A stretch of DNA of 39,498 nt, from the IMG/VR virus record IMGVR_UViG_3300049719_000112, positions 1 through 39,498 of that record. One strand, given 5' to 3'. Positions 1 through 39,498 of the stretch are shown here, piece after piece. Source of the stretch: a virus. The notes under the pieces are model-generated. The model was not told the DNA's origin, searched no databases, and saw only the letters and a program-made list of their open reading frames with translations. Position 1 is the stretch's first letter. The number at the start of each line of letters is the position of its first letter. A program made the translations under genes and the position numbers.

Positions 1-83
1 AATGGGACGAGGATTGGACCTATGAATGCAGCGGCGGCATTCACTTTTTAATCACCCGACTGGAGGCGGAGAACTACCAATGA
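1..83 (+). CDS. C-terminal end of a pentapeptide-repeat-type protein (5' truncated by window edge)
   Basis: The frame beginning at base 3 is open to a TGA at 81-83 and encodes about 26 residues. They include YECSGGIHFLITRLEAENY, which resembles the conserved C-terminal tail (…ECSxGIHFFITREEAxxY) that follows pentapeptide repeats in many phage proteins. The stop overlaps the next start (ATG at 80) as ATGA, supporting real coding. The only pentapeptide gene in the window starts at 39182 and runs off the other edge, so these are probably two ends of one gene in a circular or permuted genome. Function unknown. Confidence 0.7.
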   Translation, partial: WDEDWTYECSGGIHFLITRLEAENYQ

Positions 84-925
84 CCCTCCCCGCCACAGGC
101 CTGCACTACGGCGTCAGCTTCGAGGATTACAGCGCCTGGGACGCGGTGAACATCAGCAGGTTAAAACCCATTGACGATTCCCCGCTGCATTGTCGGTGGG
201 CGATGGACCATCCGAAGGAGAGCGATGAAATGGACGTTGGCAGTGCGCTCCATGTGCGGACCTTCGAGCCCTCGCGGTTCGACAAGGAATTCTACATCGG
301 CAGCAAGGAATACAATGCAACCACGAAAGAAGGCAAAGCGCTAAAGTCGGCAGAACTCGCAGAGGCCGCAGGCCGGACCTACATCCGCCGAAAGCCCGGC
401 GAGGCCGTTGACGGTGATAGCGTGGAGGGAATGTCAGAAGCTCTACGGAGTCACGCCCGCTGCCGACGATTCCTCGATCTCCCCGGCCAGTGCGAGGTGT
501 CCGTGCTGTGGAAAGATGAATCTACCGGGCTACTATGCAAGGGTCGATTCGACAAGCTCACCACGACCGAACGGCCAATCATCGTTGAGGTTAAGTCCGT
601 TCGTGGGGGCCATGCTCGCATTGACCGATTTTGTAAGGAGGTGGGTAACTGGCGCTATCACTCACAGGCCTCCTACTACTGCAATGCCGTAAAGACCCTG
701 ACCGGGAAAGAGCCGCTCCACGTTTTTCTGATCGTGGAGAACGTCGCCCCATACGCCGCGAATTGGGGAATGCTTGACGATGAGCGGATGGTCACCGGCG
801 CCGAGTTGTGGCGGAAGTGGCTGGATGAATTTGCCGAGTGCCAGAAGGCCAGCAAGTGGCCGGGCTACCCGGAACTGATAGACAACAACACACCAATGAT
901 TCGCAACACCTACTATGGACACTAA
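80..925 (+). CDS. PD-(D/E)XK exonuclease (RecE/YqaJ-like), phage recombination
   Basis: 281 aa, the size of phage-type RecE/exodeoxyribonuclease VIII-like nucleases, which resect dsDNA ends to give ssDNA for annealing. Visible core: GSALH at residues 54-58 (conserved His), Glu140, GRFDK with Asp159, then the metal-binding pair in IVEVKSV (Glu171, Lys173), and YHSQASYY (194-201) with the usual Gln. All catalytic positions are present. The start at 80 is chosen over an earlier ATG at 26 because a good Shine-Dalgarno (GGAGG, from 62) lies just upstream and the ATG overlaps the upstream stop. The next gene, a probable annealing protein, overlaps by 11 nt, the classic exonuclease/annealase pairing. 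Confidence 0.85.
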   Translation: MTLPATGLHYGVSFEDYSAWDAVNISRLKPIDDSPLHCRWAMDHPKESDEMDVGSALHVRTFEPSRFDKEFYIGSKEYNATTKEGKALKSAELAEAAGRTYIRRKPGEAVDGDSVEGMSEALRSHARCRRFLDLPGQCEVSVLWKDESTGLLCKGRFDKLTTTERPIIVEVKSVRGGHARIDRFCKEVGNWRYHSQASYYCNAVKTLTGKEPLHVFLIVENVAPYAANWGMLDDERMVTGAELWRKWLDEFAECQKASKWPGYPELIDNNTPMIRNTYYGH

Positions 926-1970
926 CATACAAGAAACTCTGCCCGCCGTCGTGGAACCTCAACTGCCGGTCCTGCCGCTGGACATCAACGACCAGGCGAT
1001 GGTTCGCGCCGTCGGCATGGGGGATGTCAGCGGACTCTCGCCGGAGCAACGCCTGCGCTACATCGGATGGATCTGCCAAAGCACCGGCCTGAACGCCGCC
1101 ACGCTGCCAATTCGCATTCTGGAGATGGATGGCCGCACGGTGCTATACGCCACCGCGGAGGCCGGCGCTCAGCTCCGCAACAATCGGAAGGTGAGCATCA
1201 CGATTACCGAGCGCCGGGAAGAGCGGGGCTGTTACATCGTGGTTGCCCGGGCGTCAATGCCCAGCGGAAGAACTGACGAGGCAACCGGAGCCGTGCCGAC
1301 GATCTACCCGGATACCTTCTACGATAGGACCAGTCGAATGCGGAAGCCACATCCGCGCGCCGGCAAGCCCATTGACGGGCTCGACTATTGCAACGCATTG
1401 AAGAAGGCCGAGACACAGGCCAAGCGCCGGGCGGCGCTGTCCATCTGCGGCCTGAGCTTCCCCGACGAATCTGAGGTTGAGGAAATGAAGCGGGCCAACG
1501 TGACCTCTGTCGTTGACACTACGGAAACCGCCAGCGAGCGCGGCGCGGCACTGCTTGACGTTACGGTTGAGCCTCAAGAATCTTCGACCCCGACCGCGGC
1601 TGTCCCGCAGTCCGCACCTCCAGGCAATGCTGCACCCAATCCACCTGAGTTAAAAGCCGGGGCCACTCCTGTTGTGGGCCCGGAGCCCGCGCCGGCGAAT
1701 TCGACCCCGCCGGGGACGCCTGAGCCTGCCCAATCGTCGACGGCAGGCCCGGCGTCCGTTCTCTCGGATGGCACTGTCGGGAAACTCGAAACCATCTTCG
1801 GCGCGGCCAAGGTGCCAACCGACTGCGGCGCGTTCCTGATTTCCCGGAGCTATCTGGCAGCCGGGGCGAACCTGAACGCGCTGAAGCCCGACATGGCAAC
1901 CAAGATCATCGGCAATGCGCGGGCTTTTCATCGCAGCGTTGAGGCGTGGGCGGCGGCGAAGAATGTATGA
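915..1970 (+). CDS. Probable single-strand annealing / recombination protein
   Basis: 351 aa. Residues about 20-185 resemble a phage family found next to RecE-like nucleases: GDVSGLSPEQRLRYI, CQSTGLN, a TLPIRILEMDGRTVLYAT-like strand, a beta-rich middle, and a helix ending ALKKAETQAKRRAALSICGL. That last motif recurs in ssDNA-annealing proteins. Residues about 200-285 are a Pro/Ala/Thr-rich linker. About 290-351 is a separate helical domain, a layout reminiscent of SSAPs with a C-terminal protein-interaction domain. It would bind the ssDNA made by the nuclease encoded just upstream. The annealing role rests on family resemblance plus neighbourhood; RecT versus Rad52-like fold cannot be settled by eye. 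Confidence 0.65.
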   Translation: MDTNIQETLPAVVEPQLPVLPLDINDQAMVRAVGMGDVSGLSPEQRLRYIGWICQSTGLNAATLPIRILEMDGRTVLYATAEAGAQLRNNRKVSITITERREERGCYIVVARASMPSGRTDEATGAVPTIYPDTFYDRTSRMRKPHPRAGKPIDGLDYCNALKKAETQAKRRAALSICGLSFPDESEVEEMKRANVTSVVDTTETASERGAALLDVTVEPQESSTPTAAVPQSAPPGNAAPNPPELKAGATPVVGPEPAPANSTPPGTPEPAQSSTAGPASVLSDGTVGKLETIFGAAKVPTDCGAFLISRSYLAAGANLNALKPDMATKIIGNARAFHRSVEAWAAAKNV

Positions 1971-2173
1971 TGGCGAGCATAGTCATCTTTTCGGATGAAA
2001 GGATTCGATTTGAAATTGAACCCGACCCCGATAACCCATCCCTGTTTATCCACCAGCCCGGTGGAGGATATGTCCGACAGTTTATGACCAACGCACAGAT
2101 TGTTGAACTGAAGCGGGTCGTGAACGCGGCGCAACCCAAAACCGCAGCGGAAGCCAAGTCCGCAACCGCATGA
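1967..2173 (+). CDS. Small protein of unknown function
   Basis: 68 aa, starting MMASIVIFSDERIRFEI. The start at 1967 overlaps the preceding stop as ATGA. An in-frame ATG at 1946 lies deeper inside the upstream gene and is less likely. The N-terminal half is beta-like with alternating hydrophobic residues. The C-terminal half is a short helix followed by an Ala/Lys-rich tail. No family recognised. Its position between the recombination pair and nucleotide/nuclease genes suggests an early-expressed accessory protein. Confidence 0.6.
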   Translation: MMASIVIFSDERIRFEIEPDPDNPSLFIHQPGGGYVRQFMTNAQIVELKRVVNAAQPKTAAEAKSATA

Positions 2174-2379
2174 GCCAGGGGCTAGGAGCCGCATTCGACC
2201 GGGCGCAGCGGGCTCATGACAACCGGATACCGGCGGAAGAAAGCCCCATGCGGACCTGCGCGGTTTGCAAAGAGGAATACAACTCCGACAGCCAGGAGTT
2301 GGACTCGCCAGGCAAAGACATCTGCGATGGGTGTATTGAGATCGCCAACAGCCTGCGGCAGAAACAAGCTGAGCGATGA
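2170..2379 (+). CDS. Small CxxC/CxxC zinc-binding protein
   Basis: Up to 69 aa. Two CxxC pairs (Cys30/33 and Cys52/55) with about 18 residues between them predict one zinc knuckle or ribbon. The remainder is charged. ATG 2170 overlaps the upstream stop (ATGA). A second start at 2248, with GGAAG upstream, would give a 43-aa protein that is essentially only the zinc module; both are plausible. Role unknown; such mini-proteins are common among early phage genes. Confidence 0.6.
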   Translation: MSQGLGAAFDRAQRAHDNRIPAEESPMRTCAVCKEEYNSDSQELDSPGKDICDGCIEIANSLRQKQAER

Positions 2380-2732
2380 GCGGCCCTGAGACCATCCTAG
2401 CGCGAACGGACGTGACGCCGCTCATTCGGCCCATCGTTGTTTGTCTGTGCGGAAGCACGCGATTCAAGACTGACTTCGAGGCCGCAAACCGCGAGGCCAC
2501 ACTGCGGGGGGCAATAGTGCTAGCTCCCGGCGTATTTGAACCCACGCCGGAAGAAAAGACCGCGCTCGACGCGCTACACCTGCAAAAAATAGACATGGCC
2601 GACGTAGTGTGGGTCATCGGAGGATATGTCGGCGAGTCCACACGCCGCGAGATCGAGTACGCCGGGCGGCATGGCAAGCCGGTGACTCATTGGCCGAACG
2701 CTGGAACTCAGCAGCGGCGCGAAAACCCATGA
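2376..2732 (+). CDS. Nucleoside 2-deoxyribosyltransferase-like protein
   Basis: 118 aa. It opens with IVVCLCGSTRFK, the signature of a Rossmann-like deoxyribosyltransferase-related family. It continues with FEAANREATLRGAIVLAPGVF, a conserved LHLQKIDMADVVWVIGGYVGESTRREIEYA block, and GKPV. The Asp in KIDMAD and the Glu in TRREIEYA match family positions thought to be catalytic. Phage members are assumed to act on nucleosides or nucleotide derivatives, but the substrate here cannot be told from sequence. Start overlaps the upstream stop (ATGA). Confidence 0.75.
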   Translation: MSGPETILARTDVTPLIRPIVVCLCGSTRFKTDFEAANREATLRGAIVLAPGVFEPTPEEKTALDALHLQKIDMADVVWVIGGYVGESTRREIEYAGRHGKPVTHWPNAGTQQRRENP

Positions 2733-3325
2733 CGACCAGCGCGCACATGACTCCCGATTGCAAACCCTCGACAGCCCGCGCTGGTCTGCATTCGGTTGTT
2801 AGCCATCCCGCACTTGTGGAAGTAGCCGCGCAATGGCTGGCTCGCAAATGTTGCATTGTGATAACCGAACTTGCGACAATCGGTGAAACACCAGACGCCC
2901 TCGGATGGAGCGGAACGCACTCAACGCTCGTTGAGTGCAAAGTGTCCAGAAGCGACTTTGGGGCCGATGCTGCGAAATACTTCCGGCGTGAATCGTCAAT
3001 GGGTATCGGATTTGCGCGATACTTCCTAACAGCCCCAGGCATCATTAAAGAAACCGAACTGCCCGCAAAATGGGGACTTCTCGAACTGACTGGCAGCAAG
3101 GTGCGCGTGGTGCGTAAATCTGAGCACTTCGAGGAAACCAATCACCGCCACGAAATCAGGATACTGCTTTCGGCCATTCGGAGAATCGGACAAAACGCAC
3201 CGCCGGGCGTGTCCATAAAATGCTACACCATCCAAAGCAAAAACACTGCCAGTCTCCGAGTGAGTGCATTGCAGAACGACAAGCTGAGCCACGGCCACCC
3301 GACAACCAAGAAGGAAACGATATGA
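2729..3325 (+). CDS. PD-(D/E)XK-fold nuclease-like phage protein
   Basis: 198 aa. The core is ETPDALGW (Asp56) followed by STLVECKVSRSDF, giving the D…ExK triad Asp56-Glu69-Lys71. Later ELPAKWGLLEL and KVRVVRKS match a widespread phage family that carries a restriction-endonuclease-like fold. The C-terminal third is not conserved to my eye. ATG 2729 overlaps the upstream stop; an internal ATG at 2747 is possible. Likely DNA repair, recombination or host-DNA processing; the exact substrate is unknown. Confidence 0.7.
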   Translation: MTTSAHMTPDCKPSTARAGLHSVVSHPALVEVAAQWLARKCCIVITELATIGETPDALGWSGTHSTLVECKVSRSDFGADAAKYFRRESSMGIGFARYFLTAPGIIKETELPAKWGLLELTGSKVRVVRKSEHFEETNHRHEIRILLSAIRRIGQNAPPGVSIKCYTIQSKNTASLRVSALQNDKLSHGHPTTKKETI

Positions 3326-3489
3326 GTGAGACGACCGATAACTCAAAAGCTGGTGGCCGTTGTGCTCCAGCGCTTGGTTCGGAAACCCCACCGGAAGAGC
3401 GCAGGCAATGCGACCGATGCGGCAAATCAGTGACAGCCGAAGAATGGGCACACTGCGGACACCCAAACTGCCGGGCCTTCTATGCCTGA
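3322..3489 (+). CDS. Small zinc-ribbon-like protein
   Basis: 55 aa. The N-terminal half is polar and probably disordered. The C-terminal half has CDRCGKS (Cys30, Cys33) and HCGHPNC (Cys45, Cys50), a plausible zinc site. Start at 3322 has AAGGAAA just upstream and overlaps the previous stop (ATGA). Function unknown. Confidence 0.55.
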   Translation: MSETTDNSKAGGRCAPALGSETPPEERRQCDRCGKSVTAEEWAHCGHPNCRAFYA

Positions 3490-3518
3490 GGTGCTTCCGA
3501 ACGACAAATAGCTCACCG

Positions 3519-3932
3519 ATGCGCCCTCACCCAACATCCGAACTCGCTGAAAGCGTAATGGCGCATTCGGTGAAGCGTCTGGTTGGGCTTCCCCTCGCTC
3601 CCAAGGGATACATCCTGAAGGCAGACGCGGCGAAAATCTGCGGCTGCACCAAGCGCACGGTTGATAACCTGATGCGCCGAAAGCTCATCCCGTTCTACAA
3701 GTTCGGCAGACGGGTGTACTTCAAGGAAGCCGACCTGCTAAAAGCAATCGAGGCAACAATCGTCACGGCGGGCAACTCACTGCCGCCAACTGCCAACGAT
3801 AGCCAGATTGACCCATACAAAGCGTGGACTGCCACTTGCCAGTGGCTGCGACTCATCGAAAACGGCAGGGATGAGAAACACGCTCGGCTGGCGAAAGACT
3901 GTCTGGCTTACATTGGAAAGTTCATCCCATGA
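3519..3932 (+). CDS. Helix-turn-helix (excisionase/MerR-like) DNA-binding protein
   Basis: About 137 aa from ATG 3519. A winged HTH of the DNA-binding excisionase type is clear: GYILKADAAKICGCTKRTVDNL, a basic recognition stretch MRRKLIPFYKFGRR, then VYFKEADLLKAI. The C-terminal part is helical (AWTATCQWLRLIENGRD). The start is uncertain: neither 3519 nor the later ATG 3558 has a strong Shine-Dalgarno, though both keep the domain intact. Without an integrase in the window, a regulatory role is more likely than excision. Confidence 0.7.
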   Translation: MRPHPTSELAESVMAHSVKRLVGLPLAPKGYILKADAAKICGCTKRTVDNLMRRKLIPFYKFGRRVYFKEADLLKAIEATIVTAGNSLPPTANDSQIDPYKAWTATCQWLRLIENGRDEKHARLAKDCLAYIGKFIP

Positions 3933-4156
3933 CAGCCAAACGAATCCAACTCAAACGCACCAAAGGCTGGCGGCTGCCAGCGCGGCAGTCATTAGGTGAA
4001 GCGCCCGGTTCGGCGTTCTTCCGCATCCGAGCCAGGGACGCGATGATCGGAGATGAAATGTGGACGCGCATGATGCAGTGGGAGCAAATCAAAACGCGCT
4101 TCCAAGTAACTGGCGCACAAGTCGGAAATGTCCCATGCCGAAGATACCTACCATGA
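3929..4156 (+). CDS. Small protein with a DUF4326-like N-terminus
   Basis: 75 aa. The first 18 residues (KRIQLKRTKGWRLP) closely match the N-terminal motif of DUF4326-type phage proteins. The family's following RPTKWGNPF-like segment is absent and the rest looks unrelated. It may be a degenerate or recombined member, or the match may be fortuitous. I checked the other frames downstream of the motif and saw no continuation. Start overlaps the previous stop (ATGA). Confidence 0.5.
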   Translation: MTAKRIQLKRTKGWRLPARQSLGEAPGSAFFRIRARDAMIGDEMWTRMMQWEQIKTRFQVTGAQVGNVPCRRYLP

Positions 4157-4377
4157 AGACACGAAAACAACTCATAGCCGAAGCCCGGCGCCAACGCAAA
4201 GAACTGACGCAGTATTTCAACGACGTGAGGCATTGGAACAATACGAGGGGAAAAACAGAGGGGATCATAGATCCAGACCCTGATGGCTCGATGGGGCGCA
4301 TGGCGCAAGCTCTAGACGACATGCTCGCAGCAGAGGCCACGCCGAACAAACAAGCTGAGCCATGCCGGGACAACTGA
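4153..4377 (+). CDS. Small hypothetical protein
   Basis: 74 aa, start MKTRKQLIAEARRQRKEL. The N-terminus is a strongly basic helix and the C-terminus is acidic and helical (MGRMAQALDDMLAAE). No family recognised. ATG 4153 overlaps the preceding stop. A 62-nt gap, holding the Shine-Dalgarno of the next gene (GGAG at 4429), separates it from the helicase. Confidence 0.5.
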   Translation: MKTRKQLIAEARRQRKELTQYFNDVRHWNNTRGKTEGIIDPDPDGSMGRMAQALDDMLAAEATPNKQAEPCRDN

Positions 4378-4439
4378 CATTCGATCTTGCTGACAGCGCG
4401 GCCCCGGCATAACAAGGATTATACGACTGGAGTTGGATA

Positions 4440-5987
4440 ATGCTCCCCCGACACTACCAATCCCTGACCGTCGACAAGACGGATGCCGCGTTCAAAGAGT
4501 TTGACCGCGTGCTCGATGTCCTGCCCACAGGGAGCGGCAAGACCCCCATTTTAAGCTGGCTGGCAAAGCGGCGGCGGGACCGGGGCGAGCGCACACTGAT
4601 TCTAGCACACCGAGAGGAACTGATTGAACAAGCGATTGACAAATTACACCAGGCGACGGGCATTGTTGCTGATAAGGAAAAGGCTGAAAGCACAGGGAGC
4701 TTGCAAGCATCTGTGGTTGTCGGCTCTGTCCAGACTCTCGCCAGGGAAGCGCGACGCCAGCGTTGGCCGCGGGATCACTTCGGGCTCGTAGTCGTTGACG
4801 AGGCGCACCACGTTCTAGCCGACAGCTACCAGGCCATCCTGAATCACTTCACCGGGCAAGTCCTTGGGGTGACAGCCACGCCCGACCGGGGCGATTGCCG
4901 CGAGCTGGGCAGTTACTTCCAGACCATCGGCCATGAGGTTGGACTGTTCGATTTGATACCGGAATACCTGTCTCCCATCAGCCTCAAAAGCATCCCGCTA
5001 CAGATTGACCTGAGCCGGGTCCGTTCAGTTGCCGGCGACTTCAATGCTGGAGGACTGGGGGCCGCACTGGAGCCCTACCTTGATGAGATTGCCGCGGTCA
5101 TCCGTGATAACTGCGCCTTTCGCCGCACGCTGGCTTTCCTGCCGCTCATTGCCACCTCGCAGAAGTTTGTCGCGGCGTGCCGCATGGCCGGTATTTCGGC
5201 AGAGCACATCGACGGCGAGTCTCCCGACCGCGCTGAAAAGCTGGCGCGGTTCGCCGCCTGGGACTTTGATCTGTTGAGCAACGCCATGTTGCTTACAGAG
5301 GGGTTTGATGATCCGGGCATAGATTGTGTCATCGTCCTGCGTCCAACGCGCAGCAGGCCCCTTTACGCGCAGATGATTGGCCGCGGCACGAGGCGGCACG
5401 AAGGCAAGAGTGACCTGCTTCTCTTGGACTTCCTCTGGATGCACGAGCGGTATTCAATCGCCCGCCCGGCCAACCTCATAGCCGACAGTCAGGAGCACGC
5501 GGACCAGATCACGTCGCTATCGCAGGCGGGAATTCCCGCTGACATCGCGGACCAGCTACCGCTCGACTTGCAAGGGCTGGCCGGCAAGGCCACTCACGAG
5601 CGCGAGGAAAAGCTGCGCAAGGAATTGGAGAAGCTCAAAGAGCGCCAGAGCAAGATCCTCACCGCCGAGCAATTCGCCCTAAAGCACAACAGCCTCTCAA
5701 TCGCCGAATACGAGCCGGTCATGCCGTGGGAATCGAATCCGGTGACAGACAAGCAAAAGAAGTGGCTGGCCCGGGCGCACATTGACCTGAGCACAGTGCG
5801 CGGAAAGGGCCACGCATCAAAGCTGCTCTCGGTTTATTTCGATCACAAGCCTGTCACTCTGGCCAGCTCGGGGCAGCGGGCCATCATGCGCCGCATGGGC
5901 TTTGAGAATTGGGAGGGGGCGACCGCCGATGACGCGCGGCGCTTCTTCGCAGAGTTACGGAAACCAAAACAGGAAGCATTATTGTGA
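4440..5987 (+). CDS. DEAD/DEAH-box superfamily 2 helicase
   Basis: 515 aa. Motifs in order: Walker A PTGSGKT (29-35), ILAHREEL (motif Ia), VVVDEAHH with DEAH (120-123), GVTATP (motif III, about 143-148), and QMIGRGTRR (motif VI, from 311). LLTEGFDDPGID is motif V-like. This is the two-RecA-lobe layout of ATP-driven SF2 helicases encoded by many phages. Residues about 385-410 form a charged coiled coil. The last 85 residues (TDKQKKWL…ATADDARRFF) are a small helical domain seen in phage members. Start has GGAG 8 nt upstream. Likely unwinds DNA in phage replication or recombination. Confidence 0.9.
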   Translation: MLPRHYQSLTVDKTDAAFKEFDRVLDVLPTGSGKTPILSWLAKRRRDRGERTLILAHREELIEQAIDKLHQATGIVADKEKAESTGSLQASVVVGSVQTLAREARRQRWPRDHFGLVVVDEAHHVLADSYQAILNHFTGQVLGVTATPDRGDCRELGSYFQTIGHEVGLFDLIPEYLSPISLKSIPLQIDLSRVRSVAGDFNAGGLGAALEPYLDEIAAVIRDNCAFRRTLAFLPLIATSQKFVAACRMAGISAEHIDGESPDRAEKLARFAAWDFDLLSNAMLLTEGFDDPGIDCVIVLRPTRSRPLYAQMIGRGTRRHEGKSDLLLLDFLWMHERYSIARPANLIADSQEHADQITSLSQAGIPADIADQLPLDLQGLAGKATHEREEKLRKELEKLKERQSKILTAEQFALKHNSLSIAEYEPVMPWESNPVTDKQKKWLARAHIDLSTVRGKGHASKLLSVYFDHKPVTLASSGQRAIMRRMGFENWEGATADDARRFFAELRKPKQEALL

Positions 5988-6094
5988 GAGCACTACTAAA
6001 CTACACCTTCGGCGCCATGGTCGTCGGCGCGGCGCTGTGCCACGCGCGGGCCAATCCGAAGACGCCGCGGCCAACGAGTCACTGGGTGATATGA
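5984..6094 (+). CDS. Small membrane-type protein, GTG start
   Basis: 36 aa. GTG at 5984 overlaps the helicase stop (GTGA) and AGGAAG lies just upstream. The stop overlaps the methylase ATG (ATGA), so it fills the gap exactly. The N-terminal half (LLNYTFGAMVVGAAL) is hydrophobic enough for one short membrane segment; the tail is basic and Pro/Thr-rich. No family recognised. The perfect double overlap is the main support. Confidence 0.5.
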   Translation: MRALLNYTFGAMVVGAALCHARANPKTPRPTSHWVI

Positions 6095-7194
6095 ACGCAC
6101 AGGCCGAATCCCTGAAAGCACCATTCCCCTGGTTTGGTGGGAAGTCACGTTGCGCCGATGAAGTCTGGACCGCGCTCGGGCCGGTGGCCAACTACGTCGA
6201 GCCCTTCGCGGGCTCGCTGGCCGTCCTGCTCATGCGACCGGACTACGGCTGGCAGACGGGAGCAGAGACGGTGAACGATGCGGACTCGTTCTTGAGTAAC
6301 TTCTGGCGTGCGCTATCGGCGGACCCGGAGCAAGTGGCGCACTATGCGGACTGGCCGGTCAACGAGACTGATTTGCTCGCCCGTCACATCTGGCTGGTGA
6401 ACACCGGGCGCGAGCGAATTGCGAAGATGGAGAGCGACCCGGACTTCTTCGACGCTAAGGTGGCGGGTTGGTGGGTGTGGGGCATCAATTCCTGGATTGG
6501 CTCAGGCTGGTGCGTTGGAAAGGGGCCGTGGGGAATCGTCAACGGAAAAGTTGAGAAAAACGGCGGCCAGGGCGTCAACCGCAAGCGCCCGCACTTGGGC
6601 GACGCAGGCCAGGGCGTCAACCGCAAGCGCCCACACTTGGGCGACGCAGTCCAGGGCGTCAAAAGCCAGCGCCCGCACCTTGGCGGAGGCCAGGGCGTCA
6701 ACCGCCAGCTCCCGCACTTGGGCAGCCGAGATCAAGGTGGACAACTAAGACCAAATCCGCAGCTTCAAGATTATTTCCTTGCGCTGGCCGATCGCCTGCG
6801 CCGCGTGCGCGTCTGCTGCGGCGACTGGTCAAGGGTTGTCACCACGGGCGCTCTATCATTCGGTGACTCGGTTGGAATATTCTTAGACCCTCCCTACCTC
6901 GGCGATGTCCGTAGCAAAAACCTCTACCGGGTTGACGACCACAACCTGAGCAACATCGTTCGAGAGTGGGCGATAGCCAACGGCGGCAACAAGAGATACC
7001 GGATCGTGCTTGCGGGATACGAAGATGAACACGCGATGAAGATGCCCGACTCATGGCGCAAGCATGCATACACGGCCAACCGCGCCTACGGAACAAGCAC
7101 CAATGCAGACAGTGATAACAACTCAAACCGGCACAATGAGCGGCTGTGGTATTCGCCGCATTGCCTCAACCCCGAGCCGGAACTGTTCGCATGA
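6091..7194 (+). CDS. D12-class DNA N6-adenine methyltransferase
   Basis: 367 aa. It transfers methyl from S-adenosylmethionine to adenine N6 in DNA. AdoMet-binding N-terminus: PFPWFGGKSR (11-20) and YVEPFAGSLAVLL (35-47). The catalytic motif DPPY is at 266-269, and the C-terminal NERLWYSPHC is typical of phage Dam-like enzymes. Between them, residues about 159-212 are four tandem copies of a 13-14-residue unit (GQGVNRKRPHLGDA), placed where the target-recognition or an insertion domain would sit. ATG 6091 overlaps the upstream mini-gene stop. Probably protects phage DNA from host restriction or regulates phage functions; the recognition site is not readable from sequence. Confidence 0.9.
   Translation: MNAQAESLKAPFPWFGGKSRCADEVWTALGPVANYVEPFAGSLAVLLMRPDYGWQTGAETVNDADSFLSNFWRALSADPEQVAHYADWPVNETDLLARHIWLVNTGRERIAKMESDPDFFDAKVAGWWVWGINSWIGSGWCVGKGPWGIVNGKVEKNGGQGVNRKRPHLGDAGQGVNRKRPHLGDAVQGVKSQRPHLGGGQGVNRQLPHLGSRDQGGQLRPNPQLQDYFLALADRLRRVRVCCGDWSRVVTTGALSFGDSVGIFLDPPYLGDVRSKNLYRVDDHNLSNIVREWAIANGGNKRYRIVLAGYEDEHAMKMPDSWRKHAYTANRAYGTSTNADSDNNSNRHNERLWYSPHCLNPEPELFA
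6565..6726 (+). repeat. In-frame tandem repeat inside the methylase gene (42/42/39/39 nt)
   Basis: Units start at 6565, 6607, 6649 and 6688 and each begins G(G/T)CCAGGGCGTCAA. Units 1 and 2 are nearly identical at DNA level. The length always stays a multiple of three, so copy number could change without breaking the frame. Encodes (G/V)QGV-x4-RPHLG-type peptides rich in Arg, His and Gln. Confidence 0.9.
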
Positions 7195-7373
7195 AATCCC
7201 TCGAAGACCTCGAAGCCATCATCGCCACCGAACGCGAACTGCTCAGCAAAGACATGGACACCTACCGCAAGGCGATACAGTCCGCGCTCACCCGGGCAAG
7301 GGCCATCAGCGCCGCCGTGCAGGAATTGGAGCGGCGCGCGGTCGGGGCCATTCGACAGAAGGACGGGGAATGA
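7191..7373 (+). CDS. Small coiled-coil protein
   Basis: 60 aa, almost entirely heptad-like helix (SLEDLEAIIATERELL … AISAAVQELERRAVGAI). ATG 7191 overlaps the methylase stop and its own stop overlaps the next ATG at 7370. No family recognised. Being locked between methylase and nuclease genes suggests co-translation with them. Confidence 0.55.
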   Translation: MKSLEDLEAIIATERELLSKDMDTYRKAIQSALTRARAISAAVQELERRAVGAIRQKDGE

Positions 7374-7762
7374 GCCAGCATTTTGAACAGTTTGACGCGG
7401 CGTGGCTCAACCATTTCATGGCCCGCGCCGCCCTTCACAAGCCGAGCCCCGAGGCGGTTGAGAAGGAGGCGGACCTGCATTACCAGATCATGGACTTCTG
7501 CCGGGACCGCGGCTGGCAGTTCCTCCACGGCTCAATGTCTGAACGCACGCACCGAACTCTTGGCGAGCCCGACTTTACGATTCTGGCCAGCATGGGCCGC
7601 AAGTTCCTCGTTGAATGCAAATCGCGCACCGGGAAGCTGAGCCAGAAGCAGCGCGAGTTCATCCACCAGGCAACTCGCAATGGCCATGTGATTCACGTCG
7701 TGGATTGCATGGACGAGTTCCTCAAGATTTTCGTAGACGAACATCACCAGAGCAGGGACTGA
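7370..7762 (+). CDS. VRR-NUC family nuclease
   Basis: 130 aa, the length of stand-alone phage VRR-NUC proteins, which are structure-specific endonucleases with a PD-(D/E)XK core. Motifs: EADLHYQIMDFC (Glu33), GEPDFTIL (Asp68), FLVECKSRTGKLS (Glu82, Lys84) and SQKQREFIHQATRNGH. All metal-binding residues are present. The first about 30 residues are an extra helical segment. Start overlaps the upstream stop (ATGA) and the replicative helicase follows directly, so a role in processing replication or recombination branches is likely. Confidence 0.85.
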   Translation: MSQHFEQFDAAWLNHFMARAALHKPSPEAVEKEADLHYQIMDFCRDRGWQFLHGSMSERTHRTLGEPDFTILASMGRKFLVECKSRTGKLSQKQREFIHQATRNGHVIHVVDCMDEFLKIFVDEHHQSRD

Positions 7763-7763
7763 C

Positions 7764-9371
7764 ATGCCCAAGAATCAGAAAGGCAAACGGCGGGCCGGCG
7801 AAGTTGACCGGCTTCCTCCCCACAACATCGAAGCCGAGCAGGGAGTGCTGGGTTGCATCCTGCTATCGCCCAAATCCTGCATGAGCGAGGTATTGGTGCG
7901 CGTCAAGGATTGGCCGGTGTTTTTTGACCTGCGGCACGAGACCATCTTCAAGTGCATGGCCACGCTGCACCGCGCCGGAAAGCCCATTGAGCTGATTGGG
8001 CTGCTCGATGAGTTGCGCAGAACCGGTCACCTGGAAGAGATTGGTGGCGTCGCCTATCTGTCGTCGATCACTGACGCCGTGCCGTCCTCGGCCAACCTGG
8101 GTTACTTCCTCGACATCCTCCTGGAGCACTACCGTCGACGCAAGATCATCTCGACCTTCACGGAAATCTCAGCCCGGGTTTATGACCACCAGGGCGACAT
8201 TGACGAGCTGCTCTATGCCACACGATCGGACCTGGCTATGGTCATGGATTCGGGCGATGGCAAGGAAGAAGTGTGGACCGTGGACGAGCTTTCCGCATTC
8301 GACTTTGAGCACGACCCGAATGCCGTCATCGGGTTCCGAAACGGCATGGCCACGCGCTTTCTCTGCCGCGGATATAGCGCCTGGCTCATCGGACAATCGG
8401 GCATCGGCAAGAGCAGCATCCTCACCCAATGGGCCATCAAGCTGGCCTGCGGCAAGGATTTCTGTGGTATCCTGAGCAACACCCCGCGTCGGGTTGGAAT
8501 TATCCAGGCCGAAAATGATATGGGCGATACGGCCGAGTTCACGCAGGGCATCCTGCGCTCGCTCAGCATCGGTGAGTTCGACGCTGAGAAGGAATACATG
8601 CTGGTGAAGCGCAACCTCGTAATCATTACTGAGCGGCAGACCGTCGGGGAACAGTTCTGCTCCTTCCTGGAGCGGATGATCGGCAAATACGAGATGGAGA
8701 TTGTGTTCGCTGACCCGTTCCTGTCGTTCGCCGCCGTGGACGTTACCCGATTAAGCGACTGCAGCCGATTTCTGCGCCAGCAGGTCAACCCAGTCCTGCA
8801 CCGCACAGGAGCCATTTTGATCTGCGCGCACCATAGCGGTAAGCCCAAGTTCGAAAAGGGGCTCAGAACCCCGTCAGCGCTCGATTACGCCTACGCGGGC
8901 ATCGGCTCGTCTGAGCTGGTCAACTGGGCCCGGGCCGTCATGGTGTTATTGCCGGTTGGCAACGATGGCATCAATTACGAGCTGAAGATCTGCAAGCGGG
9001 GCGGTCGGGCCGGCGCGCTGAGCTTGGCCGGCGAGGAAACCACGTCTGTTTTCCTGAAGCATTCGGCAGATCGTGTGTTCTGGGAGCAGACTACACCACC
9101 GCAGGAAGAGGAAGAGCGGGCGCCCAAAGAGCCACGCAAAACCATCATTGACCAGATCGTTGCGGCCAACACGCACGAGGTCATCAGCCGGATACCAGAC
9201 GAGGGTGAAACCAAAAACAGCCTGGGACAGCGCCTGCACGAGTGGGCAACCCGCGAAGGCATCGTCTGCGGCCTTACCAAGTGCAAGGAAGCGCTGTCCA
9301 CCCTGTCGAGCAACAGAGTGGGCAAGCTGTCGTATAGGGGAGGACTCTACTTTAAGGGGGTAAACGCATGA
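7764..9371 (+). CDS. Replicative helicase: DnaB N-terminal domain joined to a RepA-like RecA ATPase
   Basis: 535 aa. Residues about 14-160 match the DnaB N-terminal domain (RLPPHNIEAEQGVLGCILLSP … GVAYLSSITDAVPSSANL). The motor is RepA/AAA_25-like rather than standard DnaB: Walker A GQSGIGKSS (210-218), QAEND (248-252), Walker B VFADPFLSF (about 314-322) and ICAHHSGKPK (353-362). Residues about 430-460 are an acidic linker. The last 90 form a winged-helix-like tail (NSLGQRLHEWATREGIVCGL). It should form a hexamer that unwinds DNA at the phage fork. The candidate origin lies directly downstream. Confidence 0.85.
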   Translation: MPKNQKGKRRAGEVDRLPPHNIEAEQGVLGCILLSPKSCMSEVLVRVKDWPVFFDLRHETIFKCMATLHRAGKPIELIGLLDELRRTGHLEEIGGVAYLSSITDAVPSSANLGYFLDILLEHYRRRKIISTFTEISARVYDHQGDIDELLYATRSDLAMVMDSGDGKEEVWTVDELSAFDFEHDPNAVIGFRNGMATRFLCRGYSAWLIGQSGIGKSSILTQWAIKLACGKDFCGILSNTPRRVGIIQAENDMGDTAEFTQGILRSLSIGEFDAEKEYMLVKRNLVIITERQTVGEQFCSFLERMIGKYEMEIVFADPFLSFAAVDVTRLSDCSRFLRQQVNPVLHRTGAILICAHHSGKPKFEKGLRTPSALDYAYAGIGSSELVNWARAVMVLLPVGNDGINYELKICKRGGRAGALSLAGEETTSVFLKHSADRVFWEQTTPPQEEEERAPKEPRKTIIDQIVAANTHEVISRIPDEGETKNSLGQRLHEWATREGIVCGLTKCKEALSTLSSNRVGKLSYRGGLYFKGVNA

Positions 9372-9518
9372 TCATATACCCCCTGAGCTGTCAGGTTGTC
9401 AGGTTGTCAGTTAATACCAAACTGATAACACTGACAACTGATAACTTTGCCCAGTTGTCAGGTTGTCAGTTTGACCTGTTTTTGGAGACTGACAACCTGA
9501 CAACTACCCCCCCTGTCA

Positions 9519-9572
9519 GGTTGTCAGTCAGCTATCCCCCCCTACGGGGGGGAATAGGGCTGACTGACAACC
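9519..9572. repeat. 54-bp near-perfect cruciform in the iteron array
   Basis: Outer arms GGTTGTCAGTCAGC (9519-9532) and its exact complement (9559-9572) give 14 bp. Inside, seven C (9536-9542) face seven G (9546-9552) around a TAC loop, joined by a TAT/ATA step with a small bulge. It is by far the strongest palindrome I found in the window, and its arms are themselves iteron copies. No T-run follows, so it is not a normal terminator. Confidence 0.85.
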
Positions 9573-9601
9573 ATGAACAGGGAACCCCAAGCTGTCAGTT
9601 G

Positions 9602-9633
9602 TCAGTTGTCAGTTATGAGCGACTGACAACTGA
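9602..9633. repeat. 12-bp stem hairpin made of iteron copies
   Basis: TCAGTTGTCAGT (9602-9613) is exactly complementary to ACTGACAACTGA (9622-9633), with an 8-nt loop. It sits at the right end of the array and pairs opposite-facing repeats. Confidence 0.8.
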
Positions 9634-9637
9634 TAAC

Positions 9638-9928
9638 CTACCCATATGCCCCACAGGCCAGGAGGCCATACGCGCTATACCGCATCCTAGGTTCTCCCTG
9701 GGGGATATAGGGAGAGGAGGTTTCCGAACCGGTGAAAATATCTACTCCCAGGAAAAACTAAGAGCCCCAACGCAAGAGCGCCTTGCCACATTTCCGGCAC
9801 TTTTACCCCCGGGACCATACCTAGACACCCCCCAGGCCATCAAAACGCCCTATAAACGATTCCAGGCATGAATTCCTTAAGGTCGAATACGATCTATTGA
9901 GCGTCGCCGCCATGACGCCGATTGGCAC
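9638..9928. other. Non-coding stretch after the iteron array
   Basis: No convincing gene is seen. A weak hairpin, TCTCCCT…AGGGAGA around 9693-9714, lies inside a wider GGTTC…GAACC pair (about 9690-9730). The base composition is mixed and no clear promoter was identified. An open frame crosses this stretch from 9368, but its N-terminal part is only translated repeat (see rejected items). Confidence 0.5.
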
Positions 9929-10318
9929 ATGAAAATCCCCATCTCCTTCCCCGAACAGGAGCCCGAGCCCGAGCCGGTGGAAATCCAGGTCCGCTTCGAG
10001 CGCGACTGCGAGATGCTCGAATGGTTTGAGCGCGTCTGGCACATCCTCAACGCCTACCAATTGCGCCAGCGGGGTGAGCGGCAGCTCCGCATGAGCACCC
10101 GGGCGATGCAGTTGGCGCTGGGATTCCGTCTGGCGGCCGGCGCGGACGGCCCGGCGGCGCTGGCGCGCAACTGCGGCGTAACCAAACAGGCGATGAACAA
10201 TTGCCTGCGCCATTTTATCGAACAGCTTCAGCTCACGCCATTGCCTGGCCAGCGTCGGGCTGAAGCTCGAAAACACATGGCCGAGGCAAGATTAAATCAA
10301 CTGAAAGTAAAACAATGA
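9929..10318 (+). CDS. Predicted HTH DNA-binding protein
   Basis: 129 aa. N-terminal Pro/Glu-rich segment (EQEPEPEPVE), a helical middle, then a helix-turn-helix-like element ALARNCGVTKQAMNNCLRHF at about residues 75-96 and a basic tail. The ATG at 9929 has no strong Shine-Dalgarno. Its stop overlaps the next ATG (10315). First gene after the candidate origin, so a regulator of the downstream operon or an origin-binding protein are both reasonable guesses. Confidence 0.6.
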   Translation: MKIPISFPEQEPEPEPVEIQVRFERDCEMLEWFERVWHILNAYQLRQRGERQLRMSTRAMQLALGFRLAAGADGPAALARNCGVTKQAMNNCLRHFIEQLQLTPLPGQRRAEARKHMAEARLNQLKVKQ

Positions 10319-10920
10319 AAACCAAAAGTAAAACAATTAAAACCAAACTTGAGATGACCTACAACGAGCGCGCGATGCAGCTCGAACATAAAGCTGACAA
10401 GGCCTTACTGGCCGGAATCGCCCGCGACTGGTCTGCCGTGGAGGCCGCGGCGCAGTCGGCGGGGAAACAGACCATCATCGGCATCAACAAGATGCGGGCC
10501 TGCGGTGAGAAATTGAAACAGCTCGCCGGCCATGAGCAGATCAACGCCGATTTCTTTCAGAGCGTGACGCTGTCGCTCCCGGCCAGCATGAGCTACACCG
10601 GGGCCCGCGGCGCCGTCCACATCTCGAACCGAATCGAGAAGGACGTCAAGACGGTGCAGGAGGCCGTCGCGGTGCAAAAGGAACTGTTCGCCGCCGTGGG
10701 CGACTTCAAGGAGCCGAAGCGCCTGGTGGAGCAGACCGCGCACGAGAGCAACCACTGGGACAGTTTCGTCAGCATCGGCCAGTCGTTCTCCAATCTGTTA
10801 ACTGAGCTGGAGAAATCCGCGACCATGGAAAAGTGGGAGCGGGAAAAGCTGGAGCGCTTTGTCGCCACGACCAAGCCGATTTCGGACAAGCACAACGCGG
10901 CGGTGGAGCTGCTCAAGTAA
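10315..10920 (+). CDS. Hypothetical helical protein
   Basis: 201 aa, nearly all helix with a Lys-rich start (MKTKSKTIKTK). The section IGINKMRACGEKLKQLAG … FQSVTLSLPASMSYTGARGAVHI loosely recalls DUF3102-type phage/plasmid proteins, but not enough to assign it. The C-terminal half is amphipathic helix with coiled-coil character. Overlaps the upstream HTH gene by 4 nt, so the two are probably co-translated. Confidence 0.55.
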   Translation: MKTKSKTIKTKLEMTYNERAMQLEHKADKALLAGIARDWSAVEAAAQSAGKQTIIGINKMRACGEKLKQLAGHEQINADFFQSVTLSLPASMSYTGARGAVHISNRIEKDVKTVQEAVAVQKELFAAVGDFKEPKRLVEQTAHESNHWDSFVSIGQSFSNLLTELEKSATMEKWEREKLERFVATTKPISDKHNAAVELLK

Positions 10921-10930
10921 GGGGGCCAGC

Positions 10931-11167
10931 ATGGACAACTACCTTTTGCTTGGGGCCTGGATCGTCGTGGGAATTGATTCACTCATACCCGTTACGGTTC
11001 TGCTGTTAATGTTTTATCGGGCGTTAAGTCAAGACTGGAAACTCACGGCTCTGCTAATGGGATTGGCAGTGTTCGTGCTCCTGTTCGCAGCGTCCTTAGC
11101 TTATCTTTTTAATCACGATTGGGTCTTCCCACAGGCACCCATCACAGCGGAGGAGCCAGCAAAGTGA
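10931..11167 (+). CDS. Two-segment membrane protein, copy A of a paralogous pair
   Basis: 78 aa with two membrane segments (about 3-28 and 38-62). It is clearly related to the 77-aa product at 11752: both have GAWIVVGI near the N-terminus, a central charged DWK, an LA/YLA-type second segment and an (I/V)TAEE tail. GGGG lies a few bases before ATG 10931. The two copies flank the likely small-terminase gene. A holin-like or superinfection role is possible but unproven. Confidence 0.65.
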   Translation: MDNYLLLGAWIVVGIDSLIPVTVLLLMFYRALSQDWKLTALLMGLAVFVLLFAASLAYLFNHDWVFPQAPITAEEPAK

Positions 11168-11703
11168 ACTCTGAAACCTTCACCCTCCGCGAGCTGGTGC
11201 GACGCACCGGGGCAACAATGCGAACCGTGCGCAAGGCCCTGGAGCGGGAAGGCATCCGGCGCGTGAGCGGCAAATACCCCGCTCAGGCGCTCGACCGGGT
11301 GATTCCGCATCTGAAGCACTACAAGGGTGAGATCCCCGCAGGCGAGACACCAGCCAACATCGACCAGCGGAGCGGGCTGAGTTATGCGCAACTGCTCACC
11401 CGAGAAAAGGCATTGGAGCAGGAGCGCAGGAATGAAGAAGAGCAGGCAGTCAGGGAAAAGAAATGGGTTCTGGCCGCCGATATGTGCGACATCCTGCGGA
11501 TGATAACCAACAAGCTCGAACAGTATCCGGGCCGGGCGCGCAGCGAGGCCGGGCTGACTGACACCCAGAGCGGAGTGATTCAAAAGCTCATGGACGGCAT
11601 TCGCAACGAGATTGCCGATTCTATAGAGAAGATGGGACCGAAGTCTTCACAAACAAATGAAAACGAAATTGGTGTTCGTCGTGCCGATGGTGCTCATCTA
11701 TGA
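11164..11703 (+). CDS. Probable terminase small subunit (Nu1-like)
   Basis: 179 aa from GTG 11164, which overlaps the upstream stop (GTGA). An N-terminal winged HTH (FTLRELVRRTGATMRTVRKAL) is followed by a long charged coiled coil (LTREKALEQERRNEEEQAVREKK). Then comes the KLEQYPGRARSEAGLTDTQSGVIQKLMD block that resembles the end of lambda Nu1-type small terminases. The small subunit binds the packaging site and recruits the large subunit, encoded 2 kb downstream. Such a gap between the two is unusual. Start and domain order fit; identity is by resemblance. Confidence 0.55.
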   Translation: MNSETFTLRELVRRTGATMRTVRKALEREGIRRVSGKYPAQALDRVIPHLKHYKGEIPAGETPANIDQRSGLSYAQLLTREKALEQERRNEEEQAVREKKWVLAADMCDILRMITNKLEQYPGRARSEAGLTDTQSGVIQKLMDGIRNEIADSIEKMGPKSSQTNENEIGVRRADGAHL

Positions 11704-11751
11704 GGTGGCGGCAAGCTGGGCGCGAAACAAACAACAAAGAAAGGTAAGGAC

Positions 11752-11985
11752 ATGGACATATTATTGATAGGAGCATGGATAGTCGTTGGCATCGCGGCAC
11801 TGGTATGCGTATGGATTGTGCTGGCGGGGTTATTTTATGGCTGTGATAAGGATTGGAAGGAATTTGGTGGAGTGCTCGGAATAATTGCGGTTGGGTTGCT
11901 GATCTTCGCGTCATTTGTTTATCTGGCTGACCGAGGCTTCCAACTGCCCCACAAATCCAAGGTCACAGCAGAGGAAGTAAGGTAA
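11752..11985 (+). CDS. Two-segment membrane protein, copy B of a paralogous pair
   Basis: 77 aa. Paralogue of the product at 10931 (shared GAWIVVGI, central DWK, TAEE tail). Membrane segments at about 3-27 and 40-60. AAGGTAAGGA directly precedes ATG 11752, a good ribosome-binding site. First of a run of very small membrane proteins (to 12522). Confidence 0.65.
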   Translation: MDILLIGAWIVVGIAALVCVWIVLAGLFYGCDKDWKEFGGVLGIIAVGLLIFASFVYLADRGFQLPHKSKVTAEEVR

Positions 11986-11986
11986 T

Positions 11987-12190
11987 ATGGGATGGCTATT
12001 CGCATTTCTATTAGGGTTAGCTTGCTGCAGGCAAGACACCGAAGATAACCGCCCTTCGTTTCTTGAGTGGCTTTTCTCGGAAGAGCCTGACGAAACCAGG
12101 ATCAATCAGGCTAGGACCAATGAGATTCGTCAGTTACAGAGCGACCTGAACAAGCTCCGGGAAGAGCTATCGGACGACTATCAAATATGA
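11987..12190 (+). CDS. Small anchored coiled-coil protein
   Basis: 67 aa. Short hydrophobic N-terminus (WLFAFLLGLACC), which could be a membrane anchor or a poor signal peptide, followed by a charged coiled coil (RQLQSDLNKLREELSD). Starts 1 nt after the upstream stop. Function unknown; a spanin- or holin-accessory-like topology is one possibility. Confidence 0.55.
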   Translation: MGWLFAFLLGLACCRQDTEDNRPSFLEWLFSEEPDETRINQARTNEIRQLQSDLNKLREELSDDYQI

Positions 12191-12273
12191 CCCCGCTCAT
12201 CGCCATCGTCATCGCAGCGATATTATCCGCCATCGTCTGGCCGTTTATCAGCCACATCATCAAGCCCTGGTAA
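12187..12273 (+). CDS. Mini membrane protein (28 aa)
   Basis: MTPLIAIVIAAILSAIVWPF followed by ISHIIKPW: a single membrane helix covering nearly the whole peptide. ATG overlaps the upstream stop (ATGA), and the next gene begins 1 nt after its stop. Too short for similarity-based support; context is the evidence. Confidence 0.5.
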   Translation: MTPLIAIVIAAILSAIVWPFISHIIKPW

Positions 12274-12274
12274 C

Positions 12275-12394
12275 ATGAACCTGCTGAAACTTCTGAGCTA
12301 CACATTTTTGATCGCCATCGCGCTCTGGCTCTTTGCGATGGTCGTCGGCAATCTCATTCTCTGGATACTCAAGGCGCTGGGGCATCCGGTATGA
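12275..12394 (+). CDS. Mini membrane protein (39 aa)
   Basis: One long hydrophobic helix (LLSYTFLIAIALWLFAMVVG) with a short tail. Begins 1 nt after the preceding stop and its own stop overlaps the next ATG. Part of the 11752-12522 membrane-protein cluster. Confidence 0.5.
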   Translation: MNLLKLLSYTFLIAIALWLFAMVVGNLILWILKALGHPV

Positions 12395-12522
12395 AAGTAA
12401 TCGCCTACTGGCTGACTCTGGTTCTGTCGTTCTGCGCTGGCATCGAGGCTGTGAAGCTGCATCCCATGTCGGCGCTGCTGTTCTCACTGGCCGCGCTGGC
12501 TATGTCTAAGGTGAGGCAATGA
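12391..12522 (+). CDS. Mini membrane protein (43 aa)
   Basis: Two short hydrophobic stretches (VIAYWLTLVLSFCAGI and MSALLFSLAALAM) separated by EAVKLHP, a hairpin topology. ATGA overlap with the upstream gene. Last of the membrane cluster. Function unknown. Confidence 0.5.
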   Translation: MKVIAYWLTLVLSFCAGIEAVKLHPMSALLFSLAALAMSKVRQ

Positions 12523-12559
12523 TTTAACCAAACAACAGAAACCAAGAAACCAAGAAACA

Positions 12560-13171
12560 ATGAAATCAATACAAACACAATGGACCGGGATTAGGCCGCT
12601 GGTGATGTCTAATCCACAGACGGTGCAAATCAGCAATCACTACGCGGTAGAGTCTCGCAGACTCGGGGCGATGCTCAAGACCGCTCGAAAGAAGCAAGAT
12701 GAGAACAAACTCATCGAACTGGAACAGTCACAAATCCGCAATGACTGGGAAGCATCGGCCTACTGGGATGACAAAGAGAAAAAGTTTTTCATCCCCGACA
12801 CGCTCCTTCTCAAGTGCATCCGCGACGGAGCGGCGGCAGCCAAGAAGGGAAAGGACGTGGACCGGGCCGTGCAGATAAGCGAGACGCATGCTTATCTCGA
12901 AACGACACCGCACAAGACGATGGACGCTGCTTTCCACGATGAAGCGTTCCATCTGGAGTGCCCCTGCAAGATTCCGCCGAAGACCGGGGCGCTAATCTGG
13001 AAATGCCGGTGCATGATACCGACCGGATGGAAACTGCGGTTCACGATTGAGTTCAACGATGACATCGTGGCGAAGGAGTCAGTCAAGCAGGCCATTGAAC
13101 AGGCTGGGCTGATGTGCGGCATTGGCGGCTGGCGCCCGAAGTTTGGGCGGTTCTTCGCGGAGATTTTGTGA
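12560..13171 (+). CDS. Conserved phage protein with C-terminal GxGxWRPxxGRF motif
   Basis: 203 aa. It resembles a widespread phage family of unknown function: TGIRPLVMSNP near the start, a block of Lys/Glu helix, EASAYWDD…FFIPDTLLLKCIRDGA, a GWKLRFTIEFNDDIV strand and the hallmark CGIGGWRPKFGRF at the end. The Gly-rich end and beta layout recall RAMP-like folds, but that is speculation. The start follows short GAAACCAA repeats and has no clear Shine-Dalgarno. The 5-nt-periodic array begins at the base after its stop codon. Confidence 0.65.
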   Translation: MKSIQTQWTGIRPLVMSNPQTVQISNHYAVESRRLGAMLKTARKKQDENKLIELEQSQIRNDWEASAYWDDKEKKFFIPDTLLLKCIRDGAAAAKKGKDVDRAVQISETHAYLETTPHKTMDAAFHDEAFHLECPCKIPPKTGALIWKCRCMIPTGWKLRFTIEFNDDIVAKESVKQAIEQAGLMCGIGGWRPKFGRFFAEIL

Positions 13172-13246
13172 GGCCGGGCGAGGCATGGCCTGGCTAGGCC
13201 GGGCGCGGCGCTGCACAGCGCAGCGAGGCACAGCGCAGCGAGGCAA
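13172..13246 (+). repeat. Pentanucleotide-period array, 15 units of (R)GCNN
   Basis: From the base after the stop codon, every fifth base begins a unit: eight GGCNN units in a row, then TGCAC, AGCGC, AGCGA, GGCAC, AGCGC, AGCGA, GGCAA. The period is exactly 5 for 75 nt with the first three bases constrained and the last two free. The last six units form a 15-nt direct duplication. A 5-nt period cannot be a codon pattern, so this is a DNA or RNA signal. Confidence 0.85.
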
Positions 13247-13258
13247 CAGCAACAACAT

Positions 13259-13277
13259 GGCCGGTGAAAGTCCGGCC
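13259..13277 (+). promoter_or_regulatory. Hairpin ahead of the 13285 gene
   Basis: GGCCGG (13259-13264) and CCGGCC (13272-13277) form a perfect 6-bp GC stem with a 7-nt loop, ending 7 nt before ATG 13285. It may affect translation of that gene or close off the upstream array. Confidence 0.6.
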
Positions 13278-13284
13278 AAAGTTT

Positions 13285-13851
13285 ATGACAGAAACAACAA
13301 AACAAATCGGTGAGACAGAGACACAGCAGGCAGAACTCGTGCGGCTACCACTATGGCGGTCGTGTGTAGAGGCAATGCTTGCGGACGGGGTGGAATACGG
13401 CAAAACCTATTCCGCCGAATACTTCGAAGAAAAGCTGCGATGCAAGCGCGACCAGATGGCATTTGGGATTTCCCTGAGCCAGGTCCGCCGCGCTCTGGAA
13501 ACGAAAGGATTCTATCTGAGCGGGCGCGGGCTCAAGGGCAACTCGTTCATCATCTTGGAGCCGAAGAACAATGTCAACGTTCTCCGCAGTTACTCGCACT
13601 CCGCGCTTGATGATCTCAAGCGTGGCGTGATACTCGGAACCAACACGAGACTGGACACACTTACCGCAGAGGAACGCCGCAGACACGAGTCCATGCTGCA
13701 AAAGATGGCCATGCGCCTCGTGATGATTAATAAGACAGCGCAGATAGCCCAGGTCATCGTCAGGAACTCTCCCAAACTCCTACAGCAATGCAAACCTCCC
13801 TCACTCACTACCCGCAGTTCGCCAGCATCGTCCGCCCCCCGGCGCGGCTGA
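13285..13851 (+). CDS. Hypothetical protein, possibly winged-helix
   Basis: 188 aa from ATG 13285; an in-frame GTG at 13264 lies inside the hairpin and is less attractive. Residues about 20-100 (LPLWRSCVEAMLADGVEYGKTYS … ISLSQVRRALETKGFYLSGRGL) look like a winged-helix DNA-binding domain. The remainder is helical and basic. The last 64 nt overlap the terminase gene in another frame. Position directly before the large terminase suggests a packaging or late-regulation role, but no family is recognised. Confidence 0.55.
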   Translation: MTETTKQIGETETQQAELVRLPLWRSCVEAMLADGVEYGKTYSAEYFEEKLRCKRDQMAFGISLSQVRRALETKGFYLSGRGLKGNSFIILEPKNNVNVLRSYSHSALDDLKRGVILGTNTRLDTLTAEERRRHESMLQKMAMRLVMINKTAQIAQVIVRNSPKLLQQCKPPSLTTRSSPASSAPRRG

Positions 13852-16022
13852 AGGTCAGTGAGTGGGCGGAGCAATTCGCCGTTTTGCCCCACGAAGGCAA
13901 CGAAGAGCCGGGCAAGTATCACCTCGCCCGAATGCCGCATCAGGCCGCGATGCTTGATGACCCGCTCGACCCGAGCGTCAGCGAAATCTTCTGGATGCTG
14001 GCCAGCCAATTCACGGGCAAGACAGCCTGCCTCACCATTCAATGTCTCTACGCGGCCCAGGCATTGAAGCGGTCAATGGTGATGGTTCGGTCCACCGGGG
14101 ACACGGCTAAGGAATGGATGCGTGAGAAGTTCATCCCCATGCTGGAAGAGACGCCGTGCATGGCCGGGCTGTTCAAAAACCCCCGCGTGCGGGACAGCGG
14201 CAGCACCTCGCTCAATCGCAGATTCCCCGGCGGCAGCCTCAAAGCCATCGGCGCCAAGTCGGCCATGCGGCTCAGGGGCGGTTCTGCCGGGATTGTATTT
14301 CAGGATGAGATAGACAGCTATGAGACACTGAAGCGCGAGGGCGATCCGTGCGCACTGGCAGACCGGGCCGCCAAGACATTCTCGCGGGCGTGGAAGATCA
14401 AGAGCAGCACGCCGACGCTTAAGGGTTTCTCTCGGATAGACTCAGGCTACGAGAGCGGGGACAAGCAAAAATATTTCATCCCCTGCCCTGTCTGCGGAGA
14501 GTTTCAAGATTTGAAGTTCTCACAGTTGAAGTTCAGCTTTACGGCGGAAGAACATGCGAGGTTTACGATTTATGAAACAAAAACAAATGACAGTAGAGCA
14601 ATTCATACAACAAGATGCGGAGAAGTTCTTCATGCCGCGCCCTCCGAAGCGAAAGTTTCTGCGGGGCAAAGGGGTGAAACCGAGGGCAGGTGTATTACTT
14701 CCTGTTTCACATGGGAGACAGGCAGCCATCCCATCAGAGACACCAAGCGGGCGCTCTACGTCTGCGAACACTGTCACCACGGATGGACAGACGCACAGCG
14801 CATCGCGGCCTACAAGTCGGGCCACAAAGACAACCCGGCAGTCACGGTGAATGGGAAGGAGCTTCGCGCAGAGTGGCGTGGCACCGCTCCATTCAAAGGC
14901 ATCCGCAGCCGCCATCTCAACGGAATGTATGGCACCATCGGATTAAAGGATGCCTACACCTCCTATCTGCACTGGTTCGCAGAGGATTTCCTCGCAGCCA
15001 AGCGCGACGGCAGAGAGACGCTGATGGTCTGGACCAACCTCTTTCTAGCCGAAGCCTTCGAGGATGAGTCAGAGAAAACGGATTGGAAGACTCTGCGCGA
15101 CCGTGGCGAGGATTACGTTGCCTGGGAAGAGCTGCCCGCTCAGGTCGTCTGGATTAACTGGGCTATGGACATTCACCCCGACCGCGTAGAGATTCTATTC
15201 TACGGCTGGGGCAGCAAGCGCGAATGCTGGGCACTGGAGAAACACGTTGAGTATTGCGACTTCGATTTGCAGTCCGCTCAGGACCTGGTGTGGGCCTACC
15301 TCGACGGCAAGAAGTTCAGCCATCCCATCCTCGGGCAGCTCACATGGGCCGTCGGCATGGTGGACGCCGGCTACCAGACGAAGGTGCAGGCCGTCTATCA
15401 GTTCGCCGGCAAGCACCGCTGGCGGAATGTGTTTTCAACGAAGGGCTTTGACACCATCCAGGGCGAGACAGTCATCGTGAAGAAGGAGCGGCGATTTGGC
15501 GGCAGCAAGGTCAACATCAACACCGACTACTTCAAGACGACGATTTACGATCGGCTGCAAAACACGGAGCCCGGCCCGAGCTACGTCCATTTCCCCAAAG
15601 CCGAGGCGGTGATCACCACCAAAGACGGCCAGCGCACCACGTTCAAGACCGGCTTCACCGACCGCTTCTATCAGCAAATGTGCAGCGAGCGGCGCATCCG
15701 GGTCAAGCTGCGGCTCGGAGGCTACAAAACCGAATGGCACAAGCTGACGAGCGCGACGCGCAATGAGGTTCTCGATTGCACCGTGGGCTGCTTCGCGGGC
15801 TGGGAAGTCGCGGGCGTGGAGCGCAACGGGGATATTGAGCGCAAGTGGAAGACCGTTGAGAAGGCGCTGGCGGCCATGCATCCCAAGCCGACGGCGCAGG
15901 AGGCCGCGGCGGCAATCACGCTGCCGGCGGAAATAAAAAAGCCCGAGCTGCGCACGGCGACGCAGCACCGCCCGGCGCGGAGGATGGTCATCAACTCGCC
16001 GTTTAGGTTTAGGAGATTTTGA
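13788..16022 (+). CDS. Terminase large subunit, GpA family
   Basis: 744 aa. The motor that pumps DNA into the prohead and cuts the concatemer. N-terminal signature ARLKVSEWAEQFAVLP; a Walker-A-like ASQFTGKT (72-79); Walker B GIVFQDEIDSYE with Asp173-Glu174; then the nuclease half with AMDIHPDRVEILFYGW (near residue 460), MVDAGYQT and EVLDCTVGC. A zinc-finger pair CPVC (233-236) and CEHC (326-329) is typical of GpA proteins, but here it is separated by an extra segment of about 70 residues (about 250-320). At 744 aa it is longer than lambda GpA (641). The start overlaps the previous gene by 64 nt without a strong Shine-Dalgarno. Confidence 0.92.
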   Translation: MQTSLTHYPQFASIVRPPARLKVSEWAEQFAVLPHEGNEEPGKYHLARMPHQAAMLDDPLDPSVSEIFWMLASQFTGKTACLTIQCLYAAQALKRSMVMVRSTGDTAKEWMREKFIPMLEETPCMAGLFKNPRVRDSGSTSLNRRFPGGSLKAIGAKSAMRLRGGSAGIVFQDEIDSYETLKREGDPCALADRAAKTFSRAWKIKSSTPTLKGFSRIDSGYESGDKQKYFIPCPVCGEFQDLKFSQLKFSFTAEEHARFTIYETKTNDSRAIHTTRCGEVLHAAPSEAKVSAGQRGETEGRCITSCFTWETGSHPIRDTKRALYVCEHCHHGWTDAQRIAAYKSGHKDNPAVTVNGKELRAEWRGTAPFKGIRSRHLNGMYGTIGLKDAYTSYLHWFAEDFLAAKRDGRETLMVWTNLFLAEAFEDESEKTDWKTLRDRGEDYVAWEELPAQVVWINWAMDIHPDRVEILFYGWGSKRECWALEKHVEYCDFDLQSAQDLVWAYLDGKKFSHPILGQLTWAVGMVDAGYQTKVQAVYQFAGKHRWRNVFSTKGFDTIQGETVIVKKERRFGGSKVNINTDYFKTTIYDRLQNTEPGPSYVHFPKAEAVITTKDGQRTTFKTGFTDRFYQQMCSERRIRVKLRLGGYKTEWHKLTSATRNEVLDCTVGCFAGWEVAGVERNGDIERKWKTVEKALAAMHPKPTAQEAAAAITLPAEIKKPELRTATQHRPARRMVINSPFRFRRF

Positions 16023-16803
16023 ATGGTTGAAGTTTTCTCAACGGGGGGGGGGCACGCAAAGCACGGCGATTTCCGCCCTCATCGCTCAAGGCCAACTTCC
16101 AAAACCGGACTTTACCGTCATTGCCGATACGGGGCGAGAAATGCCGACGACCTGGCAATATCTCGATGCCATAGTACGCCCGGCCTTTGCGGCGATTGGT
16201 CTTGAAATCTTCCGCATCTCAACGAAGGACTTTGCCGCCCCCAGGGGGCGGCAAATCTTCGCCACTTCTGGCCAGTTGATGATTCCAGCTTTCTCCAACA
16301 AAAGCGGGGAACCGTCGAAACTGACAGCTTTTTGCTCTGGCGCATGGAAGCAGGAAGTCACGGGGCGATGGTTGTCTTTAACCCAGCAACTCACACGCTC
16401 AAAGTATCGCAAATGGATTGGGTTCTCATTGGACGAAACGCGGCGCATCGCTCAGATGCAAAAGGGCAAAGAATATCTGGCAGGGCTTATCCGATTCCCG
16501 CTCGTTCATGACATTCCAACTCGGCGACAGGGTGCAATCCGAATCGTTGAAAATATGGGATGGCCGAAGCCTCCGCGCTCTCGTTGTTGGATGTGCCCAA
16601 ATCAGTCGGACATGGAATGGTCAGAGGTCGCCACTGACTACCCGCACTTGTTTTCGGATGCGATAGAACTGGACGAATCAATCCGCGAGCGCGACCCGCA
16701 CGCGTTTCTTCACAGCACAATTAAGCCGCTTAAGGATGCTGACCTCTCGAAGCCCGACGACCTTTTTAGCGGATCGTGTCCCAGCGGTGAGTGTTTTCTT
16801 TGA
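16023..16803 (+). CDS. PAPS reductase-like (PP-loop) phage protein, frameshifted in a poly-G run
   Basis: About 259 aa if read through. ATG 16023 directly follows the terminase stop and gives MVEVFSTGGG. The conserved remainder, TQSTAISALIAQG … FTVIADTGREMPTTWQYL, lies one frame over. The two join if the run of 10 G at 16043-16052 had 9 G, restoring the PP-loop FSTGGGTQST. In the other frame only a TTG (16027) is available. Later parts, including CWMCPNQS and PHAFLH, match phage members of the phosphoadenosine-phosphosulfate-reductase-like family. Substrate unknown. The break is either an assembly/sequencing error or a real slippery switch. Confidence 0.8.
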
Positions 16804-16820
16804 CTCGCCGCCTGCCGTGA

Positions 16821-17420
16821 ATGGGCACGACATGGCACGAGCCACTTGAATTTGTTAGCGGCGATACGCTCACCTTCAACCGAAGGTTGAGCGACTACAA
16901 GGCCACCGACGGCTGGGGCCTACTTTACGTTTTGCGCGGCGGGGCACAGGAAATCGAATTCACCTCTACTGCTCTTATTGATGCACACTCGATGGCCGTC
17001 CCCGCCGCCATTACCGCCACCTGGCTCCCAAAAGATTACACGCTGGCCGGCTATGCGGTAAGGGGTGACGAGCGTCACCAGATTTACGAAGGCGAGTTCA
17101 CCCTAAGGCCGAACCTGCCCGACTCGCCGGGCGACGTGCCGGTCAAGACTTTCGCGCAGCAGATGGTCGAAAAGCTGGAGGCGGTCATGCTGGGCAAGGC
17201 CACCGCCGATTTGATGGAAAGCCGGATCGGCGAGACGCAATTCCGCTATCTCACGCCGGAGCAGTTGAGGACAGAGCACGGCTACTGGCTCGGGGTGCGG
17301 AAGGTGGAGCTTGCCATCGAGCGCGCGAAGTCCGGACGGCCAACGGGCTTCAAGATGAGGTCCACCATGCGCGTCATCTCCAACGGGCCGCACATCGGGA
17401 TGTTTGGTTATCAAGGTTAA
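16821..17420 (+). CDS. Head-tail connector protein with gpW-like C-terminus
   Basis: 199 aa. Residues 1-100 are a beta-rich domain (PLEFVSGDTLTFNRRLSDY, DGWGLLYVLRGG, AAITATWLPKDYTLAGY, YEGEFTLRPNL) common in phage proteins at this place. Residues about 108-165 (KTFAQQMVEKLEAVMLGKAT … FRYLTPEQLRTEHGYWL) match the gpW-type head-completion helices. The tail after residue 170 is basic. Position between terminase and portal is the lambda gpW position. Role: closing the head after packaging and giving a tail docking site. Confidence 0.7.
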   Translation: MGTTWHEPLEFVSGDTLTFNRRLSDYKATDGWGLLYVLRGGAQEIEFTSTALIDAHSMAVPAAITATWLPKDYTLAGYAVRGDERHQIYEGEFTLRPNLPDSPGDVPVKTFAQQMVEKLEAVMLGKATADLMESRIGETQFRYLTPEQLRTEHGYWLGVRKVELAIERAKSGRPTGFKMRSTMRVISNGPHIGMFGYQG

Positions 17421-17423
17421 CAC

Positions 17424-19154
17424 ATGATGAGATTCCCCTTCTTCAAACGCAAAGACGAGGCCATGACGGGCGCCCTGATTCGCAGCAACACGACGCTGCC
17501 GAACCATGCGGCAATGCTGCGCAGTGTCAACGGGAAAATACTGCGCTCCCTCCAGCGGACTGCGGAGAGCAACCTCAAGATGGCCCGCATGTATCAGGGT
17601 GCAATCACGGACGCCCTCAACGCGGATTTCCCGGTCAACATTTCGTCCGGCAACTCTGAGGCTATCACGAGCGTCGGCCACGTCCGCGCGCGCGCCCGCA
17701 CCATCGAACGCGACGACCCCTACGGAGCGGGCATCGTGCGGATTTACCAGAATAACGTCGGCGGCCCCGATCCGTTCCCGCTGGAGATGCGCGTCGGCAA
17801 ATGGGAGACGGCGCCGGGCAAAGGCGGCAAGCCCGACAGCCAGACCTTCGTTGCCGAAGTCGAAACCAACCGCCTGGTTGAGGACGCGTGGGAGGAATAC
17901 GGCCGCAAGGAAAACTGCACCGTGCGCAAGGACATGAGCAGGTTGGAAGTTTACCTCCAGATGATTTCCTCTGTGGTGCGCGACGGCGGTTGGATTCTGC
18001 GCCATTATCCGGCCTTCCCAAACAACGATTTCCGCTACGCGATTGAGCCGATCGAATGCGACCGGCTTGATCAATATTACAACCGGTCCCGGCGTGAGGG
18101 GCAGAACGAAATCTGCGCGTCGATTGAGATGGACGAATACCATGCGGCGGTCAACTACTGGCTACTGACCCGTCATCCCGGCGAGTTCCTCACCGGCTGG
18201 GCTGAGAGCCGGCCCTACCGCGAGGCCGTCCCGGCGCAAAACGTGGTTGCGATTTTCGACATCAGGACTCGGGCCGGCCAATACATCGGCATGTCCCGGC
18301 TGGCGGCGTGCATCAATCCAATGCACGCAGTGAGGCAGTTCGACGTCGCCCATGTCACGGCGGCAATTTGGTCCGCTTGTAAGCCTCTCTTCCTGATCCA
18401 GGAAATCCCGACGGCAATGGGCGATGTCATCCCCGAGTTCATCCGCAGCGCCGTTGAGAAGATGGCCGAAGGTGAGAGCGGGCAGGAAGGCGCGCCGGTG
18501 GACGGCGTAAGCCCGGGCGACACAACTCTGCTTCCATTCGGCCAGAAGCCGCTCCTGGTTGACCCGAAGTTCCCCGTTGAGGCCGCCGAAGGATTCAAGG
18601 CCGACCAGCTCCGCAAGATGGCCACTGGCTCGGGCGTGCCCTACTTCATTCTGGCTCAGGATTGGGGCTCGTTAAACTTTACCAGCGGGCGATTGGGCCT
18701 GGACGATTTCCATGACACGTGCGGCGTGCTGATGAATCACCTGATTGCCGGCGCCGTGCTACCCTGGTTCTGCCGTTGGTTGGAAGCGGCCATCCTCGCT
18801 GGCAAATTGAATCTGCCGCTTTCCCGCCTCAAGGAATTTCAGTCAGCCGCGAACTTCCGGGGCCGGTCATGGGACTACGTGCAGCCGCAACAGGACGCGG
18901 AAGCCGACATCATGCTAATCGAGGCTGGAATCAAGTCCCGAAACCAAACCATCCGCGAGCGCGGGGGCCGCGGCACTCACGAGGTCAATGCGCAAATCGC
19001 CGCAGACAAGGCCTGCGATGAGGCGCACGATCTCACCTTCACCCCGACCAAGCCGACGATGGCCAAGGGCGAGGCCGGGCCGGGGCCAGACGATACCAGC
19101 GCGCCGCCGAAGCCCGGCAACAACGGCAAGGCGCGGTTCGCTTTATCCGGCTAA
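17424..19154 (+). CDS. Phage portal protein, lambda family
   Basis: 576 aa, close to lambda gpB (533). It would form the dodecameric ring through which DNA enters the head. Diagnostic parts: early RARTIERDDPYGAGIVRIYQNNVGG, EDAWEEYGRKENCTVRKDMS, LRHYPAFPNNDFRYAIEPIECDRLD, GQYIGMSRLAACI and MATGSGVPYFILAQDWGSLNFTS. The last 50 residues are Pro/Gly-rich and disordered. AAGG lies upstream of ATG 17424, which follows the connector gene by 3 nt. Confidence 0.92.
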   Translation: MMRFPFFKRKDEAMTGALIRSNTTLPNHAAMLRSVNGKILRSLQRTAESNLKMARMYQGAITDALNADFPVNISSGNSEAITSVGHVRARARTIERDDPYGAGIVRIYQNNVGGPDPFPLEMRVGKWETAPGKGGKPDSQTFVAEVETNRLVEDAWEEYGRKENCTVRKDMSRLEVYLQMISSVVRDGGWILRHYPAFPNNDFRYAIEPIECDRLDQYYNRSRREGQNEICASIEMDEYHAAVNYWLLTRHPGEFLTGWAESRPYREAVPAQNVVAIFDIRTRAGQYIGMSRLAACINPMHAVRQFDVAHVTAAIWSACKPLFLIQEIPTAMGDVIPEFIRSAVEKMAEGESGQEGAPVDGVSPGDTTLLPFGQKPLLVDPKFPVEAAEGFKADQLRKMATGSGVPYFILAQDWGSLNFTSGRLGLDDFHDTCGVLMNHLIAGAVLPWFCRWLEAAILAGKLNLPLSRLKEFQSAANFRGRSWDYVQPQQDAEADIMLIEAGIKSRNQTIRERGGRGTHEVNAQIAADKACDEAHDLTFTPTKPTMAKGEAGPGPDDTSAPPKPGNNGKARFALSG

Positions 19155-19178
19155 TCATAAACCTGCAGTTGGCGCGGG

Positions 19179-19281
19179 GAAGGCCTGCCGCCGGATCTAT
19201 GCGCTAGGCCGGCCTTCACTCATTGCGCGGCGTGCGCCCGCGAGCCAACCGCGCACAGTTGACTTTCGGCAAAAGCCGAAA
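19179..19281 (+). promoter_or_regulatory. Structured leader of the capsid gene
   Basis: The 126-nt gap before the capsid gene holds a hairpin from GAAGGCC (19179-19185) and GGCCTTC (19211-19217). A perfect TTTCGGC/GCCGAAA stem (19264-19270 / 19275-19281) with an AAAA loop also lies there, its last base being the A of the start codon. No Shine-Dalgarno is visible, so this fold may control or replace normal ribosome binding for the most abundant virion protein. Confidence 0.6.
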
Positions 19282-21344
19282 TGACAGAGCAACATCGGAT
19301 ATGCCGCTACATCCGGCTCGACGCAGCGAAGATCGACCGCGAAAAGAAGACGCTGCCGATTTCCTTTTCCTCTGAGTTCCCGGCGATGCAACGCGCCGAT
19401 GTCTGCGTCCCACAGGAAATGATTGCGTCAATGGGCGTCAAATTGGGTGACCCATATGTTGAAATCCTCGACCACGCCGCCGATAGCGTTGACCTCTCCC
19501 TCCTGAAGAACCGCGGCGCCTTCCTCGATGAACACGATGAAAAGGACCAGCTCGGCGTCGTGGAAGATGCGGAGGTCCTGGAGAAGATTGGCCGCGCCCT
19601 GATTCGCATGGGCAGCGACGAAAAGGCCGTCAAGCGTTTCGCTCAGATGGCCGACGATGTTCGCCCGCACATCAGCGCTGGCTACAAATACACGCGCTAC
19701 CTTGGGGCGGAGAAACTGCCCAACGGCAGAACTGCCCATCGCTTCGCCTGGAAGGGCCTGGAGATTTCATCCGTAGCAGCCCCAAACGACCCGACCGTAG
19801 GCGTCGCCCGGAGCTACCAGGACCTACCTGCGGTTGACTCACCGACTAAACCGAATGCCGAAAGCATCACTGAAAGTTTAACCGCTGACGAAATCAAACG
19901 TATGCGCATCCTGCTTGACCCCGCACCTGCCGCTGGCGGCGGTGGAACCATTGTCGTTGACGAAAAGAAAATCCGTTCGGAAACGGAGGCCACAACCCGC
20001 ACGAAGTATCTGACCCGCGCCCGGGAAATCACCGTCATCGCCGACGCGTTCATCAAGGACCACGGAGCCAAGGACGGCGGCAAGATGGATGCGAAGATTC
20101 GCAGCATCGCCAACGAGTTCCTCTCGGGCGAACAGTGCGATGCGCCGATTGAGAACTTCAAAACCTGCTGCCTGACGGATATCCTCGCCGCCAAGTCGGC
20201 CCGCCCGATCGGCCTGGAAGAGGTCACCGACGACCCCTCGCAGTATTCGATCCAACGCGGCATTCAGAGCGCTATGCGCCGCGCCGAAACGGGCAAAACC
20301 AATCCGCAGGCCGCCATTCCCGATGGCCGCGAGGGCGAGGTTCACGCTGAAATCATCCGCCGGGCGAGCCAGGAGCCGGGTGGCCTCGGCTATGAGCCCG
20401 CGGGCTTCCTTGTCCCGCACGATGCGACCCTGGGCGGCACCAAGCTGACCCGAGCCGACCGCTCGCGCCTGACCCGCGACAGCCAGGCAACCATCTTCCC
20501 CGCAGGCGGGGCTTTCGTCCCGACCGAGTTGCGCATCCCGGTCATTGAAATCCTGCGCAACATGATGGTTCTGGACCGCGCCGGTTTCTGCCAGACACTC
20601 GCCGGTCTGACTGGCAACATCCTCATTCCCCGCCAGGAAGCCACTGCGACGGCCTACTCGGTCGGTGAAATCGACCAGCTCACTGCCAGTCAGCAGATCC
20701 TCGGGCAGATCGCGCTCTCCCCGAAGCGCGTTGGATCGAAGCAAATCTACTCGAAACAATTCGTGATGCAGTCCACGCCGGACGCCGAGGGCTTCATCCG
20801 CAACGACCATTTCGAAGTCATCGCCCGCCAGTGGGACCGCCTCGGCCTCGTGGGTCAGGGTGCGGGCGACGAGCCGATGGGCATCTTCAACACGCCCGGC
20901 TGCCAGTCAATCATCTTCGGCGGCACAGCCACATGGGGCAAAATGGTGGACATGGAAACTGCGCTCCGGACAATGAATGTGACCGATGAGCTGGTCTATG
21001 TCTCGACGCCCGCGGTCAAGGGCGCACTGAAGAAAATCGCGGTGGCGCTCACTGGCGCGACGGTCATCGGCGGCACTCAGAACGCGATCTGGATTGGTCG
21101 CGGCCAGGATGGCGAGGTCAACGGCTCCACGGCTCTGGACTCCAATCAGATTCCCGGCAACGTCGTCATGCTCGGGGCAAAGAATCAGGCCATAAAGGCG
21201 ATCTGGGGCGGGCTCGATATTGTGAGCGACATCTTCACCCGAGCCGACCGGGCCGAGGTGGTATTGACCATCAACACCTGGGGCGACTTCGCCGTGCGCC
21301 ATCCGCAGGCCTTCATTGTCAGCGCCGACGCTGGCAACCAATAA
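19281..21344 (+). CDS. Prohead protease-major capsid protein fusion
   Basis: 687 aa. Residues about 1-185 are a prohead (S78-like) protease: FLDEHD (His85 candidate) and LEISSVAAPND (Ser163/164 candidate) sit where the catalytic His and Ser are expected. About 190-400 is a helical, partly acidic delta/scaffold-like linker. About 410-687 is an HK97-fold capsid domain (AGGAFVPTEL … GLVGQGAGDEPMGIFNT … NTWGDFAVRHPQAF). Such fusions self-cleave to free scaffold and capsid. An in-frame stop upstream (19260-19262) makes ATG 19281 the first possible ATG. Expected to be the most abundant virion protein. Confidence 0.9.
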   Translation: MTEQHRICRYIRLDAAKIDREKKTLPISFSSEFPAMQRADVCVPQEMIASMGVKLGDPYVEILDHAADSVDLSLLKNRGAFLDEHDEKDQLGVVEDAEVLEKIGRALIRMGSDEKAVKRFAQMADDVRPHISAGYKYTRYLGAEKLPNGRTAHRFAWKGLEISSVAAPNDPTVGVARSYQDLPAVDSPTKPNAESITESLTADEIKRMRILLDPAPAAGGGGTIVVDEKKIRSETEATTRTKYLTRAREITVIADAFIKDHGAKDGGKMDAKIRSIANEFLSGEQCDAPIENFKTCCLTDILAAKSARPIGLEEVTDDPSQYSIQRGIQSAMRRAETGKTNPQAAIPDGREGEVHAEIIRRASQEPGGLGYEPAGFLVPHDATLGGTKLTRADRSRLTRDSQATIFPAGGAFVPTELRIPVIEILRNMMVLDRAGFCQTLAGLTGNILIPRQEATATAYSVGEIDQLTASQQILGQIALSPKRVGSKQIYSKQFVMQSTPDAEGFIRNDHFEVIARQWDRLGLVGQGAGDEPMGIFNTPGCQSIIFGGTATWGKMVDMETALRTMNVTDELVYVSTPAVKGALKKIAVALTGATVIGGTQNAIWIGRGQDGEVNGSTALDSNQIPGNVVMLGAKNQAIKAIWGGLDIVSDIFTRADRAEVVLTINTWGDFAVRHPQAFIVSADAGNQ

Positions 21345-21377
21345 CCGTCACTGGCAACCGCAACTCTCTATTCGACA

Positions 21378-22022
21378 ATGAATATGAAACACCTGAAATT
21401 CTCACTCCTCTTCACGGCGGTTCTGGCGATGATCGCCCTGCCGGCACTGGCCCAGCGCGGCAACGACCTGTTCTATCCGACGCGCACGCTGACTCTCGCG
21501 CCCCCGACGCAGCAGGCCGGGGCTACCAGCGTCACCAATCTGCCGACGGACATCCGCATGTATGACGGTATCGTTGCCGTGACGATCATGAGCTACACCA
21601 ACGGCGGCGGGACGTTTACGGCGACACTGGAGCAATCCAGCACGACCAACATTACCGGCTGGGGTGCGCTCTCGGGCTACTCCATCGCTGTCCCGACCAC
21701 GATCATCTACACGAATAACGTCATGGTGAGCGGCGGCAGCACCAACATGCTGGGCACCAACTACTGGCTGTTGCCAGGCACACCGACCACACCTACCGCA
21801 TCGACCGCCGGCTTCGCCACCAGCTATCTACTCTCGCAGGAGATGACCAACACCGGAGCGATTACGCTGCCGGCTGGAGGCGCTACTCTCATCGGGTTTA
21901 ATGCCGGAGATCAAAAGCGCTACGTTCACATTATCTTCACCTCGACCGGCGCGGCCACGACTAACTTCTGCGGGGCCGTCCTGAGCGGCTACACGCATGG
22001 TAGCGTGGCCGTCACGCCGTAA
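21378..22022 (+). CDS. Exported-looking beta-rich head-region protein
   Basis: 214 aa. It begins with a classical signal peptide: MNMKHLK, hydrophobic FSLLFTAVLAMIALP, cleavage after ALA. The mature part is Thr/Ser/Asn/Gly-rich beta structure (TATLEQSSTTNITGW). It sits directly after the capsid gene, where decoration or head-fibre genes are usual, yet virion proteins are not normally exported. No family recognised. The ATG at 21384 is an alternative start. Confidence 0.65.
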   Translation: MNMKHLKFSLLFTAVLAMIALPALAQRGNDLFYPTRTLTLAPPTQQAGATSVTNLPTDIRMYDGIVAVTIMSYTNGGGTFTATLEQSSTTNITGWGALSGYSIAVPTTIIYTNNVMVSGGSTNMLGTNYWLLPGTPTTPTASTAGFATSYLLSQEMTNTGAITLPAGGATLIGFNAGDQKRYVHIIFTSTGAATTNFCGAVLSGYTHGSVAVTP

Positions 22023-22044
22023 CCAGCACCTCGACACACGCGAT

Positions 22045-22422
22045 ATGAAACTGATTGCAAAGCAAGACTTCCGAAACGTGGCCGCCCTTGGATTGAAGGA
22101 GGACGGCAAGTCCACCATCGTCGGCACCAAGCACGACGACCACATTCACAAGGGTGCGGTGTTCGACATCGGCCCCGTGGCCAGCAACGTCCAGGAGCTG
22201 GCCAAGAAGGACCGCGCCGCCGGCCAGGTTGTGGCTATGCTGATTTCGACCGGCGCGGTTGGCGACGCCAACGATCCGACGGTGGTGCAGTCCGTCAAGG
22301 ACGACATCGCCGCTGATGAGAAGCGGACCGCCGCTGCCGACAAGCTCAATGCGCAGTCCGCCGCCTCCTGTCTTGGTGACACGATCCTGTCCGCCCTGAG
22401 CACGAAGAAGGCCGCGAAGTAA
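22045..22422 (+). CDS. Small head-region protein
   Basis: 125 aa. KLIAKQDFRNV … HDDHIHKGAVFDIG resembles short proteins encoded just after capsid genes in other phages. The C-terminal half is helical and Lys/Ala-rich. An upstream in-frame ATG (21997) lies inside the previous gene, so 22045 is used. Followed 33 nt after its stop by a strong terminator. Likely structural, exact role unknown. Confidence 0.55.
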   Translation: MKLIAKQDFRNVAALGLKEDGKSTIVGTKHDDHIHKGAVFDIGPVASNVQELAKKDRAAGQVVAMLISTGAVGDANDPTVVQSVKDDIAADEKRTAAADKLNAQSAASCLGDTILSALSTKKAAK

Positions 22423-22455
22423 GCTGTCCTGTTAGTTGTTTCATGGTTAGGTTGG

Positions 22456-22489
22456 CGGCTGGCGTGTGGTAGCGCCAGCCGTTTTTTTT
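22456..22489 (+). terminator. Rho-independent terminator within the late operon
   Basis: A perfect 9-bp stem CGGCTGGCG (22456-22464) / CGCCAGCCG (22473-22481), an 8-nt loop and a run of eight T (22482-22489). The next gene starts 3 nt after the T-run, in the same direction, so it should reduce rather than end expression of the genes beyond. Confidence 0.93.
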
Positions 22490-22491
22490 GA

Positions 22492-22848
22492 ATGAACGAT
22501 TTCGCCACCCACGCGAGCGCGATGCAGGCCGTCCAGAATCGGCTCGGTGATGACTGCCCGACGATCACCTGGAACGGTGTGGCCTACAAACTGATTCCCG
22601 GTAGCGCGGTCCGGCGCATGGACCTTGGACCGGGAGGCTTCCGGCTCAACGCGGATTTCATGGCCGACGCGCTTGCGTCCACCTTCGCCGACGGCCAGAC
22701 CATCACGAATTCCGCGACACTCAAGGCGGCCATGCTACAGACTCCTATTGGCTATCTGGGCGACGATTACAAGGTGGAGGCTGTCCACATATCCCCCGGC
22801 GGCCTGCAAGTCCGCATAGAGGCCAATAGCCTCACCCAGGGGGCTTAA
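22492..22848 (+). CDS. Probable head-tail joining protein
   Basis: 118 aa. Mixed alpha/beta with CPTITWNGVAYKLIPGS and a C-terminal VEAVHISPGGLQVRIEA strand, fitting small head-tail adaptor or lambda FII-like proteins by size and place. The start directly abuts the terminator, leaving no room for a separate Shine-Dalgarno; ATG 22519 is an alternative. Its stop overlaps the next start (TAATG). Confidence 0.5.
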   Translation: MNDFATHASAMQAVQNRLGDDCPTITWNGVAYKLIPGSAVRRMDLGPGGFRLNADFMADALASTFADGQTITNSATLKAAMLQTPIGYLGDDYKVEAVHISPGGLQVRIEANSLTQGA

Positions 22849-23660
22849 TGATCCAGATCACCTGCCGGGTTGATACCTCAATGCTGGAGGCCGGCATTGA
22901 TTGGGCTCAGAAATACACGACGCGGACTCTGCCGCAGGCGGTCAACACAGCGCTGTATTGGGTGGCCATCAATGCGCGCGAGGGAACTCCGTTTGTCACT
23001 CAGGACAGAATCAATCAAGACATGGGGATAGTGGTGAAGACCCGCGTGCGTGGAAAGCTATTGCCATCCTCTTCAAAGCTGACAAAGAACCGCGTTGCAA
23101 GTAGTGGTAGGACCGTCAGGATTGACAATAAGGATGTCCCGCGCGCTGCCGCCATCGTCGCCGCCCGGGCCAATGCCGGTTCGGCCTACAACAAGCTGAC
23201 CACCTCTCGCTGGGCCATGACGGACAATCCGTTCAAGGGAGTATCGCGCGCGGCTGGGCGCGCCGCTATGGCCGCACTGGTGCGCGCGATGTTGGCCGCC
23301 CGCCGCGGCCAATCAACGAAATACCTATACGCCGGCTGGCTCCCGGCCATCTCGATCCTCTATCCCCACAGCGTTCAGAAGTTCATCCGTGGCGGGCCGT
23401 CGGCAAAGCGTGGCGGCAAGATCAACTTCGACCTTGGGGCAGCGCAGCCGGCGCAACCGGGTGTCCAATGCGCGGCAATGATACAGAACTCGGTCGGCAT
23501 GGTAAGCAAGACTGGGCCGAAGGCCAACGAGGCGCTGGTTAAATATGCCAGCGATGCACTACAGCGGACCATCGACAGCGAGGGCCAGAAGAACATGGAC
23601 TATGCCCTGCGAGAAATGGAAAAGGAGATGGCCGCGATGGTCAATAAGCTCTGGCGCTAG
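22848..23660 (+). CDS. Probable tail-completion / minor tail protein
   Basis: 270 aa. The opening segment MLEAGIDWAQKYTTRTLPQAVNTALYWVAINAREGTPFV resembles the helical N-terminus of gp10/minor-tail type proteins at the head-tail junction. Basic middle with Gly/Ala-rich stretches and a helical C-terminus (YALREMEKEMAAMVNKLW). Overlaps the upstream gene by one nucleotide. Last morphogenesis gene before the regulatory island. Confidence 0.5.
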   Translation: MIQITCRVDTSMLEAGIDWAQKYTTRTLPQAVNTALYWVAINAREGTPFVTQDRINQDMGIVVKTRVRGKLLPSSSKLTKNRVASSGRTVRIDNKDVPRAAAIVAARANAGSAYNKLTTSRWAMTDNPFKGVSRAAGRAAMAALVRAMLAARRGQSTKYLYAGWLPAISILYPHSVQKFIRGGPSAKRGGKINFDLGAAQPAQPGVQCAAMIQNSVGMVSKTGPKANEALVKYASDALQRTIDSEGQKNMDYALREMEKEMAAMVNKLWR

Positions 23661-23711
23661 AACGCCACCAGCGCCAGAAAACAGAACAGCCTCCCGATGA
23701 CCGAGAGGCTG
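23651..23711. repeat. Two adjacent hairpins between convergent genes
   Basis: CTGGCGCT/AGCGCCAG (23651-23658 / 23670-23677) and CAGCCTC/GAGGCTG (23687-23693 / 23705-23711). They lie between the end of a + strand gene and the end of a - strand gene, so a transcription-blocking role is plausible, but neither has a T-run. Confidence 0.5.
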
Positions 23712-23736
23712 GCGGCGGTTCGTGTGGAGCGTCTGG

Positions 23737-23880
23737 TTAGGACTTCGGACGGGCTTTCTCTGGCCACCGCTTGGCGCGTGCGAGCGCGAGACGCTGCTTG
23801 CGGCGCTCTAGCTCGGCGGGTGTGTAGGACTTGGGGACGCCCCTCGCGAGACGCCCGAGGGCTTGCGCAGCGCGATTCAT
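23737..23880 (-). CDS. Tiny basic LGRL-type protein, copy 1
   Basis: 47 aa: MNRAAQALGRLARGVPKSYT, then PAELERRKQRLALARAKRW and a short tail. A closely related gene is at 38172-38354 on the same strand (the first 18 residues identical; DNA also similar). A looser relative is at 25110-25250. Together they resemble a very common family of small LGRLGG…TPEQ…AARW proteins of unknown function. Start overlaps the stop of the upstream - strand gene (ATGA), so the two are co-transcribed. Confidence 0.7.
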   Translation of the reverse strand: MNRAAQALGRLARGVPKSYTPAELERRKQRLALARAKRWPEKARPKS

Positions 23881-24083
23881 GCGGCCTCCGGGCGAGTGCC
23901 GCAATTTGGGGTCATGGAGCAGCAGAGACTCCAGAGCCCAATCTGGCGATCCTCATCGTCCGCTGGTCGCCCACAGAGCGTCGCAAAGGCGATCTCCAGA
24001 TCGTTCTCATCTATCTCTTGATTTTCGTCCTGGTCATAAACCCATTCCGTTGCCTGCGCTACAGCCATAGTATTATTTTTCAT
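23877..24083 (-). CDS. Small acidic protein, minus-strand operon
   Basis: 68 aa from ATG 24083 (a GTG at 24089 is also possible). Acidic first half (VYDQDENQEIDENDLEIAF) and four Cys towards the end (LCGR, LCCSM, NCG). No family. Overlaps the tiny basic gene downstream by 4 nt. Together an acidic/basic pair behind a palindromic operator, a layout seen in toxin-antitoxin or repressor modules, though nothing in the sequence proves that. Confidence 0.55.
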   Translation of the reverse strand: MKNNTMAVAQATEWVYDQDENQEIDENDLEIAFATLCGRPADDEDRQIGLWSLCCSMTPNCGTRPEAA

Positions 24084-24086
24084 ACC

Positions 24087-24179
24087 CACATAATCTCACA
24101 ACAGCTTATGTGACGCAACGGAACAATCTCAGTATAATTGCGCTCCGGATGGCCGTATGGCATAAGATATGCGCTTATG
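24087..24179 (-). promoter_or_regulatory. Operator-like palindromes upstream of the minus-strand operon
   Basis: CACATAA (24087-24093) and TTATGTG (24106-24112) form an exact inverted repeat. CATAAG (24161-24166) and CTTATG (24174-24179) form a second with the same CATAA/TTATG half-sites. On the minus strand a weak -35/-10 pair (TTGCGT, 17 bp, GATTAT) overlaps the first, ending just before ATG 24083, so binding there would block transcription. Confidence 0.6.
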
Positions 24180-24187
24180 TTAGTCCT

Positions 24188-24244
24188 AACGCAGAACTCA
24201 CCGACCGGCGCGGAGCCGGTTCGGTGGAGTGATTTGTTCTGTGT
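24188..24244 (-). other. attC-like imperfect palindrome
   Basis: Read on the + strand: CAGAA (24192-24196) pairs TTCTG (24237-24241); CT pairs AG; CACCG (24199-24203) pairs CGGTG (24222-24226); CCGGC (24205-24209) pairs GCCGG (24215-24219) with a 5-nt loop. The right arm keeps one extra T, one extra G (24227) and a 7-nt unpaired spacer, the design of folded integron attC sites. On the minus strand it reads AACAAATCACTCCACCG…GGTGAGTTCTGCGTTAGG, like environmental attC sites. The core boxes do not fully match the consensus. Confidence 0.55.
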
Positions 24245-24302
24245 CCGGTCGAATTGATGCAAAACCCCAATGAAAGCGGGTCAAAATAAATGAAAATAGT
24301 TG

Positions 24303-24330
24303 TTGCAATACCTAGCGATAGGTATATAGT
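24303..24330 (+). promoter_or_regulatory. Strong sigma70-like promoter for 24337-25126
   Basis: TTGCAA (24303-24308), a 16-bp spacer and TATAGT (24325-24330). Transcription would start near 24337, on or next to the ATG, so the first gene may be read from a leaderless or nearly leaderless mRNA. Confidence 0.7.
24308..24325. promoter_or_regulatory. Palindromic operator between -35 and -10
   Basis: ATACCTA-GCGA-TAGGTAT: perfect 7-bp arms filling the promoter spacer, the textbook position for a repressor. The binding protein is not identified. Confidence 0.75.
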
Positions 24331-24336
24331 GGGGGT

Positions 24337-24618
24337 ATGAAAAGAAACATTACAGACCCGTGCAAAAGCTCACTGTTCCTCAACAACGATGGAGCCTCAA
24401 AGTGCTGGATCGAAATATCCTGCGGAATCCGAGCCGATGGCTCGACCTATCACAACACCAATGAGCGGTTTCCGCTCGACATCACCCCGTTTGGGGAAGA
24501 CGAAACCGCAATTAGAAACTACCTCGCGACCGAAGTCCGCAAGGTGGTATCTCAAACGCACGTCGAGCGCATCAGCGACGATACGCTCGAAATGCTCCCG
24601 AAAGGATTCGCGCTGTGA
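24337..24618 (+). CDS. Cassette gene 1, hypothetical
   Basis: 93 aa, starting MKRNITDPCKSSLFLNN. Mixed beta (CWIEISCGIRADGSTYH) then helix (ETAIRNYLATEVRKVVSQT). No family recognised. Placed at the predicted transcription start of the promoter above; GGGGG precedes the ATG but would be untranscribed if the start is at 24337. Its stop overlaps the next ATG. Confidence 0.6.
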   Translation: MKRNITDPCKSSLFLNNDGASKCWIEISCGIRADGSTYHNTNERFPLDITPFGEDETAIRNYLATEVRKVVSQTHVERISDDTLEMLPKGFAL

Positions 24619-24947
24619 ACGCGATTCTCTCCAAAGCCGAGTCCATCTGGAAAGAGGGACTCCCTATCCGAAGCATCACAGCTCACAATCGCGGGCACGG
24701 AAAATGGGACGTCCAGTTCGTGATCGAACTTATGCTTGGACACTACGACGAGCCTCGGGGCACCCTGAGGGGGTGGGAACGATACCCTGACCAGCACGTC
24801 GAAGCGCTCGCAAGCGAAGAGGGTATCGAGGAAATCATGCGCCAGGTCGCGGAAGCTGGCCACTCCGTGGACTTGGTGCGGTTCGATGGTTCACTCCCTC
24901 AGTATCCCCAGTTCATGACCAAACCCGTGAAGTGGTATCGCAAATGA
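24615..24947 (+). CDS. Cassette gene 2, hypothetical
   Basis: 110 aa. AHNRGHGKWDVQFVIELMLGHYDEP is beta-like; the C-terminal half is helical, ending PQFMTKPVKWYRK. No family recognised. ATGA overlaps at both ends join it to its neighbours in one operon. Confidence 0.6.
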   Translation: MNAILSKAESIWKEGLPIRSITAHNRGHGKWDVQFVIELMLGHYDEPRGTLRGWERYPDQHVEALASEEGIEEIMRQVAEAGHSVDLVRFDGSLPQYPQFMTKPVKWYRK

Positions 24948-25126
24948 ACTGTCCACACTGCGCAAAAGAAATCAATCCGGCTGCGATGCTCGGCTCAATG
25001 ACCAGTGAAAAGAAAGCAGCCTCCTCACGCGCAAACGCAAAACTCGGCGGCTGGCCGAAAGGTCGGAAGCGCAAGAAATCGCGGAAGGCTAGGACACAGA
25101 ACGCAGAACTCACCGACCGGCGCTAG
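24944..25126 (+). CDS. Cassette gene 3, zinc-type AAxxLGxxxS small protein
   Basis: 60 aa. CPHCAKEINPAAMLGSMTSEKKAASSRANAKLGGWPKGRKRK resembles the common small family with AALGRxTSxxKAAAxRxNGKKGGRPxK, here with an N-terminal CPHC knuckle. The last 9 residues are encoded by the 24-bp repeat and so may have been replaced by recombination. Overlaps convergently with the minus-strand gene at 25110. Confidence 0.6.
   Translation: MNCPHCAKEINPAAMLGSMTSEKKAASSRANAKLGGWPKGRKRKKSRKARTQNAELTDRR
25100..25123. repeat. Second copy of the 24-bp direct repeat (first at 24188-24211)
   Basis: Identical over 24 bases to the left arm of the attC-like palindrome, in the same orientation, 912 bp away. The two copies bracket the promoter and three cassette genes. 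The right arm is missing here, so only half of the palindrome is present. Confidence 0.9.
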
Positions 25127-25250
25127 CCTTCGCTTTTGCCCACCTCGCCGCCGCCGCTTTCCTCGCCTGCTCTGGCGTTCTGGCCTTTGATTTGCCCGTC
25201 CCGGCTTTACCACCGAGACGGCCTAGAGATACGGCTGCTGGGTTTTTCAA
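25110..25250 (-). CDS. Tiny basic LGRLGG-type protein, TTG start
   Basis: 46 aa: MKNPAAVSLGRLGGKAGTGK followed by SKARTPEQARKAAAARWAKAKA. This is the ubiquitous LGRLGG…TPEQ…AARW family and a distant relative of the genes at 23737 and 38172. The only start is TTG (25250), 3 nt after the upstream gene's stop, with AGGG a short distance before. The last five residues come from the 24-bp repeat. Confidence 0.6.
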   Translation of the reverse strand: MKNPAAVSLGRLGGKAGTGKSKARTPEQARKAAAARWAKAKASAGR

Positions 25251-25253
25251 TCT

Positions 25254-25445
25254 TCAACCCTTTCTGCCTTGGCCTGTGAGGAACTCCTTGAACTGCTCCA
25301 CTGTGGCCCGCCATTGCCCGGTTTCGTTCGCGCAAATCTGCGCTGAGTGATACCCAGCCTTGCGCGCAAGCCGGTCAAGTTCAAGCCATTCCGGCGAGTC
25401 AAAGATGATCTCGCACACGGTCTTTTTGGTCTGTTCGCTCTTCAT
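25254..25445 (-). CDS. Small hypothetical, possibly DNA-binding
   Basis: 63 aa from ATG 25445 (an in-frame ATG at 25502 would add 19 residues but lies inside the 13-bp repeat). VCEIIFDSPEWLELDRLARKAG looks like a short strand plus helix; the rest (QWRATVEQFKEFL) is helical. No family. Upstream partner of the LGRLGG gene. Confidence 0.5.
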   Translation of the reverse strand: MKSEQTKKTVCEIIFDSPEWLELDRLARKAGYHSAQICANETGQWRATVEQFKEFLTGQGRKG

Positions 25446-25489
25446 ATTTTGGTTTGTTTGTTGTTTCACTGTGCTTAGACCATACCGCA

Positions 25490-25585
25490 ACCGCTTGCGC
25501 ATAGCAACGGGAATTCGCTTTTAGGGCCGGATTTATTGCGCCTGATTTGACCCGGCTGGCACGGGATACGCTACCGCTTGCGCAT
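25490..25585. repeat. 13-bp direct repeat pair in the 25446-25617 gap
   Basis: ACCGCTTGCGCAT at 25490-25502 and again at 25573-25585. On the minus strand the likeness extends to ATGCGCAAGCGGT(T/A)GCG. Located between the minus-strand pair and the + strand tail genes, so a shared operator for divergent transcription is plausible. Confidence 0.65.
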
Positions 25586-25617
25586 TGGTGCGGGGTTGAC
25601 TGGTGGCCTTTTGCGAA

Positions 25618-26148
25618 ATGGCTGCACCATTCAACCGCCTGCGCTCGAAACTCAACCGGGCCATCTGCGCCTATTTGATTAAGGAGGGGTGCGGAACTGC
25701 GGCTGACACCGCCCCCGAGAACTCCCAGCAGATCAAGTCATACCCGAATACGACGGTGCGAGCTGGCATCGCAACACCCAATCCCGCGTTGACCGGCAAC
25801 CGGGACATTCCGGTCCATATCGGCATCCGGGGCAGTGCGGTCAGAGATCCAGCCAACCTCACCGATGTGACGACAGCCCGCAAAGCTTTTGATGACCGGC
25901 TGGCCAGCGTCTATGACGCGCTGATGCAGGGGGATGGCGCAACCCTGCGGGCGACGGCGGCAGCCATCACCGCCGCGGGCCGCGCGCTGGCGATTAGCGC
26001 CCCGGGCACTAATGCCGACATGGCCGACTTCACCTGTCAGGCCTGGTATGACGGCGGCGAGGGCGATGCTGAGCCGGACCAGGAAGGAACGCGCTGGGAG
26101 GAAATACTCATCTTCCGCGCGTTCTGCGCACCTTCAAACGTGGATTGA
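25618..26148 (+). CDS. Tail-region hypothetical protein
   Basis: 176 aa from ATG 25618 (in-frame GTG 25603 possible). RSKLNRAICAYLI is helical; then Thr/Ala/Gly-rich with VHIGIRGSAVRDP. First gene of the tail block after the regulatory island. Position after head-tail joining genes fits a tail terminator or tail-completion role, but no motif proves it. Confidence 0.5.
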   Translation: MAAPFNRLRSKLNRAICAYLIKEGCGTAADTAPENSQQIKSYPNTTVRAGIATPNPALTGNRDIPVHIGIRGSAVRDPANLTDVTTARKAFDDRLASVYDALMQGDGATLRATAAAITAAGRALAISAPGTNADMADFTCQAWYDGGEGDAEPDQEGTRWEEILIFRAFCAPSNVD

Positions 26149-26150
26149 TT

Positions 26151-26513
26151 ATGGAGCAACCGAAAACCGCCGCACAGATTAACACCCCGCAGACCGGGGC
26201 AACCGATTTCACCCCGTTACCACCAGGCGCTCACCCGAGACTGGCCGCCGCGATCAAGGCAAGAGAGGAAGAGGAGAAGGCTGCCCAGGCCGGCTGGTGG
26301 AGTCTGCGCGATAAGCGGGGCTCGGTAGATGGGATCGTCAAAGCTGTTGAGTCGGCGGCCATTCCGCCGCATTGGCAGGCCGCGATCAAAGCGGAGATTG
26401 CCAACTTGATAGCAGGGACGGCGTTCAATTTCCTCTACCTCGACGTGCATTATTTCGTGGTCAAAGGCAAGGCAACGCTGCACCTGACAATCGAGCCCGA
26501 CCAGGTGCTTTAG
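26151..26513 (+). CDS. Hypothetical tail-region protein
   Basis: 120 aa from ATG 26151, with TTG 26145 as an alternative. Pro-rich N-terminus, a charged helix (AIKAREEEEKAAQAGWW) and a C-terminal beta stretch (FNFLYLDVHYFVVKGKATLHL). No family recognised. Confidence 0.5.
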   Translation: MEQPKTAAQINTPQTGATDFTPLPPGAHPRLAAAIKAREEEEKAAQAGWWSLRDKRGSVDGIVKAVESAAIPPHWQAAIKAEIANLIAGTAFNFLYLDVHYFVVKGKATLHLTIEPDQVL

Positions 26514-26535
26514 TTGACTCAGCCGAAACGGTGAC

Positions 26536-26946
26536 ATGAAGAAAGTCGTCGTCCTTTTGGCCTTGGTAGTCGGTGTTGCCGTTGTCTGGCTGGCCCATGC
26601 GGCTCCGGTAATCGTCTCGGGCTCGCCTCAGACCGTCACTGGTAGCTATGGTTCCCCGGCAACCGGCACTGGACTGGTAGCCGTCGCCTTTTTCCCCAAT
26701 CCAACCTTGCAGCAATGGTCGATTCAGCACGGAACTCTGAACAATACCAACGACATCTCGATTGGGATTTGGATCAACACGACATCGAATTTCGTGAACG
26801 CGGTTCAGATTGGAACCTGGCATCCGGCGAACACGAATGCTACGACCGAGCTCATCTACCCCTACAGCTTCACTGTCACAAACTACACCTTCCCGATCAT
26901 CTCAACCACCAACGCCCAATCCTTCTTTATCCAATACGGACAATAA
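26536..26946 (+). CDS. Signal-peptide-bearing beta protein in the tail block
   Basis: 136 aa. Clear signal peptide: MKK, hydrophobic VVVLLALVVGVAVVWL, cleavage at AHA. The mature part is Thr/Ser/Asn-rich beta structure (GIWINTTSNFVNAVQIGTW) like secreted surface proteins. Another exported-looking product among phage structural genes. Role unknown. Confidence 0.6.
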   Translation: MKKVVVLLALVVGVAVVWLAHAAPVIVSGSPQTVTGSYGSPATGTGLVAVAFFPNPTLQQWSIQHGTLNNTNDISIGIWINTTSNFVNAVQIGTWHPANTNATTELIYPYSFTVTNYTFPIISTTNAQSFFIQYGQ

Positions 26947-26947
26947 T

Positions 26948-27121
26948 ATGAGCGAGGAAACCAATCCCATTGAGTCGGCTGCGCCATCACAGCCGAATCA
27001 GAAGGAAAGAGATGCTGTTATCCGTGCGTATTTCGGAGCAAAGACGCCAGAGAAAAAGCGCGAAGTCGTTGCAGCAAACCCCTGGCTTTCTGACTGCTTC
27101 GCTTCCGTCAATCATCAATAA
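26948..27121 (+). CDS. Small hypothetical protein
   Basis: 57 aa. Polar start (SEETNPIESAAPSQPNQ), then a helix-turn pattern (RDAVIRAYFGAKTPEKKREVV). Starts 1 nt after the upstream stop. No family recognised. Confidence 0.5.
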   Translation: MSEETNPIESAAPSQPNQKERDAVIRAYFGAKTPEKKREVVAANPWLSDCFASVNHQ

Positions 27122-27124
27122 CCT

Positions 27125-27544
27125 ATGGCCATTACTCATCGCGGTAAAGCAGTTGTGGAAGGCACTGCCGGGGCCTTTGATTTGATCGTCTATCCCATCA
27201 CCCAGAAGGGTGACCTTGAAGCAAATTGGGAAGAGGAAATCGTTAAGGACGTGCATGGAGGCGACGCCGCCTGGCTGGCGCGCAATCTCCATTACCTCGC
27301 CAACTTCTCGTTTAAGGTCGTCGGTGACAGCGCAGCCAACGCCAAAGCTGGCGCGGCCATTATCGCCCCGCTCGCAACGGTCACGCTCTCGGCTTTCGAC
27401 ATCGCGGCTTTCAACGGAGTCTATCAGAATATGTCCGGCCAGAAGATTGACCTGAGCAACGTCACCGTTGCCGACATGTCCACCAAGTTCCGCCGCTACG
27501 ATGACGCCGCGCAGGCCGCGCTTGCCGCGACTGTCCCGGGATAA
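27125..27544 (+). CDS. Possible tail tube protein
   Basis: 139 aa, mixed beta and helix: MAITHRGKAVVEGTAGAFDL … LIVYPITQKGD … VTVADMSTKFRRYDDAAQ. Small, and placed just before a probable chaperone and the tape measure, the usual tube-gene position. No diagnostic motif seen, so the call rests on position. Confidence 0.45.
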   Translation: MAITHRGKAVVEGTAGAFDLIVYPITQKGDLEANWEEEIVKDVHGGDAAWLARNLHYLANFSFKVVGDSAANAKAGAAIIAPLATVTLSAFDIAAFNGVYQNMSGQKIDLSNVTVADMSTKFRRYDDAAQAALAATVPG

Positions 27545-27549
27545 TCTCT

Positions 27550-28158
27550 ATGCACGACCTGGCCCTGGCCGATGCGGCGAGGCCGGCGCCAGTCCGCATC
27601 CTTAGACTGCCGATGTTTCCCTACAGCATCGGGCATGAGATCACACTACTCTCGCAGCGCAACCCGCTACTGTTCGACGCTCCGCTCAAACAGCCAATGA
27701 CTGCGATCATCCAGGCTGCGCTGATTTGCAGCCGGACCTGGCGGCAGCAAGGCCGGCGTGAGCGCAACATGAGGCTGTGGGGATGGCTAATCCGAAAGAG
27801 CGATCCGAACGCGGAGATTGCCGCCTTCCACGCCTACCGCGCGGCGGGTAGTAGTTGTCCGCCGTCGCCCACTCAGGAAAACTACGAAATTGCCAACGGC
27901 CTGGAGCACGAGGAACAGGGCCGGGCCTTCGGCGGTAGTCACCTCGCCCGGTTGCTGGCCTACGCCGCGACGGTCCACCGCGCACTTGGGCACGAGACTC
28001 CATACGATGTGCCGATGGGTTTAGCCAATCACCTCTATCTCTCGGAGTTGGAGCTGGCCGGCAATGTGCGAATAGAGAATGAGCGCGAGGCACAGGTGAG
28101 GATTGAAATGGAGCAGCACAAGGCCGACATCGCAAAGGAGAAACAATGCCAGCCCTGA
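27550..28158 (+). CDS. Possible tail assembly chaperone
   Basis: 202 aa. ILRLPMFPYSIGHEITLLSQRNPLLF and a helical C-terminus ending in a Glu/Lys coil. Lies between the possible tube gene and the tape measure, the chaperone slot in siphoviruses, and overlaps the tape measure by 13 nt. No slippery site for a programmed frameshift was noticed. Assignment positional. Confidence 0.45.
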   Translation: MHDLALADAARPAPVRILRLPMFPYSIGHEITLLSQRNPLLFDAPLKQPMTAIIQAALICSRTWRQQGRRERNMRLWGWLIRKSDPNAEIAAFHAYRAAGSSCPPSPTQENYEIANGLEHEEQGRAFGGSHLARLLAYAATVHRALGHETPYDVPMGLANHLYLSELELAGNVRIENEREAQVRIEMEQHKADIAKEKQCQP

Positions 28159-29432
28159 CAGCCATCTTCGGCGGGAATGCCAGCGGACTGTTCAATGAAT
28201 TACGCAAGGTGCGGGCGATGGGCGCCGGCTTAGCCTCCAGCTTTTCGCATGAGATGGGGAACAAACTGCTCGGCCTGGTATCGGTTGGGGCGGTTGAGGA
28301 AGTGGTGCGGCGCACCGTCGAGTATGGAGAGCAGATTTCGATTCTCTCTCAGAGGCTTGGCATCTCAACGGATGCGGTTCAGCAATGGGACTATGCACTG
28401 AAGCAGAACGGTTCAAGCATTGAGTCCGCTGCGGGCTTCTTCGAAAAGCTGGCCACCGCGCGAAAGAAGGCGATGGACGGGCAGGCCGAATACATCGCCT
28501 CCTTCCACCGGCTCGGAATCGAAGTTGCCGATCTGAAAAGCAAACGGCTTGAAGACATCGCCGCGCAGATTGCGCGGGCGTTCCAATCGGGAGACCCACA
28601 GAAGCTGATAGCGGACCTGCGTGAGGTTGGCGGGCGCGGAGCCGGCGAGATGGTTGCCGCATTCCAGGGTGGGCTCGGTGAGCTTTTGGGATCGGCTTCT
28701 GTAATCGAGAGCGAAGTAATTGACCGGCTCCGGGAGGCAGCAGACCAGATGCATCGACTTGGATTCGAGGCCCGGAGCTTCGCTGCCCCGGCCATCGCCT
28801 GGATGGCAGAGACAGCGACAAAGGCGCTGCAAGGAATGCAGGTTGTTTGGGCGGGAATTTCAGCGGCTTGGAAGGGACAACACATTGACCTCGAACGCGG
28901 ATTGGCCGGGGCGATGGAAGCCTACCGCAAGATCACCAATGGACAGGCCGCCGACACCGACGCGCGAGGTCGGCGCAAGAATGCGGTTGGCATCGGCGGT
29001 GCCGACGCTGGCGAGGCAAAGGCCAGCAAGGCGGCCAAGGAAGAACTCAGGCTACAGGAGCGGCTGCAAAAGCTGATTGATGAGAACTACCTGAAGTCTC
29101 TAACCAAGAAAGAACGGGTAACGGAGCTATATCGTCGCAAGGAGGAAAACGACGCAATGATTGCTCAGGGTGGGCTCGTCAAAGACGCCGAGCTGCGGGC
29201 CAAAATCTATTCTGAGGAATTGACCAAACAGATAAGCGCGGCGGAAAAGGAAAGCAACACCCGAGCCCTGCGGGGCCCGCTCACGCACTTGCAGCAGATT
29301 GGAGCCTACGCTCCAGCATCAAGCACTGTGCTTGTGGATACAACCAAGAAAATGGCCCTCGACATTCGCGATCTGAAGGATCATGTGATTCGCGGCGGGG
29401 CATTTCACTCCGGGGGCCGCTCCCGCTTCTAA
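28146..29432 (+). CDS. Tail tape measure-like protein
   Basis: 428 aa, largely helical. Start ALTAIFGGNASGLFNELRKV, then repeated helices; the middle (ISILSQRLGISTDAVQQWDYALKQNG) is typical of tape measure N-terminal regions. The C-terminal half is coiled coil (LRLQERLQKLIDENYLKSL). As tape length sets tail length at roughly 1.5 angstrom per residue, a short tail of about 60 nm would result. Ends with Gly/Arg-rich RGGAFHSGGRSRF. Confidence 0.65.
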   Translation: MPALTAIFGGNASGLFNELRKVRAMGAGLASSFSHEMGNKLLGLVSVGAVEEVVRRTVEYGEQISILSQRLGISTDAVQQWDYALKQNGSSIESAAGFFEKLATARKKAMDGQAEYIASFHRLGIEVADLKSKRLEDIAAQIARAFQSGDPQKLIADLREVGGRGAGEMVAAFQGGLGELLGSASVIESEVIDRLREAADQMHRLGFEARSFAAPAIAWMAETATKALQGMQVVWAGISAAWKGQHIDLERGLAGAMEAYRKITNGQAADTDARGRRKNAVGIGGADAGEAKASKAAKEELRLQERLQKLIDENYLKSLTKKERVTELYRRKEENDAMIAQGGLVKDAELRAKIYSEELTKQISAAEKESNTRALRGPLTHLQQIGAYAPASSTVLVDTTKKMALDIRDLKDHVIRGGAFHSGGRSRF

Positions 29433-29435
29433 CCT

Positions 29436-30218
29436 ATGGGAACCATCTATCGAGGCACGCCAGTCCCGCAGATTCAGGATCAGATCTTCGACTTTGACCC
29501 GCAGCGCGGGCGCGTCTATCGCACCAACTATCGCGGCATCAGCCAAGGCCAGATGCTCTCCTATTGGGAAACCTACATCGGCCTTGGGATGGCCGCGCGC
29601 GTCACCTTCCACATGGGCGACACGGCGAGCCTTGAGGTTGAGGACTCAACGCAGGCATACACGATTGATGTCTGGCAGATTCTCGGCAACGAAGAATCAC
29701 GAGACGGCCTGAGCCATCCGGCGCTGATAGCGGCGCTGGGCAGCTCAGCGGACGATTACATCGCCCTGATGCGTGAGCACCTGGCGAACAATGACAAAGA
29801 GTCAGATGTCTTTGCAGCGGATGGCGACCTCTACGGGCTTGATGCTGCGGTCAAACGGTTCTACTCCCTCCAGGCCCGCGGCTCGACGGAATACCGGCAC
29901 GGACAGTATGTCCTTCGGCACAGCACCAACGCGCCCAATCGCTGGGCGGTAAATATTTCAGACTCTGGCGTTGACGAGGTTTACACCCCAGCGCAGCTAC
30001 TCACTGAGGTTCAGGATGGAAGCCTGTGGGTCTATCCGTTGCCGGGCCGGCTGGCCTACAAGCTTGGCGCCATTGCATCGCCAACGGCTCAGACAAACTA
30101 CCTCTGGGGCTGGCTCAAGTCAGCGAGCACCGAAACGAGCGCAGCCAATAACCGGGTGGACATCACTACGGAATATACCCTGGAACAGTTCAGCACCGAC
30201 TACTATACCGCCTATTGA
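29436..30218 (+). CDS. Distal tail protein, hypothetical
   Basis: 260 aa. Beta-rich N-terminus with QIFDFDPQRGRVYRTNYRGIS, a helical middle and a beta C-terminus. First gene after the tape measure, the usual place of distal tail or baseplate proteins. No family recognised. Confidence 0.5.
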   Translation: MGTIYRGTPVPQIQDQIFDFDPQRGRVYRTNYRGISQGQMLSYWETYIGLGMAARVTFHMGDTASLEVEDSTQAYTIDVWQILGNEESRDGLSHPALIAALGSSADDYIALMREHLANNDKESDVFAADGDLYGLDAAVKRFYSLQARGSTEYRHGQYVLRHSTNAPNRWAVNISDSGVDEVYTPAQLLTEVQDGSLWVYPLPGRLAYKLGAIASPTAQTNYLWGWLKSASTETSAANNRVDITTEYTLEQFSTDYYTAY

Positions 30219-30219
30219 G

Positions 30220-30810
30220 ATGAGAGGACCGCTGCCACCCAAACCGACCGGATACGATCCCGAGGCGCTGTTCCATCAGCAGACCTGGGAGAAGCTGCAC
30301 GGCGCTCCAATGAAGCCGCGCGATAGCGCTACGGTGAAGTGGAGCCTGACAACCCGAGGGCTGTTCGCCAGGGTGAGGCCACAAAGGCAGAGCCAACAGT
30401 CCGGCATTGGCCTTCTTTGCAAGGTCGTGCAGACCTATAGCCGTGGATACATAAGTGCGCACAGATGGGATGGCACGACTGAGGGCTCTACCATCTACAT
30501 CGCCATGAATCCGGTTAACTGGGGGCCTACCCCTCCGGCGACAACAATCGCCAGAGAGGTTGATGGCGATGTGATCACATATAGCTTGTGGGACGTGTCC
30601 GTTGGAAGACGAACAGCTACCAGTGAACTATTTGGCACCTTCTGGCAGGAAGTGATAAGCCCATCCTATGCAGAGGACGATTATGTATGGGCTATGCCGG
30701 TTGACCATACCGGGCTGATAGTTCCTGTCGGCATAGATGGAGCCAACGTAGAACTCAAATACATCAGCATTGGAGACGTTAGACAGTATGCGGCTGTCTT
30801 GCCGTTATGA
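30220..30810 (+). CDS. Hypothetical baseplate/tail-tip protein
   Basis: 196 aa from ATG 30220. Beta-rich (LLCKVVQTYSRGYISAHRW, VITYSLWDVSVG, VELKYISIGDVRQY). Its stop overlaps the next ATG. Function unknown; likely a tail-tip component by position. Confidence 0.5.
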   Translation: MRGPLPPKPTGYDPEALFHQQTWEKLHGAPMKPRDSATVKWSLTTRGLFARVRPQRQSQQSGIGLLCKVVQTYSRGYISAHRWDGTTEGSTIYIAMNPVNWGPTPPATTIAREVDGDVITYSLWDVSVGRRTATSELFGTFWQEVISPSYAEDDYVWAMPVDHTGLIVPVGIDGANVELKYISIGDVRQYAAVLPL

Positions 30811-31556
30811 AGGTTGGAAGATGCTTCACACACACACCCGGAACAGTTGACGTGCGGGCGGCTGGGCCTTACTCGTTAGATGTTGAGACTCCGGGCATTA
30901 GGAACGTTGGCGAGTTCCCGACTAAGTATATCACGTTTCCGTGCAAGGCATTGTTCTTCGAGGGCAAGAAATCGGACTTGGCTGGCATGGAGGCGGGCGT
31001 TGCGAGTGTGTGGACCGACCCAGACTTCTCAGGATTCCAAAGGTATTGCCCCGTTATCAAAAACGACTATGGCGATTGGATATTCAACCCTGAGGCAGGC
31101 GTTGACCTTGATGGCGGTGATGTTGGCAACAACATTACAATGGGAAGCTCATGGGTCTATAAGAAGCCCGGCGATACAGACGCATGGCCTCCAGACGGTG
31201 ACAGCAAGGTGTATGCCTTCCTAATGATGGTTGCGTTTCCGCAGCCGTTTATGAGGATTGCAGAAACAAGGACAATCCAGCTTGGCGTTGGCGAGATTTC
31301 ACCAACCAGGTCATGGATGGGGTTCTGGCCTCCAAACAATCTAGGCCGAGAGGCTGGAGACTTTGTGTCGGGCAGCCCGGTGCTTGATGCGTCGGGCGCT
31401 GGGCAAATAGCCGCTGAGTGCTACAATCTCCACAACACAACCTACGTTATTCCGTTCGACCTTACGGAGCCGTCTGTTCCGTCGTCTGATTGGCCCGACG
31501 GCAAGGTGTATGGCCGGTTCAGGTTTATCCCCATTCCGCTGGAAGCCCCCCTGTAG
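30807..31556 (+). CDS. Hypothetical tail-tip protein
   Basis: 249 aa. Aromatic- and Gly-rich beta structure with many Trp/Tyr (SSWVYKKPGDTDAWPPDG, TRSWMGFWPPNN), fitting a carbohydrate- or host-binding virion part. Overlaps the upstream gene (ATGA) and precedes the fibre gene. No family recognised. Confidence 0.5.
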   Translation: MKVGRCFTHTPGTVDVRAAGPYSLDVETPGIRNVGEFPTKYITFPCKALFFEGKKSDLAGMEAGVASVWTDPDFSGFQRYCPVIKNDYGDWIFNPEAGVDLDGGDVGNNITMGSSWVYKKPGDTDAWPPDGDSKVYAFLMMVAFPQPFMRIAETRTIQLGVGEISPTRSWMGFWPPNNLGREAGDFVSGSPVLDASGAGQIAAECYNLHNTTYVIPFDLTEPSVPSSDWPDGKVYGRFRFIPIPLEAPL

Positions 31557-31578
31557 AACCATTGACTTTCTCCACACT

Positions 31579-34500
31579 ATGAAAATGAACCGCGCCATCC
31601 TACTCTTGTTTGCCCTGTGCCTGCCCCTTCAGGCCGCCGACGTGGTGTTCCAATACGAGAACATCGTCGGCCAGTCCGGCGTGCATGTCGTCACCCTGAA
31701 GCCAATCGGCGCGCCGTGGATGGTGAATGGAAAACTCATCGTGCGCAATCCGTATTCCTCGGTGACAGACCGGGCCGGAAGTCTCACCGTCAGCAACTTT
31801 GTCGGCGGCAAAATCGAATCGGATTTCGTCGGGGATGGACAGATCGTCACGACGAATTACTTCGACTTCCCGTTCACCAACGGCACGCTCTACGCAACCA
31901 ACTACCTGACCACGACTCTGCCGGGCGGGACCAATGTCCCGTTCTACTCGGCGGCAAACCTGGTGTTCAGAACCAACCTGACCAGCAGCACGAGCAACGG
32001 AGTTGTCTTTGTGGACTCCGTAGGGGGCTCCGTAGGGGGCTCCGGACTGGATACCAATGCGGTGATCGGGATCATGGCCTTATCGCAGGTGGTGACGCAG
32101 GGGCGGGCGGCTACCATCCTGGGCAGCTCGCTGAGTGTGCTGAACTCGAATGGGAACACGGCAACGCTCACGATCGGGGGACTTACCCAAGGCGGGCACA
32201 CGCAAACGATCACGGTCAATCCGTCGGGCATCTCGTTTGGGGCGATGCTGCAGAGCGGCAATGATCTGACGCTGCCTGCCGGCGGGAACTTTTATGGCGG
32301 GCTGCCGGCGGCGAACTTGAGCGGGACTGTGCCGCTGGGGTCGTTGAGCGGGATAACGAGCAACCAGTTCGACATAGGCACGGCGGCACAGCTCGCGCTG
32401 GCGGGGACTGGGAGCGGAGTTAGTCCTATCACCGTGATGCATGGAACCGTCGCCACTTCGTTTGGGGATTTGGAATCAGCGGCGGCGGCAGCAATCACAG
32501 GTGACAGCATCGTGCTCTCGCCCGGCACATTCTATATCAGCCATTCAATTCAGGCTCCGACGAATGGGGCCATTGTGGGGGCTGGACGGAGAGCCAGCAT
32601 AATTGCATCCACCAAGTACGGGACTTCATTGGACATCGCCATTCGGCTTTCCGATAACTGCACGATCCAGCGACTGACAGTGACCAACACCGGAATCATA
32701 TCCTCGGACGGGACGCTCACAGGAACGCCATATTATGGGGGCTGCATTGGGACATTGTATTCGGGCGTGAACTATTCTAACGCCGTGCTGGCAGACTGCG
32801 ATTTTTACGGGCTATCAGATACATGGTATAACCGGAGCGGCAGCGGGAACAATCGAGGTATGGCTATCAACTGCAAATTCGTTGGAGGATGGGACATCGT
32901 GACTGCGTTCGCACAGGAGGCCACACCGGTAACAAATTTCTTTAAGTTTTACGACTGCCAATTTCTCAGGACACACGGAATTGGAGAGCAGCAGTCAGGA
33001 GCCGATTTGACTACCTCCACGGAAACAGGGTCGTTTCTGGATGCCGAGTTATATGATTGCCAGTTTCGGCACGAGGCAAGCGGCATTTACATCCGCCTCG
33101 AAGGGCCACCAGACAATGTGCGGTGCTACAACTGCACCTTCACGAACACCACCGGCGCGGTGGACTACATTAGTTACGAGGGGGGCACACACAACGTACT
33201 GCTGCAAAATTGCTCCATGCCTCCAGGAACGGTTTATTTCAACGGCGGCGACACACCTCCCAAGCCGCCGAGTTTTGGGGGCTTAAGCGCCGACAGGTTT
33301 GACTTCGGCAGCGGGGATTGGGGGGCAAACGCATCGGTGACATCTGGAGCGGACGCTCCTACGGCGGCGGAAGCTGACGGGTCTATTTATCTTCGTGGCA
33401 CAGGCCAGCTTTATCTCATGACCGACGGGACATGGCAGGCGCTTGGCAGCGGGGGCGGAGCCACCCTAAGCCAGCTTCAGGGCTCCACCAATACGGCAAC
33501 ATTGGCGCTACAGGGATTGGCGACGCAGGCTTATGCCGACGCTAAAACCAATGTTAACCTGGCCGGGTGGGCGGGCGTGCCGACCAACAGCCCTGTGCCG
33601 ATCAACATCTGGGGCAAGGCTGCTCTTTCGGATTACCTTGGGACCAATTCTGGCGGGCAGATCGTATTCAGCAACGCCGTGGTCAACACGAACCTTTCGT
33701 CCGGGAGTTGGGCGCTCTACAACGCATCGCAGGAAGTGCGGAGCAACTATTCGACCGGGAGCTATTTCCAAGGAACGAACGGTTCTGCCAAGTGGGTCAA
33801 TGGAGCAAACGCAGCGAGCGTCATAATCACCAATGGCGGCATCACTGCCAGCGGTGGACTGACCGGAGCTACAGTTAGCGCACAGCGCGCGGCCTTTTCG
33901 GCTTCACTTACATTGCCGCAGGGTGATTCCGTTGGAGAGTTCATTTTGGGAAATGCCTCAGGGGGAAGGCTTAGCCTCAGCAACTCGGCGATTGGGACAA
34001 TGCTAACTATTGATGATAGCGGAAACGTTTCGGCTCATGGAATATTCTCTGGTGGAGGATCGGGACTTACTAACTTGACGGCGGCCAACATCGCTGCGGG
34101 CACGGCCCCAATCAGCATCAGCGGCAACTCGGCGACAGCGACGAGCGCGAGCACGATCAATGGGTTTCAGGCGTTGACGAACAAGCACTCGGTTCAGGTG
34201 GAGATTGATGCGGCACAGACGAATCACGGGACGTTTTTGGTAGATGGGGCGGCGGGGTTTGGTTCGGGGTTAACCATCGGAGCAGGTCAAACCATCAATC
34301 CATCTTCGGATAATAACGGTTATGTTGGAGGAGGTGGAAGACGGTTTGCAGGGGGATATTTTGTAGAGACACAATCAACAGACTTTGCTGCACCCGGCTT
34401 CTTTGCGATGGCTGCCGGGTCTCCAGAAGGGCAGATTAACTTTTTCGGTTGGGCGTCGGGGCTGAAAAACAACCCTATTGTCACGCTGAATGTGAGTAAT

Positions 34501-34773
34501 ATTGTGGCTAGGGGAACCATCACCGCCACGAACGGCTACATTCTTCCCCAACTTCCGTGGATACCCACCAACTCAATCCCTGGAACCAACGGCAGCGCAA
34601 ATAACACCGTGACTAACTGGATACTGGTCAATCTGAGCAACAACTTCTTCATCGGCGGCACAACGTATGCCACTTACCCAGGTGGGCCGACATGGATTTG
34701 CACCAACAGCGCGGTGTCGGGCGGGTTCATCCTGAAGCAGCCATCATCATGGACCACGACTACTGTCCCATGA
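31579..34773 (+). CDS. Large tail fibre with beta-helix domain and signal peptide
   Basis: 1064 aa, the largest product. Starts with a signal-like MKMNRAILLLFALCLPLQA. About 20-310 is Gly/Ser/Thr-rich fibre with NLSGTVPLGSLSGITSNQF. About 320-555 is a right-handed beta-helix, pectin-lyase-like (NCTIQRLTV, VLADCDFYG, FYDCQFLRT, LYDCQFRHEASGIYI, CYNCTFTNT), with the repeated NCxF/DCxF turns of depolymerase or receptor-binding spikes. The remainder is fibre repeat (GGGSGLTNLTAANIAAGT, GNSATATSAST). Probably binds, and perhaps cleaves, host surface glycan. A 12-bp duplication (32014-32041) adds GGSV. Confidence 0.8.
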   Translation: MKMNRAILLLFALCLPLQAADVVFQYENIVGQSGVHVVTLKPIGAPWMVNGKLIVRNPYSSVTDRAGSLTVSNFVGGKIESDFVGDGQIVTTNYFDFPFTNGTLYATNYLTTTLPGGTNVPFYSAANLVFRTNLTSSTSNGVVFVDSVGGSVGGSGLDTNAVIGIMALSQVVTQGRAATILGSSLSVLNSNGNTATLTIGGLTQGGHTQTITVNPSGISFGAMLQSGNDLTLPAGGNFYGGLPAANLSGTVPLGSLSGITSNQFDIGTAAQLALAGTGSGVSPITVMHGTVATSFGDLESAAAAAITGDSIVLSPGTFYISHSIQAPTNGAIVGAGRRASIIASTKYGTSLDIAIRLSDNCTIQRLTVTNTGIISSDGTLTGTPYYGGCIGTLYSGVNYSNAVLADCDFYGLSDTWYNRSGSGNNRGMAINCKFVGGWDIVTAFAQEATPVTNFFKFYDCQFLRTHGIGEQQSGADLTTSTETGSFLDAELYDCQFRHEASGIYIRLEGPPDNVRCYNCTFTNTTGAVDYISYEGGTHNVLLQNCSMPPGTVYFNGGDTPPKPPSFGGLSADRFDFGSGDWGANASVTSGADAPTAAEADGSIYLRGTGQLYLMTDGTWQALGSGGGATLSQLQGSTNTATLALQGLATQAYADAKTNVNLAGWAGVPTNSPVPINIWGKAALSDYLGTNSGGQIVFSNAVVNTNLSSGSWALYNASQEVRSNYSTGSYFQGTNGSAKWVNGANAASVIITNGGITASGGLTGATVSAQRAAFSASLTLPQGDSVGEFILGNASGGRLSLSNSAIGTMLTIDDSGNVSAHGIFSGGGSGLTNLTAANIAAGTAPISISGNSATATSASTINGFQALTNKHSVQVEIDAAQTNHGTFLVDGAAGFGSGLTIGAGQTINPSSDNNGYVGGGGRRFAGGYFVETQSTDFAAPGFFAMAAGSPEGQINFFGWASGLKNNPIVTLNVSNIVARGTITATNGYILPQLPWIPTNSIPGTNGSANNTVTNWILVNLSNNFFIGGTTYATYPGGPTWICTNSAVSGGFILKQPSSWTTTTVP

Positions 34774-35267
34774 CGCCGCGCCTTATGACTCCCCTCCTCC
34801 TTGCGCTTTACCTCCTGACGAGGACCAACGATCTGCCGTTGAGCGTCCCCACCAACTCAGCGGCTTCCCCTAAGGTCTGGCACTTCGCGGCGGAAGCCAT
34901 GAACAATCAGGGAGCGTTTTCCGACCCCTCTACTGAATTGGTATGGACTAACTACAGCCACGCGGCGATGGTAACTTTAGCGTGCGACCCGAACTCCATA
35001 ACGGACAATGTAATTGGATACACCTTCCTTGGAGGGCGCACCCAATCGGTCTATACGGTTTCTAACCTCGTGATGGGCGGGCCGACCGGCACGCTCCAGA
35101 TCATCCCCATTCAGCCAACCAACCGGGTTGTAACGGTGAGCGTGCTAAGCTCAACCGGGCTGGCCGGGCCTTGGCTGCCGGATACGAATTTCCCGGCGTT
35201 GACCGTGACCAACCCAACTGGCCCGAATTCCTTCTATCGGTTCAACATTTCACAGCGAACCCAATGA
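34770..35267 (+). CDS. Exported-looking beta protein after the fibre
   Basis: 165 aa from ATG 34770 (ATG 34785 also possible). The N-terminus (LMTPLLLALYLLTRT) may be a signal or anchor. The C-terminal half is Ig-like beta (TVSVLSSTGLAGPWLPD … VTNPTGPNSFYRF), a pattern I associate with verrucomicrobial secreted proteins. Overlaps the fibre stop. Possibly a fibre cap or chaperone. Confidence 0.55.
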   Translation: MTPRLMTPLLLALYLLTRTNDLPLSVPTNSAASPKVWHFAAEAMNNQGAFSDPSTELVWTNYSHAAMVTLACDPNSITDNVIGYTFLGGRTQSVYTVSNLVMGGPTGTLQIIPIQPTNRVVTVSVLSSTGLAGPWLPDTNFPALTVTNPTGPNSFYRFNISQRTQ

Positions 35268-35440
35268 GAGCCAAGCCCCGAGCATTTTACGCCCGGCTGG
35301 CCGAGTTGGTTTTAATCCGAGGCCAGACCCAAAAGCAGGCGGCGGATGTGTTCCACGTGAGTGAGAGCAACCTCGAGTACCACCTGATTAAGGTGCGAAG
35401 ATGGATCACCCGAGGAACCAAGTGGCTGCTGGAAAAATGA
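35264..35440 (+). CDS. Small HTH (LuxR/sigma region 4-like) protein
   Basis: 58 aa: LAELVLIRGQTQKQAADVFHVSESNLEYHLIKVRRWI is a plain sigma-region-4/LuxR-type HTH. Start overlaps the upstream stop (ATGA). A regulator sitting between tail and lysis genes could time late or lysis expression. Confidence 0.65.
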   Translation: MRAKPRAFYARLAELVLIRGQTQKQAADVFHVSESNLEYHLIKVRRWITRGTKWLLEK

Positions 35441-35452
35441 AAGGATGACATT

Positions 35453-35767
35453 ATGACGAGAATCATTTCACCACTACTTATCGGAGCATCGACGGGAGCG
35501 GTGGCGGATGCAGGAGCAACGCTTCTGGAGCATCAGTCGGTAGGTGTTGTGACGGCTGTCTCCATCGCTTGCTTTGTCGGAACGTTCTGCATGTGGATTG
35601 CGCACAAGTTTGAAAAACAGGATCGGGACTTGAAAATCCACAACCTGCAACTCGCGTCAGAACTGAGCACTTATCACGTTCAAGTCGCTGAACGGCTCGC
35701 CCGCATTGAACAGAGCATCGAAGACCTTCCGTGCTCTAACTGTACTCCAAAGAAAACACACGTATGA
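35453..35767 (+). CDS. Membrane protein with coiled-coil tail, holin-like
   Basis: 104 aa. Hydrophobic helices at about 5-22 and 30-50, then a charged coil (KFEKQDRDLKIHNLQLASEL … ERLARIEQSIEDL) and a CxxC. AAGGATG lies upstream of ATG 35453, a good ribosome-binding site. Next to another membrane gene, a lipoprotein and papain-like hydrolases, so a holin or spanin-type part is likely but not proven. Confidence 0.5.
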   Translation: MTRIISPLLIGASTGAVADAGATLLEHQSVGVVTAVSIACFVGTFCMWIAHKFEKQDRDLKIHNLQLASELSTYHVQVAERLARIEQSIEDLPCSNCTPKKTHV

Positions 35768-35982
35768 TAGCTCAAATCGACGTTATCTCACTCGGCACAA
35801 ACCCCAAGGCATGGCTCGTAATCATCGGCGGCACTCTGCTCTCGCTGATTGTCGGGCGATTCGTCCAGGCCTTTCGCGCAGGCGGCGGGCTCAAAGACGC
35901 GGCATTGGCCGTCTGGTGTGGGACCAACGCGCCGAAACAGACGTCCCCGCCGCCTTTGACTCGCCCGCCGGGTCAGATATGA
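35764..35982 (+). CDS. Single-pass membrane protein, holin-like
   Basis: 72 aa with one membrane helix (AWLVIIGGTLLSLIVGRFV) followed by a basic/Gly turn and a Pro-rich tail (PPPLTRPPG). ATGA overlaps at both ends tie it to the membrane gene before and the lipoprotein after. Confidence 0.55.
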   Translation: MIAQIDVISLGTNPKAWLVIIGGTLLSLIVGRFVQAFRAGGGLKDAALAVWCGTNAPKQTSPPPLTRPPGQI

Positions 35983-36278
35983 GACTCTTACTCGCAATAG
36001 CAATTCCCGCACTACTGACCTTGACCGGGTGCAACACCACTCACTACCATAGTGTTCGGACCTATCAGGAACCGGGAACGAATGGGGTGGTCGTAACCGT
36101 TACCAACGTCGTGGACATTTCCAACAGTCGGCTCATTTGGTCCTCTGAGGGGATCGCCGCCAAGTTGGACAAGAGCGGCGGCACTCTCAGCGTCATAAAG
36201 AGCAACCCGGATGCGGATTTCGTTAAGTCGCTCACCGAGCTGCTTACCACGCTGGGAATTAGCGCGGCCCCGAAGTAG
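35979..36278 (+). CDS. Lipoprotein (possible outer spanin-like)
   Basis: 99 aa. Signal MRLLLAIAIPALLTLTGC with lipobox LTGC (Cys18). The mature part is short and helical/beta (VVVTVTNVVDISNSRLIW … KSLTELLTTLG). Overlaps the holin-like gene. Lysis context makes an outer-membrane spanin attractive; other surface roles are possible. Confidence 0.6.
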   Translation: MRLLLAIAIPALLTLTGCNTTHYHSVRTYQEPGTNGVVVTVTNVVDISNSRLIWSSEGIAAKLDKSGGTLSVIKSNPDADFVKSLTELLTTLGISAAPK

Positions 36279-36283
36279 GTGCC

Positions 36284-37075
36284 GTGAGCGACACCGTTGG
36301 CAAACTTGGCCGGCTGAAGTCACGGCCCGACCGCAGGACGCTGCGGATGGCCCGATACCTGACGGCAGAACTCCCGCCTCCCCCGCCCCGAACCGAATGG
36401 CGCACTCGGGTCAATCCGTCGCCGGGTTTCCTGCGCAGCAAATGGAAGATGCTGCTCAACGACGAGATTGGAGATTGCGTCATCGCCGCGGCAGATCATC
36501 TAGAGATGTCGTGGAGTTGGAATTCCGGCATACCGTTCGTCCCCACAGACGAGCAGGCACAGGCCGACTATTCGGCGGTGACCGGTTACGATCCGGCTCA
36601 CCCCGAGACTGACCAGGGCGCGGACCCCCTGACCGTCCTGAAATATTGGCGCAACACTGGGCTGGCCGGCATCAAGATCGAGGCTTTCGTTTCCACCAAC
36701 GCGCAGCGGTATGCGGAAGTGCAGCAGTCCATCAATCTCTTCGAGGGCTCATTCATCTCGCTAGGATTGCCGCTGGCGGCTCAGGAGCTATCGACCTGGG
36801 ACATACCCAAGGGGCAGCCGCTCACCGGGATCTGGGAGCCTGAATCGTGGGGCGGTCACATGGTGGCCGGCGTGGACTATGATGGGGACTGGATGACGAT
36901 CATCACCTGGGGCGAGGAAAAGCAGATGAGTCGGGCCTTCCTCGATGCTTACTGCGACGAGTCCTACTGCGTCCTGTGCTCCAGGATGCTCGGCTCGGAT
37001 GGCACAAGTCCGCTGGGATTTGATATGGCTACGCTGGATAGTGACCTGCAACTCGTATCGTCGCTGGCGCCGTGA
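36284..37075 (+). CDS. Papain-like (C39-type) cysteine peptidase, endolysin candidate
   Basis: 263 aa from GTG 36284. NDEIGDCVIAAADHLEM places the nucleophile Cys65. WGGHMVAGVDYDGDWMTIITWG supplies His192 and the Asp/Asn-type partner, the papain/C39 order. An N-terminal Pro run (PPPPP) precedes the domain. Position after the membrane and lipoprotein genes suggests a wall-degrading role, but the substrate is unknown. Its stop overlaps the next GTG. Confidence 0.6.
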   Translation: MSDTVGKLGRLKSRPDRRTLRMARYLTAELPPPPPRTEWRTRVNPSPGFLRSKWKMLLNDEIGDCVIAAADHLEMSWSWNSGIPFVPTDEQAQADYSAVTGYDPAHPETDQGADPLTVLKYWRNTGLAGIKIEAFVSTNAQRYAEVQQSINLFEGSFISLGLPLAAQELSTWDIPKGQPLTGIWEPESWGGHMVAGVDYDGDWMTIITWGEEKQMSRAFLDAYCDESYCVLCSRMLGSDGTSPLGFDMATLDSDLQLVSSLAP

Positions 37076-37533
37076 AGCTGTTGGCCGCCATGCTCGCGCT
37101 CTCGCTGGTCGGCTGCGCTTCACAACATGGCATCCCGAACTTTCAGGAGGTAGCGCCCGGCTTCGCCTGCGGCGGACAGCCGACGGCGGCCGGGTGGACC
37201 TGGCTCACCTCGCATGGCTACTACACCCGGGACATCAAGTTGAATCCCGAGACGCCTGAGCTGGGCGACGGGATGGAAGTCATCGACTGCCCGATTACAA
37301 CGCAGCAACAGATATGGGGCCCGGTCGGGCCGCAACTGGAAAAGGCCGTCGCCGCGATTCGACCCGGGACATTCCTGCATTGCGAAATGGGAATGAACCG
37401 AACGCGCACAGTGGTCATTCTCTACCGCATGAGGGTCTGCCATTGGAACAAAGAGCGGGCCGTCGCTGAGGCGGTGCGCTACGGATGGGAGACGAGCTTC
37501 CCGGCGCTCCTGAAATACGTGGGGGACGAATGA
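37072..37533 (+). CDS. Lipoprotein tyrosine/dual-specificity phosphatase
   Basis: 153 aa. Starts at GTG 37072 overlapping the upstream stop. Signal peptide with lipobox LVGC (Cys15). Then NFQEVAPGFACGGQPTAAGW, the GGQP turn of DSP-like phosphatases, Asp72 and the active-site loop HCEMGMNRTR with the Cys104-x5-Arg110 signature. It should dephosphorylate Tyr or Ser/Thr, or a phospho-ligand, outside the cytoplasm. A secreted phosphatase in a phage late operon is unusual; it might alter the host surface. Confidence 0.75.
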   Translation: MKLLAAMLALSLVGCASQHGIPNFQEVAPGFACGGQPTAAGWTWLTSHGYYTRDIKLNPETPELGDGMEVIDCPITTQQQIWGPVGPQLEKAVAAIRPGTFLHCEMGMNRTRTVVILYRMRVCHWNKERAVAEAVRYGWETSFPALLKYVGDE

Positions 37534-37628
37534 TCTTCATCGCTTTCCTCTGCGGCGGCGCCCTCGGTGCGGCTGCGGTGTTCCGATTCTTCCTCTGGAT
37601 CATAATCGACAGCCCGCCCAAACGATGA
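37530..37628 (+). CDS. Mini membrane protein (32 aa)
   Basis: MIFIAFLCGGALGAAAVFRF, then FLWIIIDSPPKR: one hydrophobic segment with a basic end. Fits exactly between two overlapping neighbours (ATGA at both ends). Function unknown. Confidence 0.5.
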   Translation: MIFIAFLCGGALGAAAVFRFFLWIIIDSPPKR

Positions 37629-38236
37629 CTCAGCAAACGACCAGCGCAGTCCCGGTCTTCGGGGTGAACTATGAGGCCGGCTACATCGGCTTCGTGTTCG
37701 AGGACGATTCATTTATCAGCGCGGGCATCGCCTGGTTCACGCGCTGGGACCGCGGAAACCTTCCGCCTGTCTCGCACACGCTAATCGTCACCGGAAAAAA
37801 CGCCTGCGTGGAGGCCGATGCGCCGGGCGTCCTGCGGGCCAACCTCACCCAGTATTTCGCCGCGCCGCACGCGCACATCTTCTTTCGCAAACCGCGCGAC
37901 TTCAGCGCCGCGATGGCTGGCATCATTTGCCAGGAGGCATTCTCGCACGTCGGGGACAAATACGACTTCGCGCTGATTGCCTCGGATGCGGTTGCGGCTT
38001 CGTTCCTCGGTCATTGGCTGAACCGATGGACAAACAACTGGCCGAATCGGTCCCTGTCCTGGCTGCTCGACAGCCGCGGCGCCGAGGTCTGTTCCGAGCT
38101 GGCGGCGATGTGTTTACAAAAGGTGCCCGGGCTCGCGCGCCGTGGCTGCCTTCCCTGGCCCGCTCGGATGATTACCCCGCAGCAGTTGGCCGGGGACGAT
38201 GAGGTGTTTGTGGAGATGGCGAACTCGGTTTCCTAG
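37625..38236 (+). CDS. YiiX/NlpC-P60-like permuted papain-fold hydrolase
   Basis: 203 aa. Order of residues is that of the circularly permuted YiiX type: VSHTLIV with His51, ACVEADAPGV with Glu63, and EVCSELAA with Cys156. VGDKYDFALIASDAV is also typical. Such enzymes cleave peptide or amide bonds in cell wall or lipids. Starts by overlapping the mini-gene stop; its 3' end overlaps the minus-strand gene antiparallel by 65 nt. Alternative endolysin or wall-modifying enzyme. Confidence 0.7.
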   Translation: MTQQTTSAVPVFGVNYEAGYIGFVFEDDSFISAGIAWFTRWDRGNLPPVSHTLIVTGKNACVEADAPGVLRANLTQYFAAPHAHIFFRKPRDFSAAMAGIICQEAFSHVGDKYDFALIASDAVAASFLGHWLNRWTNNWPNRSLSWLLDSRGAEVCSELAAMCLQKVPGLARRGCLPWPARMITPQQLAGDDEVFVEMANSVS

Positions 38237-38354
38237 GCCAGCGTTTTAATCGAGCGGCAGCAAGTCGCTTGCTGCGCCGCTCGATTTCGGCTGGACTATA
38301 GGACTTGGGGACGCCTCGCGCGAGGCGTCCCAGGGCTTGTGCTGCGCGATTCAT
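38172..38354 (-). CDS. Tiny basic LGRL-type protein, copy 2
   Basis: 60 aa: MNRAAQALGRLARGVPKSYS, then PAEIERRSKRLAAARLKRW and a Pro/Ser-rich tail. Paralogue of the gene at 23737. Start at 38354 has a GGGGG run just upstream. In-frame upstream ATG 38474 would add 40 residues with no counterpart in copy 1, so it is not used. As with copy 1, it lies beside a repressor-type promoter region. Confidence 0.65.
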   Translation of the reverse strand: MNRAAQALGRLARGVPKSYSPAEIERRSKRLAAARLKRWPRKPSSPSPQTPHRPRPTAAG

Positions 38355-38476
38355 ATTTTCCCCCAGCAGGATGCAACGAAAGTGTCTGGATTTTGAATTG
38401 CGAACAATCCCCCACCTCCCGCAAACCGCAACCTCGCCCTGCCTCATAATTTCGACATTCGATTTCATAAGCATTC

Positions 38477-38567
38477 ACTAGCCAATTACAGCAGGTTGCT
38501 AGCAAGTCTGGATTTATTTTTAGAAAACGGTTGACGGCATTCCGCTAGCCTGCTATCTTGCTAGCAC
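38477..38567. promoter_or_regulatory. GCTAGC operator cluster
   Basis: GCTAGC occurs at 38498, 38544 and 38560, with a near copy (ACTAGC) at 38477. The copy at 38496-38505 is a perfect 10-bp palindrome TTGCTAGCAA. Two copies lie inside or at the edge of the promoter below, 16 bp apart, about 1.5 helical turns. Confidence 0.7.
38531..38559 (+). promoter_or_regulatory. Sigma70-like promoter for the RHH gene
   Basis: TTGACG (38531-38536), 17-bp spacer, TATCTT (38554-38559). GCTAGC copies overlap the spacer and the +1 side, so the encoded repressor-like protein may control itself. Confidence 0.75.
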
Positions 38568-38584
38568 ATTAAACGAAGTGCCGT

Positions 38585-38785
38585 ATGAAAATAAGAAAGC
38601 AATTCAACGTCCGCATTTGCGGAAATCTCAAAAGGCGGGTTGCGCTCGACCGCGCGAACACCGGGGCGAGCAACGACATCGTGGTGGAGGTTGCGCTGGA
38701 AAACTGGTTCAGCAAATTCAACCAGGACCAGCGCACCAAGTTCTACCGGACCCATGGCCGCAAGGCTTACGAAAGGGCGGCATGA
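38585..38785 (+). CDS. Ribbon-helix-helix repressor-like protein
   Basis: 66 aa: KQFNVRICGNLKRRVALDRANTGASNDIVVEVALENWF is a beta strand plus two helices with the ASN(D)xIVVEVAL pattern of Arc/CopG repressors. The C-terminus (RTKFYRTHGRKAYERAA) is basic. Own promoter and operator cluster upstream. Candidate binding partner of GCTAGC. The frame stays open beyond the stop for about 40 residues (see findings). Confidence 0.7.
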   Translation: MKIRKQFNVRICGNLKRRVALDRANTGASNDIVVEVALENWFSKFNQDQRTKFYRTHGRKAYERAA

Positions 38786-38964
38786 AAACCGAAGCCATCC
38801 AAATCCGTCCGCACTTACGGCGTCGGCACCCAGGAGCTAATCCGGTGGGCGAGGCCAGTGGCGCGGTATCTGGCGAAGCTAAGACAGCAAACCAAATCCC
38901 CCAACTAACATCGCCAACCGGGTCGTGCTCGTGCTGGAGTGGATTCGGAATATCGGAGGGCTCA
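38786..38964 (+). other. Unresolved stretch between RHH and helical genes
   Basis: Three overlapping frames are partly open here: the RHH frame after its TGA, the frame of the next gene from 38782, and a third ending in VVLVLEWIRNIGGLNE before 38970. None has a clear start and stop of its own. It could hold a decayed gene. Confidence 0.35.
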
Positions 38965-39159
38965 ATGAGTGAGATGGAAGACCTACGGTGGGAAATCGAA
39001 CACGCAACCGTTGGCTCGCAGCTCCTGGAACTGCGCACCCGATTGCAGAACACCAAGGGGATGCTCGACACCGAGCGGGCAGCGCTGGAAGATGCCATCA
39101 ATCGGCGCTACTGCCTGCTGAACGCCGCGACGGTCGGACCGCAGAAATCGAGATGGTAA
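38965..39159 (+). CDS. Small helical protein
   Basis: 64 aa: MSEMEDLRWEIEHATVGSQL … TRLQNTKGMLDTERAALEDAI, a coiled-coil hairpin. GGAGGG sits 4 nt before ATG 38965, the best ribosome-binding site nearby. A frame opening at 38782 reads into it in phase, but its first 60 codons look non-protein-like. No family recognised. Confidence 0.55.
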   Translation: MSEMEDLRWEIEHATVGSQLLELRTRLQNTKGMLDTERAALEDAINRRYCLLNAATVGPQKSRW

Positions 39160-39181
39160 CGACAACAAACGACAACAAACC

Positions 39182-39498
39182 ATGAAAATTCAGATCAAAT
39201 CAATTTTGGGCACCGTTCTCTTTGAGGGAGATTTTACTGCGCTTTTGGACGCCGTAATGGCTGCCGTAAAACGGGGCGCAAACCTCCGGGGCGCAGACCT
39301 CCAGAGCGCAGACCTCTGGGGCGCAAACCTCCGGGGCGCAGACCTCTGGGGCGCAGACCTCCAGAGCGCAGACCTCCAGAGCGCAGACCTCTGGGGCGCA
39401 AACCTCCGGGGCGCAGACCTCCAGAGCGCAGACCTCCGGGGCGCAGACCTCCGTGGCGCAAACCTCCGGAGCGCAAACCTCCAGAGCGCAAACCTCCA
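39182..39498 (+). CDS. Pentapeptide-repeat protein, N-terminal part (truncated by window edge)
   Basis: At least 105 aa, open to the edge. The start MKIQIKSILGTVLFEGDF … LLDAVMAAVKRGANL is the usual N-terminus of phage-type pentapeptide proteins. From about residue 32 come continuous A(D/N)LxxA(D/N)L repeats (ADLQSADLWGANLRGADL), which fold as a right-handed quadrilateral beta-helix. No Shine-Dalgarno; ACGACAACAA is duplicated just before the ATG. The C-terminal tail of this type appears at bases 1-83. Confidence 0.85.
   Translation, partial: MKIQIKSILGTVLFEGDFTALLDAVMAAVKRGANLRGADLQSADLWGANLRGADLWGADLQSADLQSADLWGANLRGADLQSADLRGADLRGANLRSANLQSANL

Follow-up and report, generated by a model that had tools for sequence, protein, structure and literature searches.

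A TGTCAG iteron field directly after a RepA/DnaB-like helicase gene as the probable replication origin of a tailed phage

We believe that the dense TGTCAG array described here is a phage replication origin whose iterons are bound by the helicase encoded upstream of it, most likely through a C-terminal DNA-binding domain of that helicase. We would put the probability of this reading at roughly three in four. The array lies in an IMG/VR record of a linear virus, and by the window we mean all 39,498 bp of it, with genes for recombination, replication, packaging, head and tail on the plus strand. For the window we infer both the origin function and the self-recognition by the helicase. A sequence-only reading of this DNA had left the choice between an origin and a partition site. 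The position of the array and the comparison with many other phages argue for the origin. The partition site is not supported: the window proteins that were searched yielded no par gene, and one phage after another has its array behind the replicative helicase. The features under discussion are collected in Table 1.

Table 1. Features of the window around the iteron field, with the statistics available for each.
Feature	Position	Strand	Details
Replicative helicase, DnaB N-terminal domain and RepA-like AAA_25 ATPase	7764..9371	+	PF00772 E 1.6e-24; PF13481 E 2.5e-13
Iteron field	9389..9637	both	15 TGTCAG (10+, 5-) and 3 TTATCAG; consensus RGTTGTCAGK
A+T-rich stretch within the field, candidate unwinding region	9411..9452		
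Perfect inverted repeat	9453..9505		18-nt arms with two iterons each, 17-nt loop; z -6.7
Hairpin	9487-9529		z -8.6
54-bp cruciform	9519..9572		C7/G7 hairpin CCCCCCCTACGGGGGGG between inverted iterons; DNA fold -23.9 kcal/mol, z -9.1
Hairpin	9597..9638		two 7-bp-phased iterons against one iteron and one TTATCAG variant; z -8.0
129-aa protein, possible helix-turn-helix	9929..10318	+	ALARNCGVTKQAMNNCLRHF, read by eye; alternative binder of the array

The field starts 17 bp past the helicase stop. A recount returned the 15 exact copies claimed earlier, ten forward and five reverse, between 9389 and 9628, and minus-strand TTATCAG variants at 9422, 9438 and 9630 carry the field to about 9637. Another 17 copies are dispersed through the window. 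Two hundred first-order Markov sequences of the same length held at most 4 copies per 249 bp, the mean of their maxima being 1.9. No hexamer in the window clusters more densely than TGTCAG; the runner-up is ACCTCC, with 12 copies in a tandem repeat of 15-bp units that closes the contig. That repeat (39272-39497, about 15 copies of CGGGGCGCAGACCTC) reaches the last letters of the record and may be what caused the assembly to stop there. Two other repeats lie in or between genes: a 42-bp in-frame repeat of about four GQGVNRKRPHLGDA-like units in a predicted DNA methyltransferase gene (6565-6723), and a 21-bp direct repeat, AAAGTAAAACAATGAAAACCA, across the junction of the 129-aa and 201-aa genes (10304-10347).

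Successive TGTCAG copies are spaced by 8, 8, 26, 25, 8, 25, 8, 17, 8, 42, 29, 7, 7 and 16 bp. The 7- or 8-bp phasing that had been described is therefore true inside groups of copies but not across the whole field, where gaps run up to 42 bp. The short, changing phase, which had seemed unusual, is real; equivalent arrays of other phages share it, and it is therefore no oddity of this one. The 54-bp cruciform and the strong hairpins formed by opposite copies were found as proposed, in the form of four hairpins with z scores from -6.7 to -9.1. The most A+T-rich part of the field is at 9400-9449, with 36% GC against about 58% overall. A GC-skew switch had also been proposed at 9.4-9.6 kb, and no clear switch is seen there. 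Searches of Rfam and for tRNAs gave no match, the array DNA used as a similarity query against phages and plasmids gave only chance-level matches, and the 39.5-kb window contains no DnaA box of the form TTWTNCACA.

An open frame of 167 codons (9368-9871) begins at an ATGA overlap with the helicase stop and runs over the entire repeat field, and a frame like it appeared in 3 of 2000 shuffles. Its codon-usage score is -0.10, below the window background, while three neighbouring genes score +0.15 to +0.32; its GC3 is 0.53 versus 0.74-0.83 in neighbouring genes; it matches no family; and the TGTCAG copies occupy all three reading frames across it. For these reasons the frame is probably not translated. 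The sequence-only reading had named translation of the stretch as grounds for giving up its interpretation, and the codon signature this would leave is absent. We are dealing with a short unit present in 15 + 3 copies within a compact 249 bp that bears no coding signature.

The case for an origin comes from this position and from other phages. A pattern of two 8-bp-phased copies opposite an inverted pair, which makes no use of the helicase, was scanned for in 2.9 million viral contigs. It matched a single contig (L125/L126), where the array lies immediately 3' of a gene for a prim-pol and RepA-type helicase. Follow-up phages were then fetched by helicase similarity alone. Just past the helicase gene are arrays of TGTCCG in Vibrio 1.076.O, TGTCCC in MW202867, TTATAC in CRP-831, TGTCAC in Rhizobium 16-3 and Rhizobium X2_25 (12 copies in X2_25), TGTACC in Idiomarina 1N2-2, TGAACC in Alteromonas PB15 (13 copies) and CTGGAA in CRP-406. 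In 1.076.O, MW202867, CRP-831, 16-3 and 1N2-2 no hexamer cluster in the 5-7 kb locus is denser than the one that begins no more than about 60 bp from the helicase stop. The TGTCCC array and hairpin of MW202711 (L140:5696-5816) lie 1.5 kb downstream of the helicase, from which they are separated by a block of small minus-strand genes that were apparently inserted. Among 67 relatives of the CRP-831 helicase the mean best hexamer count is 7.5 per 350 bp after the stop, against 3.1 upstream of the gene and, for the highest-scoring window within it, 4.1.

A blind set was picked with peptides from the core of the Vibrio 1.076.O helicase only and dereplicated to 19 phages. An array of one hexamer in both orientations follows 16 of these 19 RepA-type helicases, starting 4-38 bp past the stop. 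These arrays reach the floor of the shuffle test (p=0.005), and in the controls an array was found upstream of the gene in 1 of 16 cases and inside the gene in 0 of 19. The word itself varies between phages (TGTCCC, TTCGGT and CATCCG are examples), and within one phage all copies are replaced together while the layout is kept, as is seen when the arrays are compared side by side. Iterons at the stop come first in the shared layout, then an A+T-rich stretch, then opposite iterons and last the inverted iterons around CCCTTTAGGG or CCTATAGG; the 54-bp cruciform of the window is the apparent counterpart of these hairpins. In 50 of 68 arrays inverted iterons flank a hairpin whose arms measure at least 6. 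Hairpins of such size appear in 46% of shuffled arrays if iterons are not required, so the case for the hairpin rests on its recurring CTATAG/CTTTAG core and not on the count. We considered TGT as a universal core of the words (TGTCAG, TGTCCC, TGTATA, TGTCAC, TGTACC, TGTCCG) and dropped it, since ATCGTA, TAGGAC, CATCCG and others do not contain it. A search of related phages for conserved repeats beside DnaB/RepA genes had been suggested as a check; arrays are at that position in those 16 of 19, with a word that differs between phages, and there are phages with no array.

It is important to realize that these exceptions exist. No array directly follows the RepA-type gene of Caulobacter GB2A, Coryne phi673, Rhodococcus Jflix2, Mycobacterium Baka, a Salmonella element, Arthrobacter Pitbull or Microcystis JY30; several of these seven are from Actinobacteria. 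The apparent hexamer cluster of Mycobacterium Hashim76 falls within coding sequence. Few helicases share the DnaB-N and AAA_25 layout of the window, and they are mixed: Vibrio 1.076.O has the array, L234 does not, and Vibrio 1.123.O (L127:2329-2574) has eight copies of CCGCGA upstream of the helicase operon in a divergent intergenic region and none after the helicase. This mixed pattern, the array-less RepA-type phages, the displaced array of MW202711 and the absent GC-skew switch all count against the origin reading.

The hexamer appears to co-evolve with the DNA-reading tail of the helicase, judging from one subfamily of relatives. Among 45 non-redundant relatives, pairs with the same hexamer have more similar C-terminal domains at equal ATPase identity than pairs whose hexamers differ. 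Hexamer identity tracks a 29-residue helix-turn-helix segment of the C-terminal winged helix. With the N-terminal part, the ATPase, the helix-1/linker and the wing controlled, the partial Mantel value is 0.32 (p=0.001). Controlling for the downstream gene gives 0.38, and dereplicating at 85% gives 0.21 (p=0.006). The downstream gene gives -0.12 and the ATPase about -0.1, and the wing gives 0.15 (p=0.007), a signal lost after dereplication. No positive partial signal comes from the helix-1/linker segment, which is near the array, or from the downstream gene on its other side, and this argues against mere linkage. Some residual linkage may nevertheless contribute, as this is one subfamily and the segment adjoins the array. 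The co-varying columns of the C-terminus cluster at L144 residues 685-709, in helix 2 and the start of helix 3; many top co-varying columns are also in the N-terminal region of the helicase. The C-terminal domain of the relatives is predicted to be a winged helix with pLDDT 90. A Foldseek search with it gave no match at E<0.001 and its VIA-align rows are mostly winged-helix folds at Z of about 7-8, so the call rests on the topology of a confident model together with middling matches.

The strongest competitor, although we think it unlikely, is an origin that is read by an initiator other than the helicase, for instance the 129-aa protein encoded at 9929, and to which the helicase comes later, in the style of lambda O/P or RSF1010 RepC/RepA. 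That protein is the product of the next gene and has a plausible helix-turn-helix by eye. DnaB-type helicases of the classical sort depend on another protein as initiator or loader, and the window helicase has a DnaB N-terminal domain. Its last 80 or so residues are a possible winged helix, with no family match and no profile match to the domain of the relatives in hhalign, and the AlphaFold model of the helicase alone is poor (pLDDT 35). This lack of detectable homology, with the poor model, counts against self-recognition. On the other side, the protein at 9929 matches nothing in Pfam or PHROG, and in the relatives the hexamer follows the helix-turn-helix segment of the helicase and not the downstream gene. 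These comparative data lead us to favour the helicase as the binder. The lineage of the phage is almost unsampled in the sequences searched, because searches of viral contigs with the window's own helicase or terminase gave either no relative or one of just 26% identity. In phage records the helicase has distant relatives: the match of best coverage spans two thirds of the protein at about 27% identity, and about 30% is reached across 40% of its length.

If the helicase is indeed the binder, the origin would work as follows. The product of the adjacent upstream gene, the replicative helicase, would bind the TGTCAG iterons, most likely by its C-terminal domain, and several subunits would collect on the dense, oppositely oriented copies. 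The A+T-rich stretch would then open, perhaps aided by extrusion of the iteron hairpins, and a helicase ring would load on the exposed strand. The C/G hairpin between inverted iterons could serve as a structural signal, for example as a start for primase or for positioning two rings.

Parts of this arrangement are familiar from other replicons. The lambda origin has iterons of about 18 bp for the O protein inside the initiator gene O, and its DnaB comes from the host; the likeness to the window is in having iterons and an A+T-rich segment near replication genes. In P4 the short type I iterons of ori1 and crr are read by the C-terminal domain of the primase-helicase alpha. Alpha belongs to another helicase family, however, and we know of no dense two-strand field of P4 iterons right after the gene. 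RepA of RSF1010 is the best-studied helicase of the RepA class, to which the AAA_25 domain of the window helicase is similar. The RSF1010 oriV combines iterons with single-strand priming hairpins, and its iterons are about 20 bp long and are read by a separate protein, RepC. The window differs in its units of 6-9 bp with spacings of 7-8 bp in groups, units which in the relatives track the helicase's own C-terminus. The roles of RepC and RepA are covered in PMC4234260. The same paper describes a structured origin just 3' of the replication gene in the Sulfolobus plasmid pRN1 and in phage BIP-1, and a C-terminal winged helix in the pRN1 replication protein. The pRN1 origin differs in being one 100-bp stem-loop without iterons, and its helicase is SF3.

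In its logic the proposed origin follows the rep/ori module of SaPI, with SCCmec Cch2 beside it, and also pRN1. The section of PMC7581432 that cites Ubeda et al. 2007 describes a SaPI origin with short iterons directly downstream of the initiator-helicase gene, recognised by the C-terminal domain of the helicase, and the same source gives AAGTG as the iteron of SCCmec Cch2. The window array likewise sits directly downstream of a helicase gene, and the co-variation that suggests a similar C-terminal reading was seen in one relative subfamily. SaPI-type helicases are DUF927-type (MCM-like) or D5-type (SF3) primase-helicases, whereas the window protein, with PF00772 and PF13481, is a RecA-fold, RepA/DnaB-like one; the window also differs in being a tailed phage with many copies in both orientations and a recurring hairpin. 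Since the motor is of the RepA/DnaB-like RecA-fold class, the window array is not a member of the SaPI or pRN1 families. Our search of the open literature turned up the SaPI, SCCmec and pRN1 precedents. It gave no description of an array after RepA-type phage helicases, nor apparently of how general the arrangement is across such phages, a silence that speaks only weakly for novelty.

Three further explanations do not need an origin at all, and we consider each improbable. The least so is a field of operators, promoters or terminators for the downstream genes. The array does sit between an early gene and the next gene, and there is one terminator-like site at 9459-9478. Such sites are not clearly above shuffles, though, there is no sigma-70-like promoter in 9200-10000, and the copy number and the tracking of the helicase helix-turn-helix in relatives fit an initiator better. 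A packaging site (cosB/pac-like) bound by the small terminase subunit is more doubtful still. The window carries a gpA-type terminase, and in five other phage contigs (L315, L318-L321) a terS-like gene with a helix-turn-helix at the N-terminus is immediately preceded by GTTGTCAGGTTGTCAG-type repeats. In the window, however, terS starts at 11119, about 1.5 kb from the array, with no TGTCAG cluster within 1 kb of it, and the equivalent arrays of many phages come after the helicase. In L315, L318, L319, L320 and L321 the GTTGTCAGGTTGTCAGT repeats directly upstream of the terS-like gene, whose product begins with a helix-turn-helix, are possibly a TerS-binding (cosB-like) site that uses the same word; a search with the longer GTTGTCAGGTTGTCAGT pattern found no helicase locus among its matches.

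The word TGTCAG is not diagnostic by itself, since more than 100 viral contigs contain its triple-copy pattern, for the most part in simple tandem runs that have nothing to do with helicases. The inverted pattern occurs at 8 sites in bacterial genomes, none beside recognisable replication genes. Inverted TGTCAG pairs form palindromic intergenic elements in unrelated bacteria (L130, L131, L133, L134 and L137, from Clostridia, Chloroflexi and Propionispira among others). A mobile or selfish short tandem repeat, like the heptanucleotide repeats that cyanobacteria carry, could have inserted between two genes without serving the phage. This would fit the three-copy runs with their 7-8 bp period and the inverted arrays in scattered bacterial intergenic regions, but we find it as doubtful as packaging, because most other runs are short and of one orientation while the window has 15 copies in mixed orientation with several hairpins, and because the position after the helicase recurs with unrelated hexamers.

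The wider claim is one on which we would give even odds: that there is a large, unrecognised class of tailed-phage origins in which a RepA/DnaB-like helicase acts as its own initiator, with a C-terminal winged helix that reads a phage-specific hexamer repeated many times in both orientations right after its own gene, with no separate initiator or loader, and with hexamer and recognition helix switching together as a lock and key. If this is true, the origins of many uncultured phages could be located from sequence, by looking for a hexamer field just past the stop of a RepA-type helicase gene. RecA-fold replicative helicases are generally thought to need separate initiators or loaders; some of them would then be self-recognising, a convergence with SaPI Rep and P4 alpha. 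The natural, matched pairs of hexamer and recognition helix would be a data set for the code of DNA recognition by winged helices, and the pairing could explain replication compatibility between phages and satellites.

Follow-up and report, generated by a model that had tools for sequence, protein, structure and literature searches.

The question raised by this locus is what a 75-nt array of 5-nt repeats, located directly behind a stop codon in a viral genome, represents. The window (the whole stretch of 39,498 nt of viral DNA that was analyzed, IMG/VR record IMGVR_UViG_3300049719_000112) contains at positions 13172 to 13246 on the plus strand 15 units with the sequence GGCCG GGCGA GGCAT GGCCT GGCTA GGCCG GGCGC GGCGC TGCAC AGCGC AGCGA GGCAC AGCGC AGCGA GGCAA. 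Ten units begin with GGC, four with AGC and one with TGC, and the 5-nt register is exact throughout. An earlier sequence-only reading had described the array as 15 RGCNN units with one T exception, starting at the base after a stop codon, and both statements hold: the array begins right after the TGA (13169 to 13171) of the upstream gene. The period-5 identity of the array was 46/70, compared with 18.2 on average (sd 3.9) across the window, and the longest NGC run in 200 first-order Markov genomes was 7 units (median 4). Neither strand of the window contains another run of this kind; the second-longest NGC run at period 5 has 4 units. No second array was found in the window, the repeat scan of the window gave nothing that was read as a repeat-spacer array, and Rfam had no matching family.

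A class that could accommodate such an array is the Viral Interference Programmable Repeat (VIPR) systems, described in a bioRxiv preprint in April 2026 (version 2, June 2026; PMC13142463), so the earlier statement that the array belongs to no named class is outdated. VIPR is found in phages and, like CRISPR, binds DNA under the guidance of RNA; its components are a RAMP protein of the phage (Vipr), Vap accessory proteins and guide RNAs termed vrRNAs (PMC13142463). A vrRNA consists of 9 to 16 units, in which GGY stays constant (or follows "a related consensus") and NN varies, and of a structured tail behind them (PMC13142463). The double-stranded DNA to be recognized is encoded in the NN letters, one base of the target being passed over, and the complex acts as a repressor of transcription (PMC13142463). 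In phage SUSP1, the vrRNAs were sequenced, and the array RNAs were found to be expressed and to co-purify with Vipr (PMC13142463). IMG/VR is cited by the same preprint (PMC13142463). The 15 units in the window fit the published size range.

The gene upstream of the array (12560 to 13171, plus strand) encodes a protein of 203 amino acids with the motif GIGGWRPKFGRF in a G-rich loop. The product matches phrog_4652 (E 1.3e-31), and when the family profile (A1) was compared with the PDB, one chain was strongly matched, 36pp, "SUSP1 Vipr protein" (E 5.2e-41). The AlphaFold2 model of the window protein had a pLDDT of 95.2 and a pTM of 0.89, and its best PDB fold matches were class 1 CRISPR RAMPs of the Csm3/Cmr4-type Cas7 group, with Csm3 at the top (Foldseek E about 1e-6; VIA-align Z 11.7, the best obtained). 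The fold library, with entries until 8 April 2026, did not yield 36pp as a match, so that the fold comparison points to CRISPR RAMPs alone; the window differs from CRISPR class 1 in having 5-nt units instead of spacers, and neither a CRISPR array nor additional cas genes were noticed nearby. The residues G183, G187, R192 and G196 are invariant. By homology and predicted fold, the gene is a Vipr gene (vipr), and the link to the conserved GxGxWRPxxGRF gene made in the sequence-only reading was the right one to follow. Direct identity to the named phage homologues is just 27 to 28%. Pfam and NCBIfam have no model for the family, and a single-protein search of the viral contigs using the window Vipr gave no matches. 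Immediately 5' of the vipr start codon is a period-8 AGAAACCA repeat (window 12537 to 12569).

The array is followed by a candidate vrRNA 3' tail (13247 to about 13284, plus strand, with a putative 3' end), which consists of a CAGCAACAACA linker, the hairpin TGGCCGG-tgaaagt-CCGGCCA at 13258 to 13278, and AAGTTT. The GC hairpin noticed earlier beyond the array (GGCCGG-tgaaagt-CCGGCC, within the same positions) is real and separate from the array. A hairpin with A-N-T-T-T at most a few bases behind it was found in 13 of 159 tails among the matches listed, including the window's own (12 of the 158 others), several of the 13 sharing one contig. In shuffled tails the mean was 0.5 of 159, a contrast that is somewhat flattering because the search motif was picked after several such tails were known. 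When the stems of nine tails were aligned by hand, counting from the base of each hairpin, stem levels 2, 4, 5 and 6 had changes on both sides, with differing sequences and pairing kept. Since the stems vary yet stay paired, an RNA hairpin is supported, and the hairpin after the array fits the 3' tail of a putative vrRNA.

The end of the tail abuts the start codon of the downstream gene (13285 to 13851, plus strand, 188 amino acids). The only PHROG match of this protein was a weak one to phrog_5926 (E 0.024), a family that the SUSP1 Vap1 matches with an E of 1.1e-75. We took ALH47068, encoded directly 3' of vipr in SUSP1, as Vap1 because the preprint mentions vap1 in that operon. A profile was seeded with the SUSP1 Vap1 and a Vibrio homologue and iterated with the window protein excluded and the arrays masked, because array DNA translates into look-alike peptides; it settled at about 23 proteins. 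The window protein matched this profile with an E of 2.4e-15 and a clear gap to the next non-members. Direct BLASTP against the SUSP1 Vap1 was not significant, so that the converged profile was needed, and a genome_contigs search with the downstream protein gave no matches. On the profile match, the gene is assigned to the Vap1 family of SUSP1 (vap1).

The 3' end of vap1 overlaps the start of the terminase large subunit gene (TerL, 13788 to 16022, plus strand; phrog_15, E 1e-116), and a terminase-small-like gene (phrog_141/57) is located at 11119 to 11703. The gene order in the window is vipr, array, hairpin and AAGTTT tail, vap1 and TerL, which places the cassette inside the packaging region. 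TerL relatives in the viral contigs were merely 26% identical, and no sister phage was found there. Two other repeats were observed in the window. At 9389 to 9640, crowded direct and inverted copies of TGTCAGGTTG / CAACCTGACA adjoin a DnaB-like helicase gene and could be a replication origin or an operator cluster. At 39272 to 39497, a 15-nt tandem repeat is present 15 times in a frame that encodes A(D/N)L-type pentapeptide repeats; this is an ordinary pentapeptide-repeat protein cut off by the end of the window.

To cover other viruses, viral contigs were scanned for seven exact GGCNN units, (GGCNN)x7, and at least 120 stretches were found; the sample is not a census, because it was selected by strict GGC units. 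Among the matches listed, nearly all arrays, from more than 100 contigs besides the window, have freely varying NN letters; plain slippage is thereby excluded as the general cause. Also among the matches listed, most array clusters with a long neighboring open reading frame are on the same strand as the upstream gene and often start 4 to 30 nt past its stop, and a single similarity cluster, the GxGDxRPxxGRF family, accounts for 52 of the 147 array-flanking proteins, although array DNA translated into similar peptides may account for a few members. An alignment of 36 proteins, the window Vipr and 35 from the cluster, contained 35 that matched phrog_4652. A second family, phrog_15946, recurs beside GGCNN arrays (contigs L060, L097, L114, L118 and others; 17 of 52 scanned flanking proteins) and is possibly another vap family. 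In contig L010, a single run of about 140 GGYNN units (6311 to 7010) is located between a vipr-family gene (5661 to 6293) and a 751-aa open reading frame; it far exceeds the published 9 to 16 units and probably represents many overlapping or fused vrRNAs. In contig L117, at least 12 arrays in succession (4937 to 5831), nearly all with the final unit GGTTC, form a very long vrRNA array 3' of a vipr-family gene.

The sequence-only reading had named, as a finding that would speak against it, relatives with both flanking genes but no periodicity. The comparison did not refute it: vipr, vap1 and 5-nt arrays are all kept in SUSP1, Vibrio phage 1.266.O, L016, L110, L015, L024 and others. SUSP1, an Escherichia phage with a type II VIPR, shares with the window the Vipr and Vap1 families, 5-nt arrays of the GGY/NN type and a structured 3' tail. 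It has four vrRNAs (one upstream and three downstream of the genes), mostly with GGT units and with a pseudoknot tail, whereas in the window a single array with RGC units and a plain hairpin-AAGTTT tail separates vipr from vap1, at a site in the packaging region. Vibrio phage 1.266.O (L123) likewise has vipr and vap1 homologues and NGCNN arrays with a relaxed first letter, but it carries several arrays, one of them upstream of vipr, and its tails differ. At about 2840 to 3810 of L123, the arrays flank an unannotated vipr homologue and precede the vap1 homologue, with GGGGTAAAACTCAAG before each array. L016 (IMGVR_UViG_3300025889_001536) encodes the Vipr closest to that of the window among those aligned (35% identity), and has the same vipr - arrays - vap1 order and a hairpin and ACTTT tail; it differs in having two arrays with mostly strict GGY units.

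The best explanation, to which we assign a probability of about 0.94, is that vipr, vrRNA and vap1 together make up a compact VIPR cassette in the packaging region of a tailed phage, and that the array is the repeat tract of the vrRNA. What the analysis established for this explanation is the array, the Vipr family, the predicted fold, the Vap1 family, the tail class and the recurrence in other phages. The window contains a Vipr protein with an RRM core and a G-rich loop, an array of 9 to 16 units, a structured 3' tail and an adjacent vap gene; it is a system of the kind already described, a new member of VIPR.

For expression, ribonucleoprotein assembly, the code with a 1-nt skip and silencing, we infer from the published SUSP1 work how the cassette might operate. 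Transcription of the 15-unit array with its hairpin tail would yield an RNA of about 110 nt that is retained. Vipr molecules would line up along this vrRNA, one per 5-nt unit, as suggested by RAMP biology. Each copy would grip the constant RGC triplet and present the NN pair, the variable dinucleotide that by homology reads the target. Successive NN pairs would recognize double-stranded DNA across gaps of one unread target base, silencing a target gene that most likely belongs to a competing mobile element. Vap1 would assist.

Decoding the NN pairs as published, with a skip of one target base, gives the guide CGnGAnATnCTnTAnCGnGCnGCnACnGCnGAnACnGCnGAnAA; with the skips at wobble positions, the sense peptide would be R[DE][IM]LYRAATA[DE]TA[DE][KN]. 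Exact scans with parts of the guide returned 14, 6, 53 and 8 contigs, and no convincing natural target was found in exact-match scans of viral_contigs and genome_contigs or in the window. The best full-guide agreement was 24 of 30 letters, compared with 20 to 23 of 30 for reordered guides on the same sequences, and it is not convincing because the sequences were preselected with the true guide, which the comparison thus favors. The missing target says little, because no mismatches were tolerated in the collection scans and close relatives of the virus are absent from the collections.

It is conceivable, though rather improbable, that the array is a vrRNA by descent whose 3' half, with the AGC and TGC units and a three-unit duplication, has become functionless, leaving a short or inactive guide. 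With AGC or TGC in place of GGY in 5 of the 15 units, some of the guide might have decayed; the first G is missing in 5 of the last 7 units, units 9 to 11 and 12 to 14 are a local three-unit duplication with one mismatch, and the absence of a target would also agree with decay. On the other hand, all 15 units are in perfect register, the vipr and vap1 genes are open and full length, and an intact hairpin tail is present. In SUSP1, whose array RNAs are expressed (PMC13142463), 0 of 11, 1 of 15 and 4 of 14 units of three arrays likewise start with a letter other than G, and the first letter is often relaxed in the arrays of Vibrio phage 1.266.O (read as NGCNN); the relaxed units of the window are therefore within the known range.

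Within the VIPR explanation, a more specific proposal, which we consider doubtful, is that the window represents a single-guide subtype, in which the vrRNA lies between the two protein genes, the units are of the relaxed RGC form, and the hairpin-AAGTTT tail is one that a minority of phages share. Since the vrRNA tail reaches right up to the start codon of vap1, maturation of the RNA and translation of vap1 may interfere with each other. If the subtype proposal is true, release of the guide and translation of Vap1 would compete on one transcript at this packaging-region site, and the guide would be directed against satellites or other elements that hijack packaging.

The position of the tail end at the vap1 start codon could also suggest that the array is a structured leader regulating translation of vap1 or terL without any guide role. 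This is very unlikely: the array alone folds no better than shuffled sequences (z -1.0), and the relatives place arrays upstream of, between and downstream of the vipr and vap1 genes. Equally remote is a protein-binding ladder in double-stranded DNA, or a recombination substrate, in place of an RNA guide. A period of 5 is half a helical turn, but the neighboring RAMP-fold protein and the hairpin tail point to RNA, as do the SUSP1 homologue arrays, which are RNAs that co-purify with Vipr (PMC13142463). Of the three options in the sequence-only reading, the RNA element and the protein binding were right in combination, as a guide RNA whose repeats would, by homology, be bound by a RAMP-fold protein; the recombination substrate was set aside, as no sign of one was seen. 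Slippage of a functionless, expanding GC-rich microsatellite has a negligible chance of being the cause: one local three-unit duplication is present, but with RGC fixed and NN free to vary in the window and in the scanned contigs, and with arrays recurring beside one protein family, the slippage-only pattern envisaged earlier is in effect refuted.

The analysis started independently, from a repeat seen in raw sequence, and arrived once more at the array with Vipr and Vap1, which supports the published description. Its additions to that description are a single-guide cassette whose first letters are relaxed, a marker (hairpin and A[N]TTT) for some of the tails and an extensive collection of contigs with arrays. 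A period-5 GGY repeat adjoining phrog_4652 provides a cheap detector for VIPR, a system proposed as an ancestor of the CRISPR RAMP systems and one with a code unlike that of other guide RNAs.
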